A DNA stretch of 64,000 nucleotides from Plantactinospora mayteni. GTDB taxonomy: Bacteria > Actinomycetota > Actinomycetes > Mycobacteriales > Micromonosporaceae. A model generated the notes under the pieces. It saw nothing but the letters and a program-made list of their open reading frames with translations. It was not told where the DNA came from and made no database searches. Positions 1 to 64,000 of this stretch are shown here, one piece after another. Where the stretch lies: positions 62,001 to 126,000 of the forward strand of contig NZ_BONX01000007.1 of the NCBI RefSeq assembly GCF_016862935.1, written 5' to 3'. Made by a program: the position numbers and the translations under genes. Each line of letters starts with the position of its first letter. Position 1 is the first letter of the stretch.

Positions 1-1
1 C

Positions 2-1501
2 GGGGTGCCGTTCGAGGTACGCACCGCCGCACCGAGCGACGCGATCACCAGCGCGGGCCGGGCCGGCCAGTACATCCTGCCCAGCCGGGACCTGGTGGTG
101 CACGACATCGAGGTGGCGGTCGAGGGGGCCCAGCTCGACGGCATGGTCTGCCTCGCCTCCTGCGACAAGACCGCGCCCGCACACCTGATGGCCGCCGCCC
201 GGCTCGACCTGCCGACCATCGTGCTGGCCTGTGGCTACCAGGCGACCGGCCGCTATCGGGGCGAACACGTCGACTTCGAGGACATCTTCCTGCGGGCCGG
301 GCACGTCGCCAGCGGCCGGCTCACCGTCGCCGAACTCGGCGAGATGAGTGAGTGCGCGATCGGCGGCCCCGGGGTCTGCGCCGGGATGGGTACCGCCAAC
401 TCGATGCACATCGCCTGCGAGGCGCTCGGGATGGCGATGGCCGGCAGCACCCCGGTACGGGCCAACGGCGACCGGATGTGGCGGGCGGTGCAGGCGGCCG
501 GTACCCGGATCGTGGAGCTGGTCACCGAGGACGTCCGGCCGAGGCAGATCCTCACCCCGGACGCGTTCCGCAACGCGGTGACCGCGATCCTGGCGGTCAG
601 CGGTTCGGTCAACTGCCTCAAGCATCTCCAGGCGGTCGCCGTGGAGGCCGGCCGCGACGTCGACATCTGGCGCCTCTTCGAGGAACTGGCCGGCGACGTA
701 CCGCTGCTGACCGGGGTCAAGCCGAACGGCGACCGGCACGTCGACGAGTTCGAGGACGCGGGCGGCACCCCGGCGCTGCTGAAGCAGCTCGCGCCGCTGC
801 TCCGGCTGGACGCGCCCACCGTCACCGGGCCCCGGCTCGGCGAACTGCTGTCGGACGTGCGGGTGGCCGACCCCGAGGTGATCCGCCCACTGGAGGACCC
901 GCTGGCCCGGCATCCGGCCATCGTCGTGGTCCGCGGCTCGCTGGCGCCGGACGGAGCGATCATCAAGCGTACGGTCGCCGACGACGCCCCGCTGCGGTTC
1001 CGGGGCCCGGCCCGGGTCTTCACCTCCCGCGAGGAGGGACTGACCGCGATCCGGCGCGGCGACGTACGCCGGGGCGAGGTACTGGTGCTGCGCGGGCTCG
1101 GCCTGCGCGGCTCGCCCGGGATGGGGCTGACCTCCGCCTTCGTCTTCGCGCTGGACGGCGCTGGCCTCGGCGAACACGTTGCCGTGATCACCGACGGGCA
1201 GCTCTCCGGCCTGGTCAACAAGGGGCTGGTGGTCGGCGAGGTGGCGCCGGAGGCGGCGACCGGCGGCCCGTTGGGGCTGGTCGAGGAGGGCGACGAGATC
1301 CTGGTCGACGTACCGGAGCGCCGCGTCGACCTGCTGGTGGACGAGAAGATCCTCGCCGCGCGCCGAGATCGACTCCCGCCACTCGTCCCGGCCGTCGGCT
1401 GCGGCTGGCTCGACGTGTACGCCCGCGAGGTCGGCCCGCTGACCGAGGGCGCCACCCTCGGCGGCCGGCCACCGCAAGCGACCGCCGACAGCGGTGGCTG
1501 A
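2..1501 (+). CDS. IlvD/Edd-family dehydratase, 5' end missing
   Basis: Belongs to the IlvD/Edd family of cytosolic Fe-S dehydratases, which act on dihydroxy acids or on sugar acids such as aldonates and 6-phosphogluconate. The frame is open from the first bases and homologues carry roughly 60 more N-terminal residues, so the start lies outside the window; 498 codons are visible. Family landmarks are the CDK cluster segment (Cys codon 161-163), the GPGVCAGMGTANS segment (Cys codon 376-378) and ITDGQLSG near the C-terminus. Where the family usually has VCDG with the first cluster cysteine, this protein reads PSDA (Ser codon 35-37). That divergence, and the two-component pair next door rather than ilv genes, make a sugar-acid dehydratase more likely than the valine-pathway enzyme. 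The substrate cannot be told. Confidence 0.85.
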   Translation, partial: GVPFEVRTAAPSDAITSAGRAGQYILPSRDLVVHDIEVAVEGAQLDGMVCLASCDKTAPAHLMAAARLDLPTIVLACGYQATGRYRGEHVDFEDIFLRAGHVASGRLTVAELGEMSECAIGGPGVCAGMGTANSMHIACEALGMAMAGSTPVRANGDRMWRAVQAAGTRIVELVTEDVRPRQILTPDAFRNAVTAILAVSGSVNCLKHLQAVAVEAGRDVDIWRLFEELAGDVPLLTGVKPNGDRHVDEFEDAGGTPALLKQLAPLLRLDAPTVTGPRLGELLSDVRVADPEVIRPLEDPLARHPAIVVVRGSLAPDGAIIKRTVADDAPLRFRGPARVFTSREEGLTAIRRGDVRRGEVLVLRGLGLRGSPGMGLTSAFVFALDGAGLGEHVAVITDGQLSGLVNKGLVVGEVAPEAATGGPLGLVEEGDEILVDVPERRVDLLVDEKILAARRDRLPPLVPAVGCGWLDVYAREVGPLTEGATLGGRPPQATADSGG

Positions 1502-1632
1502 ACAGGTGGCGACAGCGGCGGCTGATGAGCCAGTGGCGGTGGCGGTGGGCACTTGACGATCGCCATATCCTGGTCGAACCACGTTGTCGCTGGTCAGCGC
1601 GGCAATCGTCGGCCGGCGGGACAGGAAGGACC

Positions 1633-3453
1633 ATGACGACGGCGCTACCGCGAGCCCGGACCGGGGCCGCCGCCCCGGGGCCCGAGTTCGCGCTGCTCCA
1701 GGCCGTCGGACGGGTCGCGGCCGGCGGGCTGGCGCTGCTGGACGAGCGGCACCGGGTGGTCTGGCTCAGCCCCGGCGCGGCCAGCCTCTTCGGTGAGCCG
1801 GCGTCGGAACTGCTCGGCCGGCCCTGGCCGTGGGAGCTGACCCCGCTCGACGACACCCCACCGGACCACCCGGCACCAACAGAGCCCGGCGACGCCGCCG
1901 ACCTTCCTGGCGGAGCGCCCACCGACCTGCCCAGCCAGGCGCTCACGCATCTCGACGGCCAGACGCTGGCGAATCTGCCCGGCCGGGCGCTCACAGATCC
2001 CGACGGCCAGACGCTCGCCGACCTGCCCGGCCAGACGCTCGCCGATTCGCCCGGCCAGGCGCTCGCGGACGTGCTCGGCGGCCGGGAGCCGGGTCCGCAC
2101 GACGCCTGGGTCAGCCTGGACGGCTCGGGGACGCGCCGGGTGGTGCAGTACCGGGCCGCCTGGGTGCGGGTGGACGGGGCCCGGCGGGTGGTCGTGTCGA
2201 TCACCGACCTGACCGAGAGCCGCCGGCAGCAGCGGCGGCTGGCCGCCGTCGCCCGGGCCGCGTCGAGTGTCGCGGACGCGGGCCAGCTCAGCGCCACCCT
2301 CGACGCGCTGGCCCGGGCGGTCTTCGAGTCCACCGGGCTGGCCGCGGTGCAGATCCTCACCCTGCACGGCGAGGAGCGGGAACTGCGGATGATGGGCGAG
2401 GCCGGGTTCTTCGACATCGACGGCTTCAGCGAGAAGCTCGCCGAGTGCCGCCGCCGGGGCGCCGAACTCAAGATGCTCGAGGCCGCGGTGCGGTGCGAAC
2501 CGATCGTCGTACTGCATCGCAAGCCGGACATCATGGCGGATCCCGCCTGGGTACCCCTGCACGGGATCATGGGCGCGGTCGACTGGGACAGCTTCGTCAG
2601 CATGCCGCTGTCGGCCCGGGACTCCTGCGTGGGGGTGCTGAACGCCTTCTTCACCCCCGGCGAGGACCCCGGCCCGGCCGAACTGGAGTTCCTGACCGCC
2701 ATCGCCGACCAGGCCGCGATGGCCGTCGACTACGCCGGACTGCTCGCCGCCTCCCGGGACGAGGCGCGCCGGGAGGAGCGCCAGCGCCTCGCCCGGGACC
2801 TGCACGACTCGGTGGTGCAACGGGTCTTCTCGATGCGGATGCAGTCCACCGCGCTCCGGGCCAGGATCAACCAGCGGGCGCCGGAGTCTGCCGGCGACCT
2901 CGGCCCGATCGCCGACGAGCTGATAACCCTTTCCCGGACGGCGCTGGCCGACCTCCGCGATCTGATCTTCGAGTTGCGCCCGGCCGAGCTGGTCGACGCC
3001 GGCCTGCTGGAGGTGCTCCGGATGCACGTGCGCTCCACCGAGGCGCGTACCGGGATGAGGATCAGGATCGGGCTGCCGGAGTCGCTGGAGGGGGTACCGA
3101 CCGAGGCGCAGGAGGACCTGTACCGGATCGTCCAGGAGGCGCTGAACAATGTGGTGAAGCACGCCCGGGCGGAGACCGCCTGGGTCCGGTTGCGGGTCAC
3201 CGGGCCGGCCGGCGAAGGACTGGAACTCGACGTGCGGGACGACGGGTGCGGCGACGGCCGGCGCGGCAACCACACCCTGGGGCTCGGCCTGGTGTCGATG
3301 AAGGAACGCGCCCAGCGGTGGGGCGGGTCGCTCCAGGCGGGCCGACTGCCGAACGGCGGGTTCCAGGTCCGGGCCGTCTTCCCCCGACTGCTGGCCGGCG
3401 CCGAACCCGGTGCCGGCGACCGCGAGCAGAGGAGCCGGCTTGACCGACCGTGA
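1633..3453 (+). CDS. NarL-type sensor histidine kinase (PAS-like, GAF, HisKA_3, HATPase)
   Basis: Sensor kinase of 606 residues without membrane segments. The order is a PAS-like N-terminus (about residues 15-75), an octapeptide repeat tract (residues 99-146), a PAS-type tail ending in ITDLTESR, a GAF domain (about 205-375), a HisKA_3 dimerisation domain with the phospho-acceptor His391 in ARDLHDSVVQR, and a HATPase domain with its N box in EALNNVVKHA and G box in GLGLVSM. The ATG at 1633 follows AGGAAGGA at 1623-1630. The response-regulator gene overlaps its 3' end by 14 bases, so the two are co-translated. A soluble GAF sensor points to an intracellular or gas/redox signal; the ligand is unknown. 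The repeat tract is unusual for the family. Confidence 0.9.
   Translation: MTTALPRARTGAAAPGPEFALLQAVGRVAAGGLALLDERHRVVWLSPGAASLFGEPASELLGRPWPWELTPLDDTPPDHPAPTEPGDAADLPGGAPTDLPSQALTHLDGQTLANLPGRALTDPDGQTLADLPGQTLADSPGQALADVLGGREPGPHDAWVSLDGSGTRRVVQYRAAWVRVDGARRVVVSITDLTESRRQQRRLAAVARAASSVADAGQLSATLDALARAVFESTGLAAVQILTLHGEERELRMMGEAGFFDIDGFSEKLAECRRRGAELKMLEAAVRCEPIVVLHRKPDIMADPAWVPLHGIMGAVDWDSFVSMPLSARDSCVGVLNAFFTPGEDPGPAELEFLTAIADQAAMAVDYAGLLAASRDEARREERQRLARDLHDSVVQRVFSMRMQSTALRARINQRAPESAGDLGPIADELITLSRTALADLRDLIFELRPAELVDAGLLEVLRMHVRSTEARTGMRIRIGLPESLEGVPTEAQEDLYRIVQEALNNVVKHARAETAWVRLRVTGPAGEGLELDVRDDGCGDGRRGNHTLGLGLVSMKERAQRWGGSLQAGRLPNGGFQVRAVFPRLLAGAEPGAGDREQRSRLDRP
1927..2070 (+). repeat. 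24-bp minisatellite, six units, inside the kinase gene
   Basis: Six consecutive 24-bp units encode degenerate octapeptides of the form LPGQTLAD. Five unit boundaries are exact, so the array is a clean multiple of eight codons and leaves the reading frame intact. It lies between the PAS-like and GAF parts of the histidine kinase and probably forms a variable-length linker. Confidence 0.9.
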
Positions 3454-4114
3454 CAACCGGATCGGCGTACTCGTGGTGGACGACCACGCGGTGGTACGCC
3501 GTGGCCTGCGCGCGTACCTCGAGGTGGTGGACGGGATCGACGTGATCGCCGAGGCTGGTGACGGGCAGGAGGCGCTCGACCGGATCGCCCGGTTGACCAC
3601 CGAGCGGCGGGCGCCCGAGGTGGTGCTGATGGACCTCGTCATGCCCCGGATGGACGGGATCGCGGCGACCCGCGAGATCGCCCGCCGCCACCCCGAGGTA
3701 CGGGTGGTGGTGCTGACCAGCTTCGGCGAGGTGGAGCGGGTGCAGACGGCGTTGCAGGCCGGTGCCGCCGGTTACCTGCTCAAGGACGCCGAACCGGAGG
3801 AGGTCATGCAGGCCATCTTCGCGGCGGCCCGGGGCGAGGTGCACCTCGACGCGGCGGTGACCCGTCGACTGACCCGGCAGATGGTCTCCCGGGACGTCGG
3901 GCTCTCCGCGCTCACCCCACGGGAGCGGGACATCCTCGCCCTGGTCGCGCAGGGCCGGTCGAACCAGCAGATCGCCGAGCAGTTGGTGATCAGCGAGCGG
4001 ACCGCGCGTACCCACGTCAGTCACGTGCTGAGCAAGCTCAACCTCTCGTCGCGGACCCAGGCCGCGCTGGTCGCGATCCGGGAAGGGCTGGTGCCGCCAC
4101 CCGGCGCGGACTGA
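3440..4114 (+). CDS. NarL/LuxR-family response regulator
   Basis: Partner of the preceding kinase. The receiver domain has the acidic pair in LVVDDH, phospho-acceptor Asp65 in LMDLVMP, Thr/Ser in VLTSF and Lys in YLLKDA. The C-terminal LuxR helix-turn-helix (from about residue 155) begins LTPRERDIL and includes NQQIAEQLVISERT. I chose the TTG at 3440 because AGAGGAG sits 5 bases before it; a longer in-frame start exists at 3410 without a comparable ribosome site. The product is then 224 residues, normal for the family. It overlaps the kinase stop by 14 bases. It may control the adjacent aromatic-degradation genes, but only position supports that. Confidence 0.92.
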   Translation: MTDRDNRIGVLVVDDHAVVRRGLRAYLEVVDGIDVIAEAGDGQEALDRIARLTTERRAPEVVLMDLVMPRMDGIAATREIARRHPEVRVVVLTSFGEVERVQTALQAGAAGYLLKDAEPEEVMQAIFAAARGEVHLDAAVTRRLTRQMVSRDVGLSALTPRERDILALVAQGRSNQQIAEQLVISERTARTHVSHVLSKLNLSSRTQAALVAIREGLVPPPGAD

Positions 4115-4216
4115 CGCCGAACGCGACGGATGACGTAGCCGGACTGCTCCAGAGTGTCCGTCGGGTGCCGTCATTCGCGTGAGGCCCATGCCCGTTCGGC
4201 CGACCTAGTCTCGCCG

Positions 4217-4305
4217 TGAACCTCTTTTCGACCTCCCCGTCGCGGGTCCCGCGGCCCCGGGAAACGCGGGGCGCGGGCACGCGCCGCCCAGGTCGGAAAC
4301 GTTCG
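4217..4305 (+). repeat. Palindrome-ended interspersed element, copy A (89 bp)
   Basis: The left end TGAACCTCTTTTCGACCT is matched by an imperfect inverted copy at the right end (4291-4305). It shares ends, the CCCCG motif and a GC-rich core with copies at 11569-11660 and 37012-37103, and is in the same orientation as the latter. It lies between the response regulator and the reductase gene, in 235 bases otherwise without a gene. No transposase is encoded, so it resembles a MITE or a repetitive palindromic element. Confidence 0.75.
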
Positions 4306-4349
4306 GTGCCGGGGGAGGAAGGCTCCCCCGCCGGCCGGGAGGGACTTCG

Positions 4350-5354
4350 TTGGCGGTGGGACCAGCAGCGCCGGCCCGGGTGGCACCCGTCTCCCGGGTG
4401 CCGGGCCCGGCCGAGCCGATCGACGTCACAGTGGTCGGCCGTCGGATGGCCGCCGCCGACGTCGTCGAGCTGACCGTGGCCCGACCGGCGACCGAGCCGC
4501 TTCCACAGTGGACTCCCGGCGCCCACGTCGACGTCCTGTTGCCGACCGGAGCGGTCCGGCAGTACTCGCTCTGCGGCGACCCGGCCGACGACCGGAGCTG
4601 GCGGCTGGGCGTACTGCGGGAGCCGGCCGGACGTGGCGGGTCCGGGTGGCTGTGTGAACACGCCGTCGAGGGGACCTCGCTGACCCTGCGCGGCCCCCGG
4701 AACAACTTCGCACTGGTCGACGCCGAGCGGTACGTCTTCGTCGCCGGCGGCGTCGGCATCACCCCGGTACTCCCGATGGTGCACGCGGCCGACCGCGCCG
4801 GCCGACCCTGGACGCTGTGGTACGGCGGACGCCACCGCTCTTCGATGGCCTTCCTCGACGAACTGACCCGGTACGGCGACCGGGTGCGGATCCGCCCCGA
4901 AGACGAGTCCGGCCTGCTCGACCTGGCCGGGGTACTGGCCGACGCCGGGCCGGGCACCCTGGTCTACTGCTGCGGGCCGGCCGGACTGATCGACGCGATG
5001 CAGAACCGCTGCCGGTCGCTGCCGGCCGGAACCCTGCGGGTCGAGCGGTTCACCGCCGTCAGCCAGCCGGTCGACGACGGGGCGGACCGGGACATCGAGG
5101 TGCTCTGCCAGGCGTCCGGGCTGACCGTCCCGGTGCCGGCCGGGTGCGGCATCCTCGACGCGGTACGCCGGGCCGGCCTGGACGTCCTCTCCTCCTGTAC
5201 CGAGGGGATCTGCGGAACCTGCGAGACGACGGTGCTCGACGGCGTGCCGGAGCACCGGGACTCGCTGCTGACCGAGGAGGAGCGGGCGGCCGGCGACACG
5301 ATGATGATCTGCGTTTCCCGGGCCCGCGGTGACCGTCTCGTCCTCGACCTCTGA
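4350..5354 (+). CDS. Phthalate-dioxygenase-reductase-type ferredoxin reductase
   Basis: Electron-transfer partner of a Rieske oxygenase, 334 residues. The order is a flavin-binding barrel with RQYSLCGDP (isoalloxazine/phosphate site), an NAD-binding domain with AGGVGITPVLPM and YCCGPAGLI, and a C-terminal plant-type [2Fe-2S] domain with Cys283, Cys288 and Cys291 in SCTEGICGTCE and Cys321 in MMICVS. This is the domain order of phthalate dioxygenase reductase and VanB. Translation probably starts at the TTG at 4350, preceded by GGGAGGGA. It passes electrons from NAD(P)H to the oxygenase encoded 83 bases downstream. Which pyridine nucleotide it uses cannot be read from the sequence. Confidence 0.93.
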   Translation: MAVGPAAPARVAPVSRVPGPAEPIDVTVVGRRMAAADVVELTVARPATEPLPQWTPGAHVDVLLPTGAVRQYSLCGDPADDRSWRLGVLREPAGRGGSGWLCEHAVEGTSLTLRGPRNNFALVDAERYVFVAGGVGITPVLPMVHAADRAGRPWTLWYGGRHRSSMAFLDELTRYGDRVRIRPEDESGLLDLAGVLADAGPGTLVYCCGPAGLIDAMQNRCRSLPAGTLRVERFTAVSQPVDDGADRDIEVLCQASGLTVPVPAGCGILDAVRRAGLDVLSSCTEGICGTCETTVLDGVPEHRDSLLTEEERAAGDTMMICVSRARGDRLVLDL

Positions 5355-5437
5355 GCCGTGGCCGCAGCGATGCCGTCGGCGAAGTGGGAGTACCCGGGCC
5401 GGGTCCGGGGCGTCCCGGAGACTGTCAAGGAGATCTG

Positions 5438-6481
5438 ATGCCACACGTGCAGAACGGCTGGTACCTGGCCGCCTGGTCCGACGAGGTCGGGCGTACGTTG
5501 ACCCAGCGGTGGATCGCCGGGAACCCGGTCTGCCTGTACCGACTGGGCGACGGTACCCCGGTCGCCCTGGAGGACCGCTGCCCGCACCGGAAGTTCCCGC
5601 TCTCGCTGGGCCGGCTCGACGGTGACGTGCTGGAGTGCAACTACCACGGCTACCGGTTCGACGGCACCGGCGCCTGCGTCGGCGTCGCCGAGCAGCAGGA
5701 CCGGCCCCGGGCCGCCGCCCGGCGGTTCCGGCTGCTGGAACGGGACGGCATCGTGTGGATCTGGCCCGGCGACCCGGATCGGGCCGACGAGTCGCAGCTT
5801 CCGGACACCTCCTGGCTGACCGATCCGAACTGGACACACGTCCAGGGCGTACTGCCGCTGAAGGCCCGGCACCTGCTGCTGGTGGAGAACCTGCTCGACC
5901 TGTCGCACGAGACGTTCCTGCACCCGACGACGATCGGCAACGCGGCGGTGGCCGCCACCCCGATCGAGGTCACCACCGCCGGCCCGAAGGTCTATTTCCA
6001 GCGCCGCATGATCGGGGTGCCGGCGCCGCCGTTCTACCAGAAGTCGATGGGGCTGACCGGACTGGTCGACCGCTGGCAGGACGGCGAGTTCCACCCGCCG
6101 GGGATCTTCGTGCTGAACATCCGGCTGGCCGCCACCGGCACCGAGGAGCCGGAGGGCTTCCACATGAAGGTCCTCTATGGAATGACCCCGGCCACCGAGC
6201 ACGAGTGCCACGACTTCTACGCGCTGGCCCGGGACTACGCGATCGACGACGAGCAGCTCACCACCTTCCAGCACGAGCAGCAGCTCGCGGTGATGGCCGA
6301 GGACGTGCAGGCGCTGGAGGTGCAGGAGGTCATGTACGCCACCGAGCGGCGCCGGGTGGCCGAGTCGAGCATCCGCTCCGACCTGGCCGCGCTGCGCGGC
6401 CGGCGAGTACTCCGGAAGATGCTGGCCGCCGAGGCGGCGGAGGAGGAAGCGGCGGCCGGTCGGATGCCGGCGGCCCGGTAG
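5438..6481 (+). CDS. Rieske non-haem iron oxygenase (VanA/O-demethylase-like)
   Basis: Terminal oxygenase of 347 residues. The Rieske [2Fe-2S] ligands are Cys48-x-His50 and Cys67-x2-His70 (RCPHR ... CNYHGY). The mononuclear iron triad is read as His157, His162 and a distal acid, in the segment ENLLDLSHETFLHP, with Asp154 as the bridging aspartate. Length and motif spacing match the single-component-alpha aromatic O-demethylases (vanillate and dicamba type) better than ring dioxygenases with beta subunits; no beta subunit gene is nearby. The ATG at 5438 follows AAGGAGA. The next gene removes formaldehyde, the product expected from oxidative O-demethylation. The substrate is inferred to be a methoxylated aromatic acid. 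Confidence 0.92.
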   Translation: MPHVQNGWYLAAWSDEVGRTLTQRWIAGNPVCLYRLGDGTPVALEDRCPHRKFPLSLGRLDGDVLECNYHGYRFDGTGACVGVAEQQDRPRAAARRFRLLERDGIVWIWPGDPDRADESQLPDTSWLTDPNWTHVQGVLPLKARHLLLVENLLDLSHETFLHPTTIGNAAVAATPIEVTTAGPKVYFQRRMIGVPAPPFYQKSMGLTGLVDRWQDGEFHPPGIFVLNIRLAATGTEEPEGFHMKVLYGMTPATEHECHDFYALARDYAIDDEQLTTFQHEQQLAVMAEDVQALEVQEVMYATERRRVAESSIRSDLAALRGRRVLRKMLAAEAAEEEAAAGRMPAAR

Positions 6482-6550
6482 CCGCCCGGCGAGCAGGACG
6501 GGCGGGACGAGTACGGCGAGCGGACGACGAGACGACGGGAGAGGGTGGCG

Positions 6551-7774
6551 ATGGCAGGCAACCGGGCGGTGGCGTACGTCGAGCCGGGCAGGGTCGAGGT
6601 GCAGGAGATCCCGTACCCGACGCTGGAACTGCGGGACGGGCCGGGGGTGCACCCGGCCAACGTCGGCCGGCAGTGCCAGCACGGGGTGATCCTGAAGGTG
6701 GTCACCACCAACATCTGCGGCAGCGACCAGCACATGGTGCGGGGCCGGACCAGTGCGCCCCGCGACCTGGTACTCGGGCACGAGATCCTCGGCGAGGTGG
6801 TCGAGGTGGGCCGGGACGTCGAGTTCGTCAAGCTCGGCGACCTCTGCTCGGTGCCGTTCAACATCGCCTGCGGCCGGTGCCGCAACTGCAAGGAGGGCAA
6901 GACCGGGATCTGCCTCACCGTCAACCCGGATCGCCCCGGGTCGGCGTACGGCTATGTCGACATGGGCGGCTGGGTCGGCGGCCAGGCCGAGTACGTGATG
7001 GTGCCGTACGCGGACTGGAACCTGCTCCGGTTTCCCGACCGCGACCAGGCGATGGCGAAGATCCTCGACCTGACGATGCTGTCGGACATCTTCCCGACCG
7101 GCTTCCACGGCGCCGTCACCGCCGGGGTCCGGCCCGGATCCACCGTGTACGTCGCCGGGGCCGGTCCGGTCGGGCTGGCCGCCGCGGCCGGTGCCCGGCT
7201 GCTCGGCGCGGCAGTGGTGATCGTCGGCGACCTCGTCCCGGACCGGCTGGACCGGGCCCGCAAGGCCGGCTTCGAGGCGGTGGACGTCTCGCTCGGCGAC
7301 CCGAAGGACCAGATCGCGCAGCTTCTCGGCGTACCCGAGGTGGACGCCGCGGTCGACGCGGTCGGCTTCGAGGCGCGCGGTCATGGTGCCGGTGCGGCCC
7401 AGGAGGCACCGGCCACCGTGCTGAACTCCCTGATGGAACTGACCGCGGCCGGCGGCGCCATCGGCATCCCCGGGCTGTACGTCACCGAGGACCCCGGCGC
7501 GGTCGACGAGCCGGCCCGGCGCGGCTCGCTCAGCCTCGGCCTCGGCACCGGATGGGCGAAGTCGCTCTCCTTCACCACCGGCCAGTGCCCGGTGATGCGC
7601 TACAACCGGGGACTGATGACGGCGATCCTGCACGACCGGGTCTCGATCGCCGACGTCGTCGGCGCCACCGTGATCTCGCTCGACGACGCGCCCCGGGGCT
7701 ACGCGGACTTCGACGGCGGTGCCGCCCGTAAGTACGTCATCGACCCGCACGGCCTGGTCGGGAGCACCGCATGA
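6551..7774 (+). CDS. fdhA: Glutathione-independent formaldehyde dehydrogenase
   Basis: Zinc medium-chain dehydrogenase of 407 residues that closely follows the Pseudomonas FdhA pattern: N-terminal NRAVAYVEPG, catalytic-zinc segment ICGSDQHMVRG and GHE, and four structural-zinc cysteines in CGRCRNCKEGKTGIC. The nucleotide fold has AGAGPVGLAAAAGA. This subfamily oxidises formaldehyde with tightly bound NAD and needs no glutathione or mycothiol. The ATG at 6551 is 5 bases after GGAGAGGG; a GTG at 6545 is possible. It sits 69 bases after the Rieske oxygenase and shares 4 bases (ATGA) with the hydrolase, so it is part of the same operon, probably clearing formaldehyde from demethylation. Other short aldehydes are possible substrates. 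Confidence 0.93.
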   Translation: MAGNRAVAYVEPGRVEVQEIPYPTLELRDGPGVHPANVGRQCQHGVILKVVTTNICGSDQHMVRGRTSAPRDLVLGHEILGEVVEVGRDVEFVKLGDLCSVPFNIACGRCRNCKEGKTGICLTVNPDRPGSAYGYVDMGGWVGGQAEYVMVPYADWNLLRFPDRDQAMAKILDLTMLSDIFPTGFHGAVTAGVRPGSTVYVAGAGPVGLAAAAGARLLGAAVVIVGDLVPDRLDRARKAGFEAVDVSLGDPKDQIAQLLGVPEVDAAVDAVGFEARGHGAGAAQEAPATVLNSLMELTAAGGAIGIPGLYVTEDPGAVDEPARRGSLSLGLGTGWAKSLSFTTGQCPVMRYNRGLMTAILHDRVSIADVVGATVISLDDAPRGYADFDGGAARKYVIDPHGLVGSTA

Positions 7775-8478
7775 GCACGTTCGTGCTGGTGCACGGTGCC
7801 TGGCACGGCGGCTGGTGCTGGCGACGGGTCACCCCGCTGCTGCGGGCGGCCGGCCACGAGGTGCTGACGCCGACGCTGACCGGGGTCGGCGACCGGGCAC
7901 ACCTGATCAGCCCGCTGGTCGGGCTGGAGACCCACGTCGAGGACGTGCTCCGGACGATCGACGTGGAGACCGAGGCCGACGGCGAGGTGGTGCTGGTCGG
8001 GCACAGCTACGCCGGACTGGTGGTCACCGGGGTCGCCGACCGGCGGCCGGCGAAGGTGGCCCGGCGGATCTACCTCGACGCCTTCCTGCCGGCCGACGGC
8101 GAGTCCGGGATCGGGCTGCTGCCCGAGCGGATCGCCGGGCACTACCGGGACTCGGTCGCCGGTGCCGGGCACGGCTGGCTGATCCCGCCGCGCTCGCTCC
8201 AGGTGCTCGGCGTCACCGAACCGGAGGACCTGGCCTGGCTCGCCCCGAGGCTGACCCCGCACCCGTGGCGCAGCTACACCGAACCGCTGCGGATCGGTAC
8301 CGCCGTCGACAAGGTGCCCGGGGCGTTCGTCGAGTGTGTCGACTGGATGCGGGTCTTCACCCCGTACGCCGGGCGGGCCCGGGAGCGTGGCTGGCCGGTG
8401 GTGGAACTGCCTACCGGGCACGAGGCGATGGTGACCGCCCCGAAGGCGCTCGCCGAGACACTGCTGCGACTGCGATGA
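7771..8478 (+). CDS. Alpha/beta hydrolase (esterase, salicylate-esterase-like)
   Basis: Cytosolic alpha/beta hydrolase of 235 residues. It has the oxyanion-hole motif LVHGAWHGGWCW near the N-terminus, nucleophile Ser79 in VGHSYAG and the catalytic His near the C-terminus (about residue 217, PTGHEAM). This short, cap-poor form is that of the hydroxynitrile-lyase/methyl-salicylate-esterase group. The start overlaps the fdhA stop by ATGA and its own stop overlaps the next small gene the same way, which ties it to the aromatic operon. It may hydrolyse an aromatic ester or lactone entering the pathway; that role is inferred from position only. Confidence 0.9.
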   Translation: MSTFVLVHGAWHGGWCWRRVTPLLRAAGHEVLTPTLTGVGDRAHLISPLVGLETHVEDVLRTIDVETEADGEVVLVGHSYAGLVVTGVADRRPAKVARRIYLDAFLPADGESGIGLLPERIAGHYRDSVAGAGHGWLIPPRSLQVLGVTEPEDLAWLAPRLTPHPWRSYTEPLRIGTAVDKVPGAFVECVDWMRVFTPYAGRARERGWPVVELPTGHEAMVTAPKALAETLLRLR

Positions 8479-8729
8479 CGAACGGACCGGACGCCGGGGT
8501 CCGGCCGGCGGACGGGCCGGCGGTGCCGGAGTTCTCCGCCACCTGGACGCCCGGGTCGACCGACCTCACCGGTACCTGCTTCTGCGGCGCCCGGCACCAG
8601 GACCCGGACCCGGTGGCGATGTGGGACTGGCTGGACGGCCACCCGCAGAGCCACCACGCCGGCCCGGACCGAGAGGGAGGCGCCAGGTCGCCCACCATGG
8701 CCGGCCCGGACCGAGAGGGAGGACTGTGA
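8475..8729 (+). CDS. Small translationally coupled protein of the aromatic operon
   Basis: An 84-residue frame whose ATG overlaps the hydrolase stop (ATGA) and whose end is 23 bases before the dioxygenase start. It has an acidic N-terminal half, then TCFCGARHQDPDP and MWDWLDGHP, giving a single CxC/His cluster, and a tail containing AGPDREGG twice because of a 23-bp duplication. I do not recognise a family. Coupling on both sides and codon use like its neighbours argue that it is translated. A role as an accessory subunit or metal-binding partner of the dioxygenase is possible but unsupported. Confidence 0.65.
   Translation: MTNGPDAGVRPADGPAVPEFSATWTPGSTDLTGTCFCGARHQDPDPVAMWDWLDGHPQSHHAGPDREGGARSPTMAGPDREGGL
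8658..8722 (+). repeat. 23-bp direct repeat at the end of the small coupled gene
   Basis: Two perfect 23-bp copies, beginning GCCGGCCCGGACC, lie at 8658-8680 and 8700-8722, 42 bases apart, so the frame is kept. Each ends in GAGAGGGAGG, a ribosome-site-like string; the second stands about 30 bases before the dioxygenase ATG at 8753. Confidence 0.9.
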
Positions 8730-8752
8730 CATGAGCACATCGGGGAGCCGAC

Positions 8753-9943
8753 ATGGCTGAGATCGTCGCGGCAGCCGCCGCCGTGCACGCGCCGCAGCTC
8801 ATCAGCCGGCCGCAGAACGAGGAGTTGGCGAAGCTCGACCGGGGCACCGACGCGCTGCACCGGTTGGGCCGGGTACTCGACGAGACGGCGCCGGACGTGC
8901 TGCTGGTGATCGGTCTCGACCACCTGGAGACGTTCTGGCTCGGTGCGGCGCCGACCTTCACCGTCTTCGTCGGCGAGCACGCCGAGGCCGACTACGCCGG
9001 GCGGGTGCACCGGAAGGTGCCGGTGCACACCGATCTCGCGGTGGACCTGCTCAAGGGGCTGGTCGCCCGCGACTTCGACATGACCTTCTCCCAGGAGGGC
9101 ACCCTCGGGCACGCCTTCCTCACCCCGTTCCAGTACGTCCTACAGGACCGGCCGATTCCGGTGGTGCCGCTGCTGGTCAACGTCTACCTGCCACCGTTGC
9201 CGAGCCCGCGCCGCTGTTACGCGCTGGGCCGGGCGATCGCCGACGTGCTGGCGTCCCGGCCGGAGCGGGTCGCCGTACTCGCCAGCGGTGGCATGTCGCA
9301 CTTCCCCGGCACCGCCCGCTACCACGACCCGCAGCTCTCCTTCGACGAGTGGGTGTTGCAGGAGGTCGGCGCCGGCCGCTGGCAGGAACTGCTGGATTTG
9401 ACCCCGGTGCAGCTCGACGAGGTGGGGGAGGGGGAACTGCTCACCTGGTTCGTGATGCTCGGCATCACCGGCGAACTGCCCGCGTCGATGCTCTCCTACC
9501 AGGCGCTCTCGCACCACGGGCACGGCGTGGTGCAGCTCGTCCCGCCGGTCGCCGCCACGGCGCCGCCGCCGGAGCCGACGGTGCCGCGCTATGGCGGGCA
9601 CGTCTTCACCCAGACCGACTACCGCTGGTACAGGTTTCCCGAGCCGAGCAGCTTTGCCCTGAACCGGCTGCTGCACCAGATCATCGTGAACCCGGCCTTC
9701 CGCTCCGAGTTCGTCCGGAACCGGGCCGCCGTCGTCGGCGCGGCCGAGCTGACCGATCCGGAACGCCGGGCGCTGCTGGCCGAGGGCTTCGACGAACTTG
9801 TCTTGGTCGGCGCCCATCCACTGCTCGCACTCTCCGCCCGGCAGGTCGTGGCGCTGGAACTCCAGAAGGACGCGCCCACCGGGACCGCCCCGCCCACCGC
9901 GACGGTCGAGGCGGCACCGCCGAGCTTCCCGACCTCGACCTGA
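8753..9943 (+). CDS. Fused LigB-LigA extradiol ring-cleavage dioxygenase (gallate-dioxygenase-like)
   Basis: 396 residues. The first ~280 form a LigB-type catalytic domain (class III extradiol dioxygenase, non-haem Fe(II)), with the early His in VHAPQL, IGLDHLETF, and the SGGMSHFPG segment carrying a catalytic His. The C-terminal ~100 residues (from YRFPEPSSFALNRLL) resemble the small LigA subunit of protocatechuate 4,5-dioxygenase. Such a fusion is known for gallate dioxygenases (GalA/DesB). The enzyme would open a catechol- or gallate-type ring formed after demethylation upstream. The ATG at 8753 is preceded by GGGGAG. Protocatechuate, gallate or 3-O-methylgallate are the likeliest substrates; the sequence alone cannot choose. 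Confidence 0.88.
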   Translation: MAEIVAAAAAVHAPQLISRPQNEELAKLDRGTDALHRLGRVLDETAPDVLLVIGLDHLETFWLGAAPTFTVFVGEHAEADYAGRVHRKVPVHTDLAVDLLKGLVARDFDMTFSQEGTLGHAFLTPFQYVLQDRPIPVVPLLVNVYLPPLPSPRRCYALGRAIADVLASRPERVAVLASGGMSHFPGTARYHDPQLSFDEWVLQEVGAGRWQELLDLTPVQLDEVGEGELLTWFVMLGITGELPASMLSYQALSHHGHGVVQLVPPVAATAPPPEPTVPRYGGHVFTQTDYRWYRFPEPSSFALNRLLHQIIVNPAFRSEFVRNRAAVVGAAELTDPERRALLAEGFDELVLVGAHPLLALSARQVVALELQKDAPTGTAPPTATVEAAPPSFPTST

Positions 9944-9993
9944 GCCGGCGCGACCTGTCAGCCGGCGCGACCTGCCAGACGAAAGGGTTACCC

Positions 9994-11103
9994 GTGAGAG
10001 CTGTGCTGCTGACCGGCGCGTCGGGGGAACTGCGGCTGGCGGAGTTGGTCCGTCCGGAGCCGGGGCCCGGGGAGGTACTGGTCGAGGTCGCCGCCTGCGG
10101 GGTCTGCCACACCGACCTGCACGTGCTCAAGGGCGAGGTGGCCTTTCCCACCCCTGCGGTACTGGGGCACGAGGTCTCCGGGCTGGTCCGGGGTACCGGG
10201 GCCGGGGTCACGGGCCTCGCCGAGGGGGACCGGGTCGCCGGCAGCTTCATCATGCCGTGCGGCGCCTGCCGGCACTGCGTACGCGGGCACGAGGATCTCT
10301 GCGAGCCGTTCTTCGCGTACAACCGGCTGCGGGGCACGCTCTACGACGGGCGTACCCGGCTGGCCCGGCCGGACGGCTCCCCGGTCTGGATGTACTCGAT
10401 GGCCGGCCTCGCCGAGTACGCCGTCGTACCGGCCACCGCCGTGTTCCGGGTGCCGGACAACCTCTCGCTGCGGGACGCGGCGGTACTCGGGTGCAGTGTC
10501 TTCACCGCCTACGGGGCGGTGCACAACGTCGCCCGGCTGCGACTGGGCGAGACGGTGGCGGTGGTCGCGGTCGGCGGGGTCGGCTCCAACATCGTGCCGC
10601 TCGCCCGGGCCAGCGGCGCGGCCACGGTGATCGCGGTGGACCGGAGCCCGGACAAGCTCGCCGCCGCGGCCGACCTCGGCGCGACGCACCTGGTGGACGC
10701 CGCCCGGGAGGACGTCCGGGCCAGGATCGCCGAGATCACCGGCGGCCGGGGTGTCGACGTCGCGTTCGAGGTGCTCGGCCGGACGGAGACCTTCGAACTG
10801 GCCCTGGACCTGCTCGGTGACGGTGGCCGGGCGGTGATGGTGGGGATCGCCCCGGCCGGCGTGACCGGGCGGATCGACATCACCCGGCTGGTCCGGCGCA
10901 AGCTCCAGGTGCTCGGCTCGTACGGCGCGCGGGCCCGTACCGACATGCCGGCGCTGTTGCACCTGGTGGCGCAGGGGGTGATCCGGCCCGGCCAGGTCAT
11001 CAGCCGGCGGTACGGCCTGGCCGACGCGGCGGCGGCGTACGCGGCCCTGGACCGGGGCGAGATCGTCGGGCGGGCCGTGGTCGAGGTCGCCGACCTGGAG
11101 TGA
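9994..11103 (+). CDS. Zinc-dependent alcohol dehydrogenase (MDR family)
   Basis: 369-residue medium-chain dehydrogenase. The catalytic-zinc motif CGVCHTDLHV has Cys38 and His39, GHE follows at about residue 58, and four structural-zinc cysteines lie in CGACRHCVRGHEDLC. The nucleotide-binding turn is VGGVGSN. The GTG at 9994 follows GAAAGGG. It is 50 bases after the dioxygenase and on the same strand, so it probably oxidises or reduces an aldehyde/alcohol intermediate of the aromatic pathway, as 2-hydroxymuconic-semialdehyde-type or benzylic alcohol dehydrogenases do. The exact substrate is unknown. It is only distantly like the fdhA product of the same operon, which carries a different insertion pattern. 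Confidence 0.9.
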   Translation: MRAVLLTGASGELRLAELVRPEPGPGEVLVEVAACGVCHTDLHVLKGEVAFPTPAVLGHEVSGLVRGTGAGVTGLAEGDRVAGSFIMPCGACRHCVRGHEDLCEPFFAYNRLRGTLYDGRTRLARPDGSPVWMYSMAGLAEYAVVPATAVFRVPDNLSLRDAAVLGCSVFTAYGAVHNVARLRLGETVAVVAVGGVGSNIVPLARASGAATVIAVDRSPDKLAAAADLGATHLVDAAREDVRARIAEITGGRGVDVAFEVLGRTETFELALDLLGDGGRAVMVGIAPAGVTGRIDITRLVRRKLQVLGSYGARARTDMPALLHLVAQGVIRPGQVISRRYGLADAAAAYAALDRGEIVGRAVVEVADLE

Positions 11104-11528
11104 CGTGGGCGCGGCCTGCACGAGTCAATTGACCTGGCTGGACCGACCCGGACTGGCGGTGGCGGCCCGTCATTTGCGTATCGACCGGTCCCGTACCGTT
11201 TCATATTTTAACCGGGACGTAACGTTTGACGAACGTCAGGGATCCCGGTCGACCTGGAGTGTCGCGGACCGCCGGTTGGCGTCGACACGACCAGGGGCGG
11301 CGGCACCACCAGGTACGACTCTTGCACGCATCCCCTGGGCACCGGTCGCCCCTCCTACGGATGACGCCCAGCCCGACCGTCGACAGTGGTCCGCGCCGCG
11401 ATCGACGCCCGCAACCTGCCGGAAATCAGCACCGCCGTCGTGACGTCCCGCCAGGGCCGCGTCCCGTTGCCGGACCTCCGACGGCTCGCTTGCCCGTTCC
11501 TGGGCACCTGACGCATAGGAGACAGCGA
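11104..11528. other. 425-bp leader region before the solute-binding protein gene
   Basis: Holds the only AT-rich stretch of the neighbourhood, TTTCATATTTTAACC around 11200-11212, usable as a -10 (TATTTT at 11204-11209), followed by a small inverted repeat ACGTT-n5-AACGT at 11222-11236 that could be an operator. The remaining ~280 bases to the next start hold no recognised riboswitch. A 41-codon frame starting at GTG 11386 and ending at 11511 has coding-like composition but no ribosome site. Confidence 0.4.
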
Positions 11529-12713
11529 ATGGACACGTCGGCTTCCCGGAACCGCGGGCTTCGGTCACTGAACCTTCTTCCATCTGAACCGCGCGGCGGG
11601 TGCGCCCCGACTTCCGCCCGCGGCCACGACGGACCGCAGGGGGAGGTCGAAAAGAGTTCACTTCCCCACGGTCGCCGGGCGTTTCTCGGTATGGTCGCGC
11701 TCGGACTCGGCGCGCCGGTGCTGGCGGCCTGCGGCGACGACTCGGCCGCCGGCGGCGGCGGTTCCGGCGGTGGCTCGTCCAAGCTGACCTTCCTCAGCGT
11801 CATCCCGCTGGCGAGCATCTCCAACGCACCGGAACTGCTCGCGGACACCGGCGGTCACTTCGCCAAGCAGGGACTGGACGTCACGTTCCAGGTGACCCAG
11901 GGTTCCCCGCCGGCGATCCAGACGGTGTTGGCCGGCTCGGCCCTGCTGACGAAGATCGGTGACATCGAGACGATCACCGCGATCTCGGACAAGAACGCTC
12001 CGTTGGTGAATCTGGGTGGGGTGGAGAAGCAGGGCCTGCTGCGGTTCATGTCGAGCAAGCGGAAGCCGCTGACGAAGCCGGAGGACTTCCGGGGCGTGAC
12101 GATGGGGTTGCCGTCGACGGGTGGGACGAGCGAGAAGACCCTCGATCTGGTGCTGGCTTCGGCGGGTATCCCGAAGGACTCCGTTAAGCGGCAGGTGGTC
12201 GGGTTGGCGCCGGGTGTGTTCGAGTTGGTGAAGTCGGGTCGGATCGACGGCTACATCGTCTCGCTGGACACCTCGCTGTCCGTGCTCCAGCAGCAGCCGG
12301 ACGCGGTGGCCTTCGCGCCCAGTTCGGTGATCGCGGCCGGCAGCCAGGCGTACGCCACCTCGAAGGCGCAACTGGCGGAGGCGGGCAACCAGGACAGGAT
12401 CCGCAAGTTCCTCCAGGCGATCGCCGACGCGATCACCTTCATGGTCGACGACGAGAAGAACGAGTTCAAGGAGACGCTGCGGCTGATCGGCAGCAAGCAC
12501 GACGTCCCGTCCTTCAAGGATCCGGGAGTCGCGGTCGAGGCGCTGAAGCTCTTCGTGAAGTCGTGGACCGTGGACGGCGTCGACAAGGTCGTACACACCA
12601 ACCCGCAGACCTGGCGCTCGACGTACGACGAGATGGCCAAGTCCGGGCTCGTACCGGCCGGCAAGGACCCGGTGCAGTGGTTGAACGCTGACTACGCCCC
12701 GACCGTCTCCTGA
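11529..12713 (+). CDS. ABC-type solute-binding lipoprotein (NMT1/TauA/SsuA-like) with inserted leader
   Basis: Extracytoplasmic binding protein of the NMT1/SsuA type, 394 residues as read. The twin-arginine lipoprotein signal is HGRRAFLGMVALGLGAPVLA with lipidated Cys68 (LAAC), followed by a Gly/Ser linker and the binding domain with the periplasmic-binding motif IPLASISNAPE. The only start with a good ribosome site is ATG 11529 (AGGAGAC 5 bases upstream). Residues 14-44, between this start and the RR motif, are encoded by palindromic element copy B. No ATG, GTG or TTG lies between the element and the RR, so the leader is unusually long. No permease or ATPase gene is adjacent. It closes the aromatic cluster and may bind its substrate. 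Confidence 0.85.
   Translation: MDTSASRNRGLRSLNLLPSEPRGGCAPTSARGHDGPQGEVEKSSLPHGRRAFLGMVALGLGAPVLAACGDDSAAGGGGSGGGSSKLTFLSVIPLASISNAPELLADTGGHFAKQGLDVTFQVTQGSPPAIQTVLAGSALLTKIGDIETITAISDKNAPLVNLGGVEKQGLLRFMSSKRKPLTKPEDFRGVTMGLPSTGGTSEKTLDLVLASAGIPKDSVKRQVVGLAPGVFELVKSGRIDGYIVSLDTSLSVLQQQPDAVAFAPSSVIAAGSQAYATSKAQLAEAGNQDRIRKFLQAIADAITFMVDDEKNEFKETLRLIGSKHDVPSFKDPGVAVEALKLFVKSWTVDGVDKVVHTNPQTWRSTYDEMAKSGLVPAGKDPVQWLNADYAPTVS
11569..11660 (-). repeat. Palindrome-ended interspersed element, copy B (92 bp), inside a coding region
   Basis: Inverted relative to copies A and C. Its left part, TGAACCGCGCGGCG, and right part, GGACCGCAGGGGGAGGT, match the reverse complement of copy C (37012-37103), and the length is identical at 92 bp. 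It has no stop codon in the frame of the surrounding lipoprotein gene and is therefore read through into the signal peptide. Confidence 0.8.
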
Positions 12714-12721
12714 CCACGGAG

Positions 12722-12767
12722 CTGATCACTACCCCGCGATACGCAGGTACCGCAGGGTAGTGATCAG
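12722..12767. terminator. Bidirectional hairpin terminator between convergent genes
   Basis: Perfect 13-bp inverted repeat, CTGATCACTACCC at 12722-12734 and its complement at 12755-12767, with a 20-base loop. It begins 8 bases after the binding-protein stop and lies before the end of the opposing amidohydrolase gene. No U-tract follows, as is usual in high-GC actinomycetes. Confidence 0.8.
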
Positions 12768-12781
12768 AGTAGTGGCAGTGA

Positions 12782-14311
12782 TCAGCGTGGTCGGCCCATG
12801 CAGGGACAGCCCACCGTGGCGGGGGCATCGGCGGGGACCGCCCTCGCCGCGGCCTCGACCTCGGCGAGCATGCGCTCCCGCTCTTCGGCGGAGATGTATC
12901 GGCCCCGCACCACCACCGCCCGGATCCGCTGGGTGTTGCGGATGTCGTCGAGCGGGTTGGCGTCCAGTAGCACCAGGTTGGCCAGATTGCCGCGCCGGAT
13001 CGTCCCCTCGAGGTCCTGCCGGCCGAGGAACCGGGCCGGCTCGAGGGTCGCCGCTTGAAGCGCCTGGATGGGGGTGAGACCCGCCCGCACGAGCAGCGCC
13101 AGCTCGTCGTGCAAGGCGAACCCGGGAAAGCACCCCGGCGTGGCGCTGTCGGTGCCCGCCAGCATCGGCACCCCGGCCCGGCGCATCTCGTCGACCAGCC
13201 GGAGCTGGCGGTCGAAAAGCTCCCGGTGCTGGGCAACCTCGGTCGGACCGCGGCCGGCCGCGAACAACTCGTCCAGCGCCCACCACCATTCCCCGGCCGT
13301 GACGGCCGGCAGATATTTCAGCCGCTCGTCGGTTCGCGACACCTCGTCGGGCATGGCGATTGCCCGCATCGCGATGAGGGTCGGGACCTGCCTGGACTGG
13401 TTGGCGACGAATCCGGCGAAGACCGCAGCCGCCTTGCCGGGATGGTAGCTCTGCGCGGCCAGCCAGTTCAACGGATGTACCTGGTTGAACCAGCTATTGT
13501 AGTCACCAGGCTCGATCCGGATCTCGGCGATCGCCCGGCGTATCTCCGCTTCCCGGCTGGAGGTCGAATACCACGTCCCCCACATGTGTTCGAGGCTGCG
13601 CTGCCCGGCCTGACTGGCCTCGGTGATCGGCACGTTGTCAGGGCAGTGCCCGGCGAACGGGATTTGTTGGCGTCGAGCCTCGTCGACAACGGCGAAGTAT
13701 GCCTCGGGAGACAGTCGTGAGTAGACCTTGACGAAGTCCGCACCCTCCCGCACGACCCGGCGGACCGCCGCTCGCGCCTCCGCCTCGTTGGTCACCTCGA
13801 TGTACGACACCGCGTTCAGGTCCGCCCAGAGACTCGGCGCGCCGTCGATCAAAGGGCTCGCGATGATCGAGCGTGGGCCCAGTAGGCTGCCGGCCTCGAC
13901 CCGATCCCGCCACCGGTGGAGATGGTCGGCTCCCGCCATCTCGCGCACCGTGGTGATCCCGTTCGCGATGTACAGCGGTGGGATGATCGCCTCATGCACG
14001 TCACTGTGGACGTGCATGTCACACAGACCCGGGATCAGGAACCTTCCCGTGCCGTCGACGACCGTCGCACCAGCCGGTACGCGGATATCGTGCCGCCCAG
14101 CCAGCCCGATGATCCGATCCCCTTCGACGACCACGGTTTGGTCTGGCCTTGACGGCCCACCGGTGGTGTCGATCACCGTGACCCCGACGAACGCGATCAC
14201 GCTTCGCCTCGCCGCACTCGCGGGCGCCGATTGAGTCAGTCCTATCACTGCGCCAGCGCCCGCGGCCAACCCGGCCCGCAAGACATTCCGACGAGAGATG
14301 CTGTGCAGCAC
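12782..14311 (-). CDS. Exported amidohydrolase (imidazolonepropionase/prolidase-like)
   Basis: 509-residue metal-dependent amidohydrolase carrying a Tat signal (SISRRNVLRAGLAAGAG, cleavage near APASA-A). The TIM-barrel metal motifs are LCDMHVHSD (first HxH), VKVYSRL with the bridging Lys region, GHCP and LEHMW (metal histidines) and LAGTDSA with the catalytic Asp. The C-terminal ANLVLLDANPLDDI strand closes the beta-sandwich as in other members. The product should act outside the membrane on a cyclic amide, dipeptide or related compound; the substrate is unknown. It is a single-gene unit: convergent with the binding-protein gene across a terminator, and separated upstream by 281 bases. Confidence 0.9.
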   Translation of the reverse strand: MLHSISRRNVLRAGLAAGAGAVIGLTQSAPASAARRSVIAFVGVTVIDTTGGPSRPDQTVVVEGDRIIGLAGRHDIRVPAGATVVDGTGRFLIPGLCDMHVHSDVHEAIIPPLYIANGITTVREMAGADHLHRWRDRVEAGSLLGPRSIIASPLIDGAPSLWADLNAVSYIEVTNEAEARAAVRRVVREGADFVKVYSRLSPEAYFAVVDEARRQQIPFAGHCPDNVPITEASQAGQRSLEHMWGTWYSTSSREAEIRRAIAEIRIEPGDYNSWFNQVHPLNWLAAQSYHPGKAAAVFAGFVANQSRQVPTLIAMRAIAMPDEVSRTDERLKYLPAVTAGEWWWALDELFAAGRGPTEVAQHRELFDRQLRLVDEMRRAGVPMLAGTDSATPGCFPGFALHDELALLVRAGLTPIQALQAATLEPARFLGRQDLEGTIRRGNLANLVLLDANPLDDIRNTQRIRAVVVRGRYISAEERERMLAEVEAAARAVPADAPATVGCPCMGRPR

Positions 14312-14456
14312 TAACTCCTCCTCTGGTAGCTGCCGTCACCGTGTGCCAATCACGCTCGTCGGGATCGGGCGCGATGTCACTGGACCTAGGTCCCGGAACG
14401 GAGGTAGGGCCTACCCCCCCACTACGCGCCCGCGCTTGGCGGAGCGAGGAATGGCG

Positions 14457-14483
14457 GCCTGAACCGGCGATACCGGTTCAGGC
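14457..14483. terminator. Short perfect hairpin downstream of the EEP gene
   Basis: GCCTGAACCGG at 14457-14467 and its complement at 14473-14483 form an 11-bp stem with a 5-base loop. It lies about 110 bases after the stop of the leftward EEP gene and could end that transcript. The 14312-14592 gap also holds the promoter of the amidohydrolase; I see no confident -10 in it. Confidence 0.5.
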
Positions 14484-14592
14484 TGCTCGGTTGGGCGTTC
14501 GTGCTGATGCTGCTGAGCCTGCCGGCCGCCATCAACAGAACCAGCACGCCCGACCATCGACCCCGGCCGACGGTCCGACCGGGGTCGATGCG

Positions 14593-15936
14593 CTAACGCA
14601 GCGAGACCACCAGTTGTTGGGGGCGGTGGTCGGAGACGCCGTTCGTCGACCCGCCGATCCGGTAGGAGTGCACCCGGACCGCCGCCGAGACGAACGCCCA
14701 GTCCAACCGCCACCAGCGCGGCCAACTGGACGCGTCCGACCAGGTCGCCGGATAGCGCGCCGACGACGCGTAGCTGGCGTCCCGGAGCCGGTCGGGCAGC
14801 TTGGCCAGGTCACCCATTGCCGGGCTGGTGTTGAGGTCGCCGGCGACCAGCACCGGAAGCGGATTTGCCGTCACGTCCCGGGCCAGCGCCCGCCACTGCG
14901 GTTCGCGCTGTGTGTGCTGCTGCCGGATCACCCGGTAGAACTCCCCGCCCAGCGGGCTGTGGTCCGGAACCAACTGCACCGGCATGTGCAGGTTGTAGAC
15001 CGACAGCACCCGCCCCGCCCCCAGGTCGAGATCGGTACGCAGCACCTTGTACCGCCACTGCTCGGTCGTGCCCCACAGTGGCGGCGGCATGTCCGGGGCG
15101 TCCAGCGGCAGTTGGTGCAGGATCGGGTACCGGGACAGCGTCACCAACTCGCCGACGACCGCGACGTGGAAGCCCGGGAACTCGGCGCGCAGCCGGGCCA
15201 ACTCCGCCACATCCGGCCCGGACGAGTGCTCGTACCAGTACTCCTGGAGCAGGTAGACGTCGGCGTCGGCGGCCCGGAGCATCGCGTACAGCACGTCGGT
15301 CTGGCCGCCCTCGTCCCAGTACCCGGTGTTCCAGCTGAAGACCCGGACCGCGTCCGCCGGGGCCGGGCCGTCGCCATCGGAGAACCCGCGCAGGTTCAGT
15401 CCGGCCAGCGGCCCACCGAGCAGCAGCGCGGCGGCGGCCAGCAGCGCCACCGGCCGGCGCGACCGGCGGCACGGCGCGGCGGCCCCGGCCAACAGCAGCG
15501 GTACGCCGAGGAAGGCCGGCGGCGGCACCGCGTCGACCGCCAGCCACAGCCACCACTGACCGCTGAGCACCAGGTGCGCCACGGTGAAGGCCAGCCAGAG
15601 CGCCCCGGCGGCGACCAGTCCGGTGTAGAGCCACCACCGCCACCCACGCCGCCCCGCCCGGGACCCCCCGGCCACCGGCCCCGCACCGGCCGACGGTGCG
15701 CCGCTGACCGGCCGTCTGCCGCTGACTGACTCCGTGCCGCTGACCGCACTCGCGCCGTCGCTGACCGAGCCCGCGCCGCCACTGACCGAGCCCGGGTGGC
15801 TGGCCGGCGAGGTGGTGCTGGCCTCGGCCGGGGCGACGGTGCCCGGAGAGCCGGTGGCCGGAGAGCCGGTGCCCGGAGAGGCGGTGCCCGGTCCTCCGGG
15901 CAGTAGTCCGTCGCTGCCGGGGGCGGCGATCGTCAC
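14593..15936 (-). CDS. Membrane-anchored endonuclease/exonuclease/phosphatase-fold protein
   Basis: 447 residues from a GTG start that overlaps the upstream glycosyltransferase stop (GTGA). The N-terminal ~85 residues are a low-complexity Gly/Ser/Pro/Thr tract built from short repeats (GTGSP-like, then VSG-like). Three membrane helices follow (around residues 100-200), then a C-terminal EEP domain, with RVFSWNTGYWD, LLQEYW (metal-binding Glu), VAGDLNTSP (catalytic Asp/Asn) and the terminal SDHRPQ. The catalytic domain is probably extracytoplasmic. In this cell-envelope operon a phospholipid or polyprenyl-phosphate phosphoesterase role fits better than a nuclease, but that is inference. It is the last gene of the ubiA-to-EEP operon. 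Confidence 0.85.
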   Translation of the reverse strand: MTIAAPGSDGLLPGGPGTASPGTGSPATGSPGTVAPAEASTTSPASHPGSVSGGAGSVSDGASAVSGTESVSGRRPVSGAPSAGAGPVAGGSRAGRRGWRWWLYTGLVAAGALWLAFTVAHLVLSGQWWLWLAVDAVPPPAFLGVPLLLAGAAAPCRRSRRPVALLAAAALLLGGPLAGLNLRGFSDGDGPAPADAVRVFSWNTGYWDEGGQTDVLYAMLRAADADVYLLQEYWYEHSSGPDVAELARLRAEFPGFHVAVVGELVTLSRYPILHQLPLDAPDMPPPLWGTTEQWRYKVLRTDLDLGAGRVLSVYNLHMPVQLVPDHSPLGGEFYRVIRQQHTQREPQWRALARDVTANPLPVLVAGDLNTSPAMGDLAKLPDRLRDASYASSARYPATWSDASSWPRWWRLDWAFVSAAVRVHSYRIGGSTNGVSDHRPQQLVVSLR

Positions 15937-16994
15937 GCCGGGCCCCGCAGCGGGGTCGGGTCGACCGGGAACGAGGCGTCGTAGAGCCGGCGGAACGTGC
16001 CGGAGGCGAGCCACTGCACCGTACCGGTGGCGACCCCGGCGGTGATGGTGACGTTGACCAGGAAGTGCAGCCCGGCGAAGAAGACCAGGAAGGCCACGCC
16101 GTGCCGGCGCCGGACGAAGCCGTACATGCCGGCGTCGCAGGCCAGCGAGGCGGCCAGCAGCCCGGCCGGGACGACCAGCCCCCACGGGCCGAGCAGCAGC
16201 GGCAGCGCTAGCGCCGGCAGTACCCCGAACGCGGCCAGGCTGCCCCAGGCCCGGGCGGCGGTCTCGAAGCCCTGCCCGAACCGGCGGGCCCGGGCGTACA
16301 GCGGAATCCGCAGCCGGCCCCGGTGGAACAGCTTGCGGAGCAGCCCGCGCAGCTCGTGGTCGTGGTCGTGTCGGCCCCGGACCAGCGAGGTGAGCACCAG
16401 TCGGTAGCGGCGGCTCAGCCGGTAGCCGTAGTCGACCTCCTCGGTGTGCCGCAGCTCCGGGTTGAACGGGCCGATCTCCTCGAATACGGGCCGGCGCAGC
16501 ACGCAGACGGCCGGGAAGAGGAACGACACGTCACCTTCCGAGCTGATCGACCAATAGTGATATTGCAGGCCACGGTACCGGGCCACCGCCGTGTCGTGCA
16601 GCAGCGGCTCGGGGTCCTCGATCCCGCAGACCGCGCCGATCCGGCGGTCGCCGAGGATCAGCCGTACCGCGTTCGCCACCGCGTCCGGCGCCAGCACCAG
16701 GTCGGAGTCGACATAGCAGATCAACTCGCCGGTGGTGTGCGCGGCGCCGATGTTGCGGGCCCGGCCGCAGCCGCCGTTGCGCCCGGTGCTCACCACCCGT
16801 ACGCCGAGCGCCTCGGCCACCGCCACGGACTGGTCCGTCGAGCAGTCGTCGACCATCAGGATCTCGACGTTCGGGTACGTCTGGTCCAGGATCGACCGCA
16901 GACAGAGATCCAGCGACTCGGCGTAGTTGTAGTTCGGCACGATCACCGAGACCAGCGGGCCGTCGCCCGGTCGCGCACCGTTCACCGTCGTCAT
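15933..16994 (-). CDS. Family 2 glycosyltransferase with C-terminal membrane helices (1)
   Basis: 353 residues: an N-terminal GT-A fold (VSVIVPNYNYAESL, nucleotide-binding VDDCSTD, metal-binding CYVDSDLV, acceptor-side ETDYG-like EEVDYGYRLSRR), then a C-terminal tail with about three membrane segments from residue 240. It transfers a sugar from a nucleotide donor to a lipid or glycan acceptor at the cytosolic membrane face. The start overlaps the neighbouring glycosyltransferase stop by ATGA and its stop overlaps the EEP start by GTGA, so all three are co-translated. It is a clear paralogue of the next gene; donor and acceptor are unknown. Confidence 0.92.
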   Translation of the reverse strand: MTTVNGARPGDGPLVSVIVPNYNYAESLDLCLRSILDQTYPNVEILMVDDCSTDQSVAVAEALGVRVVSTGRNGGCGRARNIGAAHTTGELICYVDSDLVLAPDAVANAVRLILGDRRIGAVCGIEDPEPLLHDTAVARYRGLQYHYWSISSEGDVSFLFPAVCVLRRPVFEEIGPFNPELRHTEEVDYGYRLSRRYRLVLTSLVRGRHDHDHELRGLLRKLFHRGRLRIPLYARARRFGQGFETAARAWGSLAAFGVLPALALPLLLGPWGLVVPAGLLAASLACDAGMYGFVRRRHGVAFLVFFAGLHFLVNVTITAGVATGTVQWLASGTFRRLYDASFPVDPTPLRGPA

Positions 16995-18004
16995 CGGGTG
17001 GCCACCTCCGGCCGGTCGTAGAGCCCACGGAACCGGCCCGAGGCGAGCCAGGCGGCCACCCCGGAGATCGCGGCGACCGCGATCACCAGGTTCAGGAAGA
17101 AGTGCATCGCGACGAAATAGCCCAGGAATCCTATCCCGCGTTCCCGGCGTACGAACCGGTACATCGGCAGGTCGCCGGCGAGACAGGCGGCGAGCGCGGC
17201 CAGCGGCACCGCCAGGTACACCGGGCCGAACAGCACCGGCAGGACCAGGGTCAACACGGTCAGCAGGGCGGCCACGCTCACCCAGGCGCGCGGCCCGCTG
17301 CTCAGCCCGCCGGGGAACTCCGGCTTGCGGGCGTACATCGGGATGTGCAGCGCGGTGCGGGTGAAGACCTTGCGGACCAGCACCCCCAGGTCGGCGTCGT
17401 GGTCGTGCACGCCGCGCACCCGGGGGGAGAGCCAGATCTGGTACCGCTGCGCGAGCCGCATCCCGTAGTCCGCGTTCTCGGTCTCCCGCAGCCGAGGGTT
17501 GAACGGCCCGACCTCGGCGAAGACCCGGGCCGGGATCGCCAGCAGCGCGGTGTAGAGGGTGAAGATCCGCCCCTCGTCGGCGATCAGCCAGTAGGACTGC
17601 TGGAGGCAGCGGTATTCCTCCAGCAGGCTGTCCCGGACCAGCGGCACCGGATCGTAGTTGCCGCAGATCGCCCCGATCTCCGGGTCGGCGTCGAGCAGTT
17701 CGACCGCGTTGGCGACCGCGTCCGGCTTGGCAGCCACGTCCGAGTCGACGAAGAACAGGACCTCGCCGTGCGCGTTCGCCGCGCCGAGGTTCCGGGCCGC
17801 CGCCGGTCCCGAGTTGGTCGGGGTACGCAGCACGCGTGCCCCGTACGACTCGGCGACCGCGACCGAGTCGTCGGTACTACAGTCGTCGACCACGATCAGT
17901 TCCAGGTGCGGATAGGTCTGGGCCCGGAGCGCGCCGAGGCAGAGCCCGAGCGCTCTGGCGTAGTTGTAGTTCGGCACGATGACCGAGACGAGCGGTGTGT
18001 TCAT
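16991..18004 (-). CDS. Family 2 glycosyltransferase with C-terminal membrane helices (2)
   Basis: 337 residues from ATG 18004 (a TTG sits directly before it). It has the same plan as its neighbour: VSVIVPNYNYARAL, VDDCSTDDS, FFVDSDV, then ENADYGMRLAQR, and three to four helices after residue 230. It is ATGA-coupled to the following glycosyltransferase. The DNA immediately upstream of its start is the left end of a TnpB insertion element, so the original ribosome-binding context is gone. Rejoining the flanks recreates an overlap of the ubiA stop with this ATG. Its translation may now be weak, or driven by sequence inside the element. Confidence 0.9.
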   Translation of the reverse strand: MNTPLVSVIVPNYNYARALGLCLGALRAQTYPHLELIVVDDCSTDDSVAVAESYGARVLRTPTNSGPAAARNLGAANAHGEVLFFVDSDVAAKPDAVANAVELLDADPEIGAICGNYDPVPLVRDSLLEEYRCLQQSYWLIADEGRIFTLYTALLAIPARVFAEVGPFNPRLRETENADYGMRLAQRYQIWLSPRVRGVHDHDADLGVLVRKVFTRTALHIPMYARKPEFPGGLSSGPRAWVSVAALLTVLTLVLPVLFGPVYLAVPLAALAACLAGDLPMYRFVRRERGIGFLGYFVAMHFFLNLVIAVAAISGVAAWLASGRFRGLYDRPEVATR

Positions 18005-18006
18005 CA

Positions 18007-19329
18007 AGAGCCGCCCGAGAAACCCCTGGCTTCAGCCAGGGGGAGGAATGGGCGGTCCGGCGTGGTGTTGGTTTTCGGCATGGGGTCGACTCCTCCGTGG
18101 GCGAAACTGTCGGATGCGGCTGGGATGCTGCTAGGTGTGGGCGAGACGGTGCGGTACACCTTCCGGTTGCGCCCTGGCGCGACTGCGGAGGCGGCGCTGT
18201 TGGCCGAGTGGGGGCGGTGTCGTTGGCTGTGGAACGAGGCCGTCCACCAGCAGCGATCCGGGCGTGGGCCGACGTTCTGCAGGTTGTCGAAGTTGCTGAC
18301 CGAGGCGCGGGCCCGTTCGTCGTGGTTGCGGGAGGGCTCCCAGGTCGCGCAGCAGCAGATGTTGCGTACCTACGCTCTGGCTCTTCAGCACTCTTTCAAG
18401 GTGAAGGGACGGGGCCGGCCGAGACCGAAGCGGCGTAAGGACACCCTGGCCAGCCTCGAATACACGACGCGCGGATTCTCGATCCGCAGCCAGCGGCTGC
18501 GGCTGCCCGGCGGCATCAGTATCCCGGTCGTCTGGTCCCGCGAGTTGCCGTCCGATCCGACCAGTGTCCGGATCTACCAGGACTGCCTCGGGTACTGGTA
18601 TGCCTCCTTCGTCGTCCGCCGGGAGACCACGCCCGCGCCTGACGTCGAGGGGGCGATCGGTATCGACTGGGGTGTCACGACGACCGCGACCACGACGGAT
18701 GCTGCCTACGACCTGCCGTACCTCGGCCACCGGAAACGGTGCGCCGCCGAACTGGCAAAGATGCAGCGCCGGATGGCCCGGCGTCGCCGGGTGAAGGGCG
18801 CCCCGCCGTCGAACGGCTACCTGCGGGCCAAGCGTCGGGCGGCGAAGAGGGCGAAGAGGGCGGCTCGGCAGAATATCCACGACGCCCGGGTCTGGGCGAA
18901 TAAGGTCGTCGACAACCACGCGACCATCGCCGTGGAGGACTTCAAGCCTAGGTTCCTCGCCAGGTCCCGGATGGCGCGCAAGGCCGCCGATGCGGCGATC
19001 GGTGCGGCGAAGCGGGAGTTGGTCGACCGTGGCTTGCGGGCGGGCCGGAGGGTGGTGTTGGTGCCGCCCGCTTTCACTACGATGACCTGCTCGCGTTGTG
19101 GTACGAGAGCCAAGCACCGCCTCGGGCTGGGTGTCAGAGTCTTCCGGTGCGACGACTGCGGGTATACCGCGTGTCGGAACCGGAACGCCGCGGGGACGAT
19201 CCTCGCCACGGCAGAGCGCGGCCGTGCTGGTGCTGACGACGTGAGACATGCGATCACCTCCTTCCGGGACGGCGCTCTCGTGCGGTCCGAGCCAGAAATC
19301 CCCCGGCTTCCAGCCATGGGGAAGCGTTA
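18007..19329 (+). mobile_element. TnpB-only IS605/IS1341-type insertion element (1.32 kb)
   Basis: The subterminal left hairpin CCCCTGGCTTCAGCCAGGGG (18023-18042) has an imperfect counterpart near the right end (19301-19321), as is typical of IS200/IS605-group ends. No target duplication is seen. Boundaries are placed so that removal joins TTCATCA to ACGGTCC; an A shared by both sides leaves one base of uncertainty either way. Only tnpB is present, so movement would depend on a TnpA elsewhere. It separates ubiA (ending at 19327) from the glycosyltransferase gene. Confidence 0.8.
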
Positions 19330-19330
19330 A
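18125..19330 (+). CDS. tnpB: TnpB-family RNA-guided nuclease homologue, third RuvC acid lost
   Basis: 401 residues from ATG 18125; earlier in-frame ATG at 18080 and a GTG at 18137 are alternatives. The N-terminal wedge/REC-like part contains RYTFRLRPG and WLWNEAVHQQR. The RuvC core has Asp181 in GIDWGVT and Glu271 in AVEDFKP. A zinc ribbon with Cys322, Cys325, Cys342 and Cys345 lies before the last RuvC motif. That motif, normally DxNAA, reads NRNAAG, so the third catalytic Asp is Asn352. TnpB cuts DNA next to a short element-flanking motif under guidance of an omega RNA made from the element's right end. This copy may be unable to cut. Its TAA falls on the right boundary and overlaps the ubiA stop on the other strand. 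Confidence 0.88.
   Translation: MLLGVGETVRYTFRLRPGATAEAALLAEWGRCRWLWNEAVHQQRSGRGPTFCRLSKLLTEARARSSWLREGSQVAQQQMLRTYALALQHSFKVKGRGRPRPKRRKDTLASLEYTTRGFSIRSQRLRLPGGISIPVVWSRELPSDPTSVRIYQDCLGYWYASFVVRRETTPAPDVEGAIGIDWGVTTTATTTDAAYDLPYLGHRKRCAAELAKMQRRMARRRRVKGAPPSNGYLRAKRRAAKRAKRAARQNIHDARVWANKVVDNHATIAVEDFKPRFLARSRMARKAADAAIGAAKRELVDRGLRAGRRVVLVPPAFTTMTCSRCGTRAKHRLGLGVRVFRCDDCGYTACRNRNAAGTILATAERGRAGADDVRHAITSFRDGALVRSEPEIPRLPAMGKR
19180..19329 (+). ncRNA. Predicted omega RNA scaffold at the right end of the TnpB element
   Basis: In IS605-type tnpB elements the guide RNA overlaps the 3' end of tnpB, ends its scaffold at the element boundary and takes its guide from flanking DNA. By that rule the scaffold here would include the hairpin at 19301-19321, and the guide would begin ACGGTCCATCCAGTTC inside the 3' end of ubiA. 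The left limit is a guess; only position and the hairpin support the call. Confidence 0.35.
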
Positions 19331-20307
19331 CGGTCCATCCAGTTCAGCAGGGCGGGATAGCGGGCACCGAGTTCCGCCAGGGTCAGCGTGGTGCCGATCA
19401 GGACGCCGCTGGCCACGATCATCCGGTCCCGCAGCAGGGCCCGGATCGGATCCCCGCCGGCCTGCCGGACCAGTACAGCCTGGAGATAGCGGAACGCGGC
19501 GAGCAGGCCGAGCGGCACCACCACGGCGAGGGTGACCGGGCGCCAGGCCCCGAGCGGCGCGTCGGTGTTCAGGTAGAGCAGGAAGGTGGTGCCGGCCAGC
19601 GCGGTGTTCAGCCCGAGCAGGTGGTCGGCGAGCAGCACGTTGTAGCCGGCCAACGCCGGCCGGTGCGCCGATCCGGCGGCGGCCAGCTCGTGCCGCCGCT
19701 TGCCGAGGATCAGCACCAGGCAGCCGGCGAAGACGGCGGTGAGCAGCAGCCCGGACGGCGGCGCCCCGGTGGCCGCGTACCCCTGGAGGACCCGCAGCAC
19801 GAAGCCGGCGGCGACCACGCAGATGTCCAGCATCGGCAGGTGCTTGAGCCACCTGCTGTAGGCGACGCTGAGGCAGAGGTAGCCGACCAGTGGCCACCAC
19901 GGCAGCTCGGGGCCGAGCAGCACCAGCCCGAGCAGCAGTCCGGCCAGGCCGACCGCGAGCAGCCAGGCCAGCGGCACCGACACCAGCCCGGCGGCCACCG
20001 GGCGGTGCCGCTTGACCGGATGGAGGCGGTCCAGTCGGCGGTCGACGATGTCGTTGACGACGTAGATCGTCGACGCGGCCACCGTGAACACCAGCACCGC
20101 CCAGCCGGTACGCAGCACCGCCAACCCGGTCCACAGTGGCGTGTCGAGCAGCGCCAGCGGTACGGCCAGCAGGTTCTTGACCGCGTGGCCGGGCCGGGTC
20201 AGCACCACGAGCTGCCGGGCGAGCCGGGGAATCCGGAGGCTCCGCCTCTGGGCAGCCGGTACGGCGGCCTTGACGGCGGTTTCGACGACGGTTTCGACGG
20301 CGGTCAC
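19327..20307 (-). CDS. UbiA-family transferase (decaprenyl-phosphate phosphoribosyltransferase-like)
   Basis: 326-residue integral membrane protein with about eight helices. The first Asp-rich motif, NDIVDRRLDRLHPVKRHRP, is the form found in DPPR synthase (Rv3806c), which moves 5-phosphoribose from PRPP to decaprenyl phosphate; the second Asp-rich loop follows YSRWLKHLPMLDI. Prenyl transfer to an aromatic cannot be excluded but fits the motif less well. GTG 20307 follows GGAG. The gene lies 38 bases after the epimerase and ends in a TAA contributed by the TnpB element; the TGA of the uninterrupted gene can be reconstructed. With four glycosyltransferases nearby it probably starts a polyprenyl-phosphate-linked sugar. 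Confidence 0.85.
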   Translation of the reverse strand: MTAVETVVETAVKAAVPAAQRRSLRIPRLARQLVVLTRPGHAVKNLLAVPLALLDTPLWTGLAVLRTGWAVLVFTVAASTIYVVNDIVDRRLDRLHPVKRHRPVAAGLVSVPLAWLLAVGLAGLLLGLVLLGPELPWWPLVGYLCLSVAYSRWLKHLPMLDICVVAAGFVLRVLQGYAATGAPPSGLLLTAVFAGCLVLILGKRRHELAAAGSAHRPALAGYNVLLADHLLGLNTALAGTTFLLYLNTDAPLGAWRPVTLAVVVPLGLLAAFRYLQAVLVRQAGGDPIRALLRDRMIVASGVLIGTTLTLAELGARYPALLNWMDR

Positions 20308-20310
20308 CCT

Positions 20311-20355
20311 CGACTCCGATCAGCAGCAGACACCTTCGACTCCGATCAGAAGAAG
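20311..20355. repeat. 19-bp direct repeat between epimerase and ubiA
   Basis: CGACTCCGATCAGnAGnAGA occurs at 20311-20329 and 20337-20355, 26 bases apart. It spans the epimerase stop and the ubiA ribosome-site region, so the ubiA leader looks like a duplication of the last codons of the epimerase gene. Confidence 0.75.
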
Positions 20356-21365
20356 ATCTTCGCGAGGGAGAGCACGCCCTGCCGCCACGGGTCGCGGCTG
20401 GTCCGTCCGCCCCGCGACGGCCGCGTCAGGTGGCGTTCGGCCCGCCACCACTCGTAGGTGCGCAGGATCGCGTCCTCGTTGGAGAGCTTGGGGGCGAAGC
20501 CGAGCCGTTCGACGGCCTTGTCGATGCTCACGTAGGAGTCGTGCCGGAGCTTGTGCAGCAGCCGCCCGTAGACCGGGGAGAGCCGGCTGCGTTCCAGCAG
20601 CTCCAGGGTGACCAGCGCCGGCCGGGCGGGTACCCCGACCACCCGCCTGCCGTGCCCGGCCGCGTCCAGCACCGCCTGGAAGTCCTCCCGCAGGGTACGG
20701 AACCGCTCGGCGGCCAGGTTGTAGGTGTCGCTGGCCAGCTCGTCCGGTGCGGCCAGCACGGTCAGCACCGCCTCCACCAGGTCGTCGACGGCGAACATCT
20801 GGATCCGCACGTCGCCCCGGCCGAGCACCGGGAAGTTCCGGCCCTCCTCGGCCCACTCGAAGAGCATCGCGAAGAGTCCCATCCGGCCCGGCCCGAGGAA
20901 GGTCTTCGGCCGCAGGATCGCGATCGGCAGCCCGTCGGCCCGGTACCGTTCGGCGATCTCCTCGGCCGCCACCTTCGCCGCGCTGTACGTGTCGACCGGC
21001 TCCCGGGGGTGTTCCTCCGGCGTCGGCACCTGGCGGGGCAGCCCGTACACGGCGGTCGACGAGACGTGCAGGACCCGGTCCACCCCGGCCTTGCGGGCGG
21101 CCCGCAGCACGTTCCGGGTGCCGTCCACGATGATCGAGCGGATCTCGGCGGCCGGATAGCTGGGCAGCGCCGCCGCGCAGTGCAGTACCGCCCTCGCGCC
21201 GTCGGTGGCCCGGTCCATCACCCGGGGGTCCCGGATGTCGCCGACCACGGTGACGCCGGGTTCGGCCCGCAGGTCCACCCCGCACACCTGGTGCCCGTCG
21301 GCGGTGAGCCGGTCGACCAGCCGGGAGCCGAGCATCCCGGCCGCCCCGGTCACGGTGATCACCAC
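20346..21365 (-). CDS. NAD-dependent sugar epimerase/dehydratase (extended SDR)
   Basis: 339 residues. The N-terminal dinucleotide motif is TGAAGMLG, an acidic D follows beta-2, and the catalytic Ser/Thr and Tyr-x3-Lys are in VSSTAVYG and TYSAAK. This is the extended-SDR pattern of nucleotide-sugar epimerases and dehydratases. The start is one of two tandem GTG codons at 21365/21362, overlapping the aminotransferase stop (GTGA). It may supply or modify a nucleotide sugar or a polyprenyl-phospho-sugar for the neighbouring transferases. Which reaction it performs cannot be decided from sequence. Confidence 0.88.
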   Translation of the reverse strand: MVITVTGAAGMLGSRLVDRLTADGHQVCGVDLRAEPGVTVVGDIRDPRVMDRATDGARAVLHCAAALPSYPAAEIRSIIVDGTRNVLRAARKAGVDRVLHVSSTAVYGLPRQVPTPEEHPREPVDTYSAAKVAAEEIAERYRADGLPIAILRPKTFLGPGRMGLFAMLFEWAEEGRNFPVLGRGDVRIQMFAVDDLVEAVLTVLAAPDELASDTYNLAAERFRTLREDFQAVLDAAGHGRRVVGVPARPALVTLELLERSRLSPVYGRLLHKLRHDSYVSIDKAVERLGFAPKLSNEDAILRTYEWWRAERHLTRPSRGGRTSRDPWRQGVLSLAKIFF

Positions 21366-22771
21366 AATGTGGACCCCACCTTCTGCGCGACGAACCGGGT
21401 GACCAGCTTGGCCAGGCCCTGCTCCAGCACCTCGCCGAGCGCGTCGGTGGCGCGCTGCACGTCGGCCGGGTCGGTGACCAGGGACGGCCCGAGGATCAGC
21501 GGGTTGCGGCCGTTCAGGGTGTAGTAGGTGAAGATGTCGTGGTCCCGGTAGAGCGCGTTGATCACCGCGCAGGTGACCAGCTTCGCCTTGAACCTCGGGT
21601 CCCGGGCCATCCCGGCGGGGGCGAGCCGGGCCACCAGGTCGAGGATCTTCGGCCCGCCGTCGATCTGTACGCCCCAGAGCGCGCCCGCCCCGGCGACCCG
21701 GCCCACCGCGTCCGGGTACTCCTTGGCCAGCCGTTTCAGCGCCGGTTCCAGTACCCGCTCCAGCTCGCGGGCCCGGGCCGGGTAGTCGTCCTCCACCACG
21801 ATGTTGATCGCCTCCAGCGCGGTGACGCACTCCTCGCCCATCCCGTAGTAGGTGGTGCTGGTGCTCTGGAGAAGCGCGTCGGTCAGGTTGTCGTACGCCT
21901 TCCGGAACACCCTTTCCCGGGCGACGAATGCAGAAATCGATGACTTTCCACCGCCGAATGACTTCGATGTGGTAAGGACGTCCGGCACCAGCCCCGGATA
22001 CCGCATGAAGTAGAAGAGGCTGCCGGTCTTACCCCAACCGGTGTAGATCTCGTCGAAGATGAGCACGATGTCGTGCCGGTCGCACAGCTCACGAATGCCG
22101 CGGAGGAACTCTTCGTCGCACCACGTCACCGTGGAGGCGCTGAACGGCTCGACGATGAGAGCGTAGACATCGCCGGGATGTGCCTCGACCGCCTCCCGGA
22201 CCGAGTCCAGATTCCCATAGGTAAATGGAACTATGCCGGGAATGGTGGGAAAGTTGAACGACGGTTGTCCGGTCAGCCCACCCGATCCGAGCAGCTTTCC
22301 GTGGAACCCGCAGTCGGCCCGCAGGATCGTGCCACGCCGGCCGCCGTGATACTTGTACGCCAGCTTCACCGCCCCCTCGACCGCCTCCGCACCCGAGTTG
22401 GGCAGGAAGGACATCCGCAGGTCACCGGGGAGGAGTTGGGCCAGGTTGTGGCCGAGCGCCGCCAGGTACGGCGAGAAGTACGTCTTGTGCACCTCCATCC
22501 GGCGCTGCTCCGCGAACCGTTGCCGGGCCGCCAGGATGCGCGGATGGTTGTGGCCGTGGTTGAGTACCCCGACGCCTCCGGTGAGGTCGAGGACGCGGCG
22601 GCCGTCCCGGAGCACCAGGTGTGCGCCTTCGGCGTGGTCGACCAATTCCCGGCCGAACCCGAACGAGGTCATCAGGCTGACCTGGCTCGCGTTGACGTAA
22701 CGTCGATAGAGGTCGTGCACCTCGCGAACGGTGAGTCGCTCGCAATCGGACAGGCTGACCAGATTGGGCAT
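21359..22771 (-). CDS. Class III PLP-dependent aminotransferase
   Basis: 470 residues. Fold-type I aminotransferase with SGAEAVEGAVKLA (cofactor phosphate site), Asp240 in IFDEIYTGWG (pyridine nitrogen) and Schiff-base Lys270 in TTSKSFGGG. Class III members act on the omega-amino groups of ornithine, GABA, diamines or modified sugars. It is the first gene of the leftward envelope operon and overlaps the epimerase start. ATG 22771 has no ribosome site, but a TAGCGT box lies exactly 7 bases upstream (22779-22784), the spacing of leaderless actinobacterial genes. The N-terminus is longer than in the acetylornithine enzymes. The substrate is unknown; an amino group on the glycolipid is a reasonable guess. 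Confidence 0.88.
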   Translation of the reverse strand: MPNLVSLSDCERLTVREVHDLYRRYVNASQVSLMTSFGFGRELVDHAEGAHLVLRDGRRVLDLTGGVGVLNHGHNHPRILAARQRFAEQRRMEVHKTYFSPYLAALGHNLAQLLPGDLRMSFLPNSGAEAVEGAVKLAYKYHGGRRGTILRADCGFHGKLLGSGGLTGQPSFNFPTIPGIVPFTYGNLDSVREAVEAHPGDVYALIVEPFSASTVTWCDEEFLRGIRELCDRHDIVLIFDEIYTGWGKTGSLFYFMRYPGLVPDVLTTSKSFGGGKSSISAFVARERVFRKAYDNLTDALLQSTSTTYYGMGEECVTALEAINIVVEDDYPARARELERVLEPALKRLAKEYPDAVGRVAGAGALWGVQIDGGPKILDLVARLAPAGMARDPRFKAKLVTCAVINALYRDHDIFTYYTLNGRNPLILGPSLVTDPADVQRATDALGEVLEQGLAKLVTRFVAQKVGSTLW

Positions 22772-22778
22772 GTCGGTG

Positions 22779-22784
22779 ACGCTA
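22779..22784 (-). promoter_or_regulatory. -10 box of a probable leaderless promoter (aminotransferase)
   Basis: TAGCGT on the minus strand, seven bases before the ATG. No Shine-Dalgarno sequence is present. The same TCGATAGCGTCA string recurs upstream of the methyltransferase gene at about 26543-26554, which suggests a shared promoter type. Confidence 0.45.
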
Positions 22785-22848
22785 TCGATTGGTACGGGAT
22801 CTTCTCTGGATCGGTGCTGTACGCAACCTTGACTACGTAAGGCAACGC

Positions 22849-22877
22849 TTGCCAGTCGACAATACACTGGATAGCTT
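22849..22877 (+). promoter_or_regulatory. Candidate sigma-70-type promoter for glycosyltransferase 3
   Basis: TTGCCA at 22849-22854, a 17-base spacer and TAGCTT at 22872-22877, about 75 bases before the glycosyltransferase start in the divergent intergenic region. Confidence 0.4.
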
Positions 22878-22951
22878 GGTCGCGACGGAGTAGATCTCGG
22901 AATGTCAATGTCCCTGACGGTTGTACCGCACTCCCGGTGAGGTGGGCGAAC

Positions 22952-23950
22952 ATGTCGCCGACAGTGTCGGTCATCATCCCCGTACACAACGGTTCGAAGA
23001 CTCTCCGCGCGTGCCTGGCGGCCGTCTACGCGCAACGGCACCCGGTCACCGAGGTCATCGTCGTCGACGACGCCAGCACCGACGACACCCGGGAGATCGC
23101 CGCCGAGTTCCCGTGCCGGCTGCTGGTCACCGACCGCAACACCGGACCGGCCGCCGCCCGCAACCGGGGCATCCGGGCCAGCGGCGGCGAGCTGCTGTTC
23201 TTCCTCGACTCCGACTGCGCACCCGAGCCCGACGCCCTGGGCAACGCCCTGGCGATCCTCACCGCGCAGCCCGACGTCGCCTGCGTACACGGCATCTACG
23301 CGCTCCGGCCGCTGTTCGACGACGGCCCGGTCGAGGCGTACCGGCTGCTGCACGGGCACTACTGGCGGCTGCGCCACGTCGGGCGGGTCCGGACCACGCT
23401 CTTCGCGGTCTGCCTGATCCGCCGGACGGTCTTCGCCGACGTCGGCCTCTTCGACGAGAAGCTGCGCGCCTCCGAGGACGTCGAACTCGGCGACCGGATG
23501 GGCGACCGCTACGGCATCGTGCTCACCGACACCGTGGTCTGCCGGCACGACGACGACAGCCACCTGGGCCGGCTGCTGCGCAAGCAGTTCGGCCGCTCCC
23601 AGCTACTCGTGCCGGTCGCCCGGGCCGAGCGTGGACCGGCCGGGATCCGGGCCAACACGCCGGCCGGACTGCTCAGCGCCGCCCTGGTACCGCTGACCCT
23701 GCCGCTCGGCCTGCTCACCCCGGCGCTGCTGGCGGTGCCGGCCGCCCTGCTGGCGGTCTTCGTCGCCGCCGACCCGGGACTGCTGCGCTTCGTGCTACGC
23801 CGGCGCGGCCCCGGCTTCGCGACCTTCTTCTACGCGGTGCACCTGCTCGTCCAGTTGACCATCGTCGCCGGTGCCGTCGTCGGCGGGCTGCGGCACCTGG
23901 TGGACCGGGACTTCGGCCCGGCCCGGGTGGCCGCGAAATCGCCGCGATGA
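22952..23950 (+). CDS. Family 2 glycosyltransferase with C-terminal membrane helices (3)
   Basis: 332 residues from ATG 22952 (GAGGTGG about 8 bases upstream; a GTG at 22937 is possible). GT-A motifs are VSVIIPVHNGSKTL, VVDDASTDD, LFFLDSDCAP and the acceptor-side SEDVELGDRMGDRYG. Membrane helices follow from about residue 230. It resembles the gene at 27886-28968 more than the pair at 15.9-18.0 kb. It opens the rightward operon leading to the deacetylase and is divergent from the aminotransferase. Donor and acceptor are unknown. Confidence 0.92.
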   Translation: MSPTVSVIIPVHNGSKTLRACLAAVYAQRHPVTEVIVVDDASTDDTREIAAEFPCRLLVTDRNTGPAAARNRGIRASGGELLFFLDSDCAPEPDALGNALAILTAQPDVACVHGIYALRPLFDDGPVEAYRLLHGHYWRLRHVGRVRTTLFAVCLIRRTVFADVGLFDEKLRASEDVELGDRMGDRYGIVLTDTVVCRHDDDSHLGRLLRKQFGRSQLLVPVARAERGPAGIRANTPAGLLSAALVPLTLPLGLLTPALLAVPAALLAVFVAADPGLLRFVLRRRGPGFATFFYAVHLLVQLTIVAGAVVGGLRHLVDRDFGPARVAAKSPR

Positions 23951-24024
23951 GCGGCTCGATCGCCGGGCGGGCGCGGTTCCCGGTCCGGCGGAACTTCGGC
24001 CCGGACGAGGCGGGGCGGCGATGA
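23947..24024 (+). CDS. 25-residue ORF coupled at both ends
   Basis: Its ATG overlaps the glycosyltransferase stop (ATGA at 23947) and its TGA overlaps the ATG of the deacetylase (ATGA at 24021). The 25-residue product is basic, contains RFPVRRNFGPDEAGRR, and has no recognisable domain. Exact double coupling suggests that ribosomes pass through it, either as a leader that links the two genes or as the remnant of a longer gene. Composition alone cannot show that the peptide matters. Confidence 0.4.
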   Translation: MSGSIAGRARFPVRRNFGPDEAGRR

Positions 24025-24737
24025 CCGCGGAGCCGGGCACCGGGCGGATCTCCTGGCCATACCTGTCGGCCCAGGCGTTGCACTACCTGTTGTTCGCGCT
24101 CCGGGCCCAGCAGTTCCGGTCCCGCCGGCCGATGCTCGGCGACGGGCACCGGCCGGTCTTCGGGGTGTCCGGGCACAGCGTGGCGCTGACCGTCGACGAC
24201 GGGCCACATCCCGAGTGGACGCCCCGGATGCTGGACCTGCTCGACCGGCACCGGGTCCGGGCCACGTTCTTCCTGATCGGTGACCGGGTCGCCGAACACC
24301 CCGAGCTGGCTCGCCGGATCCGTGACGCCGGACACCTGGTCGGCAACCACTCGATGTCGCATCCGCAGCCGTTCGCGGCGCTGCCGGCGCGGCGGCTGCG
24401 TACCGAGATCGTGGCGGCGCAGCGGCGGATCGAGGACGCCGTCGGGATCACGCCCCGGCTGTTCCGCGCGCCGGGCGGCAACTGGTCGCCGGCGGTACTG
24501 CGGACCAGCGCCGACCTCGGCCTGGTGCCGGTGGACTGGACGGTCAACCCGAGCGACTGGCGCAGCCCGGGAGTGGACCGGATCGTCCGGCGGCTGTCCC
24601 GGAGTCGACCCGGGCACGTCCTGCTCTGCCACGACGGCGGCGGCGACCGGTCGCAGACCGTGGCGGCCCTGGAAACCGTACTGCCCCGGTTGCTCGACCG
24701 GGGACTGCGGTTCGTCGTACCCGGTGCCGACCGGTAG
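24021..24737 (+). CDS. Polysaccharide deacetylase (NodB domain)
   Basis: 238 residues with the five NodB motifs: LTVDDGPHP (catalytic base and metal Asp), HSMSHP (metal histidines), RAPGGNW, the VDWTVNPSDW segment and LLCHDGGG (catalytic His). These Zn enzymes remove N- or O-acetyl groups from glycans. A hydrophobic stretch near residues 16-28 (YLSAQALHYLLFALR) is not a convincing signal peptide, so the domain may face the cytosol or be anchored. It is translationally linked to glycosyltransferase 3 through the 25-residue ORF, so deacetylation of the same glycan (for example GlcNAc to GlcN) is likely. Confidence 0.9.
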   Translation: MTAEPGTGRISWPYLSAQALHYLLFALRAQQFRSRRPMLGDGHRPVFGVSGHSVALTVDDGPHPEWTPRMLDLLDRHRVRATFFLIGDRVAEHPELARRIRDAGHLVGNHSMSHPQPFAALPARRLRTEIVAAQRRIEDAVGITPRLFRAPGGNWSPAVLRTSADLGLVPVDWTVNPSDWRSPGVDRIVRRLSRSRPGHVLLCHDGGGDRSQTVAALETVLPRLLDRGLRFVVPGADR

Positions 24738-24831
24738 GTGACGACGTGCCGTTCTGTCGTACGACGACGCCGGGCAGTGCCGCCCGGCAGTGCGGGGGGA
24801 AGCAGCGATGCCTGTCTAGGGGGAAACGAAG

Positions 24832-25638
24832 ATGTCGGAAGACGACCTGAAGATCCTGCTGCTCGGCCCGATCCGGGCCGAACGGGGCGGTACCAACCTC
24901 TACCTGGGTACTCCCCGGCAACGGGAGGTGCTCGCCGTGCTGGCGCTGCGCTGCGGGATGGTGATGTCGGTGCCGCAGATCGTCGACGCGATCTGGAACG
25001 GGCGCCGGCCCGACTCGGTGGAGAACATGGTGCACACCTACATCGGCCGGCTGCGCCGGGTGCTGGAGCATCCCGGCCGCCCGCCGGCACTGGCCCGGGT
25101 ACTCCGCTCCACCCGCCCGGGGTACACCCTCGACATCCCGACGGTCGCGGTCGACGTCACCCGGTTCGAGCACGACGTCAGGGTGGCCCGGGCGGCCCGG
25201 GCCCAGGGTGAGCTGTCCCGGGCGCTCGACTGTTTCCAGCAGGCGCTGGCCCGCTGGTCCGGCCTGGCGCTCCAGGAGGCGACCGGGCCACTGGCCGAGG
25301 CGGAACGGATCCGCCTGACCGAGCTGCGTCAGGACGCGGTGGAGGAGGCCACCGGGGTACGCCTGCTCCTCGGCGACGTGGAGAACCTCGTCTCCGAACT
25401 GCGCTGCATGCTCGCCGAGCAGCCGATGCGGGAGCGGCTCTGGGAACTGCTGCTGGTCGTCCTCGGCCAGACGTCGCGGCGGGCCGAGGCGCTCACCGCC
25501 TTCGAGGACGCCCGGCTCACCCTGGCCGACCGGCTCGGCGTGGAGCCGGGGCACCGGCTCCAGGACCTGCACCGGCGGCTGCTGCGCAGCGAACCGGTCA
25601 CGGTGCGGCCGTGGTGGGAGCGGCGGGTCCCGGTCTAA
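24832..25638 (+). CDS. SARP/AfsR-type transcriptional regulator
   Basis: 268 residues: an N-terminal OmpR-like winged helix (about 1-95, with PRQREVLAVLAL and ENMVHTYIGRLRRVLE) and a bacterial transcriptional-activation domain (BTAD, about 100-250, with FEHDVRVAR and LGVEPGHRLQDLH). SARPs activate adjacent secondary-metabolite or envelope pathways by binding direct repeats near -35. Its presence suggests that the surrounding glycoconjugate genes form one regulated cluster. Its last 41 bases overlap the 3' end of the opposing methyltransferase gene. Confidence 0.92.
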   Translation: MSEDDLKILLLGPIRAERGGTNLYLGTPRQREVLAVLALRCGMVMSVPQIVDAIWNGRRPDSVENMVHTYIGRLRRVLEHPGRPPALARVLRSTRPGYTLDIPTVAVDVTRFEHDVRVARAARAQGELSRALDCFQQALARWSGLALQEATGPLAEAERIRLTELRQDAVEEATGVRLLLGDVENLVSELRCMLAEQPMRERLWELLLVVLGQTSRRAEALTAFEDARLTLADRLGVEPGHRLQDLHRRLLRSEPVTVRPWWERRVPV

Positions 25639-26494
25639 CCCCGGCGACCGGCCCGGCACGCCCCGGCTGGACGTGGCCCGGCTCGATGGCCGACTGGGCG
25701 TGGCCCGACTGGGCGTGGCCCGGCTCGACGGCCGACTGGGCGTGGCCCTGTTGGACGTGGCCCGGCTCGACGGCCGCCTGAACGTGGCCCTGTTGGACGT
25801 GGCCCGGCTCGACGGCCGGCTCGGCGGAATCCCACCCGGCGGATCCGCCGCGCCTCCGGCCATCGGCCGGCTCGGTCCCCTCCGGACCGGTCAGCACGAA
25901 GAAGGCACCGGCAGGACTGTCCCCGAGGCGCGCGGGGACCTCCTCGGCGGCGGAGAGACCGCAGGCCCGGACGATCCGGGCGAACTCTTCGGCCGGGGCG
26001 TCGTCGTAGATCTGCACGACGATCCGGCCCCGGGGTGTCAGCATCGCGGGCAGCCGGCGCAGCAGGTCGGCGGCCTCGGCCTCGGTCAGGTAGTAGACGA
26101 CCTCGCGGAGCAGGATCGCGTCGTACCGGCACGCGGTGTCGAAGGTGCGGATGTCGGCCACCTCGAAGGTGCTGTCCGGCCGGTCCAGCGCCCGGGCCGC
26201 CTCGATCGCCCGCGAACTGAGGTCCACGCCGTGGTAGTGCCGGTAGCGACCCGGCGCCAGCGGCAGGTTCGCACTGGTACCGCAGCCCAGGTCCAGGATC
26301 GTCGGCCGGGGTGCCCAGGTCTCGATCAGCGCCAGCGGCATGTTCCCGTCGGACATGTCGTCGAGATAGCGCCAGAACCCCAACGCGTACTGCGCGTTCC
26401 ACCACGCCCGGTTGAGCCTGGGGTTCGATCGGATCAGCACCTGTACCGGAACTCGGATCAGCCGTGCCACCGCACGGACCAGCGCATTCGACAT
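25598..26494 (-). CDS. Class I SAM methyltransferase with C-terminal tetradecapeptide repeats
   Basis: 298 residues. A Rossmann methyltransferase core (about 60-200) has the SAM motif LDLGCGTSANLPL, the acidic HGVDLSSR and motif II/III around DAILLREVVYY. The last ~60 residues are 3.7 copies of a 14-residue unit (EPGHVQQGHVQAAV-like), His/Gln/Gly-rich and encoded by a 42-bp tandem repeat. The tail ends in a 41-base overlap with the converging SARP gene, which suggests that the repeat expansion extended the frame past an earlier stop. The acceptor is unknown; position favours a sugar or lipid intermediate of the cluster. Confidence 0.85.
   Translation of the reverse strand: MSNALVRAVARLIRVPVQVLIRSNPRLNRAWWNAQYALGFWRYLDDMSDGNMPLALIETWAPRPTILDLGCGTSANLPLAPGRYRHYHGVDLSSRAIEAARALDRPDSTFEVADIRTFDTACRYDAILLREVVYYLTEAEAADLLRRLPAMLTPRGRIVVQIYDDAPAEEFARIVRACGLSAAEEVPARLGDSPAGAFFVLTGPEGTEPADGRRRGGSAGWDSAEPAVEPGHVQQGHVQAAVEPGHVQQGHAQSAVEPGHAQSGHAQSAIEPGHVQPGRAGPVAGVRPGPAAPTTAAP
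25667..25820. repeat. 42-bp tandem repeat, 3.7 copies
   Basis: Units begin at 25667, 25709, 25751 and 25793. They differ by a few substitutions and are a multiple of three bases, adding 14 residues each to the C-terminus of the methyltransferase. Confidence 0.92.
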
Positions 26495-26593
26495 GGTGTC
26501 ACCGACATTTCTCGACGTGGGACGGATCCCGACGGCTCCGGGACTGACGCTATCGACGTTCCTGGCTGGCCGACCCGGCGGAAGGGGCTCGGG

Positions 26594-27889
26594 TCAGCCG
26601 GTCAGCGCGGGGTCGACACCCCGGCGTGGGCCGAGCCGGCGCCGGTGCACGTACTGGGCGAGCAGCAGCCCGCCCGCGCCGACCGCCACCTCGCTGAGCG
26701 CGCAGACCAGTCGACTGGTCAGCACCACCGGGGCGGCGACCGACACCGGCATCACGGTGGCGAGTCCCACCATCAGTACCGCCTCCCGGACGCCCAGCCC
26801 GTCCGGTACGACCATCACCAGCAGCCCGGCCACGGTCGCGGCGGCGAAGCCGGCCACACAGACCAGGTAGGAGCGCAGCGGCGGGGCGCCGGCGGTCACC
26901 GCCAGCAGCCAGAGGTGGTGCCCGGAGATCACCCAGGAGAGCGACTGCGTGGTGATCGCCCGCCGGATGCCGGTCCGGGACGCGCTGACCTGTGGCGGTG
27001 GCCGCCGCAGCAGTCGTGCCGCCCCGGCGAGCCCCCGGTTGAGCAGCTCCGGGCGGACGAAGAGCGCCACCAGCGGCAGTACGGCGAGCAGCATCCAGCC
27101 GGTCGCCCGGTCCAGTACCGCCGGCCCGGCCGCGAGGCCGACGGTCATCCCGGTCAGCGCCACCACCACCCAACTGAGCAGGAAGACACCGGCCAGCCGG
27201 ACCGCCCCGACGTTGATCTCCTTCCCCATCCTGAGCAGCACCGGCAGCGCGACGAACCGGCCCGGGACGAACTTGGCGAGGAACCCGACGAAGAACAGCC
27301 GGGCGGCGGTCCACCGGTCCACCGCCGCGCCGAGGTCGACGAAGAGCGCCTGCCAGGAGTGGTACCCGAGCAGCAGCCCGACCGAGTTGACCAGCAGGGC
27401 GCCGCCCAGCACCAGTCCGACCTGGACCGGGTCGAGTCGCTGCGCCAGCTCGCGGACCGGGGTCCAGTCCTGGTCCCGCAGGAACAGCGCCAGCCCGACC
27501 GTCAGGGCCAGCACGAAGACCACGACCAGCAACTGGTTGACTCGCCGCCACCAGCCTGACCCCCGCCCGGCCAGCCGTCGCACCAACTCGACCGGCCCGC
27601 CGCCGCCAGGCCCGCCGCCCGCCCCGGTCGGCCTGCCGGAGGCGTCCGGGCTGGTCGAATCGCCTGTGCCGGTCGGGTCGCCCGAGCTGGTCGGGTCGCC
27701 TGTGCTGGTCGGGTCGCCTGTGCTGGTCGGGTCGCCTGTGCCGGTCGGGTCGCCCGAGCTGGACGGGCTGCCTGAGCTGGACGGGTTGGTCCGGCTGGTC
27801 GGGTCGTTCGAGCCGCCCGGGGCCGGTGCCGTCGCCGGTTGGGGCGCGGCGGGGTCGACGGCGTCCGGGTGATCCGTCGCGCGGTTCAC
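26594..27889 (-). CDS. LPG-synthase/flippase-like integral membrane protein (UPF0104)
   Basis: 431 residues from a GTG that overlaps the upstream glycosyltransferase stop (GTGA). Residues 1-110 are a Pro/Thr/Ser/Gly/Asp-rich tract with hexapeptide repeats (GDPTST-like, 18-bp DNA units). About eight membrane helices follow, with the family signatures FLAKFVPGRF and VVPDGLGVREAVL. This is the membrane half of MprF-like proteins and of AglD-type transporters, which move lipid-linked material across the membrane. No lysyl-transferase domain is present. It is probably the flippase or a lipid-modifying partner of the glycosyltransferases. Confidence 0.85.
   Translation of the reverse strand: MNRATDHPDAVDPAAPQPATAPAPGGSNDPTSRTNPSSSGSPSSSGDPTGTGDPTSTGDPTSTGDPTSSGDPTGTGDSTSPDASGRPTGAGGGPGGGGPVELVRRLAGRGSGWWRRVNQLLVVVFVLALTVGLALFLRDQDWTPVRELAQRLDPVQVGLVLGGALLVNSVGLLLGYHSWQALFVDLGAAVDRWTAARLFFVGFLAKFVPGRFVALPVLLRMGKEINVGAVRLAGVFLLSWVVVALTGMTVGLAAGPAVLDRATGWMLLAVLPLVALFVRPELLNRGLAGAARLLRRPPPQVSASRTGIRRAITTQSLSWVISGHHLWLLAVTAGAPPLRSYLVCVAGFAAATVAGLLVMVVPDGLGVREAVLMVGLATVMPVSVAAPVVLTSRLVCALSEVAVGAGGLLLAQYVHRRRLGPRRGVDPALTG
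27650..27793. repeat. 18-bp minisatellite, about eight units
   Basis: Units of the form CTGGTCGGGTCGCCTGTG repeat in register and encode the GDPTST-like hexapeptides in the N-terminal tail of the membrane protein. The array is frame-preserving. Confidence 0.85.
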
Positions 27890-28968
27890 CGGGTCGACTC
27901 CGGGGCCAGCGGGGCGACCCGGCCGGGCCGGGGGCGCCGCAGCAGGGCCCGGCCCAGCCCGAGGGCCAGCCCGACGAACTCGGTCAGGTGGGTCAGGAAC
28001 CGCATCGCGGTGGCGAAGAGCAGGAAGCCCGGTCCGCGCTGCCGGAGCGCGAAACCCAGCAGCGCCCGGTCCGCGCCGAGGAAGGCGGACAACCCGGCCA
28101 GCGGCACCAGCAGCAGCCACGGCGACCAGGCGGCCAGCGGCAGCCCGGTCACCGTCACGGCGCTGCCCAGCAGCCCGACCACCGAGCCGAGGTCGATCCG
28201 GTGCGGGGCCCGCCGGTCGGCGGACTCCACGCTGGGCGTCGCCGGCCGGGGCGTCCAGCGCGCCGCGACGACCGCCCCGGCGTACGTCCGGGCGCGGCGG
28301 AAGTGTTCCGACAGGTACGGCCCCAACCGGTCCACGTCGTCGTGCCGGCCCAGCATCCGGTCGCTGGTGCGGATCTCGTACGACGCCGGCAGGCGGGTGC
28401 CGAACTCGACGTCCTCGGCGTCGCGCAGCCGTTCGTCGAAGCCGCCGACCAGCTCGAAGACGTGCCGGGGGACGGCGGTCAGCGCGAACATGGTGATCGC
28501 GGTGACCCCGACGTCGCGGCGTCGCCAGAAGTGCTCGAAGAGCGTCTTGTAGGACTCGACCGGCCCGTCCGCGAAGAGTGGCGTCAGGTCGTAGATCCCC
28601 TGCACCACGCCGCAGCCGGGATGTGCCCGCAGCTCCGCCACCGCCCCGGCGAGCGCGTCCGGCGCCAGCGCGATGTCCGAGTCGACGAAGAACAGCAGGT
28701 CCCCGCCGGCCCGGGCGGCTCCGGCGTTCCGGGCCGCCGAGACGCCCCGGTTGACCGGGAACGCCAGCAGGGTGCAGGGGAACTCGGCCGCGATCTGCCG
28801 GGACCGGTCGGTACTCGCGTCGTCGACGACGATCACCTCGGCCGCCGGCCGGGTCTGCGCGTAGATCGCCGCGAGACAGGCCCGGAGAGTCTTCTCCTTG
28901 TTGAAGTTCGGGACGATGACCGACACCCGCGCGAACTGCGGGTCGACGGTGTGGTCGAGTGGAGACAA
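27886..28968 (-). CDS. Family 2 glycosyltransferase with C-terminal membrane helices (4)
   Basis: 360 residues: VSVIVPNFNKEKTL, VVDDASTDRS, LFFVDSDIAL and AEDVEFGTRL in the GT-A part, then a basic linker and three to four helices from about residue 255. The only start near the conserved N-terminus is TTG 28968, with a weak AGG upstream, so the exact start is uncertain. Its stop overlaps the GTG of the flippase-like gene. It is closest to glycosyltransferase 3 within the cluster and forms the right end of the envelope region. Confidence 0.9.
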   Translation of the reverse strand: MSPLDHTVDPQFARVSVIVPNFNKEKTLRACLAAIYAQTRPAAEVIVVDDASTDRSRQIAAEFPCTLLAFPVNRGVSAARNAGAARAGGDLLFFVDSDIALAPDALAGAVAELRAHPGCGVVQGIYDLTPLFADGPVESYKTLFEHFWRRRDVGVTAITMFALTAVPRHVFELVGGFDERLRDAEDVEFGTRLPASYEIRTSDRMLGRHDDVDRLGPYLSEHFRRARTYAGAVVAARWTPRPATPSVESADRRAPHRIDLGSVVGLLGSAVTVTGLPLAAWSPWLLLVPLAGLSAFLGADRALLGFALRQRGPGFLLFATAMRFLTHLTEFVGLALGLGRALLRRPRPGRVAPLAPESTR

Positions 28969-29291
28969 TGCGCCTGGTCACCCCCTTTGCCCCACCGGGC
29001 CGGTAAACGGTAGCAATCGGCGTACCGCGATTTCTGGAGTCGGCCTGGATTACCGAGTGCGACGGCGACGGCGAGCCGGCGGGCGACGGTAAACAAACCG
29101 CAAGCCAGCGCCCGCACAGTTGACGGGCCGTCGAGCGGACGAGGGAGGACCCGGCTGCGACCGATCACGACGAGGACGGCTTACGGTCGGAGCGTAAACA
29201 AATCGTAAGGCCCGCTCCGCAGAGTAGGAGGCGTCGAGGCCGGCGGCACGGGACGCCGGATCGACGGACCATCCGAAAAGGGGACAGTACT
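28969..29291. promoter_or_regulatory. Divergent intergenic region with two 16-bp direct repeats
   Basis: GTAAACAAAyCGyAAG occurs at 29089-29104 and 29194-29209, 105 bases (ten helical turns) apart and in the same orientation. A weaker GTAAACGGTAGCAA lies at about 29006. These are probably binding sites of one regulator that controls the SGNH hydrolase and/or the glycosyltransferase. The first base of the hydrolase gene is 82 bases after the second site. Confidence 0.5.
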
Positions 29292-30605
29292 GTGAGATTT
29301 TCGAGAGCAAGGCGGTTTGCGGTGGCCGCGATCGTGACGGCGGCCGTGCTGGCCGTACCGTCCGGCACGGCCGGGGCGGCCGGGCCAGCCGGTGCCGGGG
29401 ACTGGTCGGCGGCCTGGGCGACCGGCCTGCACCACCCGGTGCCGGGCAACGACTGGGACGGGCCGAACTGGTCGGTCGACGGCTTCACCGGCGAGTCGGT
29501 ACGGCAGGTGGTGCGGGTCAGCACCGGCGGCTCCCAACTGCGGGTCCGACTCTCCAACCGGTACGGCACGCAGCCGCTGCGGCTGACCGGTGCGACCGTC
29601 GGCAGCTCCGGTCCGGGCGCCGCCGTCCGACCCGGTACCCTGCGACCGCTGACCTTCCGGCACCGGCCATCGGTGACCGTCCCGGTCGGGGCGGAGCTGG
29701 TGTCCGACCCGGTCCGGTTCGGGGTCGCGGCGCTGGACCGGCTGACCGTCACCTTCTACTTCGCCGACCCGACCGGGCCGGCCACGTTCCACCAGGGCGG
29801 CCTCACCACCACCTACCGGGCGACCGGTGACCGGCGTTCCGAGCCGGGCGCCGACGCGTTCGGCGGCGACACCAGCCACTCGTGGTACTACCTGGCCGGC
29901 GTCGACGTCTCCGGGCCGCCGCCGCGCGGGGCGGGACGGGGCGGGTCCGACGGTCGGGACGCCGCCCGGGACACGGTGGTCGCGTTCGGCGACTCCCTCA
30001 CCGACGGCTACGGCAGCACTCCCGGTGCCGACAACCGATACCCGGACCAGTTGGCCGAGCGTCTCGTGGCCGGCGGCCACCGCCTGGGCGTGGTCAACGT
30101 CGGAATCAACGGCAACAAGCTGCTGGCCGACTCGCCCTGCTACGGCGAGCGGGGAGTGACCCGGTTCCACCGGGACGCGCTCGGCCAGCCCGGCGTGCGG
30201 GCCGTGGTCGTCCTGATCGGCACGAACGACATCGGCGGGGGCGGCTTCCCGGACTTCGGCTGCGGCGCCTCGCCGGTGGTGACCGCCGCCGAGGTCGTCG
30301 ACGGGCACCGGGCGCTGGTCCGGGCCGCGCACCGACAGGGGATCCAGGTGGTCGGCCTGACGATCCCGCCGTGGAAGGGCGCGTTCGGCTACGACACCCC
30401 GGCGAACGAGGCGGTCCGGGACCGGGTGAACGATTCACTCCGGGCCGGTGTCGGGTACGACGCCCTGGTCGACCTGGACCGGCTCCTCGCCGACCCGGCG
30501 GACTCGGACGCGCTGCGACCGGAGTTCGACGCCGGTGACCGGCTGCACCTCAACGACGCCGGGGCGGAGCTGATCGCGACCGAGGTCGCCCGGGCGCTGC
30601 GCTGA
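29292..30605 (+). CDS. Secreted SGNH/GDSL hydrolase
   Basis: 437 residues. A Sec signal (RRFAVAAIVTAAVLAVPSG, cleavage near GAA-GPAG) is followed by an N-terminal beta-rich domain and an SGNH catalytic domain from about residue 225. Block I is AFGDSLTDGYG with Ser235; block II Gly is in VGINGNK; block III is IGTNDIGGGG; block V is DRLHLND with Asp and His. This is the two-domain form of extracellular actinomycete lipases/esterases that act on lipids or acetylated glycans. The GTG at 29292 lies about 9 bases after AAAAGGGG. It is a single gene, convergent with a methyltransferase 29 bases away. Confidence 0.92.
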   Translation: MRFSRARRFAVAAIVTAAVLAVPSGTAGAAGPAGAGDWSAAWATGLHHPVPGNDWDGPNWSVDGFTGESVRQVVRVSTGGSQLRVRLSNRYGTQPLRLTGATVGSSGPGAAVRPGTLRPLTFRHRPSVTVPVGAELVSDPVRFGVAALDRLTVTFYFADPTGPATFHQGGLTTTYRATGDRRSEPGADAFGGDTSHSWYYLAGVDVSGPPPRGAGRGGSDGRDAARDTVVAFGDSLTDGYGSTPGADNRYPDQLAERLVAGGHRLGVVNVGINGNKLLADSPCYGERGVTRFHRDALGQPGVRAVVVLIGTNDIGGGGFPDFGCGASPVVTAAEVVDGHRALVRAAHRQGIQVVGLTIPPWKGAFGYDTPANEAVRDRVNDSLRAGVGYDALVDLDRLLADPADSDALRPEFDAGDRLHLNDAGAELIATEVARALR

Positions 30606-30640
30606 GCCGACCGGACGAGCCGGTGGCCGGGCGGTCAGCG
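30600..30640. terminator. Imperfect inverted repeat spanning two convergent stops
   Basis: CGCTGA at 30600-30605 and TCAGCG at 30635-30640 are the outer arms, with GCCGACCGG/CCGGGCGG inside. The arms contain the stop codons of the hydrolase and of the methyltransferase. It is a plausible short bidirectional terminator. Confidence 0.4.
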
Positions 30641-31390
30641 CGGGGTACGTCCGACGACGTACCGGAACGCGTTGTCCAGGCGGTAGCCGCCGCCCGGCTG
30701 CCGGAACGGCCGGGCCGCGTCCCGCACCGTCGACGCGGTGCCGGCCACCGTCTCCGGATCCTCGCCGAGCAGGACGCCCCGGACCAGCGCGTCGTCGTCG
30801 GGCGCGTACCAGGGGACCGCCACCAGTCCCGCCGCCACCACGTCGAGCCCACCGTCGGCGAGCAGTCGTTCGAGACCACCCGGCTCCCGCAGTTCGCCGT
30901 CGGGCAGCGGCTCCTCGCCGGCGGCGTACGCGACCGCCCGCTCGACCGCGTCCAGGTCGTTGTGCCGCCCCTCCGCCCAGTTGGCGATCGCCACCAGTCC
31001 ACCGGGCCGGGTGACCCGGACGAACTCGGCCAGCGCCTCCAGGGTGTCGTCGGCGAACTGCACGGCGTTGACCGAGGCCACCAGGTCGAACGTGTGGTCC
31101 GGCCAGGGCAGCCGCTCGGCGTCGCCGATCCGCAGGTCGGCGGCGGGTACCCGGGACCGGGCCAGCGCCACCATGCCGGGCGCCGGGTCGACCCCGGCGG
31201 TCGCCGCGCCGAGCCGGTCGAGATAGCCGAGCAGGTCACCACCGCCGCAGCCGACGTCGAGTACCCAGGAACCAGGTCCGATCCCGGCCGCCGCCACCAC
31301 GGCCCGCCAGACCGGCTCGGCGAAGCTGCCCCACAGTTCGGCCCAGCCCGCCGCGACCGCCGACCAGCGGTCCGGGTCCGCCCCGTCCAC
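30635..31390 (-). CDS. Class I SAM methyltransferase (ubiE-like)
   Basis: 251 residues from GTG 31390, chosen because GGAGGAGGGG ends 3 bases before it. The SAM core has LDVGCGGGDLLGYL, AGVDPAPGM, RIGDAERLPWPDHTFD (typical of UbiE/COQ5-like enzymes) and RVTRPGGLVAIANW. The acceptor is unknown and the gene stands alone between the hydrolase and the helicase. A longer start at 31441 is open but has no ribosome site. Confidence 0.88.
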   Translation of the reverse strand: MDGADPDRWSAVAAGWAELWGSFAEPVWRAVVAAAGIGPGSWVLDVGCGGGDLLGYLDRLGAATAGVDPAPGMVALARSRVPAADLRIGDAERLPWPDHTFDLVASVNAVQFADDTLEALAEFVRVTRPGGLVAIANWAEGRHNDLDAVERAVAYAAGEEPLPDGELREPGGLERLLADGGLDVVAAGLVAVPWYAPDDDALVRGVLLGEDPETVAGTASTVRDAARPFRQPGGGYRLDNAFRYVVGRTPR

Positions 31391-31513
31391 CTGCCCCTCC
31401 TCCGACGATGGTCGACCGGGGCGGCCGGCCCCGGTGCACACCCTCCCGCCCTCGCCGGGCGGGAAGAGGACAACCGGGCGGCCACTCGCCCGGGATCCCG
31501 TTGCCGCCTCGGT

Positions 31514-33262
31514 TCAGCCGTCGCGCTGGTCGCGGCCGACCTCGCGGTCCCGGCGTACCGTCGCCTTGCGGCCCTTGATGGTGCTCTGCCGGAGCCGGGT
31601 GATCACCTCGTTCGCCGCGGACCTCGGCACCTCGACCAGGGAGAACCGGTCGGCGATCTCGATCGAGCCGATCTCCCGGCCGCTGACCTGGGTCTCGCCG
31701 GTGATCGCACCGACCAGGTCCTGCGGGCGGATGCCGGCCCGCCGGCCGACCCCGATGAAGATGCAGGCCATGTCGCCGGAGCGGGGCCGGCCGCCGCGCC
31801 CGTCCCGGGCACCGTCCCGACCGCCGTCCCGCCGGGCCCGGCCGTCCCGGTCGGCCCGGAACGCCACCTGCGGGATGTCCTCCTCCTCGTCGACCGGGCC
31901 GCCGGCCGACTCGTGCGCCAGCTTCACCGCCGCCAGCGCCACCTCCATCACGTCGAACTCGTCGGTGAGGGTCTCCACGATCACCCGGAACGGTTCGAGG
32001 TCGTCCTCCAGCAGGCTCTCGTGCAGCGCCGCCCGGGTCATCTCCAGCCGCCGGGTCCGCAGGTCGGCCACGGTCGGGATCTTGTCGATCGAGATCCGCT
32101 GCCCGGTGGTCCGCTCGATGGTCTTGAGCATCCGGTGCTCCCGGGGCTCGGCCAGGGTGATCGCCACCCCCTGCCGGCCGGCCCGGCCGACCCGCCCGAT
32201 CCGGTGCACGTACGACTCCGGCGCCGGCGGCACGTCGTAGTTGACCACGTGGGTGAGCTGCTCGATGTCCAGCCCCCGGGCGGCCACGTCGGTCGCCACC
32301 AGCAGATCGGCGGTACCGGCGCGGAGCCGGCCCATCACCCGGTCCCGCTGCTCCTGGGTCATCCCGCCGTGCAGCGCCTCGGCCCGGTAGCCGCGACCGT
32401 TCATGGTCTCGGTGAGCCGGTCGACCTCCTCCCGGCTGCGGCAGAAGACGATCGCCGCGGTCGGCGCCTCGACGTCGAGTACCCGGCCGAGCGCGGCCGG
32501 CTTGTGCGCCCGGGCGACCACGTACGCGGTCTGCCGGACCAGCGGGGCGGTGCCGGTGGGCGCGGGCTGCCGGCCGATCTCGATCCGGGCCGGGTCCCGC
32601 AGGTACTGCCGGGCCATCCCGTCGATCCGGGCCGGCATGGTGGCGGAGAAGAGCACCGTCTGCCGCTGCTCGGGTACGTGTTGCAGGATCGCCTCGATGT
32701 CCTCGGCGAATCCCATGTCGAGCATCTCGTCGGCCTCGTCCAGTACCACCGTGTCGAGGCTGTCCAGCCGCAGGGTGTCCCGGGCGATGTGGTCCAGCGC
32801 CCGCCCCGGGGTGGCCACCACCACGTCCACCCCGCCGTCCAGCGCCCGCAGTTGCCGGGCGATCGGCTGGCCCCCGTAGATCGGCAGCACCCGTACGCCG
32901 AGGTCGCGGCCGTACCGGTGGACCGCCTCGGAGACCTGCACGGCCAGCTCCCGGGTCGGCACCAGGACCAGCGCGACCGGCGCACCGGAACGCTGCCCCT
33001 CCGGCAGCCGCTGCAACAGCGGCAGCGCGAAGGCTGCCGTCTTCCCGGTCCCGGTGGCGGCCTGGCCGAGCAGGTCACGGCCGGCCAGCAGGGGTGGGAT
33101 GGCGGCCCGCTGGATGGCGGTCGGCTCCTCGTAGCCCAGCGTGCCGAGCGCGTCCAGGAGTTCGGTCCGCAGCCCGAGGTCGGCGAAGGTGCCGGAGTCG
33201 TCGTCGGGGTCGTTCGGGATCGTGCTGACCGGCGGAGCGGGTGGTGCGCTGTCGGAACTCAT
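31514..33262 (-). CDS. deaD: DEAD-box RNA helicase (DeaD/CsdA type)
   Basis: 582 residues. It has all helicase motifs in order: the Q motif GYEEPTAIQ, AATGTGKT (Walker A), PTRELA, TPGR, VLDEADEML (DEAD), SATMP, IVFCRSREEV, ATDVAARGLD and HRIGRVGRAG. An acidic/Arg-rich linker with RDG repeats leads to a C-terminal DbpA-type RNA-binding domain (ACIFIGVGRRAGIRPQDLVGAI). It unwinds structured RNA in ribosome assembly, mRNA decay and cold adaptation. The ATG at 33262 has only a weak ribosome site. It is divergent from the TetR gene, with 235 bases between them. Confidence 0.95.
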   Translation of the reverse strand: MSSDSAPPAPPVSTIPNDPDDDSGTFADLGLRTELLDALGTLGYEEPTAIQRAAIPPLLAGRDLLGQAATGTGKTAAFALPLLQRLPEGQRSGAPVALVLVPTRELAVQVSEAVHRYGRDLGVRVLPIYGGQPIARQLRALDGGVDVVVATPGRALDHIARDTLRLDSLDTVVLDEADEMLDMGFAEDIEAILQHVPEQRQTVLFSATMPARIDGMARQYLRDPARIEIGRQPAPTGTAPLVRQTAYVVARAHKPAALGRVLDVEAPTAAIVFCRSREEVDRLTETMNGRGYRAEALHGGMTQEQRDRVMGRLRAGTADLLVATDVAARGLDIEQLTHVVNYDVPPAPESYVHRIGRVGRAGRQGVAITLAEPREHRMLKTIERTTGQRISIDKIPTVADLRTRRLEMTRAALHESLLEDDLEPFRVIVETLTDEFDVMEVALAAVKLAHESAGGPVDEEEDIPQVAFRADRDGRARRDGGRDGARDGRGGRPRSGDMACIFIGVGRRAGIRPQDLVGAITGETQVSGREIGSIEIADRFSLVEVPRSAANEVITRLRQSTIKGRKATVRRDREVGRDQRDG

Positions 33263-33497
33263 ACCCGTCAGCTTTTCACCACGCCCAACCGGCCGACGCG
33301 GCGACCGGCGATCCCGGCGCGCCGCCGGCCCGGACCCACGGGTACCGGCGGGTCCGGCTCGACCGCGCCGGTACCGGCGCGGCGCCCGCCCGTCCGGGTG
33401 CCGCCCTCGTCCCGAAAGGTCGTTCCGGGAGGTGGACGCGGCCGGCGACCGCCCTCGGCGTAGCGTGTCGGATTGTCGTCGTCCGGGAGGTGGGAGC

Positions 33498-34109
33498 ATG
33501 GGCCGGCCCAGCCTGGACCGCGACACGATCGTGCGTACCGCGCTGGCGGTGATCGACCGCGACGGGGTGGCCGGGCTGACGATGCGCAAGTTCGGCGCGG
33601 AACTCGGCGTCGACCCGATGGCCGTCTACTACTACCTGCCGGACAAGGGCGCGCTCTTCGACGCGGTCGTCGAGGCGGTCCTCGACGAGGTCGGGTTGCC
33701 GGAGCCGGCGCCCGGGGCGACCTGGCAGTCGGTGGTCTGGGACGCCTGCCAACGGCTGCGTACGGTGCTGCGCCGGCATCCGCACACGGTGCCGCTGATC
33801 GGTACCCGGCCGGTGCTGACCCCGAGGACGCTGGCCAGCAGCGACCTGCTGATCAGACAGTTGGTCGACACCGGGCTGTCGGCGCCGGAGGGGCTGCGGA
33901 TCCTCACCTGCGCTCGCGCGTACACCCTGGGGCATCTGCTGGTCGAGGTGGGGGTGCCGGCCGGTCCGCCGCCGGAGGCGAACGTCGCCCCGGCCGAGGT
34001 GATGGCGGCCTACCCGGCGCTGGCGGCGGGGATGGCCCAGGGCTACGACCCGGACGGGCAGTTCGACCTGGGATTGCGGGCGCTGATCGACGGACTCGGC
34101 GGGCGCTGA
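33498..34109 (+). CDS. TetR-family transcriptional regulator
   Basis: 203 residues from ATG 33498, after GGGAGGTGGGAG. The N-terminal helix-turn-helix is GLTMRKFGAELGVDPMAVYYYLPDKGALFD in its usual place (about residues 27-55), quoted here only by its ends; the C-terminal ligand domain matches the TetR_C group of TetR proper (RHPHTVPLIGTRP). The ligand and targets are unknown. It converges on the multicopper oxidase gene with 9 bases between stops, and an 18-bp duplication spans both gene ends. Confidence 0.9.
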   Translation: MGRPSLDRDTIVRTALAVIDRDGVAGLTMRKFGAELGVDPMAVYYYLPDKGALFDAVVEAVLDEVGLPEPAPGATWQSVVWDACQRLRTVLRRHPHTVPLIGTRPVLTPRTLASSDLLIRQLVDTGLSAPEGLRILTCARAYTLGHLLVEVGVPAGPPPEANVAPAEVMAAYPALAAGMAQGYDPDGQFDLGLRALIDGLGGR

Positions 34110-34120
34110 TCGACGGACTC
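34080..34120. repeat. 18-bp direct repeat at convergent gene ends
   Basis: GCGCTGATCGACGGACTC occurs at 34080-34097 (coding ALIDGL in the TetR protein) and again at 34103-34120, after the TetR stop and reaching into the last codons of the multicopper oxidase gene. Period 23 bases. Confidence 0.9.
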
Positions 34121-35669
34121 AGCCGACGGTGAGGTTGCCCATCATCATCATGTCCTCGTGTTCGAGGTTGTGGCAGTGGAAGACGTACCGGCCGGGGTAG
34201 TCGGCGAACGGCACGATGATCTCGGCGGGCTCGCCGGGCAGCAGGTCGAGGGTGTCCTTCCAGCCGGCGTCGGTGCCGCGCGGCCCGCCGGTGCCGCGGG
34301 AGAGCACCTGGAAGTGGCTCAGGTGCAGGTGGATCGGATGGTGCAGGTCGCCGACGAGCCGCCAGATCTCGACGCTGCCGAGCCTCGGCGCCACGTCGAC
34401 CCGCTCGGGGTGGAACGGCCGGCCGTTGATCAGCCAGTGGTGGGCGCCACCGGTGTCCCGGGACTGGAAGACCAGGCTGCGGGTGCGGGTCGCGTCGGCG
34501 CGCCGCAGCGTCCGGTGGTCTGCGGAGAGCCGCGCCGGCACCCGGGCCGGATCGGCCACCGCGTCGCCGACCTCGAACCGCATCACCCGGCCGGTGCCGG
34601 CGTCCTCGCCGAAGTCGTTGACCAGCGTGACGTGCTGCCCGGGGCGCCAGCGGGCGAAGTCGACGACGACGTCCACCCGCTCGGCCGGCGCCAGGTCGAT
34701 GCTGTCGTGGCGTACCGGGCCGGGCAGCAGGCCGCCGTCGGAGCCGATCTGCACCAGCGCGCCGGGCGGGGCGGGGTCGAGCCGCAGCCGGTACCGGCGG
34801 GCGTTGGAGGCGTTGAGCAGCCGAAGCCGGTAGTGCGTGCCGGCCACCTCGGCGGTCGGCCACGGCTGACCGTTGACGAGTATCACGTCGCCGAGCACTC
34901 CGGCCTGGTAGGGCGGGTGCACGCCGGGGGAGCCGAGCAGGTCGTCGGAGCGGCTGGGATAGCGCAGCGTGCCGTCCTGGTCGAAGGCCCGGTCCGCGAT
35001 CATCAGCGGCAGGTCGCGCTGCCCCCGGGGCAGTGGTAGCGCCTCCTCCTCGGCGTCGCCGACCAGGTGAAAGCCGGCCAGGCCACGCCAGACCGCCGGT
35101 CCGGTGAAGTCCATCCGGTGGTCGTGGTACCAGAGCGTCGCCGCCGGCTGGTTCATCGGGTACGCGTAGCCGCGCCGCCCCACGGTCACCGCCCCGCCGT
35201 GCCCGGCCGGGTGCTGCCCGGCGCTGCCCTCCGGCAGCAGGAGATCCGTCGGGTAGCCGTCGTGTTCGGCCGGGGTGTGGCCGCCGTGCAGGTGCACGAC
35301 GGTCGGCACCGGCAGCGCGTTGCGGTGGTAGACCACGACGGGTCGGCCGCTGCGGCTGCGGATCGTCGGGCCGGGGAAGGTGCCGTTGTAGCCCCAGATC
35401 GGCGTGCCGACCCCGTCGAGGATGTCGGCCCGGCCGACCCGCTGCTCGATCTCGTAGACGTCCGCCTCGCCCTCCCGGCGGACCGGGGCGAGTTCGGCGG
35501 GGATCGTCAGCCGCCGGCTGAACGGCCTCGGCAGTGGCCGGCGGCTGCGCAGCAGCGTACCGGTCGAGGAGGACCCGGCCAGGCCGGTGAGCAGCGGTAC
35601 GCCCAGGCCGGCGGCGCCAGCGCCGATCGCGGCACCGACCAGCAGGTGGCGGCGGCTCACCCCGGTCAC
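34119..35669 (-). CDS. Multicopper oxidase (CotA/bilirubin-oxidase-like), Tat-exported
   Basis: 516 residues from a GTG overlapping the upstream membrane-protein stop (GTGA). Tat signal VSRRHLLVGAAIGAGAAGLG, then three cupredoxin domains. Copper ligands are HLHGGH and WYHDH (domain 1), HPIHLHLSHF (type 1/3) and HCHNLEHEDMMMMG (type 1/3, with the axial Met). A Met-rich end is common in enzymes that also oxidise Cu(I) or Mn(II). It oxidises phenolics, metal ions or pigments with O2 outside the membrane. It is paired with a small membrane protein, suggesting membrane delivery or an electron partner. Confidence 0.93.
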   Translation of the reverse strand: MTGVSRRHLLVGAAIGAGAAGLGVPLLTGLAGSSSTGTLLRSRRPLPRPFSRRLTIPAELAPVRREGEADVYEIEQRVGRADILDGVGTPIWGYNGTFPGPTIRSRSGRPVVVYHRNALPVPTVVHLHGGHTPAEHDGYPTDLLLPEGSAGQHPAGHGGAVTVGRRGYAYPMNQPAATLWYHDHRMDFTGPAVWRGLAGFHLVGDAEEEALPLPRGQRDLPLMIADRAFDQDGTLRYPSRSDDLLGSPGVHPPYQAGVLGDVILVNGQPWPTAEVAGTHYRLRLLNASNARRYRLRLDPAPPGALVQIGSDGGLLPGPVRHDSIDLAPAERVDVVVDFARWRPGQHVTLVNDFGEDAGTGRVMRFEVGDAVADPARVPARLSADHRTLRRADATRTRSLVFQSRDTGGAHHWLINGRPFHPERVDVAPRLGSVEIWRLVGDLHHPIHLHLSHFQVLSRGTGGPRGTDAGWKDTLDLLPGEPAEIIVPFADYPGRYVFHCHNLEHEDMMMMGNLTVG

Positions 35670-36094
35670 CGGTCGGTCCCCGGTGTCCCGACCGGCGCGG
35701 CGTCGGCCCGTGGCGACGCGCGCCAGGCCCAGGCCGCCACGCCGGTCGCGGCGATCACGATCGCCACCCCGAGCGGTACGTGCACGGTGAGGATCCGGCC
35801 GAAGCCGAGCCAGTTCTGTGTGGAGGTGAGCCCGAGCAGGCCGGCCGCGAACAGTACCGGCCACCACGGTCGGCGGCCCCACAGCGTGATGACCAGCGCC
35901 GTCGGGATCGCCAGGATCAACAGCATGTCGATGACCGCGGCCGTGTTCTGGTGGGCGAGCAGCGACCCGTACGTCCCGGACAGGAACTGCCCGGCGAGGA
36001 TCGCCTGGAGGTAGCAGAGCAGGGCGACCAGGGTGAGCAGGACCCGGTACGGCCAGAGGAACCAGTGGACGTTCCGTCTCGGTGCACCACGCAT
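35666..36094 (-). CDS. Four-helix membrane protein upstream of the multicopper oxidase
   Basis: 142 residues with four hydrophobic helices (about 16-36, 50-70, 77-95 and 104-124). It resembles the small DUF6220-type family, though I hold that name loosely. Its stop overlaps the oxidase start, so the two are made together. Conserved His residues in the helices (LLAHQN, TVHVPLG) could bind haem or copper, but nothing proves it. Upstream lies the start of the divergent SDR gene. Confidence 0.65.
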   Translation of the reverse strand: MRGAPRRNVHWFLWPYRVLLTLVALLCYLQAILAGQFLSGTYGSLLAHQNTAAVIDMLLILAIPTALVITLWGRRPWWPVLFAAGLLGLTSTQNWLGFGRILTVHVPLGVAIVIAATGVAAWAWRASPRADAAPVGTPGTDR

Positions 36095-36200
36095 CGCTTC
36101 CGCCCCCCGGGTTCTTCTACGACGTAGAAAAGTACCACCAGGGTGCCCGGGGAACCAGCCCCGCCATCCGAGCGGACCCGGGTGGCGGGCGCGGTGCGGA

Positions 36201-36206
36201 TACCAT
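36201..36206 (+). promoter_or_regulatory. -10 box of a probable leaderless promoter (SDR gene)
   Basis: TACCAT ends exactly seven bases before GTG 36214 and no ribosome-binding site is present. Confidence 0.45.
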
Positions 36207-36213
36207 CCACATC

Positions 36214-37014
36214 GTGAACACGGGAAGTCCCGGATTCGTCCTGCCCGGCGCGGCCGTGGTGGTGACCGGGGCGGGTTCCGGCATCGGCGCGGCGCTGGCC
36301 ACCCGGTTCGCCGCCGAGGGTGCCCGGGTGCTGGTCAACGACCTCGACGCCGACGCGGCCCGGGCGGTCGCGGCCCGGATCGGCGGCGAGGTCTTCCCCG
36401 CCGACATGGCCGACCCGGCTGCGGTGGCCGCGCTGGTCGGGTACGCCCGGGGCCGGTTCGGCCGGATCGACCTGTTCTGCGCCAACGCCGGAGTGCCCGG
36501 CACCGGAGGGCTGGACGCCGCCGACCACACCTGGGAGCACGCCTGGCGGGTCAACACCATGTCCCAGGTGTACGCCGCCCGCGAGCTGCTGCCCGACTGG
36601 CTGGCGGCCGGGCGCGGTCGACTCCTCGTCACCGCCTCGGCGGCCGGCCTGCTCACCCTGCTCGGCGCCGCTCCGTACTCGGTCTCCAAGCACGCGGCGG
36701 TGGCGTTCGCCGAGTGGCTGCGGGCGAGCTACGCCCACCGGGGAATCGTCGTGCAGGCGCTCTGCCCACAGGGTGTCCGCACGCCGATGCTGGAGCAGGG
36801 CGAAGGCCCCGGCGCCGCCCTGCTCACCGCCGGGGCGATCACCCCGGAGCAGGTCGCCGAGCTGGTGGTGGCGGCGCTGACCGACGACCGGTTCCTGGTG
36901 CTGCCACATCCAGAGGTGGCGACGTACTACACCCGGCGGGCCACCGACCCGGACCGCTGGCTGCACGGGATGAACCGGGTACAGCGCGACCTCGAACGGT
37001 CGGCCGAGGACTGA
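36214..37014 (+). CDS. Short-chain dehydrogenase/reductase
   Basis: 266 residues. Classical SDR: cofactor motif TGAGSGIGAAL, NAG in CANAGVPG, catalytic Ser in TASAAG, and YSVSKHA with the catalytic Tyr and Lys. The Asp after beta-2 (NDLDAD) favours NAD(H). GTG 36214 is chosen because it begins the conserved part and follows a leaderless-type -10. The TGA stop at 37012-37014 is the first three bases of palindromic element copy C, so the last residues may differ from the ancestral C-terminus. Substrate unknown; divergent from the membrane protein/oxidase pair. Confidence 0.9.
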   Translation: MNTGSPGFVLPGAAVVVTGAGSGIGAALATRFAAEGARVLVNDLDADAARAVAARIGGEVFPADMADPAAVAALVGYARGRFGRIDLFCANAGVPGTGGLDAADHTWEHAWRVNTMSQVYAARELLPDWLAAGRGRLLVTASAAGLLTLLGAAPYSVSKHAAVAFAEWLRASYAHRGIVVQALCPQGVRTPMLEQGEGPGAALLTAGAITPEQVAELVVAALTDDRFLVLPHPEVATYYTRRATDPDRWLHGMNRVQRDLERSAED

Positions 37015-37103
37015 ACCTTTTTCAACCTCCCCGTGCGGTCCGACGAGCCGCAAGGTCAGCGGCGGTGCGTGCGCGCCGCGCGGTTCAGGTTGAAAAGGGT
37101 TCA
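37012..37103 (+). repeat. Palindrome-ended interspersed element, copy C (92 bp), best preserved
   Basis: Terminal inverted repeats of 17 bp with one mismatch: TGAACCTTTTTCAACCT at the left, and the complement of TGAACCCTTTTCAACCT at the right (37087-37103). The core is GC-rich. Same orientation as copy A, opposite to copy B. It fills most of the space between the SDR gene and the opposing barstar gene and may act as their shared terminator. Confidence 0.82.
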
Positions 37104-37137
37104 CCGAGTGGTCGCTACCGGCGATCCGGCCCCGCCG

Positions 37138-37551
37138 TCAGGGGAGCGCGGCCCCGATCCGTCGGCGGAGTCCGGCGGAGTCGCCGGGACCGGCGTGCAG
37201 GAGCACCCGTAGCCCCGGCCCGCCGGACGGGTCGGTCGTGTCGGCCGCGATCGTGTCGAGGACGGCGAGCAGCACGCCGAGCTGCTCCGGCGGCTCGTCG
37301 GCGAGCAGTTCCGTCGGGTCCGTCACGACCAGCGTCCGGGGCCGCTCCGCGACGAGGTCGGTGAGGCACTCCTCGAAGGCGTCCCAGTTCCGCCCGAAGT
37401 AGTCCGGGAAGCCCAGCCGGGCCGCCCACTCGGTGAACAGGGCGGCCCGGGTACGACTGCCCGCCCCGCCGAGCACGGTGGCGTCCCGGGCCGGCGGGTC
37501 GGCCGACACCGTCAGCCAGCGCGGAAGTACGACGTCGGACTGGTCGGGCAT
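37138..37551 (-). CDS. Barstar-family ribonuclease inhibitor
   Basis: 137 residues from ATG 37551 (GAGGGA 5 bases upstream). The barstar signature FPDYFGRNWDAFEECL lies at about residues 45-60, containing the helix that plugs the RNase active site (Tyr/Trp/Asp/Glu of that helix). The rest has the alternating beta-strand pattern (RTLVVTDP, GLRVLLHAG). It remains in the cytosol and would protect the cell from the guanyl-type RNase encoded 100 bases upstream on the same strand. Barstar-like proteins also occur without RNases, but adjacency makes the pairing strong. Confidence 0.88.
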   Translation of the reverse strand: MPDQSDVVLPRWLTVSADPPARDATVLGGAGSRTRAALFTEWAARLGFPDYFGRNWDAFEECLTDLVAERPRTLVVTDPTELLADEPPEQLGVLLAVLDTIAADTTDPSGGPGLRVLLHAGPGDSAGLRRRIGAALP

Positions 37552-37651
37552 CGTGATCCCTCGGTCGGTCCGGCCTCCCGACCGGACAGGTGCTGCTGCC
37601 ACGGCGACGGTACGCCGGGGGCGGGAGGCCGGGCGTCCGGTGGTGCGGTCG

Positions 37652-38122
37652 TCAGAGCCGGTAGAAGTCCGTGTAGTGGTTCGGGGTGAACCAGGTCGCC
37701 CCGGTCGCCTTGTTCACCACGATCCGGTACGCGTCCCGGGCCGCACCACGGTTGCGCGGGTAGACGTCGTACTCGTAGTAGGTGGCGTTGGTCGGCAACT
37801 GGCCCTCGCGGTTGAAGTGCTGGCCACCGGCGTAGTTGTAGAGCCCGCCGCTCCACGAGTACCAGTTGCGGGCGGTGGGGAAGCCCCGGCTGGCCCAGCC
37901 GCTGCGGGCGGTCCGGGCGTCCGCGCAGCGGGCCATGGTGCAGGAGCTGTAGACGGCGGCCGACGCGGAGTCGGTCTGGGTCGGCGCGACCACCGCCGGT
38001 CCGACCAGCAGGCCGGCGACCAGGGCGGCCAGCATCGCGAAGCTGGTCAGGAACCGGCGGGCCCGGGCCGGGGTGGCCGGGAGGGGACGGACGGTCCAGC
38101 GGGGAGTGGCGGATACGGCCAA
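37652..38122 (-). CDS. Secreted guanyl-specific ribonuclease (barnase/RNase Sa family)
   Basis: 156 residues from TTG 38122, which follows GGAGG with a 6-base gap. A long Sec signal (FLTSFAMLAALVAGLLVGP, cleavage near ASA-A) precedes a ~100-residue RNase N1/T1 domain. By comparison with RNase Sa, Glu117 (YYEYDVY), Arg129 and Arg133 (ARDAYRI) and His149 (TPNHYTDF) are the catalytic set, and all are present. Three segments (NREGQLP, YPRNRG and the terminal FYRL) are typical. It cleaves RNA after G in the medium, for nutrition or against competitors. The barstar gene follows in the same direction. Confidence 0.92.
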   Translation of the reverse strand: MAVSATPRWTVRPLPATPARARRFLTSFAMLAALVAGLLVGPAVVAPTQTDSASAAVYSSCTMARCADARTARSGWASRGFPTARNWYSWSGGLYNYAGGQHFNREGQLPTNATYYEYDVYPRNRGAARDAYRIVVNKATGATWFTPNHYTDFYRL

Positions 38123-38598
38123 GGTGTCCTCCAGTTCGGACGGAGCCCGCGGGGTGTGCGGGTCGGCTCCATCTTCGACAGCCGAGGTCCCGACCGGTAG
38201 GGGCAGGCGGTGAAGTTAATCGATGCGCCACCGGCTGTTCCCGCCGAAGATCACTGCGTTCGGCGCGCGACGACTGCTGGCGGCTCCGGGGCGGAGGTCC
38301 GCGACGCCAGGCACCGGGCCGGACAGTGGTCGAGCCAGGGTCCGGGAAGCGGCCCCGGGTGAAACCACACAAACGGAGATTGCTGTCGGTTTGGTTCCGT
38401 CATCGCCTCCGGTGGTCAGTAGTGCCCAGCGGGTGGTCGCCCCCGGGAGAACAGGAGTGCCACCACGGGCGGAATGTCCTGGATCACGCGCTGCTGCGTC
38501 CGGCAGATGACCAAACTGTTACGGCCGGATGTTGACTGCCCACAGGAACGGGCGTAAACAGAAGGCAAGCAAAAACGATCGGGCGGGAGATCCAACAG
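38123..38598. promoter_or_regulatory. 476-bp divergent region between RNase and PTS operon
   Basis: Contains TTGACT (38532-38537) and, 17 bases on, TAAACA, a possible promoter for the PTS operon with an imperfect -10. GTAAACAGAAGGCAAGC lies at about 38562-38578 and could be a DeoR-type operator; it resembles the GTAAAC repeats at 29.1 kb. A second AT-rich spot (GAAGTTAATCGATG, 38211-38224) may serve the RNase gene. No gene is evident. Confidence 0.4.
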
Positions 38599-39360
38599 AT
38601 GTACGCCGAGGAACGTCAGCAGGAGATCCTGCGTCTGGCCCGCGAGGCGGGTCGGGTCGACGTGATGGCGCTGGCCGAGGGCATGAACGTGACCGCGGAG
38701 ACGATCCGCCGGGACCTGACCGTGCTGGAGCGGGCCGGAGTGCTCCGTCGGGTACACGGCGGGGCGATCCCGGTCGAGCGGATCGGGTTCGAGCCCGCAC
38801 TCGCCGCCCGGGACGCCGTACTCATCACCGAGAAGGAGCGGATCGCCAAGGCGGCGCTGGCCGAGGTACCCGACGAGGGTGCGGTCATCCTCGACGCCGG
38901 CACCACCACCGCCCGGCTGGCCCACCTGCTGCCCTCGGACCGCGAACTGACCGTGGTGGTCAACTCGCCGGTACTCGCCTCCGCGCTCGGCCTGAAGCCC
39001 AACCTCACGGTACTGCTGCTCGGCGGCCGGCTGCGCGGCAAGACGCTGGCCACCGTGGACGACTGGGCACTGCGCCCGCTCGCCGAGCTCTACGTCGACG
39101 TCGCCTTCATGGGCACCAACGGCTGCTCGGTCGAGCGCGGGATGACCACCCCGGACCCGGCCGAGGCGGCGGTGAAGCGGGCGATGATCGGTGCTGCCCG
39201 CCGGGTGGTACTGCTCGCCGACCACACCAAGATCGGCAACGACTACCTGGCCCGGTTCGGCACCCTGGCCGACCTCGACCTGCTGATCACGGACAACGGC
39301 GTGGACGAGGAACTGGCCGACGACGTGGAGGCGGCCGGCGTACGGGTGGTGCGGGCATGA
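38599..39360 (+). CDS. DeoR-family sugar-operon repressor
   Basis: 253 residues: N-terminal winged helix (RQQEILRLAREAGRVDVMALAEGMNVTAETIRRDL in outline; motif ends at about residue 40) followed by the DeoR sensor domain with DAGTTTARLA, GTNGCS and ADHTKIG, the sugar-phosphate-binding loops. It is the first gene of the PTS operon and shares 4 bases (ATGA) with the kinase gene. It most likely represses the operon until a fructose- or polyol-phosphate binds, like FruR of actinobacteria. Confidence 0.92.
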   Translation: MYAEERQQEILRLAREAGRVDVMALAEGMNVTAETIRRDLTVLERAGVLRRVHGGAIPVERIGFEPALAARDAVLITEKERIAKAALAEVPDEGAVILDAGTTTARLAHLLPSDRELTVVVNSPVLASALGLKPNLTVLLLGGRLRGKTLATVDDWALRPLAELYVDVAFMGTNGCSVERGMTTPDPAEAAVKRAMIGAARRVVLLADHTKIGNDYLARFGTLADLDLLITDNGVDEELADDVEAAGVRVVRA

Positions 39361-40301
39361 TCCTCACCGTCACGCTCAACCCCAGCCTGGACCGGGCGAT
39401 GGAGATCGACCTACTGGCCCGGGGCGAGGTGATCCGGGCCGCCTCCGCACACCTCGACCCGGGTGGCAAGGGCGTCAACGTCTCCCGGGCACTGCTGGCC
39501 AACGGGGTACCGTCCCGGGCCGTGCTGCCGGTCGGTGGCGAGGAGGGGGCCCAGCTCGTCCGGCTGCTGGAGGGCGAGGGCGTCGAACTGCTGGTGGTGC
39601 CGATCGCCGGTCGTACCCGGTCGAACATCACCCTCGCCGAGCCGGACGGCACGGTAACCAAGATCAATGAGTCCGGCCCGGTCCTGGCCGGATCGGAGTT
39701 CGCCGAGGTCACCAGGGCGGTGCTGGCGGCGGCCGGCTCGGCCGACTGGGTGGTGGCCTGCGGCAGCGTGCCGCCAGGGCTGCCGGCGACGGCCTTCGGC
39801 GACCTCTGTGCCCGGCTGGTCGACGCCGGGGTACGGCTCGCGGTCGACACCAGCGGGCCGGCGCTGCGGGCCGCCGCCGAGGCCGGCGTGGCGCTGGTCA
39901 AGCCGAACCGCGAGGAGTTGGCCGAGGCGGTCGGCGTCCCGCTGCGGTCCCTCGGCGACGTGGTCGACGCCGCCGTCCAGCTCCGGAGCTGGGGCGCCGG
40001 CACCGTGCTGGCCAGCCTCGGCGCCGACGGCGCGGTGCTGGTCGACGCGAAGGGCGTGCTCACCGGCGAGTCGCCGGTGCCGCAGCCGAAGAGCACGGTC
40101 GGGGCCGGCGACGCGCTGCTGGCCGGCTTCCTGGCGGCCGGTGCGCGCGGCCCGGACGCCCTCGCCGAAGGGCTCGCCTGGGGTGCGGCGGCGGTCAGCC
40201 TGCCCGGCAGCCGGATGCCCGGCCCCGGCGACCTGCTCCGGAAAACCGTCCGACTCCACCCCCGACCGGACCTGGTCCGGCCGCTGCTGCCGCAGGGGTG
40301 A
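39357..40301 (+). CDS. fruK: 1-phosphofructokinase family sugar-phosphate kinase
   Basis: 314 residues of the PfkB fold in its FruK/LacC branch: N-terminal TLNPSLDRAMEI, the DPGGKGVNVSRAL loop that binds the sugar phosphate, CGSVPPGLP, VKPNREEL, and the anion-hole/catalytic STVGAGDALLAGF with the base Asp. It phosphorylates fructose 1-phosphate to the 1,6-bisphosphate; tagatose-6-phosphate kinase is the alternative within this branch. ATG 39357 overlaps the regulator stop. In this operon the substrate would come from the polyol dehydrogenase or directly from the PTS. Confidence 0.9.
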   Translation: MILTVTLNPSLDRAMEIDLLARGEVIRAASAHLDPGGKGVNVSRALLANGVPSRAVLPVGGEEGAQLVRLLEGEGVELLVVPIAGRTRSNITLAEPDGTVTKINESGPVLAGSEFAEVTRAVLAAAGSADWVVACGSVPPGLPATAFGDLCARLVDAGVRLAVDTSGPALRAAAEAGVALVKPNREELAEAVGVPLRSLGDVVDAAVQLRSWGAGTVLASLGADGAVLVDAKGVLTGESPVPQPKSTVGAGDALLAGFLAAGARGPDALAEGLAWGAAAVSLPGSRMPGPGDLLRKTVRLHPRPDLVRPLLPQG

Positions 40302-40427
40302 GCCGGTCATGCCAGCAAGACAGCGACAGCACTTCCGACGTCGGCCGACCCCCGGTGCCGACGGCATGACATCCGCACCCGGCCGCGTTCGGTAACGCGG
40401 GCCAACCTCTGCGAAGGAGTCCCCCTC

Positions 40428-41603
40428 ATGGCCATGTCGTACACCCCGGAGGTCCGGGGCACCGGCTTCAAAGCCCAGGTCCAGCGAATCGGCGGTCACC
40501 TGGCCGGAATGGTCATGCCCAACATCGGGGCGTTCATCGCCTGGGGCCTGATCACCGCGCTCTTCATCCCGACCGGCTGGCTGCCCAACGAGCACCTGGC
40601 CAAGCTGGTCGATCCGATGATCTTCAGTCTGCTGCCGATCCTGATCGGCTACACCGGCGGCCGGATCGTGCACGGCCAGCGCGGTGCGGTGGTCGGCGCG
40701 GTGGCCACGGTCGGCATGATCGTCGGCGCGGAGATCCCGATGTTCCTCGGCGCGATGATCATGGGCCCGGCCGCCGCGTACCTGATCAAACTCTTCGACA
40801 AGCTGATCGAGGACCGGATCCGACCCGGCTTCGAGATGCTGGTCGACAACTTCTCCGCCGGCATCGTCGGTGGCGGTATGGCACTGTTCGGCGTCTGGGG
40901 GGCCGGCCCGGTGGTGGGCAGGCTCAGCGACTGGGCCGGCAGCGGAGTGGACTGGCTGATCGGGCAGAACCTGCTGCCGGCCGCCTCCGTACTCGTCGAG
41001 CCGGCCAAGGTGCTGTTCCTGAACAACGCGATCAACCACGGCGTACTGTCGCCGCTGGCGGTGGCGCAGGCGCAGGAGAACGGCAAGTCGATCCTGTTCA
41101 TGATCGAGTCGAATCCCGGCCCGGGTCTCGGCCTGCTGCTCGCGTTCTTCCTCTTCGGGCCGCGCTCGCTGCGCCCGAGCGTACCGGCGGCCGGCATCAT
41201 CCACTTCCTCGGCGGCATCCACGAGATCTACTTCCCGTACGTGCTGATGAAGCCGCGCCTGATCCTGGCCACCATCGCCGGTGGCGCCGCCGGAGTCGGC
41301 ACCTTCATGGTCACCGGGGCCGGTCTGGTCGCCACCCCGTCGCCGGGCAGCATCTTCGCCTACGCGGCGGTCACCCCGCGGGGCGGCTGGTTCGGCATGG
41401 TGCTCGGCGTGCTGATCGCCACCGCGGTCTCCTTCGTGGTCGCCTCGGCGCTGCTCGGCTTCGGCAAGCTGACCGGCGAGCCGAAGACCGACGAGGTCGC
41501 CGACGGCGAGACCGACGACCCGACGCCGGCACAACCCGCGACCGAGGGCCGGGACCGCGAGACCAGCCCGGCCGTGGCCCGGTCCGCCGCCGCCGAGAGC
41601 TGA
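40428..41603 (+). CDS. PTS permease, mannitol-type EIIC
   Basis: 391 residues with six to eight membrane segments. It has the mannitol-EIIC signatures [19 protein letters not shown], the [10 protein letters not shown] segment, [18 protein letters not shown] and the invariant [12 protein letters not shown] (GxxE motif for sugar binding and phosphotransfer). The B domain that is fused in E. coli MtlA is absent and replaced by a Thr/Glu/Pro-rich tail; EIIB is a separate gene 31 bases on. ATG 40428 follows GAAGGAG. It imports a hexitol, probably mannitol, with phosphorylation. Confidence 0.9.
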
Positions 41604-41634
41604 CCGGAACCGTACGAAGGAGAGGGGTACTGCC

Positions 41635-41943
41635 ATGGGCAGCATCAACGGTAAGGACATCCACAAGGTCGTGGTCGCCTGCGACGCCGGGATGGGCAGC
41701 AGCGTCATGCTCGCCAGCCAACTCCGCAAGCAGCTCAAGAAGTACTCGGTCACGGTGGAGCACACCCCGGTCAACTCGATCCCAGGCGACGCCGACGTGG
41801 TGATCACGCACAACGGGCTGGCCGCCCGGGCCCGGGCCGCCGCGCCCGACAAGATCGTCGTGCCGTTCCAGGTCTTCCTGGGCGACCCGGCGGTGACCGC
41901 CGTGGTCAAGGCGATCGAGTCCGGCGGTGAGGTCAGTGGCTGA
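41635..41943 (+). CDS. PTS EIIB component (mannitol type)
   Basis: 102-residue phosphocarrier. The phosphorylated Cys16 lies in VACDAGMGSSVM, the P-loop-like signature of mannitol/lactose-type EIIB. The remainder matches the small alpha/beta fold (DADVVITHNGLA, KIVVPFQVFLGD). It receives phosphate from EIIA and gives it to the sugar bound by EIIC. The start follows AGGAGAGG; the stop overlaps the EIIA gene by 8 bases. Confidence 0.93.
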   Translation: MGSINGKDIHKVVVACDAGMGSSVMLASQLRKQLKKYSVTVEHTPVNSIPGDADVVITHNGLAARARAAAPDKIVVPFQVFLGDPAVTAVVKAIESGGEVSG

Positions 41944-42391
41944 GTTGACCGGCGACCTGCTCGACCGGCGGGCGATCCGGCTGGCGGAGGTGGCCGAAGA
42001 CCGCGACGACGCGATCCGGCGCTGCGGCGAGGTCCTGGTCGACGTCGGCGCGGTCCACCCGGAGTATGTGCAGACCATGCTCGCCCGGGAACGCTCCGTC
42101 TCCACTTATGTGGGCGAGGGGGTGGCGATCCCGCACGGCACGCTCGCCGGCAAGGACCTGGTGCACCACGACGCGCTCGCGGTGCTCCGGTTCCCGGCCG
42201 GGGTCGACTGGGGCGGCCAGCCGGTCACCGTCTGCGTGGCGATAGCCGCCCGTGGCGACGGCCACGTCGAGCTGCTGGCCAGCCTCGCCGAGATCCTGCT
42301 CGACACCGACCGGGCCCGCGCGCTGCGCGAGGCCACCGACCCCGAAGACGTGCTGGCCCTGCTTACGCCGGCACGGGAGGAAAGTACCTGA
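41936..42391 (+). CDS. PTS EIIA component (mannitol/fructose type)
   Basis: 151 residues from GTG 41936 (GGTGAGG just upstream; GTG 41927 is an alternative). Active-site His67 is in GVAIPHGT, with ERSVSTYVGEG before it, the pattern of the PTS EIIA type-2 (mannitol-fructose) superfamily. It takes phosphate from HPr and gives it to EIIB Cys16. Its stop overlaps the start of the dehydrogenase gene (TGATG). Confidence 0.93.
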   Translation: MAELTGDLLDRRAIRLAEVAEDRDDAIRRCGEVLVDVGAVHPEYVQTMLARERSVSTYVGEGVAIPHGTLAGKDLVHHDALAVLRFPAGVDWGGQPVTVCVAIAARGDGHVELLASLAEILLDTDRARALREATDPEDVLALLTPAREEST

Positions 42392-43431
42392 TGAAGGCCG
42401 TTCGATTCCACGCCCCCGGCGACGTACGCATCGAAGACGTCCCCGAGCCCACGCCGGGCCCCGGCGACGTCAAGATCCGGGTACGCAACTGCTCCACCTG
42501 CGGTACCGACGTCAAGATCTCGAAGTTCGGGCACCACCACATCCACCCGCCCCGGGTGATGGGGCACGAGATCGCCGGTGAGGTGGTGCAGACCGGGGCC
42601 GAGGTGACCGGCTGGGCGGCCGGCGACCGGGTGCAGGTGATCGCGGCGATCCCGTGCGGCACCTGTGCGGAGTGCCGGCGGGGCCGGATGACCGTCTGCC
42701 CCCACCAGGAGTCGATGGGCTACCACTACGAGGGCGGCTTCGCGCAGTACCTGGTCGTGCCGGCGAAGGTACTGGCGGTGGACGGGCTGAACCGGATCCC
42801 GGACGGGGTCGGGTACGCCGAGGCGTCGGTGGCCGAGCCGCTGGCCTGCGTACTCAACGGACAGGAGCTGGCCCGGGTCGGCCCCGGCGACGACGTGGTG
42901 GTGGTCGGCTCCGGACCGATCGGCTGCCTCCACGTCCGGCTGGCCCGGGCCCGGGGTGCCGCCCGGGTCTTCCTGGTCGAGCTGAACCGGGAGCGGCTGG
43001 AACTGGCCGCCGCGCTGGTACACCCGGACGCGGCGATCTGCGGGTCCGATGTGGACCCGATCGACGAGGTACTGAAGCTGACCGACGGGCGCGGCGCCGA
43101 CGTGATCATCACGGCGGCGGCCTCGGGGGCGGCCCAGGAGCAGGCGGTGCAGATGGCCGCTCGGCAGGGCCGGATCAGCTTCTTCGGCGGCCTACCCAAG
43201 GACAACCCGGTCATCTCGCTCGACTCCAACCTGGTGCACTACCGCGAGCTGACCATCGTCGGTGCCAACGGCTCCAGCCCGGCGCAGAACGCCGAGGCGC
43301 TGCGGCTGATCGCCACCGGCTCGGTACCGGTGTCCGACCTGATCACCCATCGGCTTCCGCTGGAGCAGGCCATCGACGCCCTCGGCGTGGTCGCCCGGGG
43401 CGAGGCAATCAAGGTCACGATCGAACCCTGA
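42391..43431 (+). CDS. Zinc-dependent polyol(-phosphate) dehydrogenase
   Basis: 346-residue medium-chain dehydrogenase of the sorbitol/threonine/galactitol-phosphate dehydrogenase branch. Catalytic-zinc Cys in CSTCGTDVK, GHE at about residue 57, structural-zinc cysteines in CGTCAECRRGRMTVC, and the nucleotide turn GSGPIGCL. Placed inside the PTS operon it should oxidise the imported polyol phosphate. Oxidation of mannitol 1-phosphate at C5 would give fructose 6-phosphate and at C2 fructose 1-phosphate; the FruK-type kinase upstream makes the second route attractive. This is inference, as mannitol phosphate is usually handled by the unrelated MtlD. Confidence 0.88.
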   Translation: MKAVRFHAPGDVRIEDVPEPTPGPGDVKIRVRNCSTCGTDVKISKFGHHHIHPPRVMGHEIAGEVVQTGAEVTGWAAGDRVQVIAAIPCGTCAECRRGRMTVCPHQESMGYHYEGGFAQYLVVPAKVLAVDGLNRIPDGVGYAEASVAEPLACVLNGQELARVGPGDDVVVVGSGPIGCLHVRLARARGAARVFLVELNRERLELAAALVHPDAAICGSDVDPIDEVLKLTDGRGADVIITAAASGAAQEQAVQMAARQGRISFFGGLPKDNPVISLDSNLVHYRELTIVGANGSSPAQNAEALRLIATGSVPVSDLITHRLPLEQAIDALGVVARGEAIKVTIEP

Positions 43432-43444
43432 GAGGGAGGCCAAC

Positions 43445-43729
43445 ATGGCTACGCGTACGGTCACGGTCGGCTCCGCCAGCGGCCTGCACGCCCGGCCGGC
43501 GGCGCTCTTCGTCGCGGCGGCCGGGGCGGCACCGGTCCCGGTGACCATCCGGACCGGCGAGAAGCGGGCGGTACCCGCCAACAGCATGCTCTCGGTGCTC
43601 TCGCTCGGCGCCAAGCAGGGCACCGAGGTGGTGCTCGAGGCCGACGGCGAGGGCGCCGAGGCGGCCCTGGACGGTCTCGCCGAGCTGCTCGCCCGGGACC
43701 TGGACGCGGAGGAGCCGGCCGATGCCTGA
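43445..43729 (+). CDS. ptsH: PTS phosphocarrier protein HPr
   Basis: 94 residues. His15 in SASGLHARPAA is the phosphorylation site for EI. The regulatory Ser region reads PANSMLSVLSLGAKQG, with a Ser where the HPr-kinase site would be, although actinobacteria usually lack that kinase. It lies 13 bases after the dehydrogenase and overlaps the EI gene by 8 bases. It feeds EIIA of the same operon and possibly other PTS permeases in the genome. Confidence 0.95.
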   Translation: MATRTVTVGSASGLHARPAALFVAAAGAAPVPVTIRTGEKRAVPANSMLSVLSLGAKQGTEVVLEADGEGAEAALDGLAELLARDLDAEEPADA

Positions 43730-45374
43730 CTCGGCCGAGCCGGCACCGCTGCACGGGATCGGGGTCAGCCCGGGAGTCGCCGGTGGGCCGGTGCTCCGGG
43801 TCGCCGGGGTGCCGGCGCTGCCCGCACCCGCCCCGGTGACCGACCCGGCGGCCGAGGCCGGGCGGGCGGTGGCGGCGCTGCGCGAGGTGGTCGCCGAACT
43901 GCACCGCCGGGCCGGCCGGTCGGGGGAGAAGACCCTGGTCGACGTACTCCGGGCCCAGGCGATGATGGCCGAGGATCCGCTGCTGCTGGAGGCCGTACGC
44001 GAGAAGGTGCTGGCCGGATCGGACGGCCCGCACGCCATCGACGCGGCCTTCGCCACCCACCGGGCCGCGTTCGAGGCGGCCGGCGGATACCTGGCCGAGC
44101 GGGTCGCCGACCTGGACGACCTGCGCGACCGGGCGGTGGCGGTCTGCCTCGGCCGGCCGATGCCCGGAGTGCCCTCCCCGGGCCACCGGTACGTGCTCAC
44201 CGCCTGGGACCTGGCCCCGGCCGACACCGTCGACCTGGACCCGGAGCAGGTGGTCGCGCTGGTCACCGAGTCCGGCGGCCCGACCAGCCACACCGCGATC
44301 CTGGCCCGCGCGCTCGGGCTGCCCGCCGTGGTCGCCTGCCCCGGCGCCCGCGACCTCGCCGACGGCACGACGGTACTGGTCGACGGCGCGACCGGACTGG
44401 TCCGGGTCGACGTGGACCCGGTGGAGGTGACCGCCGCCGAGACGGCCGACCGGGAGCACCGGACGGCGGTGGCCGCGATCTCCGGCCCGGGGCGTACCTC
44501 GGACGGGCGCCCGGTCGCCCTGCTGGCCAACATCGGCTCGGCCCGGGACCTGGCGGCGGCGGACGGCGCCGAGGGGGTCGGGCTGTTCCGTACCGAGCTG
44601 CTCTTCCTGGACCGGAGCCGGGAACCGGAGCTGGCCGAGCAGGCCGAGGCGTACCGGGAGGTCTTCGCGGCGCTGGCCGGGCGGCGGGTGGTGATCCGCA
44701 CCCTGGACGCGGGCGCCGACAAGCCGTTGCCGTTCCTGCACCAGGCCGACGAGCCGAACCCGGCCCTCGGGGTACGCGGCCTGCGGCTGGTCCGGCAGCG
44801 CCCGGAGCTGTTGCGTACCCAGTTGGCGGCGATCGCCCGGGCGGCCGAGCAGACCGGGGCGGAGGTCTGGGTGATGGCGCCGATGGTCGCCACCCGGGCC
44901 GAGGCGGCCGAGTTCGCCGACGCCGTGCACGCGGCAGGACTGCCGAAGGCCGGGGTGATGGTCGAGGTGCCGGCGGCGGCACTGCGCGCCGGTCAACTGC
45001 TGGAGGTCGTCGACTTCCTGAGTATCGGCACCAACGACCTCAGCCAGTACACCTTCGCCGCCGATCGGCAGTCCGGCCTGCTGGCCGAGCTGTTGGACCC
45101 GTGGCAGCCGGCCCTGCTGCGGCTGATCGCCGAGGTCGGTACCGCCGGACGTGCCGCCGGCAAGCCGGTCGGAGTCTGCGGCGAGGCGGCGGCCGATCCG
45201 CTGCTCGCCCCGGTCCTGGTCGGCCTCGGGATGACCAGCCTGTCGATGTCGGGCCGCGCGCTGGGTCCGGTGCGGGCGGCCCTCGCCGCGCGATCGTCCG
45301 CCGACTGCGCGCGGCTGGCCCGGCTGGCCCTGGACGCCGACGACGCCCAACGCGCCCGCAAAGCGGTTGCCTGA
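43722..45374 (+). CDS. ptsI: PTS enzyme I (phosphoenolpyruvate-protein phosphotransferase)
   Basis: 550 residues. An N-terminal HPr-binding helical domain leads to phospho-His190 in ESGGPTSHTAIL, and the C-terminal PEP-binding TIM barrel has GVGLFRTELLFLD, GADKPLPFL and SIGTNDLSQYTFAADR. It starts the PTS relay by taking phosphate from PEP. It is the last gene of an eight-gene operon; having EI and HPr in the same unit as a substrate-specific permease makes the system self-sufficient. A degenerate repeat tract follows its stop. Confidence 0.95.
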   Translation: MPDSAEPAPLHGIGVSPGVAGGPVLRVAGVPALPAPAPVTDPAAEAGRAVAALREVVAELHRRAGRSGEKTLVDVLRAQAMMAEDPLLLEAVREKVLAGSDGPHAIDAAFATHRAAFEAAGGYLAERVADLDDLRDRAVAVCLGRPMPGVPSPGHRYVLTAWDLAPADTVDLDPEQVVALVTESGGPTSHTAILARALGLPAVVACPGARDLADGTTVLVDGATGLVRVDVDPVEVTAAETADREHRTAVAAISGPGRTSDGRPVALLANIGSARDLAAADGAEGVGLFRTELLFLDRSREPELAEQAEAYREVFAALAGRRVVIRTLDAGADKPLPFLHQADEPNPALGVRGLRLVRQRPELLRTQLAAIARAAEQTGAEVWVMAPMVATRAEAAEFADAVHAAGLPKAGVMVEVPAAALRAGQLLEVVDFLSIGTNDLSQYTFAADRQSGLLAELLDPWQPALLRLIAEVGTAGRAAGKPVGVCGEAAADPLLAPVLVGLGMTSLSMSGRALGPVRAALAARSSADCARLARLALDADDAQRARKAVA

Positions 45375-45375
45375 C

Positions 45376-45475
45376 CGCACTACGTCGCCTGACCTCGCTG
45401 CGTCGCCTGAGCGGCTACGTTGCTGACCTGCTGCGTCGCGTGATCCGCTACGTTGCCTGACCCGCTACGTCGGCG
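45376..45475. repeat. Degenerate ~16-bp tandem repeat after ptsI
   Basis: About six units of the form GCTACGTCGCCTGACC follow the ptsI stop. Units differ in length by one to three bases, so it is an old or slipping array. No hairpin terminator was identified here. Confidence 0.7.
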
Positions 45476-45515
45476 GGACGCGTGTGGGTGGTCGTGGTGG
45501 GTGTGCGGGGTTCCG

Positions 45516-45545
45516 TTGACATGCAGCCGGATGGCTGCCTATGGT
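45516..45545 (+). promoter_or_regulatory. Consensus-like promoter of the ArsR-AHSA1 gene
   Basis: TTGACA at 45516-45521, 18 bases, then TATGGT at 45540-45545. The start of the gene is about 40 bases downstream. This is the best -35/-10 match in the window. Confidence 0.65.
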
Positions 45546-45569
45546 TTTAGGCAACCAGTTGGCTGCATG
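45520..45569. promoter_or_regulatory. Nested inverted repeats over the promoter (probable ArsR operator)
   Basis: Outer arms CATGCAGCC (45520-45528) and GGCTGCATG (45561-45569) are perfect complements. Inner arms GGCTGCCTA and TAGGCAACC (about 45533-45555) have one mismatch and flank the -10. A dimeric ArsR protein binding here would cover the promoter, so autorepression is likely. Confidence 0.6.
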
Positions 45570-45586
45570 TTCGGGGGATGGCGAGG

Positions 45587-46405
45587 ATGGACGAGGTGTT
45601 CAAGGCGCTGGCCGACGGCAGCCGCCGACGGCTGCTGGACAGCCTGAACACCCGTACCGGGCAGAGTCTGCGGGAGCTGTGCGCGGGGCTTGCGATGACC
45701 CGGCAGTCCGTCAGCAAGCACCTCGCGGTGCTGGAGGCGGCCAACCTGGTCAGCACGCTCTGGCGCGGCCGGGAGAAGCTGCACTACCTCAACGCCGAGC
45801 CGATCAACGCCATCGCGGACCGCTGGATCGAGCAGTACGACCGGGGGCGGGTGCGGGCACTCGCCGACCTCAAGAGCGCATTGGAGCAGGGACCCATGGG
45901 CGAGCGCGAATTCGTCTACACGAGCTACATCAACACCACTCCGGAACGCCTCTGGCAGGCGTTGACCGATCCCGCCTTCACCAGCCAGTACTGGGGGATC
46001 ACCTTCGACACCGACTGGCAGGTCGGCTCGGAGATGGTCTGGGTGCACAACGGCGTACGGATCGTCGGGCCGGAGCAGGTCGTGCTGGAGGCCGAGCCCT
46101 ACCGCCGGCTGTCGTACGCCTGGCACGACTTCAGCCCCGAGTTCGCCAGGGCGTACGAGATGGATCCGGCCGAGGTGGCGAAGCTGGCCGAGGAGCCGCG
46201 CAGCAGGGTGAGCTTCGAGATCGAGCCTCGGGGTGGGGCGGTGCGGCTGACCGTCGTACACCAGGGTTTCGTGCCGGGCAGTTCGTTGCTGGAGAGCGTC
46301 AGCGAGGGCTGGTCGGAGCTGCTCTCCAGCATGAAGACGCTGCTGGAGACCGGCGAGCCGCTGCCGCAGGGCGAGCCCGAGCCGGCCACCCCGGCAGCCG
46401 GCTGA
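45587..46405 (+). CDS. ArsR regulator fused to an AHSA1/SRPBCC domain
   Basis: 272 residues from ATG 45587 (GGGGGA about 8 bases upstream; ATG 45578 is an alternative with almost no spacing). Residues 1-95 are an ArsR winged helix (DEVFKALADGSRRRLLDSL, TRQSVSKHLAVLEAANLV). Residues 110-250 are an AHSA1-type START-like domain (INTTPERLWQALTDP, the hydrophobic-ligand cavity). Two-domain proteins of this kind are known in actinomycetes. The promoter overlaps nested palindromes, so it probably represses itself and senses a small hydrophobic molecule. The ligand is unknown. Confidence 0.9.
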   Translation: MDEVFKALADGSRRRLLDSLNTRTGQSLRELCAGLAMTRQSVSKHLAVLEAANLVSTLWRGREKLHYLNAEPINAIADRWIEQYDRGRVRALADLKSALEQGPMGEREFVYTSYINTTPERLWQALTDPAFTSQYWGITFDTDWQVGSEMVWVHNGVRIVGPEQVVLEAEPYRRLSYAWHDFSPEFARAYEMDPAEVAKLAEEPRSRVSFEIEPRGGAVRLTVVHQGFVPGSSLLESVSEGWSELLSSMKTLLETGEPLPQGEPEPATPAAG

Positions 46406-46455
46406 CCCGCCCGACGCGCGGCAGACCGGCCCGCCGTCGGCCGGTTGACCCGGGT

Positions 46456-46492
46456 GGACCGGTCCGCCGTCGGGTCGGCGGCGGACCGGTCC
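46456..46492. terminator. 14-bp perfect hairpin between convergent genes
   Basis: GGACCGGTCCGCCG at 46456-46469 and its exact complement at 46479-46492 with a 9-base loop. It sits between the stops of the ArsR fusion (46405) and the esterase-like phytase (46498). Confidence 0.8.
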
Positions 46493-46497
46493 CGGTC

Positions 46498-47703
46498 TCA
46501 GTACCGGCGCAGCACCCGCTTGTCGGCGTCCAGGTCGTGGTCGAGCTTGAGCACGATGAACTCGTTGTCGTCCGGCTGCCCCGGCACCCGGCCGTTGGAG
46601 AACGGGAAGTTGTTGTCGTTCAGCACCGCGATGGTGCGGTCGTCGAGGATCACGACGTCCTCGATGGTCTGGAACGGGAACGTGAAGGTCTTGCCGAAGC
46701 CACCCACCCGCTTCGGGTTGGCGATATCCATCAGGTCGGCGACCAGCGTCTTGTCGAGTTGGCCGTCGCGGTTGCGGTCCCGCCGGTCGGCCAGGTAGAT
46801 CTTCTTGACCTTGGCCGTCGCCCCCTCGCCGTTGTCCCGCTCGATGATCAGGAACCGGTCCTTGTCGACCGCGATCGCGTCGCCGATCGCGTTGCCCGGC
46901 GCGTCCAGCAGGTAGGTCCAGCGCCGCCCGGTGTACGCGTTCGCGGCGATGTCGAACTCGTGCAGCCGCAGCGTGCCCGGGGCGTCACCGGCGACCGTCC
47001 CCTCCAGCAGCGGATAGAGGGTACGCCCGTCCGGGGACTGCGCCATCCCCTCGAAACCCTTGCTGCTGTTCAGGTTGGCCGGGGTCTCGCCCCGGGTCGG
47101 GTTCTCCGGGGCGAAGACCCCGGGCAGCGCCACCGGCGGCGCGAGCAGCCGACCGGCCCGGTCGAAGTGCAGCAGCCACGGCCCGAACTCGTCGCCGATC
47201 CAGTACGTCCCGTCGGCGGTCCGGCTGATCGACTCGACGTCGAAGTCGGCGCCGGTGAGTACCCGGTCCGGTCGGGTCAGCGCGAACGGCACCTTGCCGT
47301 CCGGGTCGGTCAGCGTGATCCCGCCGAGCACGTCGACGGTGCCGGAGTCGAAGTTCGGGCCGACCCGCTGGATCCGGAGCAGGAAGTCCGCACTGTTGCC
47401 CTTGTTGCCGAACCCGTTGTCCGAGAGCACGTCGAAGCTGCCGTCGCTGTTGCGCAGTACGCCGCTGAAGCCCTGCACCGGCTGGTCGGCGAAGGGCGGG
47501 ACGACGCCGTTGCTGGGCGTACCGCCGAGCAGGGATCCGGACGGCTCACTGCCCGGGACGAAGGTCTCGGCCGGCAGCGCGGCGAACTTCAGCAACTCGG
47601 CGCGGTCCCAGGTGCTCCGGTCGGTGGCAAAGGCCACCCCGGGCACGGTGATCGCCAGGGCGGCCACCGCGGCACCCATGCCGACCCGCTTCATTATTCC
47701 CAT
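46498..47703 (-). CDS. Exported esterase-like phytase-family protein
   Basis: 401 residues with a Sec signal (VGMGAAVAALAITVPGVAFA, cleavage before TDRS). The mature part is the phytase-like beta-propeller domain found in secreted bacterial proteins, with FSGVLRNSDGSFDVLSDNGFG, the DFDVESISRT and WIGDEFGPWLLHF segments, and EGMAQSPDGRTLYPLLEG. These hold the acidic calcium-site residues. It probably hydrolyses phosphate or ester bonds outside the cell; the true substrate of this family is poorly known. ATG 47703 follows GAAGGA. Single gene, divergent from the pentapeptide gene. Confidence 0.88.
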   Translation of the reverse strand: MGIMKRVGMGAAVAALAITVPGVAFATDRSTWDRAELLKFAALPAETFVPGSEPSGSLLGGTPSNGVVPPFADQPVQGFSGVLRNSDGSFDVLSDNGFGNKGNSADFLLRIQRVGPNFDSGTVDVLGGITLTDPDGKVPFALTRPDRVLTGADFDVESISRTADGTYWIGDEFGPWLLHFDRAGRLLAPPVALPGVFAPENPTRGETPANLNSSKGFEGMAQSPDGRTLYPLLEGTVAGDAPGTLRLHEFDIAANAYTGRRWTYLLDAPGNAIGDAIAVDKDRFLIIERDNGEGATAKVKKIYLADRRDRNRDGQLDKTLVADLMDIANPKRVGGFGKTFTFPFQTIEDVVILDDRTIAVLNDNNFPFSNGRVPGQPDDNEFIVLKLDHDLDADKRVLRRY

Positions 47704-47913
47704 CGGTCCTTCTTTCGTATCCGGAACTCGCTGGGAGGCTAGGCGGGGCCGGTTAATGCGGGCTGTCCACCAGGCACGCATTACCGAAACGCTCCGGCCG
47801 CGCCCGGCGTGCGCGGCCGGGCCTGCCCGGTAGGTACCCTTTAGCCAGCTCAGCCCCGAGGCGGACCCGTCGCGGGACCTGCCACCCCGCCCACTCCCTG
47901 GAGATCGACTGTC

Positions 47914-48831
47914 GTGTCCGGCACCTCCGAGCCCGTGGCACCCCCGACCGGCCCGGCCGAGTCGCCAGGCCCGGCGGCCGGGCGGCGGCGGGAACTGCGC
48001 GCCGACTGCGAGCGCTGCTTCGGGCTGTGCTGCGTGGTGCCGGCCTTCGCCGCCTCGTCGGACTTCGCCATCGACAAGCCCGCCGGCCGGGCCTGCCCCA
48101 ATCTCCGCGCCGACCACCGCTGCGGCATCCACCGCGATCTGCGGGAGCGTGGCTTCGCCGGGTGTACGGTCTTCGACTGCTTCGGGGCCGGCCAGCAGAT
48201 CGCCCAGGTCACCTACCAGGGCCGGGACTGGCGGACCAACCCGGAGATCGCGGCGGGGATGTTCGAGGTGTTCCCGGTCGTGCGGCAGCTCCACGAACTG
48301 CTCTGGTATCTGACCGAGGCCCTGGCGCTGCGCCCGGCCGAACCGCTGCACACCGAGCTGGCCACCGCCCGCGCCACGACCGAACGGCTCGCCGACGGCG
48401 ACCCGTCCTCGCTGGTCGCCCTCGACGTCCCGACGCACCGCCGAGCCGTCAACGAGCTGCTGCTGCGCGCCAGCGAGCAGATCCGGTCCCGAGCCGGCCG
48501 CAGCGGGAGCGACCGGCGCGGAGCCGAGCTGATCGGGGCCGATCTGCGCCGTACCGACCTGGTCGGCGCCAACCTGCGCGGGGCGTACCTGATCGGGGCC
48601 GACCTGCGCGGCGTCGACCTGACCCTGGCCGACCTCACCGGGGCGGACCTGCGCGGCGCCAACCTGCGCGGTGCCGACCTGACCGGTGCCCTCTTCCTCA
48701 CCCAAGCCCAACTCGACGCCGCCACCGGCGACGCCCGGACCGCCCTACCGCCCGCCCTGCGCCGCCCGCCCCACTGGCACCAACCACCCACCCCGCCCCG
48801 CCGCCGCAGGGCGGGTCGTTCCCGATCTTGA
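47914..48831 (+). CDS. YkgJ-like Cys cluster plus pentapeptide-repeat protein
   Basis: 305 residues from GTG 47914. Residues ~28-95 hold eight cysteines beginning [10 protein letters not shown], a CxxCx3CC arrangement like the YkgJ metal-chelating domain. A helical middle follows. Residues ~205-265 are about 12 pentapeptide units of A(D/N)LxG type ([20 protein letters not shown] and neighbours), which fold as a right-handed beta helix. The tail is Pro/Arg-rich. Pentapeptide proteins can mimic DNA or scaffold other proteins. The combination is found in other actinomycetes, but its job is unknown. It is not in an operon. Confidence 0.85.
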
Positions 48832-48871
48832 CGACTTGTGGTTGCCCGAGCAGCCACAAGTCGTCTAGATC
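48824..48871. terminator. Long bidirectional hairpin (about 21-bp stem)
   Basis: GACGACTTGTGGTTGC (48830-48845) pairs with GCAGCCACAAGTCGTC (48850-48865) through one G-U pair and a 4-base loop; GATCT/AGATC extends the stem outwards past a T/T mismatch. It overlaps the last codons of the pentapeptide gene and ends 36 bases before the opposing efflux-pump gene. Confidence 0.85.
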
Positions 48872-48907
48872 TACCGACATCCGCCCGCCGGCGCCGGGTG
48901 GCTGGGG

Positions 48908-50170
48908 TCAGTGGGTGGGGGCGGGGGAGAGGTGGGTGGGGCGGACGACGAGGTGGAGCACGGTCAGCGCGGCGACCATGCCGGCGGCGATCACCAGGCC
49001 CATCCCCACGCTGCCGTTGCCGAGTACGCCGACCAGCGGCGCCAGTATCGCGCCGATGCCGAACTGGACCGCACCGAGCAGCGCCGCAGCGGTGCCGGCC
49101 GCCTCACCGTGCCGGCTCAGCGCCAGGGCCGGGGCGTTCGGCATGGCCAGGCCGGAGGCGGTGAGCACCACCCAGAGCGACACCAGTACGGCGGGCAGCC
49201 CACCCAGCCCGGTCGCGGCGAAGGCGAGCAGCGCGAACCCGGCCAGGCTGCCGACGACCAGCGCGCTGACCAGGATCCGCTGCGGGGCGTACCGGCGCAG
49301 CAGCCGGACGTTGAGCTGGGAGCCCCCGATCAGTCCCACCGCGCCCGCGCCGAAGACGATCCCGAACTGCTGCTCGTCGAGGCCGTACTCCTCCTGGAAG
49401 ACGAAGGACGAGCCGGAGACGTACGCGAACAGCGCCGCCATCGCCAGCCCGGCGACCAGGACGAGGCCGACGAACGTACGGTCCCGCAGCAGCGAGCGGT
49501 AGACCCGGGCGGTGCCGCGTACGCCGCCACTGCGCCGACGGTGCACCGGCAGCGTCTCGGGCAGCTTGAACACCGCGAGGGTGACCAGGACGATCCCGAA
49601 CACGGCGAGCGCGATGAAGACCCCGCGCCAGTCTGTCCAGCGCAGCACCGCGCTGCCCAGCGTGGGTGCCAGCACCGGGGCGGCGCCCATCACCAGCATC
49701 AGCCGGGAGAAGATCTTGGCGAAGGCGGTACCGCTGAACAGGTCGCGTACCACGGCCATCGCCACCACCGAGGCGGCGGCGGTGCCCAGCCCCTGCAACA
49801 CCCGCAGCACGCCGAGCACCCCGATGTTCGGGGCGACGACGCAGAGCGCGGAGGCGACCACGTGCAGCACCAGCCCGGCGAGCAGCGGGACCCGCCGGCC
49901 GACCGCGTCCGAGAACGGGCCGATCAGCAGTTGGCCGAGGGCGAGCCCGGCCAGCGTGCCGGTGAGGGTCAACTGGACCGCCGCCTCGGCGGTACCGAAG
50001 TCGGCGGTGATCGCCGGCAGGGCCGGTAGGTACATGTCGATGGTCAACGGCCCGATCGCGATCAGCGAGCCGAGTACGAGGACGAGCCGCAGCCGTTCCC
50101 GGCCGGTCATCAGGTCGCCGGGCGTGGCGGGTGGCCCGGACGCCTCGACGTGCGCGGCAGTCGCGGTCAT
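48908..50170 (-). CDS. Bcr/CflA-family MFS multidrug transporter
   Basis: 420 residues with twelve membrane helices. It has the Bcr/CflA signature near helix 1, IDMYLPALPAI, and the MFS motif A between helices 2 and 3, GPFSDAVGRRVPL. These proton-driven pumps export chloramphenicol, bicyclomycin, sulfonamides or cysteine-type compounds. ATG 50170 follows GGAAGG. It is convergent with the pentapeptide gene and divergent from the DUF2332 gene, 266 bases away. The substrate is not predictable. Confidence 0.93.
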   Translation of the reverse strand: MTATAAHVEASGPPATPGDLMTGRERLRLVLVLGSLIAIGPLTIDMYLPALPAITADFGTAEAAVQLTLTGTLAGLALGQLLIGPFSDAVGRRVPLLAGLVLHVVASALCVVAPNIGVLGVLRVLQGLGTAAASVVAMAVVRDLFSGTAFAKIFSRLMLVMGAAPVLAPTLGSAVLRWTDWRGVFIALAVFGIVLVTLAVFKLPETLPVHRRRSGGVRGTARVYRSLLRDRTFVGLVLVAGLAMAALFAYVSGSSFVFQEEYGLDEQQFGIVFGAGAVGLIGGSQLNVRLLRRYAPQRILVSALVVGSLAGFALLAFAATGLGGLPAVLVSLWVVLTASGLAMPNAPALALSRHGEAAGTAAALLGAVQFGIGAILAPLVGVLGNGSVGMGLVIAAGMVAALTVLHLVVRPTHLSPAPTH

Positions 50171-50337
50171 GAGGTCCTTCCCGGCGGGCGGTCGTACGTC
50201 TGGACGCGGACAGCGAAGATCACACCTGCCTCCAACCGCTGGGGCTCCGGCACATTCCCGCTTGATCGAACGGTGCTTCAGCTCACATCCCCCGGGCCGC
50301 CCCGGATCGGATACTGGTACAACGTCCGAACTGGCCT

Positions 50338-50430
50338 CGGGGACCTGGACCACTCGGACCTGGGCGACTCGGATCTGGACTACTACTCGGCGGACCTCGA
50401 CCACTACACGGCGGACCTGGACTCGGAACG
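50338..50430 (+). repeat. Degenerate repeat in the leader of the DUF2332 gene
   Basis: Short units built on GACCTGGACYACTCGG run up to the start codon region at 50437, including ribosome-site-like AGGGAC. No fixed period was found; units are about 15-27 bases. Confidence 0.5.
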
Positions 50431-50436
50431 AGGGAC

Positions 50437-51498
50437 ATGGCGACGGGGCGGGAGATCGACGTACTCTCCGAACACTTCGCCGCCGCGCCGGCGACCTTCA
50501 CCACCTCACCGCTCTACCGGGCGCTCTGTCCGGTGGTGGCGGGGGACCGGTCGACCCTCGAACTGCTCACCGGCCGACGGCCGGGGCAGCAGGCGTCGTA
50601 CCTGTTCTTCGGGGCGGCACACTATCTGCTGCTGGCCGGAGTGGCGCATCCGCTGCGCGACTTCTACCCGTCGCTGGTCGGCTCGTCGGCCGCCGAGCCG
50701 GCGGATGCCGGGCCGGTGCTGCGGGACTTCTGCCGCCGGTACCGGACCGAACTCGGTGAACTCGTCCGCACCCGCCTGGTGCAGACCAACGTCGTACGCC
50801 GGGCGGTCGCGCTGCGGTACGCGCTCTGGGCGATCGGACAGCGCTGTGCCGACCCGGTGCACCTGGTCGAGGTCGGGTCGAGCGCCGGCATCCACCTGCA
50901 CGTCGACCGCTACCGCTACCTCCTCGGCGACCGGGTGTTCGGACCCGCCGACGCCACGGTCAGCCTGGACAGCCGGTGGCTGGGTCGGACGCCGCCGCCG
51001 GACCTGGACGACGTACCCCTGATCGCCAGCCGGACCGGGGTGGACCTGAATCCGGTGGACGTCACCGACGAGCGTGCGCGGCGCTGGCTGCGGGCGCTGG
51101 TCTGGCCGGAGAACCAGGACGCGGCGACGCTGCTCCACGCCGCCCTCGACGCGGTGGCGACCGAGCCACCGGCCGTCGTCGCGGGTGACGCGGTACGGGT
51201 CTGCCGCGACCTGGGCCGTGGCCTGCCGCCCGGCGAGCCGAGGGTGGTGTTCCACGCGGCGACCCGGATGCACGTGCCGGCCGATCGGCGGGTGGCCTTC
51301 GACCGGGCGATCGACTCGATCGGCGACGGCGGCCCGCTCTACCACGTCTGGCAGGAGCCGCCGTCCGCGCCGCACGGTGGGCACGCCGCCGATCCGCGCG
51401 GTGAACTGGCGATGCACGGCCCGGACGGCGTGGTCGTACCGCTGCTCCGGGTCGACGGTCACCTACGCTGGCTGGGCCCGCTCGATCCGGCCGACTGA
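50437..51498 (+). CDS. DUF2332 family protein
   Basis: 353 residues belonging to the DUF2332 family, soluble proteins common in actinobacteria. Family features are the N-terminal helical YRALCPVVAGD and LFFGAAHYLLL, a central Rossmann-like VHLVEVGSSAGIHLHVDRY that resembles a methyltransferase motif I, and a C-terminal ATRMHVPADRRVAFDRAI. A methyltransferase-like fold is suggested by the GSSAG turn, but no activity is established. ATG 50437 follows GAGGGAC. It stands alone, upstream of an ArsR gene. Confidence 0.8.
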   Translation: MATGREIDVLSEHFAAAPATFTTSPLYRALCPVVAGDRSTLELLTGRRPGQQASYLFFGAAHYLLLAGVAHPLRDFYPSLVGSSAAEPADAGPVLRDFCRRYRTELGELVRTRLVQTNVVRRAVALRYALWAIGQRCADPVHLVEVGSSAGIHLHVDRYRYLLGDRVFGPADATVSLDSRWLGRTPPPDLDDVPLIASRTGVDLNPVDVTDERARRWLRALVWPENQDAATLLHAALDAVATEPPAVVAGDAVRVCRDLGRGLPPGEPRVVFHAATRMHVPADRRVAFDRAIDSIGDGGPLYHVWQEPPSAPHGGHAADPRGELAMHGPDGVVVPLLRVDGHLRWLGPLDPAD

Positions 51499-51542
51499 CC
51501 GGGCGGGGTCAGCCAACTCGGCGCCGCTCCCGCCCGGTCAGC

Positions 51543-51590
51543 GAGCCCGGGAAGTGGACGGGCTGGGAGCCCAGGAAGTGGACGGGCTGG
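51543..51590. repeat. 24-bp tandem duplication before the ArsR gene
   Basis: Two 24-bp units beginning GAGCCC and ending GAAGTGGACGGGCTGG lie at 51543-51566 and 51567-51590 with one mismatch. They end one base before the GTG at 51592 and could be a duplicated operator or a chance duplication of the leader. Confidence 0.85.
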
Positions 51591-51591
51591 C

Positions 51592-51972
51592 GTGGTGACA
51601 GCAGACTGGGTGCTCGTGTACGCACCCGACGAGCCAGCGACCTCCGACAACGGGCAGGAGTTGCCCACTGACGCCCAGATCGAGACGGCGGTGACCGCGC
51701 TGCGGATGCTCGCCGAACCGACCCGGCTCCGCCTGCTGTGGCTGCTCCGCGACGCCGAGTACGACGTGGGCAGCCTGGCCCTGGCCGTCGGGGCGGCCCG
51801 GCCGGCGGTGTCGCAGCATCTGGCGAAGCTGCTGCTCGCCGGCCTGGTCGGCGTGCGGCGGGACGGCCGACGGGCGGTCTACCGGGCGCGCGGCGGCCAC
51901 GTCCGGCGGCTGGTCGCCGAGGTGCTGTACGCCGCCGACCACCACCTCACCGGCGCCCCGGACCACGACTGA
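51592..51972 (+). CDS. ArsR/SmtB-family regulator
   Basis: 126 residues from tandem GTG codons at 51592/51595. The winged helix is LRMLAEPTRLRLLWLL with recognition helix ARPAVSQHLAKLLLAGLV and wing RDGRRAVYRA. The C-terminus has HHLTGAPDHD; histidines and Asp at the end recall the zinc site of SmtB/NmtR-type proteins, so a Zn, Ni or Co sensor is possible. No transporter gene is adjacent. Two 24-bp repeats directly before the start may be its own operator. Confidence 0.88.
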   Translation: MVTADWVLVYAPDEPATSDNGQELPTDAQIETAVTALRMLAEPTRLRLLWLLRDAEYDVGSLALAVGAARPAVSQHLAKLLLAGLVGVRRDGRRAVYRARGGHVRRLVAEVLYAADHHLTGAPDHD

Positions 51973-52179
51973 CAGAGACCCTGCCCACCCGAGCCCGCCC
52001 GAGCCTGCCGATCCGCCCGAGCCGATCGAGCCGGTCGCTGGGAGACGCCGGGCGCCGGGGGCGGCGGGGCAGTGTTCATCGCCACTTTGTCGGCTCTCCG
52101 GTCCCGCCGGCTGTCGCGCCGTGCCCGGTCGCTGATCTAGCCTGTGCCCGGACGACATGGCGGCACATGATGAGCAGCG

Positions 52180-52196
52180 GTTGCAACATATGCAAC
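52180..52196. promoter_or_regulatory. Palindromic operator in the KDG operon leader
   Basis: GTTGCAACATATGCAAC: perfect 6-base arms around a 5-base centre, directly followed by the GGAGGG ribosome site of the kinase gene. It probably binds the IclR regulator encoded second in the operon. Confidence 0.6.
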
Positions 52197-52209
52197 GGAG
52201 GGAGGCGCG

Positions 52210-53208
52210 GTGAGCCTGGTCACGAGGACCGACGCCGACCCTGCGACGGTGCTCGACGCGGTCTGCGTCGGCGAGACGATGGTGATGGTGACCCCTACCC
52301 CCGGTGGGCGGCTGGACGCCGAGTCGACCTTCGTGCTGCGGGCCGGCGGCGCCGAGTCCAACGTCGCGATGTTCCTCGCCGCGCTGGGCCACCGGGCCGG
52401 CTGGGCCGGCCGGGTCGGTGCCGACCCGCTCGGCGAGCTGGTCGTCGGGCAGCTCCGGGCGACCGGGGTGGACACCTCGCTGGTCGAGGTCGACCCGACC
52501 CGGCCGACCGCCGTCTACCTCAAGGACCCCGGCCCCGACGGCACGAAGGTCTACTACTACCGGCGCGGTTCCGCCGCCGCCGGCATGGATCCGGGGTACG
52601 CCACCCGGGTCGAGGCGGTGCCGGCGGCCGTACTGCACCTGAGCGGGGTGACCCCGGCGCTCTCGGCGAGCTGCCGCGCGCTGGTCGAGCGGCTGATCAG
52701 CACCCGGCCGGCGGGACGGCGGCTGGTCTCCTTCGACGTCAACCACCGGCCCGCGCTCTGGCCCGACCTCTCCACCGCTGCCACCGAACTGCTCCGGCTC
52801 GCCCAGGCCGCCGACGTGGTCTTCGTCGGGCTGGACGAGGCGGCCCGGCTCTGGGACGTCAAGGCGCCGGAGGACGTCCGCGCCCTGGTCGACCGGCCCG
52901 GCACCCTGGTGGTGAAGGACGGCGCGGTGGCGGCGGTCGCGTTCTCGGCCGACGGGGTCACCGTCGAGCCCGCCCGGCCGGTCGAGGTGGTGGAGCCGGT
53001 CGGTGCCGGCGACGCGTTCGCCGCCGGTTGGCTCTCCGGCGCGCTGCGCGGCCTCGACCCCGCCGCCCGGCTGAGACTCGGGCACCTGGTCGCCGGTGCC
53101 GCGCTCGGCTCCGTCTCGGATTTCGCCGAGGTGCCACCGGTGCCGACGATCTGCGCGGTGCTGGGCATCACGCCGGACGACTGGCACCGGCCCGCCGGTC
53201 CGGCCTGA
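52210..53208 (+). CDS. kdgK: PfkB-family sugar kinase, probable 2-keto-3-deoxygluconate kinase
   Basis: 332 residues of the ribokinase fold: N-terminal VGETMVMVTP, the GGAESNVAMFLAALG substrate loop, SFDVNHRPALW and the catalytic PVGAGDAFAAGWLSG with the base Asp. The YYYRRGSAA motif is typical of KDG kinases. It makes KDPG, the substrate of the aldolase two genes on. GTG 52210 lies 6 bases after GGAGGGAGG. The 16-base gap to the regulator gene indicates an operon. Confidence 0.9.
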   Translation: MSLVTRTDADPATVLDAVCVGETMVMVTPTPGGRLDAESTFVLRAGGAESNVAMFLAALGHRAGWAGRVGADPLGELVVGQLRATGVDTSLVEVDPTRPTAVYLKDPGPDGTKVYYYRRGSAAAGMDPGYATRVEAVPAAVLHLSGVTPALSASCRALVERLISTRPAGRRLVSFDVNHRPALWPDLSTAATELLRLAQAADVVFVGLDEAARLWDVKAPEDVRALVDRPGTLVVKDGAVAAVAFSADGVTVEPARPVEVVEPVGAGDAFAAGWLSGALRGLDPAARLRLGHLVAGAALGSVSDFAEVPPVPTICAVLGITPDDWHRPAGPA

Positions 53209-53224
53209 CCCGGGGGAGGCGACG

Positions 53225-53977
53225 ATGTCCCAGACCGTCCAGCGCGCACTGCGCATCATCGAACTCTTCGCCGAGCGGCCCCGCTCGCTCGGTGAGATCG
53301 CCGACGACCTCGGGGTGCACAAGTCGACCGCCTCGCGGCTGGTGCAGACCCTCGAACACGCCGGGTTCGCCCGCCCGGTCGACGGCCGCTACACGATCGG
53401 CTTCCGGATGGTGGCGATCGCGCAGCACGCGGTGGAGCAGCTCGACCTGCACCCGGTCGCCCACCCGCACCTGGTCCGGCTCGGCGACCGGTACGGCCAC
53501 ACCGTGCACCTCGCCCAACTCGTCGACGACGAGATCGTCTACGTGACCAAGGTGGACGGTCGCGGGGCGCTGCGGATGCGGTCCCGGGTCGGCCAGCCGG
53601 TCGACCCGCACACCTCCGGGGTCGGCAAGGCGATCCTGGCCCACCTCGACGAGCCGGCCCGGGAACGCTTCCTGGGCCGGCTGACGTACCCCCGGCACAC
53701 CGAGACCTCGATCACCGGCCCGGCCGAGTTCCGGGCGGAGCTGGCCCGGATCGCCGAGCGCGGCTGGGCCGAGGACGACGGCGAGTTCGAGGACTTCGTG
53801 AGCTGTGTCGCCGTACCGGTCCGGGACGCCCGGGGCCGGGTGGTCGGCGCGGTGTCGATCACCGCGTTGCGTGCCCTGGCCCCGCTGGAGCGGCTCCGCG
53901 AACACCTGCCGGAGCTGACCGCGACCTGCGCCGCGATCTCCCGGGACCTCGGCTGGACCGGAGAAGACCGACCGTGA
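53225..53977 (+). CDS. IclR-family regulator (KdgR-like)
   Basis: 250 residues. N-terminal helix-turn-helix (SLGEIADDLGVHKSTASRL, about residues 20-40) and a C-terminal IclR effector domain (TSGVGKAILAHL, EDFVSCVAVPVRDARG). It lies between the KDG kinase and KDPG aldolase genes, so KDG or KDPG is the probable ligand. The palindrome in the operon leader is a likely target, giving feedback control. It overlaps the aldolase gene by GTGA. Confidence 0.92.
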   Translation: MSQTVQRALRIIELFAERPRSLGEIADDLGVHKSTASRLVQTLEHAGFARPVDGRYTIGFRMVAIAQHAVEQLDLHPVAHPHLVRLGDRYGHTVHLAQLVDDEIVYVTKVDGRGALRMRSRVGQPVDPHTSGVGKAILAHLDEPARERFLGRLTYPRHTETSITGPAEFRAELARIAERGWAEDDGEFEDFVSCVAVPVRDARGRVVGAVSITALRALAPLERLREHLPELTATCAAISRDLGWTGEDRP

Positions 53978-54600
53978 ACGGAGCGACCGTGCCCAACTCC
54001 TCGACGACTTTCTTCGACACCCTCTTCGTCGACCAGCCGGTGATGGCGATCCTGCGTGGCTTCGGCCCGGCCCGTACGGTCGCGCTCTGCGAGCGGGCCT
54101 GGGACGCCGGCATCGGCGTGGTCGAGGTACCGGTGCAGAGCCCGGACGCGCTGCCCTCGCTGCACGCCGCCATCGCGGCCGGCCGGGACCGGGACCGGCC
54201 GGTCGGCGCCGGCACGGTGGTCAGCCCCGAACTGGTCCACACGGTGTACGAGGCCGGCGCCGTCTTCACCGTCGCACCCGGGTACGACCCGGAGGTGGCC
54301 GCCGAGTGCTCCCGGCTCGGCCTCGCCCACCTGCCCGGGGTCGCCACCTCCTCGGAGATCGGCCAGGCGCTCCGCACCGGGCACACCTGGCTCAAGGCGT
54401 TTCCGGCCAGCGAACTCGGCACCGGCTGGCTCCGGGCCCAGCGCGGCCCGTTCCCGGCGGTCAGGTTCGTCGCCACCGGCGGGGTGGACGCCGACAACGC
54501 GGGTGACTTCCTATCCGCTGGCGCCCGGGTGGTGGCGGTCGGTTCCGCGTTGCAGGACTCCCGCCAACTCGACCTGCTCGGCCGGCTCCTCCAGCGCTAA
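53974..54600 (+). CDS. eda: KDPG aldolase (bifunctional KHG/KDPG type)
   Basis: 208 residues. Class I aldolase with Schiff-base Lys141 in WLKAFPAS, general-base region VVEVPVQSP (Glu51), GAGTVVSPE and FVATGGVDADN. It splits KDPG into pyruvate and glyceraldehyde 3-phosphate. With the kinase it forms the lower half of a sugar-acid (gluconate/galacturonate-type) route; the IlvD/Edd-type dehydratase at the left end of the window is too far away to be assumed part of it. It starts at GTG 53974 and is followed by a 26-bp tandem repeat. Confidence 0.93.
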   Translation: MNGATVPNSSTTFFDTLFVDQPVMAILRGFGPARTVALCERAWDAGIGVVEVPVQSPDALPSLHAAIAAGRDRDRPVGAGTVVSPELVHTVYEAGAVFTVAPGYDPEVAAECSRLGLAHLPGVATSSEIGQALRTGHTWLKAFPASELGTGWLRAQRGPFPAVRFVATGGVDADNAGDFLSAGARVVAVGSALQDSRQLDLLGRLLQR

Positions 54601-54650
54601 CCGCCCCGCGCCGGGGCCGCCCGGCACACGGTCACCCCGGCACGCACCCC

Positions 54651-54780
54651 GGCGGTCCAGCCCGTCGGCCACCTTCGGCGGTCCAGCCCGTCGGCCATCT
54701 CTGGCGGCCCAGCCCATCGGCCACCTCTGGCGGTCCGGCCCATCGGCCATCTTCGGCGGCCCAGCCCACCAGCCACCTCG
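54651..54780. repeat. 26-bp tandem repeat, five units
   Basis: Five consecutive 26-bp units (GGCGGTCCAGCCCGTCGGCC plus six variable bases) occupy the 229-bp gap between eda and the CapA-type gene. The period is not a multiple of three, consistent with non-coding DNA. Confidence 0.92.
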
Positions 54781-54817
54781 GGCGGCTCACCGGACAGCGT
54801 GCCGCCGCGTCGCCGCG

Positions 54818-54823
54818 TACCCT
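54818..54823 (+). promoter_or_regulatory. -10 box of a probable leaderless promoter (CapA gene)
   Basis: TACCCT ends 6 bases before ATG 54830, with no ribosome site, so the transcript probably starts at or next to the start codon. Confidence 0.4.
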
Positions 54824-54829
54824 CTGCCG

Positions 54830-55927
54830 ATGAGCGGGGGCGCGGTGCGGGCGTGGCGGGCGATGGTGGCGGGGGTTACGGCTGGGGCCGTCCTGCTCGG
54901 ATGTTCCGAGGCGCCGGAGGCCGATCCGGCGGCACCCGGCTCGTCGGTGAGTGCGCCGGCTCCGGCGCCCACCACCCCGGCGGCGTCACCGACCCCGGCC
55001 GCGCCGGTCGAGCTGCGGCTGGCGTTCGCCGGTGACGTCCACTTCACCGGGCGTACGCTGCGGCTGCTCGACGAGCCGGCGACGGCGTTCGGCCGGATCG
55101 CGCCGACCCTGCGGGACGCCGACCTGACCCTGCTGAACCTGGAGACGGCGGTGACCGGTCGGGGCACCCCACAGCCGAAGCGGTTCCACTTCCGGGCACC
55201 GAAGAGCGCCTACGCCGCACTGCGGGCCGCCGGGGTGGACGCCGCCTCGGTAGCCAACAACCACGTGCTGGACTACGGGCAGGTGGGGCTGCGGGACACT
55301 CTCGACGCGGCGGCGGAGGCGAAGTTCCCGGTCTTCGGGGCGGGCCGCGACGCCGATGCGGCGTACGCGCCCTGGCTGACCACGGTACGCGGGGTGCGGA
55401 TCGCCGTACTCGGCATGTCGCAGGTGCACGAGCTGGCCGGGCAGTGGAAGCCGACCGCGACCCGGCCCGGGGTGGCGATGGCGTTCGACACCGCCCGGGC
55501 CACCGCAGCCGTCCGGGCAGCCCGGGAGCAGGCCGATCTGGTGATCGTCTTCATGCACTGGGGGATCGAGGGGAGTTCCTGCCCGAGTGGCGAGATGACG
55601 AGCTTCGCCGGTCGGATGTCCCGGGCCGGCGCCGACATCGTGCTCGGTACGCACGCGCACACCCTGCTCGCCGACGGCTGGCTCGGCCGGACGTACGTGC
55701 ACTACGGGCTCGGCAACTTCCTCTGGTACGGCGACTCCAAGAGCACCGACTCCGGGGTGCTCCGGCTGACCGTCCGGGGCCGTACGGTGGTCCGCAACGA
55801 GTTCCTGCCGGCCACCGTCTCCCGGACCGGTCAGCCGGTTGTCGTCTCAGGCGCCGCCAAGGAGCGGATCGAGGACCGGATCGCCGCGGCGAGGCGCTGT
55901 TCGGGCCTCGCCGCGAAACGATCCTGA
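54830..55927 (+). CDS. CapA-family lipoprotein (poly-gamma-glutamate/capsule-type metallophosphatase fold)
   Basis: 365 residues. Lipoprotein signal with lipidated Cys25 (VLLGC), a Pro/Ala/Ser-rich linker (30-60), then the CapA domain: AFAGDVHFTG (metal Asp/His), LNLETAVTG, SVANNHVLDYG (metal Asn/His), FMHWGIE and GTHAHTLL (metal histidines). The fold is a calcineurin-like phosphoesterase. CapA proteins act in poly-gamma-glutamate export, but standalone lipoprotein forms are widespread and of uncertain function. It converges on the ABC permease gene with 14 bases between stops, where a 16-bp palindrome (55945-55960) lies. Confidence 0.88.
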   Translation: MSGGAVRAWRAMVAGVTAGAVLLGCSEAPEADPAAPGSSVSAPAPAPTTPAASPTPAAPVELRLAFAGDVHFTGRTLRLLDEPATAFGRIAPTLRDADLTLLNLETAVTGRGTPQPKRFHFRAPKSAYAALRAAGVDAASVANNHVLDYGQVGLRDTLDAAAEAKFPVFGAGRDADAAYAPWLTTVRGVRIAVLGMSQVHELAGQWKPTATRPGVAMAFDTARATAAVRAAREQADLVIVFMHWGIEGSSCPSGEMTSFAGRMSRAGADIVLGTHAHTLLADGWLGRTYVHYGLGNFLWYGDSKSTDSGVLRLTVRGRTVVRNEFLPATVSRTGQPVVVSGAAKERIEDRIAAARRCSGLAAKRS

Positions 55928-55941
55928 TCCCGACCGGCTCG

Positions 55942-57084
55942 TCAGGAGACCCGGGTCTCCCGCTCCCGCCACGCGGCCCGCAGCGAGGTCTTGCCGTTGG
56001 TACGCAGCAGCGACCCCTCGTAGAGCCGGCCGGCGAGCGAGATGCAGAGCGCGGCGGCGCCGAGCAGGAGCAGCAGCGCCAGGATCGGCTCCCAAGGGGC
56101 GGCGTCGCCGAAGAAGAGCCGCAGCGGCATCGCGGTCGGCGCCGAGAACGGCACGTAGGAGAGCAGCGTCATCGCCGCCGGGTTGCCGTTGAGGAACAGC
56201 ACCAGGAAGAACGGTGCCATGATCACCAACTGGGCCGGGCCGGACGCCCCGCTGATGTCCTCCTGCCGGCTGACCAGCGCCCCGGTGACCGCCCAGAGCG
56301 AGGCCAGCAGCACGAAGCCGACCACGAAGAACGGAACGAACCAGGCGATCGCCGGGCCGAGCTGACCGAGCAGTCCGGTGTCGCCACCGACCGCCTGCAT
56401 GGAGACCACCGCCACCAGCGCGATCAGCACCACCTGGCCGAACGCCAGCGCGCCGTTGCCGAGTATCTTGCCGACGAGCAGGGCCCGGACCGGCACCGCC
56501 GCCACCAGGATCTCCACGATCCGGGTCTGCTTCTCCTCGGTGACGCTCTGCGCGATCTGCACGCCGAAGCCGATGGAGAGGAAGAAGAAGACCATCGCGA
56601 AGGCCATCGGCACCATGAAGGCCAGCACCGGGTCGACCGCGTCCGGGTCGAGGAGCTGCACCGGGGGAGCGCTGCTCAGCGCCCGGACCACCGAGTCCGG
56701 GGTACGGTCCATCGCCAGTACCCGGATGGTGCCGGCCCCGTCGCCCGGCACCACGGCGGCGTCCACGTCGCCGTCCCGGACCAGTTGCTCCGCCGCCGCG
56801 ACGTCGGCGGCGGCCACCACCTCCATCCCGGCCCGGTCCAGCATGCCGCCGGCGTCGGCCGAGCCGACCACGGCCACCGTCGAGCTGCTGTTGGCGAAGA
56901 GCGCCGGCAGCACCGTGCTGGCCGCCGCGATCACCAGGAAGAGGATGGTGCTGATCAGGAACGTCCGGTCCCGGACCTTGACCATGATCTCCCGGCCGGC
57001 GACCAGCTTGGTCGCGGCCCACAGCGTGGTGCCGGTGGCCGACTCGGCCCGCTGCCGGGTCGGGGACGGGGCGAGCGCGGTCAC
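55942..57084 (-). CDS. ABC-2-type permease (NatB-like)
   Basis: 380 residues from a GTG overlapping the ATPase stop (GTGA). One N-terminal helix (TFLISTILFLVIAAASTVL), a ~130-residue extracytoplasmic loop, then five to six helices, as in NatB and other Na+ or peptide exporters of the ABC-2 group; the TEEKQTRIVEILVAAVP coupling motif is conserved. It forms the membrane half of an exporter with the ATPase encoded upstream. The exported compound is unknown; the neighbouring two-component system may control it. Confidence 0.9.
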   Translation of the reverse strand: MTALAPSPTRQRAESATGTTLWAATKLVAGREIMVKVRDRTFLISTILFLVIAAASTVLPALFANSSSTVAVVGSADAGGMLDRAGMEVVAAADVAAAEQLVRDGDVDAAVVPGDGAGTIRVLAMDRTPDSVVRALSSAPPVQLLDPDAVDPVLAFMVPMAFAMVFFFLSIGFGVQIAQSVTEEKQTRIVEILVAAVPVRALLVGKILGNGALAFGQVVLIALVAVVSMQAVGGDTGLLGQLGPAIAWFVPFFVVGFVLLASLWAVTGALVSRQEDISGASGPAQLVIMAPFFLVLFLNGNPAAMTLLSYVPFSAPTAMPLRLFFGDAAPWEPILALLLLLGAAALCISLAGRLYEGSLLRTNGKTSLRAAWRERETRVS

Positions 57085-57965
57085 TGGGTTACCTCCCGGA
57101 AGATCTCGGCGAGCGAGGGGATGATGGGGCCGAAGGCGCGTACCGGGCCCCGGGCGAGGGCCGCCCGCAGCACCGTCTGGTCGTCGTCGGGATCGGCGAG
57201 TTCGATTACTACCCGTGCGCCGTCCAGGTCCACTATGGAGATCCCGGGCAGGTCGCGTACCCAGCCGGCGTCGGCGTCGAGCACGAGTTCGTAGCGCGGG
57301 GTCGCGTACCGGGAGCGGAGGTCGGCGCGGCTGCCGGCGGCGCGTACCGCCCCGGCGGCGATGATCACCAGGTCGTCGCAGAGCCGCTCCACCACGTCGA
57401 GCTGGTGGCTGGAGAAGAGCACCGGTACCCCTCGGGCGGCCCGCTCCCGCAGTACTCCGGCGATCACCTCGACGGCGATCGGATCGAGCCCGGAGAAGGG
57501 CTCGTCCAGGATCAGCACCTCGGGATCGTGCACCAGCGCCGCCGCGATCTGGGCCCGCTGCTGGTTGCCGAGGGAGAGCTTCTCCACCGGATCGTCGGCC
57601 CGCTCGGCCAGACCGATCCGGTCGAGCAGCTCGTCGACGCTGCGCTGGGCGGCCGGGGCGGTCAGCCCGTAGAGCCGGCCGAGGTAGACGAGCTGTTCCC
57701 GGACCTTCATCTTCGGGTACAGGCCGCGCTCCTCGGGCATGTAGCCGAAGCGCTGCCGGACGGCCCGGGTGACCGGCGCGCCGTTCCAGGTCACCGTGCC
57801 CGAGTCGGCGGCGAGCAGGCCGAGGATGATCCGCATCGAGGTGGTCTTGCCGGCACCGTTGGCGCCGACAAACCCGGTCATCCGGCCCGGGACCACCTCG
57901 AACGAGATGTCGTCGAGCACTCTCCGGTCGCCGAACGACCGATCGACGGACGCCACGCGCAGCAT
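57081..57965 (-). CDS. ABC transporter ATP-binding protein (NatA-like)
   Basis: 294 residues from ATG 57965 (GGAGG 6 bases upstream). Walker A GANGAGKT, Q-loop region FGYMPEERGLYP, signature LSLGNQQR, Walker B LILDEPFSGLDP and switch His in FSSHQLD. The YMPEERGLYPKMKV segment is typical of the NatA/DrrA exporters; the C-terminal ~80 residues form an extra small domain. Energises the permease that follows. Same direction as, and 170 bases downstream of, the response-regulator gene. Confidence 0.94.
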   Translation of the reverse strand: MLRVASVDRSFGDRRVLDDISFEVVPGRMTGFVGANGAGKTTSMRIILGLLAADSGTVTWNGAPVTRAVRQRFGYMPEERGLYPKMKVREQLVYLGRLYGLTAPAAQRSVDELLDRIGLAERADDPVEKLSLGNQQRAQIAAALVHDPEVLILDEPFSGLDPIAVEVIAGVLRERAARGVPVLFSSHQLDVVERLCDDLVIIAAGAVRAAGSRADLRSRYATPRYELVLDADAGWVRDLPGISIVDLDGARVVIELADPDDDQTVLRAALARGPVRAFGPIIPSLAEIFREVTQ

Positions 57966-58134
57966 CCGGCCTCCTTCGCCAGGTCTCCGCCGGCACACCC
58001 TGCACCAGCGGAGACGACGTTAATCCGGCCGGACCCGCCTGACGTCCATCTTGTGGCGGAACCGCAGGGATGATCCACTTCCGGTGTGCTGCGCCACGAG
58101 GATGACCGGGCACCGCGCCCGGCGGCCGGAACGG

Positions 58135-58872
58135 TCAGCCGCCGGCACCGCCCGGGGTCACCACGCCGTGTTCGTACGCGAAGACCACCGCCTGGGTACG
58201 GTCGCGCAGCCCGAGCTTCATCAGTACCCGCGACACGTGCGTCTTCACGGTCGCCTCGCCGAGCAGCAGCCGCTTGGCGATTTCGGCGTTGGAGGCGCCC
58301 CCGGCGAGCTGCACCAGTACCTCCCGTTCCCGCTCGGTCAGCTCGGCCAGCCGGCGCCGGTCCAGCTCCGACGGCCCACCGCCCGCCCCCGGTCGGCCGC
58401 TGGTCGGGCCGGCCGCCCCGGCCGGGGTGGCGAAGGTGGCGATCACCCGTCGGGTGATCTGCGGCGCGAGCAGCGCGTCGCCCCGGGCCAGGATCCGCAC
58501 CGCCTCGACGAGTTCCTCCGGTGAGCCGTTCTTCAGCAGGAATCCGCTGGCCCCGGCCTGGAGCGCGGCGAACAGGTAGTCGTCCCGGTCGAACGTGGTC
58601 AGGATCAGCACCGCCGGTCCGTCCGCCCCGGTGCCCGCCACGATCTGCCGGGTCGCGGCCAGCCCGTCCAGGTGCGGCATCTCGACGTCCAGCAGTACGA
58701 CGTCGGGCCGCTCGGCCAGGGTCAGTTCGACCGCCCGCCGGCCGTCCGCCGCCTCGCCGACCACCTCGAAGTCCTCCTCCGTCTCGAGGATGATCCGCAG
58801 GCCGGCCCGGACCAGGTGCTGGTCGTCGGCGAGGAGTACCCGGATCGGGGTCTCCGGGGTCGGCTCGGTCAT
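58135..58872 (-). CDS. NarL/LuxR-family response regulator
   Basis: 245 residues from ATG 58872 (GAGGAGAGG upstream). Receiver with LLADDQ, phospho-Asp62 in LLDVEMP, LTTF and LLKN; a Gly/Pro/Ala-rich linker (about 150-175); LuxR helix-turn-helix LTEREREVLVQLAGGASN with KRLLLGEATVKTHVSRVL. Cognate of the kinase gene 73 bases upstream. The genes downstream on the same strand (the ABC exporter) are the obvious target. Confidence 0.94.
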   Translation of the reverse strand: MTEPTPETPIRVLLADDQHLVRAGLRIILETEEDFEVVGEAADGRRAVELTLAERPDVVLLDVEMPHLDGLAATRQIVAGTGADGPAVLILTTFDRDDYLFAALQAGASGFLLKNGSPEELVEAVRILARGDALLAPQITRRVIATFATPAGAAGPTSGRPGAGGGPSELDRRRLAELTEREREVLVQLAGGASNAEIAKRLLLGEATVKTHVSRVLMKLGLRDRTQAVVFAYEHGVVTPGGAGG

Positions 58873-58945
58873 GACCTCTCCTCGGCTCGCTCGTCGACGT
58901 GTCGACCCGCCGGGGCGGGCCGGCCAGGGCCGGCGCTCCGCCCGG

Positions 58946-60337
58946 TCACGCCGTCGCCGTCGCGGCGGAGGCGTCGGCGGCACCGGCCTGGGCGATCGGG
59001 AAGCGGGCCCGTACCCGGAAACCGCCGCCGGCCCGGGCACCCACCTCCAGGCTGCCGTCGTGCGCGGCGACCCGTTCCCGCATGCCGATCAGGCCGAGCC
59101 CAGTACTGCCAACGGACCGGGCCGGTACGGCGGCCAGCCCGGTACGGCCGTCGTCGGTCACCTCCACCTCGACCTCCCGGCGCAGGTAGCGGATGCGTAC
59201 GTCGACAGCGCTGGCCCGGGCGTGCTTGATGGTGTTCGTCATCGCCTCCTGGACCACCCGGTAGCCGGCCAGCGAGACCGACTCCGGCACCGGCACCGGC
59301 GTGCCGTAGATCGTGTACTCGACGGCGAGCCCGGCGTCCCTGGCCCCCTGGAGCAGGCTGTCGACCTGCTCCAGCCCGTAGCCGAGCGCCCCGTCGGCGG
59401 CGCCCGCGTCGCGCAGCACCCCGAGCATCCGGCGCAACTCGTCCACGGCGGTACGCGCGCTCTGCTCCACCGCGGCGAGCGCGGTCTTGGCCTTGTCCGG
59501 GTCCTTGTCCATCACCCGCCGACTCGCGCTGGCCTGTACGCCCATCACCGAGACGTGGTGGGCGACGACGTCGTGCAGCTCGCGGGCGATCCGTACCCGT
59601 TCCTGGGTGACCGCCCGCTCGGCGTTCTCGGCCCGGGACCGGCGCAGCTCCTCGGCCTGTACCTCCAACTCGTGCTGCCGCAGCGCCGAGGTCCAGGTGC
59701 GGTTGCCGAGCAGGTAGGCGAGCAGGAAGAAGGCGCAGTTGAACAGCACGGTGGTGATCGCGGCGGCGACCAGCGGGGAGATCGGGCCGGCCGCTCCCGG
59801 GAAGTTCGACTCCACCGACGCGACGCTCAGCCCGGCCGCGATCGCCAGCCAGGCGAACATCGCGGCGATGACCCCGATCCTGATCCGGGCGGCCAGCCGG
59901 CGGTCCCGCCCCCAGGCGCCGAGGCTGTAGACGGCGACGAAGAGCGTCGCGGACGCGACCAGCGTCTCCGGGCTGTTCCGGACCTGGGCCGCGATGAAGA
60001 TCACGGCGAGCACCGCCGTGCTGAGTTCGGGATGGCTGCGCCGCCAGACCAGCGGCAGGCCGCAGGCGACCGCCCAGGCCACCTGCTCGGGCCAGGACGG
60101 CGGCGTGCCAAGCGGGAAGCTGCCCATGCTGTTCGACAGCACCACGCTGACCAGGCCGAGTGCGGCCATCGACAGGCCCAGGGAGAGGTCTCGCCGGCGC
60201 TGCTGCCGGGTCGGCCCGGGGCGGACCCACGGGCGCGCCGGGGCGTTCCCCGGCGCGCCGGTCGGTGTCGCGTCGTCCTGTCCTGCGCTGCCAGCCTCCA
60301 CCCGACATGAATAACGTATCCGCCGCGTCTCGCGCAT
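58946..60337 (-). CDS. NarL-type membrane sensor histidine kinase
   Basis: 463 residues from ATG 60337, which has GGAG directly against it; GTG 60370 and GTG 60301 are alternatives, and a TACGTT box between them hints that the shorter form may be the real one. Five to six N-terminal membrane helices (about 50-215), a short coiled linker, a HisKA_3 domain with His255 in ARELHDVVAHH, and a HATPase domain with GLGLIGMRERV. This is the DesK-like layout that senses membrane or envelope state. Together with its regulator and the downstream ABC exporter it resembles antibiotic-detection modules. Confidence 0.92.
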   Translation of the reverse strand: MRETRRIRYSCRVEAGSAGQDDATPTGAPGNAPARPWVRPGPTRQQRRRDLSLGLSMAALGLVSVVLSNSMGSFPLGTPPSWPEQVAWAVACGLPLVWRRSHPELSTAVLAVIFIAAQVRNSPETLVASATLFVAVYSLGAWGRDRRLAARIRIGVIAAMFAWLAIAAGLSVASVESNFPGAAGPISPLVAAAITTVLFNCAFFLLAYLLGNRTWTSALRQHELEVQAEELRRSRAENAERAVTQERVRIARELHDVVAHHVSVMGVQASASRRVMDKDPDKAKTALAAVEQSARTAVDELRRMLGVLRDAGAADGALGYGLEQVDSLLQGARDAGLAVEYTIYGTPVPVPESVSLAGYRVVQEAMTNTIKHARASAVDVRIRYLRREVEVEVTDDGRTGLAAVPARSVGSTGLGLIGMRERVAAHDGSLEVGARAGGGFRVRARFPIAQAGAADASAATATA

Positions 60338-60391
60338 CTCCGACCTGCCGGCATGGCGGAGATCACCCACGGTAGTCGACCGCGCGTGGCC

Positions 60392-60493
60392 GCTGTCCGG
60401 TGGCGATCTCGACCGTGCCTCGGGTGCGGCTGCTGTCCGGTGGCGATCTCGACCGTGCCTCGGGTGCGGCTGCTATCCGGTGGCGATCTCGCC
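60392..60493. repeat. 40-bp tandem repeat, 2.5 units, at the sialidase 3' end
   Basis: Units start at 60392 and 60432, with a partial third at 60472-60493 that is the very end of the sialidase gene. The last ~20 coding bases (reading EIATG and stop) have thus been duplicated twice downstream of the stop codon; one base change in the gene copy (TAG versus CAG) makes the stop. Confidence 0.88.
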
Positions 60494-62608
60494 GCCCCAG
60501 TTCTCCTGCTGGATGCCGGCGGCGCTGTCCCACCACCAGTGACCCAGCTCACCGGTTGCGGTGGCGCCGAAGACGTGCTGCTGGGCGCCGACCACCAGGG
60601 CGATCGGGTCGGAGTGCACCGTGCCGGGCCAGGCGGCGTACCGGACCGAGTAGTCCGGGTCCCACCACCAGTGCCCGAGCCGGTTGCCCGCCTCCCGGGC
60701 GAAGACGTGCTGCTGGGCGCCGTGCACGAAGGAGATCGGGTCGCCGGCCAGCGCCGACCCGCCGGCCCAGACCTGGCGGGCGACGGTGAGCGCACCCGGG
60801 CTGCGATACCAGTGCGCCAGCGCGTTGTCGGCGGTCCGGCCGAAGACGTGCAGTTGGCCGTTGTGCACGAAGGCGGTCAGCCCGCCCCGGACCGAGCCGC
60901 CCCAGGACTCCTGCCGGACCCCGACCGGGACGTCCGGATCCCACCACCAGTGCTGGAGCGTCCCGTCCGGGCCGGCCGCCCAGACGTGCTGCTGGTCGCC
61001 GTACCGGATCGAGACCGGGTCGCCGGCCAGGCTGCCCGGCCCGGCCCAGGTCTGGCTGCGCAGCGCGCGGGTGCCGTGGTCGTACCACCAGTGCCGCAGG
61101 CTGCCGTCGGTGCCTCGGGCGAAGGCGTGCTGCTGGTAGTCGGTCACCAGCACGGTCGGGGCACCCGCCAGCGATCCGGCGCCCGCCCACACCTCCGAGC
61201 GCAGCGACGAGCTGCCCGAGTCCCAGAGGCGGTGCACCAGCGAGCCGTCGGTGCCCCGGGCGAAGGCGTGCTGCTGGTTCCGGTCGACGAAGGTGGCCAC
61301 CTTGCCGGTGATCCCGGAGCCCCAGGTGCCGCGCTTCACCTCTAAGGTCGGCTCCTGGAACCAGTGGTAGAGGCCGCCGCCGGGCGAGGCCGCGAAGACG
61401 TGCCGCTGGGCGGGATCCGCCGTCAGCAGCGCCGCCGACCGCTGGTTGCCGGTCAGCGACGACGGGTTCGGCGGCAGGTCCAGGTCACCCTCGGTGAACC
61501 GGACGAACCTGATCGAGTCGTACGGGCTGCTGCCCTCGCCGGCCTCGTAGAACACCCCGAAGCTGCCGTCGCCGAGGTCGAGCAGATCCGAGTACGCCGC
61601 CGCCCCGGCGTGCACCAGCAGCCCCGCCGAGGCGTCCTGCCAGCTCAGTCCGCCGTCGAACGAGGAGCGGAGGGTCATCCGCTCCCGCTGGCCGTTGTCG
61701 CCCGCCGGCCCGGCGACCAGTACCCGGTCGTACGCGCTGCCCTGGTCGGTGGCCCGGATCGCCAGCGTGGACGCCTGCACGTCGTCGATCACCAGCCCGG
61801 GTACGGCGGTGAACGGCGCCCGCCAGCTCTGCCCGCCGTCCGTCGACACCGCGTACGCGGTGTGCGCGGTGGAGGTGGCGGACCTGCGCTCGTTGCGGGC
61901 CAGGGCGTAGAGCGAGCCGTCCGGCCGCTCGAAGACGCTGAGTTCCTGCACCTGGAGCGCGGGTGCGGCGGCCTGCGACTCGGCGCCGATCTGCCAGTTG
62001 AGGCCGCCGTCGTCGCTGTAGAGCAGCACCCCGCCCTTGCGCCCGTTCGTCTGGTGGTTCATCCCGACCACCAGCCGCCCGTCGTGGTCGCCCCGGGTGA
62101 GCTGGATGCCGTGCGCCGGCCCGGTGATCATGCTGCCCCAGCCGGGCAGCCGGGCCTGGTCGGAGATGTCGTCCGGGTCGGTCCAGGTCAGCCCGTCGTC
62201 GGTGCTGTGCTGGAGCCAGGGGGTGCGGTAATCCTGGGTACTGAGCAGGCTGATCCGGCCGCTGTCGGCGTCCACCACCGGGGTCGGGTTGTGCCGGGTA
62301 CTGCCGTTGCCGGCCGCGATCACCTGGAGCCGTTCCCAGGTACGCCCACCGGTGATGGAGCGGCGCAGCACGATGTCGATGTCGCCGGTGTCGCCACAGT
62401 CCCCGTTGCGCCCCTCGCCGAAGGCGAGCAGCGTGCCGACGTCGGTGCGTACCACGGCGGGGATGCGGACGCAGGCGTACCCGCCGTCGCCGTCCTTGAA
62501 CACCGTCACCGGCGCGGTCGCGGCCAGGCCGGGGGTTGCCGGCGGGAGACCCACCGCCAGCACGATCCCGGCCAGCGCGCCGGCCAGTCCTCTTCGGACA
62601 CCCACCAT
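60473..62608 (-). CDS. Secreted exo-sialidase with C-terminal seven-repeat propeller
   Basis: 711 residues. Sec signal (LAGALAGIVLAVGLP, cleavage near LAATA). Residues ~33-375 are a GH33 sialidase: YACVRIPAVV holds the first arginine of the triad, Asp boxes STDDGLTW, SDDGGLNW, STDGGQSW and SFDGGLSW follow, and FYEAGEGS carries the catalytic region Glu/Tyr. Residues ~395-711 are seven ~46-residue repeats with HVFARGTDGSLxHWWWD cores and WAGxGSLAGDP ends, as in PLL-type seven-bladed lectin propellers. The enzyme would bind glycans with the propeller and release terminal sialic acids outside the cell. ATG 62608 follows GGAGAAG. Confidence 0.92.
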   Translation of the reverse strand: MVGVRRGLAGALAGIVLAVGLPPATPGLAATAPVTVFKDGDGGYACVRIPAVVRTDVGTLLAFGEGRNGDCGDTGDIDIVLRRSITGGRTWERLQVIAAGNGSTRHNPTPVVDADSGRISLLSTQDYRTPWLQHSTDDGLTWTDPDDISDQARLPGWGSMITGPAHGIQLTRGDHDGRLVVGMNHQTNGRKGGVLLYSDDGGLNWQIGAESQAAAPALQVQELSVFERPDGSLYALARNERRSATSTAHTAYAVSTDGGQSWRAPFTAVPGLVIDDVQASTLAIRATDQGSAYDRVLVAGPAGDNGQRERMTLRSSFDGGLSWQDASAGLLVHAGAAAYSDLLDLGDGSFGVFYEAGEGSSPYDSIRFVRFTEGDLDLPPNPSSLTGNQRSAALLTADPAQRHVFAASPGGGLYHWFQEPTLEVKRGTWGSGITGKVATFVDRNQQHAFARGTDGSLVHRLWDSGSSSLRSEVWAGAGSLAGAPTVLVTDYQQHAFARGTDGSLRHWWYDHGTRALRSQTWAGPGSLAGDPVSIRYGDQQHVWAAGPDGTLQHWWWDPDVPVGVRQESWGGSVRGGLTAFVHNGQLHVFGRTADNALAHWYRSPGALTVARQVWAGGSALAGDPISFVHGAQQHVFAREAGNRLGHWWWDPDYSVRYAAWPGTVHSDPIALVVGAQQHVFGATATGELGHWWWDSAAGIQQENWGGEIATG

Positions 62609-62931
62609 CCAGGCTTCTCCCTAGCTCTCGGTGCTGCTCCCGATCCGGGTCCGGGCGCCGGTCCGGCCGGTCCTTCCTACGCCCCCGCGCTACCGCCGCC
62701 CTATTCCGGTGCTACTCCGCCGCTACCGTTCGGGGAAGTTTCATCCCGTTCGTCGCGGGCACGCCAAGTCTGCCGGGATCGGCCAGGACCGTCGCTCCGG
62801 GGCCGGTGGCGGCCGGGGTACCAGGGGTGGCGAGGGCGACCGGCGCGGTCCGGTGGAATAGTTGACTCGGCAAGCATGTTGTGCGGGGCGATCCGGGGGG
62901 CTGGCGCCCGGGAGCGAGTGAGGAGCTGGCG
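62609..62931. other. 323-bp divergent intergenic region
   Basis: Separates the sialidase from the flavin oxidoreductase gene and must hold both promoters. TTGACT at about 62862 is the only -35-like hexamer; it lacks a -10 at proper distance. Short CCGCTACCG-like repeats lie around 62690-62730. Nothing firmer was found. Confidence 0.3.
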
Positions 62932-64000
62932 ATGCAGTTCGGGATCTTCAGCGTGGGGGACGTGACCACCGATCCGACGAACGGACGGGAGCCGTCCGAG
63001 GCGGAGCGGATCAAGGCCATGGTGACCATCGCGTTGAAGGCGGAGGAGGTCGGCCTCGACGTCTTCGCCACCGGTGAGCACCACAACCCGCCGTTCGTGC
63101 CGTCGTCACCCACCACCATGCTCGGGTTCGTCGCGGCCCGGACCAGCCGGCTGCTGCTCTCCACCGCGACCACCCTGATCACCACCAACGACCCGGTGAA
63201 GATCGCCGAGGACTACGCCATGCTCCAGCACCTGGCCGACGGCCGGGTCGACCTGATGATGGGCCGGGGCAACACCGGACCGGTGTACCCGTGGTTCGGG
63301 CAGGACATCCGGAACGGCATCCCGCTGGCGATCAACAACTACGACCTGCTGCGCCGGTTGTGGCGGGAGGACGTCGTCGACTGGGAGGGCAAGTTCCGCA
63401 CCCCGTTGCAGTCGTTCACCTCGACGCCCCGGCCGCTGGACGGCATCCCGCCGTTCGTCTGGCACGGCTCGATCCGCAGTCCGGAGATCGCCGAGCAGGC
63501 CGCGTACTACGGCGACGGGTTCTTCGCCAACCACATCTTCTGGCCCAAGGAGCACACCCAGCGGATGGTCGGCCTCTACCGGCAGCGGTTCGAGTACTAC
63601 GGCCACGGCGACGCCGACCGGGCCATCGTCGGCCTCGGCGGCCAGGTCTTCATGCGGCAGAACTCCCAGGACGCGGTACGCGAGTTCCGGCCGTACTTCG
63701 ACAACGCGCCGGTCTACGGGCACGGCCCGTCGCTGGAGGACTTCAGCCGGGAGACCCCGCTGACCGTCGGCAGCCCGCAGCAGGTGATCGACCGTACCCT
63801 CACCTTCCGGGACTACGTCGGCGACTACCAGCGGCAACTCTTCCTGGTCGACCACGCCGGACTGCCGTTGAAGACCGTACTGGAGCAGTTGGACATCCTC
63901 GGCGAGGAGGTCGTACCGGTGCTGCGGCGGGAGTTCGCCGCGCTCCGCCCCGCGCACGTACCCGAGGCGCCGACGCACGCGTCGATGAAGGCCGAGCGGG
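62932..64000 (+). CDS. LLM-class flavin-dependent monooxygenase, 3' end missing
   Basis: 356 codons are visible; the frame is open to the window edge. Luciferase-like TIM barrel: N-terminal FGIFSVGD, the EEVGLDVFATGEHH segment (flavin side), STATTLITTNDPVKIAEDYAMLQHLADGRVDLMMGRGN in outline with the conserved DGRVDLMMGRGN, and SPQQVIDRTL near the end. Members use FMNH2 or F420H2 and O2 on aldehydes, alkanes or sulfonates; the GRG loop favours the FMN branch (CE1758/alkanal type) but is not decisive. ATG 62932 follows AGGAG with a 7-base gap. It begins a new unit, divergent from the sialidase. Confidence 0.9.
   Translation, partial: MQFGIFSVGDVTTDPTNGREPSEAERIKAMVTIALKAEEVGLDVFATGEHHNPPFVPSSPTTMLGFVAARTSRLLLSTATTLITTNDPVKIAEDYAMLQHLADGRVDLMMGRGNTGPVYPWFGQDIRNGIPLAINNYDLLRRLWREDVVDWEGKFRTPLQSFTSTPRPLDGIPPFVWHGSIRSPEIAEQAAYYGDGFFANHIFWPKEHTQRMVGLYRQRFEYYGHGDADRAIVGLGGQVFMRQNSQDAVREFRPYFDNAPVYGHGPSLEDFSRETPLTVGSPQQVIDRTLTFRDYVGDYQRQLFLVDHAGLPLKTVLEQLDILGEEVVPVLRREFAALRPAHVPEAPTHASMKAER

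Follow-up and report, generated by a model that had tools for sequence, protein, structure and literature searches.

A palindromic mobile element appears to have inserted in frame in the leader of a Tat lipoprotein gene of Plantactinospora mayteni, where it would be read as 31 residues of the n-region and tolerated by the protein; we put the probability of this reading at roughly 80%. Within it, comparison with related genes and with other copies of the repeat establishes at the DNA level that there was an insertion, that its length is exact, that the start codon and its Shine-Dalgarno sequence are conserved, that the frame is intact and that the element belongs to a family. The original prediction had placed such an element in this leader; what the present analysis adds is the 3-bp target duplication, the net gain of 93 bp, other in-frame insertions and the sites at start and stop codons. 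Throughout, the window is the whole stretch of 64,000 nucleotides that was analysed.

The lipoprotein leader and its empty site

The gene occupies positions 11529-12713 of the + strand and encodes an NMT1/THI5-like substrate-binding Tat lipoprotein of 394 residues with the element-encoded stretch in its leader, an assignment made from Pfam (PF09084, E=8.5e-22), lengths and orthologues. As had been predicted, it starts at ATG 11529 with AGGAGAC ahead of the element (Shine-Dalgarno and start together at 11518-11531, +; AGGAGACAGCGAATG, identical in the best orthologue), and its frame runs to TGA 12711-12713. The twin-arginine codons of GRRAFLG (11673-11678, +) and the lipobox LAAC (11721-11732, +) were likewise rightly placed beyond the element. 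From ATG 11529 up to the RR pair there are 48 residues, and the predicted leader, before processing, includes the stretch NLLPSEPRGGCAPTSARGHDGPQGEVEK.

The element itself is a MITE-like palindrome of subfamily 1, differing from the subfamily consensus by 10 substitutions, and lies at 11570-11659 (+), after the start codon and before the RR motif, at codons 13-14. Its terminal inverted repeats are GAACCTTCTTCCATCT on the left (11570-11585, +) and AGGTCGAAAAGAGTTC on the right (11644-11659, +), and it is bracketed by two copies of the target duplication ACT (11567-11569 and 11660-11662, both +). The 90-bp element and the 3-bp duplication thus make a net insertion of 93 bp, or 31 codons. The segment was at first given as 92 bp; it is the same segment, but the element proper measures 90 bp, and the longer figure includes one flanking base on each side.

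Aligning the gene with an orthologue that lacks the segment, as had been proposed, bears out the insertion. The best orthologue, from the same genus (G004:C1:6175603), is 88% identical over the mature part and, on sequence comparison, is the empty site for the element. Its Shine-Dalgarno sequence and start are those of the window gene, its leader begins MASSAPRNRGLLPL and continues to QQSRRAFLG and LAAC, and the pattern MxxSAxRNRGLxxL is common to both leaders. With 363 residues against 394 it is exactly 31 residues shorter, and its RR is preceded by 17 residues. The segment is absent too from a paralogue in the window genome and from relatives in G006, G004 (a second relative) and G031, in which 17, 17, 17 and 3 residues precede the RR. 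These four more distant relatives keep AGGAGAC, the spacer, the ATG and the RR layout, and the lipobox reads LAAC or LSAC in all five. Because the start is conserved in relatives without the segment, the window gene must have gained the 93 bp, and no orthologue was seen with the same leader segment but without similarity to the repeat, the segment being absent from the five relatives compared. This empty site, together with the repeat family described below, supports the earlier proposal that the element encodes about 31 residues of the n-region. MAFFT split the protein gap with the G004 orthologue over two places, so that the exact insertion site is fixed by the DNA ends and the duplication.

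Around the gene, an Rfam search of 11100-12800 gave no match up to E 0.1, and a promoter and terminator scan yielded nothing relevant. By eye, a hairpin without a T run (CTGATCACTACCC...GGGTAGTGATCAG, 12723-12768) can be seen between the lipoprotein gene and a convergent amidohydrolase-like gene. Three paralogues of the lipoprotein (83, 49 and 47% identity) lie inside 15 kb on another contig (G000:C3:303322-318330).

The element family

Searching the genome with the leader copy gives 40 scored matches, one of them the query's own locus (217 first-look candidates). For the element's 22-nt left end, with up to 3 mismatches allowed, there are 110 matches on many contigs, against 0 for the reversed control. 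The 99 loci fetched (39 non-window scored matches and 60 of the 100 listed left-end places) yielded, with the window, 104 copies. In 95 of these each end scores at least 7/10; the other 9 were dropped. The consensus terminal repeats are 16 bp long (GAACCTTTTTCAACCT / AGGTTGAAAAAGGTTC), and the length is exactly 90 bp in 66 of the 95 copies; at a 15% cut these 66 fall mainly into two subfamilies of 39 and 21. Identical 3-mers flank 55 of the 95 copies and non-identical ones the other 40, compared with a mean of 16.2 and a maximum of 30 in 2000 shuffles; all but one of the 55 (54/55) are ANT. The bases before and after the duplication are mostly C or G, giving a CANTG-like target. The family is a non-autonomous, MITE-like one of Plantactinospora, with about a hundred copies in this Micromonosporaceae genome, dispersed singly and not in tandem arrays.

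Two further copies lie in the window. One (37013-37102, -, 90 bp) makes the + strand TGA stop (37012-37014) of the gene on its left; the other (4218-4304, -) is old and diverged, 73% identical to the window query, and lies between genes. The window also holds five short-period tandem repeats, at 25642-25851, 27607-27822, 48474-48698, 54651-54780 and 60381-60500 (units of 42, 18, 15, 26 and 40 bp), some of which are probably coding.

At up to 2 mismatches the left end occurs in 7 of 121 genomes searched: 87 times in the window genome, 10 times in G006 (Plantactinospora endophytica NBRC 110450), twice in G037 and once each in G001, G003, G008 and G062, with 0 in G004. When ten of these genomes were searched more loosely with the 90-nt consensus, 21 matches turned up in G006, 11 in G001, 4 each in G003 and G037, 3 in G062 and a single one in each of G002, G004 and G005; G008 and G031 had none. 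These counts indicate that the family multiplied mainly in the window's species. An exact scan of a genome collection, which may omit the window's own genome, returned seven stretches, six from P. endophytica and one from Micromonospora craterilacus. Among the papers listed, from literature that takes in few subscription papers, we found none that describes such an element for Plantactinospora or Micromonospora.

The 90-bp element encodes no transposase, and no partner was found among 33 matches of three Pfam families. The terminal repeats occur at one of these 33 places, where the IS homology starts 46 bp from an element copy. This copy (L111, G000:C94:1500-3900) has non-matching flanks, and the neighbouring truncated IS5-type transposase region shares 94% identity with another on contig C81. 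In the ISL2 group of IS5 the duplication is typically ANT. Copies of the element have ANT duplications too; descent from that group is a possibility at most, and no IS with GAACCTTTTTCAACC ends was present among the matches searched for the three Pfam families.

Starting at the N of the A-NTG target, the reading frame stays open through 90 of the 95 copies forward and 88 in reverse; the remaining frames are open in 7 and 10 copies forward and 31 and 8 in reverse. A gene that takes up the element in the NTG phase therefore stays readable whichever way the element points; insertions in the other phases mostly bring in stops.

Copies inside and at the edges of genes

In-frame presence in conserved protein genes is found, by comparison with relatives that lack the insert, in three genes. 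Besides the lipoprotein, the zinc alcohol dehydrogenase L004 carries a 31-residue stretch between CLDAGT and LPGPQEVAGAVREL, where its G001 orthologue (93%) reads CLDAGTLSGPQAVAEAIREL and has exactly 31 fewer residues; the stretch is missing from the orthologues in G001, G006, G004 and G002, which are 86-94% identical over the first 218 residues. In the SARP-type regulator L037 the element stretch lies in the linker ahead of FVGRE, and homologues without it in G004 (51%) and G003 (52%) are 30 residues shorter at that point. Automatic calling gave 5 of 95 copies as interior. On checking by hand L004 remains: L035, L085 and L123 have a stop upstream of the element, and at L017 the gene seems to end naturally. 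Two copies that scored under the interior threshold, that of the window and L037, were added by hand. Even at the automatic count, interior insertions are strongly depleted relative to candidate target sites in the window (5/95 vs 29/75 CANTG sites, P 5e-8, and vs 168/395 sites of the looser SANTS form).

Many copies lie instead at gene edges, where codon-usage scoring assigned a coding phase to 65 of 190 flanks. Among 39 genes reading into an element, 25 do so in the phase that gives TGA (T from the duplication, GA from the element); this TGA is the actual stop in 24 of the 25, and the far side retains a stop there in 14 of the 25. Genes that read away from an element number 26; 20 of them are in the NTG phase, with ATG, GTG or TTG as the junction codon in 16. 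At L085, for example, GGGAGGACTGAGCAATG precedes the element and an ATG follows it; copies of this type suggest that insertion may have rebuilt a start codon under its Shine-Dalgarno sequence, adding 31 residues. A search for close orthologues of the L085 and L034 proteins found none (best 54% and 29%); the start-codon insertions are read from coding phase and are thus putative. The copy at L034 (G000:C4:296100-298300) occupies the start codon of a gene predicted to encode a periplasmic-binding lipoprotein (PF13407), which may be a second lipoprotein with 31 residues ahead of its signal. At L026 (G000:C7:332300-334500) a base change turns the left-edge TGA into TGG, and the incoming gene would run through the element.

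How far these edge phases exceed the expectation was judged against the CANTG or SANTS sites of the window only. The stop phase does not go beyond target preference (14/22 one-sided cases vs 8/11 CANTG, P 0.71, and 41/71 SANTS, P 0.80). The excess of the start phase is modest (10/13 vs 8/20 CANTG, P 0.07, and 31/88 SANTS, P 0.006), and stop/start junctions are enriched (6/95 copies vs 0/75 CANTG, P 0.035, and 1/395 SANTS, P 0.0003). A Shine-Dalgarno sequence precedes the left NTG in 6 of 16 start-phase cases and in 35 of 174 other ends, which is not convincing. These controls indicate that much of the edge pattern comes from the target motif and from purifying selection against interior hits.

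The ANTG target, the 93-bp net gain and the frame open in both orientations together raise the tentative, and rather doubtful, idea that the element is so constructed as to do no harm to coding DNA, a coding-compatible MITE that has been tagging proteins of its host, their leaders among them, throughout one actinomycete genome. If so, a copy landing on a start codon would recreate NTG under the old Shine-Dalgarno sequence and extend the protein by an N-terminal tag of 31 residues, a copy landing on a stop would recreate TGA, and in-frame insertion inside a gene would add a 31-residue module.

Probable consequences for the leader and relation to known systems

We suggest that a transposase acting in trans put the element at ACT, in codons 13-14 of the leader. 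The ribosome would still start at the original ATG, read the 31 element-encoded residues and continue into RRAFLG, the h-region and the lipobox, all of them unchanged. This would lengthen the Tat n-region from 17 to 48 residues, which the protein would tolerate, with export proceeding normally. The product is expected to be Tat-targeted, lipidated at the cysteine of LAAC and freed of the whole leader, and since the mature protein would then be without element residues, the site should be especially forgiving. The leader ahead of the RR seems poorly constrained in this lipoprotein family, the five relatives having either 3 or 17 residues there. For the Tat-specific xylanase signal of Streptomyces lividans, the available part of PMC5875014 describes a very long n-region (positions 38 and 41). 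According to the accessible text of PMC10924467, the very long n-region of an actinomycete Tat protein turned out to be a misplaced start codon; long n-regions can therefore be annotation errors, and here the conserved start argues against that.

The original prediction left a choice between tolerance as a long n-region and altered export; of the two we favour tolerance. It is fairly unlikely, in our judgement, that the in-frame element alters export or lipidation, in the sense that a longer, roughly neutral n-region slows Tat targeting or shifts the protein level and so has a mildly harmful or a regulatory effect. Altering single charges in the long xylanase n-region did change secretion about two-fold (PMC5875014, as far as the available text goes), and the strong fold of the consensus element, a single long RNA hairpin (z -5.9), could affect translation. 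The window copy, however, has lost most of this hairpin (z -1.5, with 14 of 200 shuffles folding as well or better; the copy at 37013-37102 is intermediate, z -4.2). Moreover, the low dN/dS of the lipoprotein gene relative to the G004 orthologue (dN 0.087, dS 0.42) is retained and the gene looks constrained, though this average also covers the time preceding the insertion.

Domestication of the element, with the encoded peptide retained for a function, is improbable. It would fit the lower pN/pS of the three interior copies (0.57 vs 0.97 in 63 others, a comparison with n=3 and no test attached), and in a first simulation from one majority sequence 65 of 66 open frames were observed against a mean of 55.1. 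That simulation ignored the subfamilies, and selection for an open frame was rejected when the better-controlled test, using two subfamily consensuses and private changes only, gave 59/60 open vs a mean of 57.1 (22% of runs reach the observed value); the reverse frame (58/60 vs 57.3) and column shuffles behaved alike. The open frame is inherited from the subfamily consensuses, with no sign of extra selection within copies, and the window copy itself has 7 non-synonymous and 3 synonymous changes relative to the consensus.

Slightly less probable still is that translation starts downstream, at ATG 11691 or an unusual start, leaving the element as 5' untranslated sequence only. Near the 3' end of the window element there is a purine-rich GGGGGAGG. 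Against a downstream start, no in-frame ATG, GTG or TTG occurs between ATG 11529 and ATG 11691 (a CTG at 11568-11570 spans the left end of the element), in agreement with the earlier statement that no start lies between the element and the RR motif; ATG 11691, beyond that motif, would drop the RR kept in five relatives; and the original Shine-Dalgarno sequence and ATG are intact. Finally, an ancient shared leader lost by the relatives, or an assembly artefact, is highly improbable, since we found no points in its favour, and the element belongs to a family, has a target duplication and is missing from each of the five relatives compared.

A tolerated insertion in the leader would have practical consequences. 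With filled and empty sites in close relatives, the cost or tolerance of an in-frame mobile insert is directly testable, and the lipoprotein leader offers a natural test of the permissible length of a Tat n-region. Annotators should note that the element can be the source of 31-residue N-terminal extensions that read (M/V/L)NLFQPEPRGA...EKGS.

The mycobacterial interspersed repetitive units (MIRUs) are likewise small repeats of actinobacteria; some occupy stop/start overlaps, where they are translated in frame. They form tandem arrays in mycobacteria, whereas the elements here are scattered over the genome and have terminal inverted repeats as well as a target duplication. In the accessible text of PMC3635867, MIRUs are mostly intergenic, with several inside two-component system genes. 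The Coxiella elements QMITE1 and QMITE2 also overlap genes, some in frame and some giving a stop or a C-terminal extension, but are 150-400 bp long with other direct repeats, compared with 90 bp here (PMC5896051, in part). ERIC/RU-1, the 107-bp form of Correia and YPAL/RU-2 are bacterial MITEs that likewise make in-frame fusions to reading frames; they differ in hosts and terminal repeats, most having TA termini (PMC2229807, in the portion available). YPAL even forms part of the signal peptide of YPO1552, which the same source gives as a putative new protein, whereas here an old conserved leader is interrupted (PMC2229807).

The Rickettsia palindromic elements, to which the window copy had been compared from the outset, fit as an analogy: they too are small palindromic mobile repeats with an open frame, present in frame within unrelated protein genes and tolerated there (PMC2229807, PMC10969869, as far as the available text of each goes). 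They are 105-146 bp long, compared with 90 bp here in an actinobacterial host, and their target duplication is listed as unknown in that part of PMC2229807, as against a 3-bp ANT duplication here. Few insertions here are interior and many lie at gene edges, and the likeness drawn here is one of behaviour. In-frame MITE fusions are thus already known from the parts of these papers that bear on RPE, ERIC, Correia, YPAL and QMITE. What is different here is the host, the ANT duplication, the 93-bp gain, the NTG frame open on both strands and the rebuildable start and stop codons. Mobile palindromes read within protein genes, a phenomenon of the Rickettsia type, appear in this case in a large-genome, free-living actinomycete.
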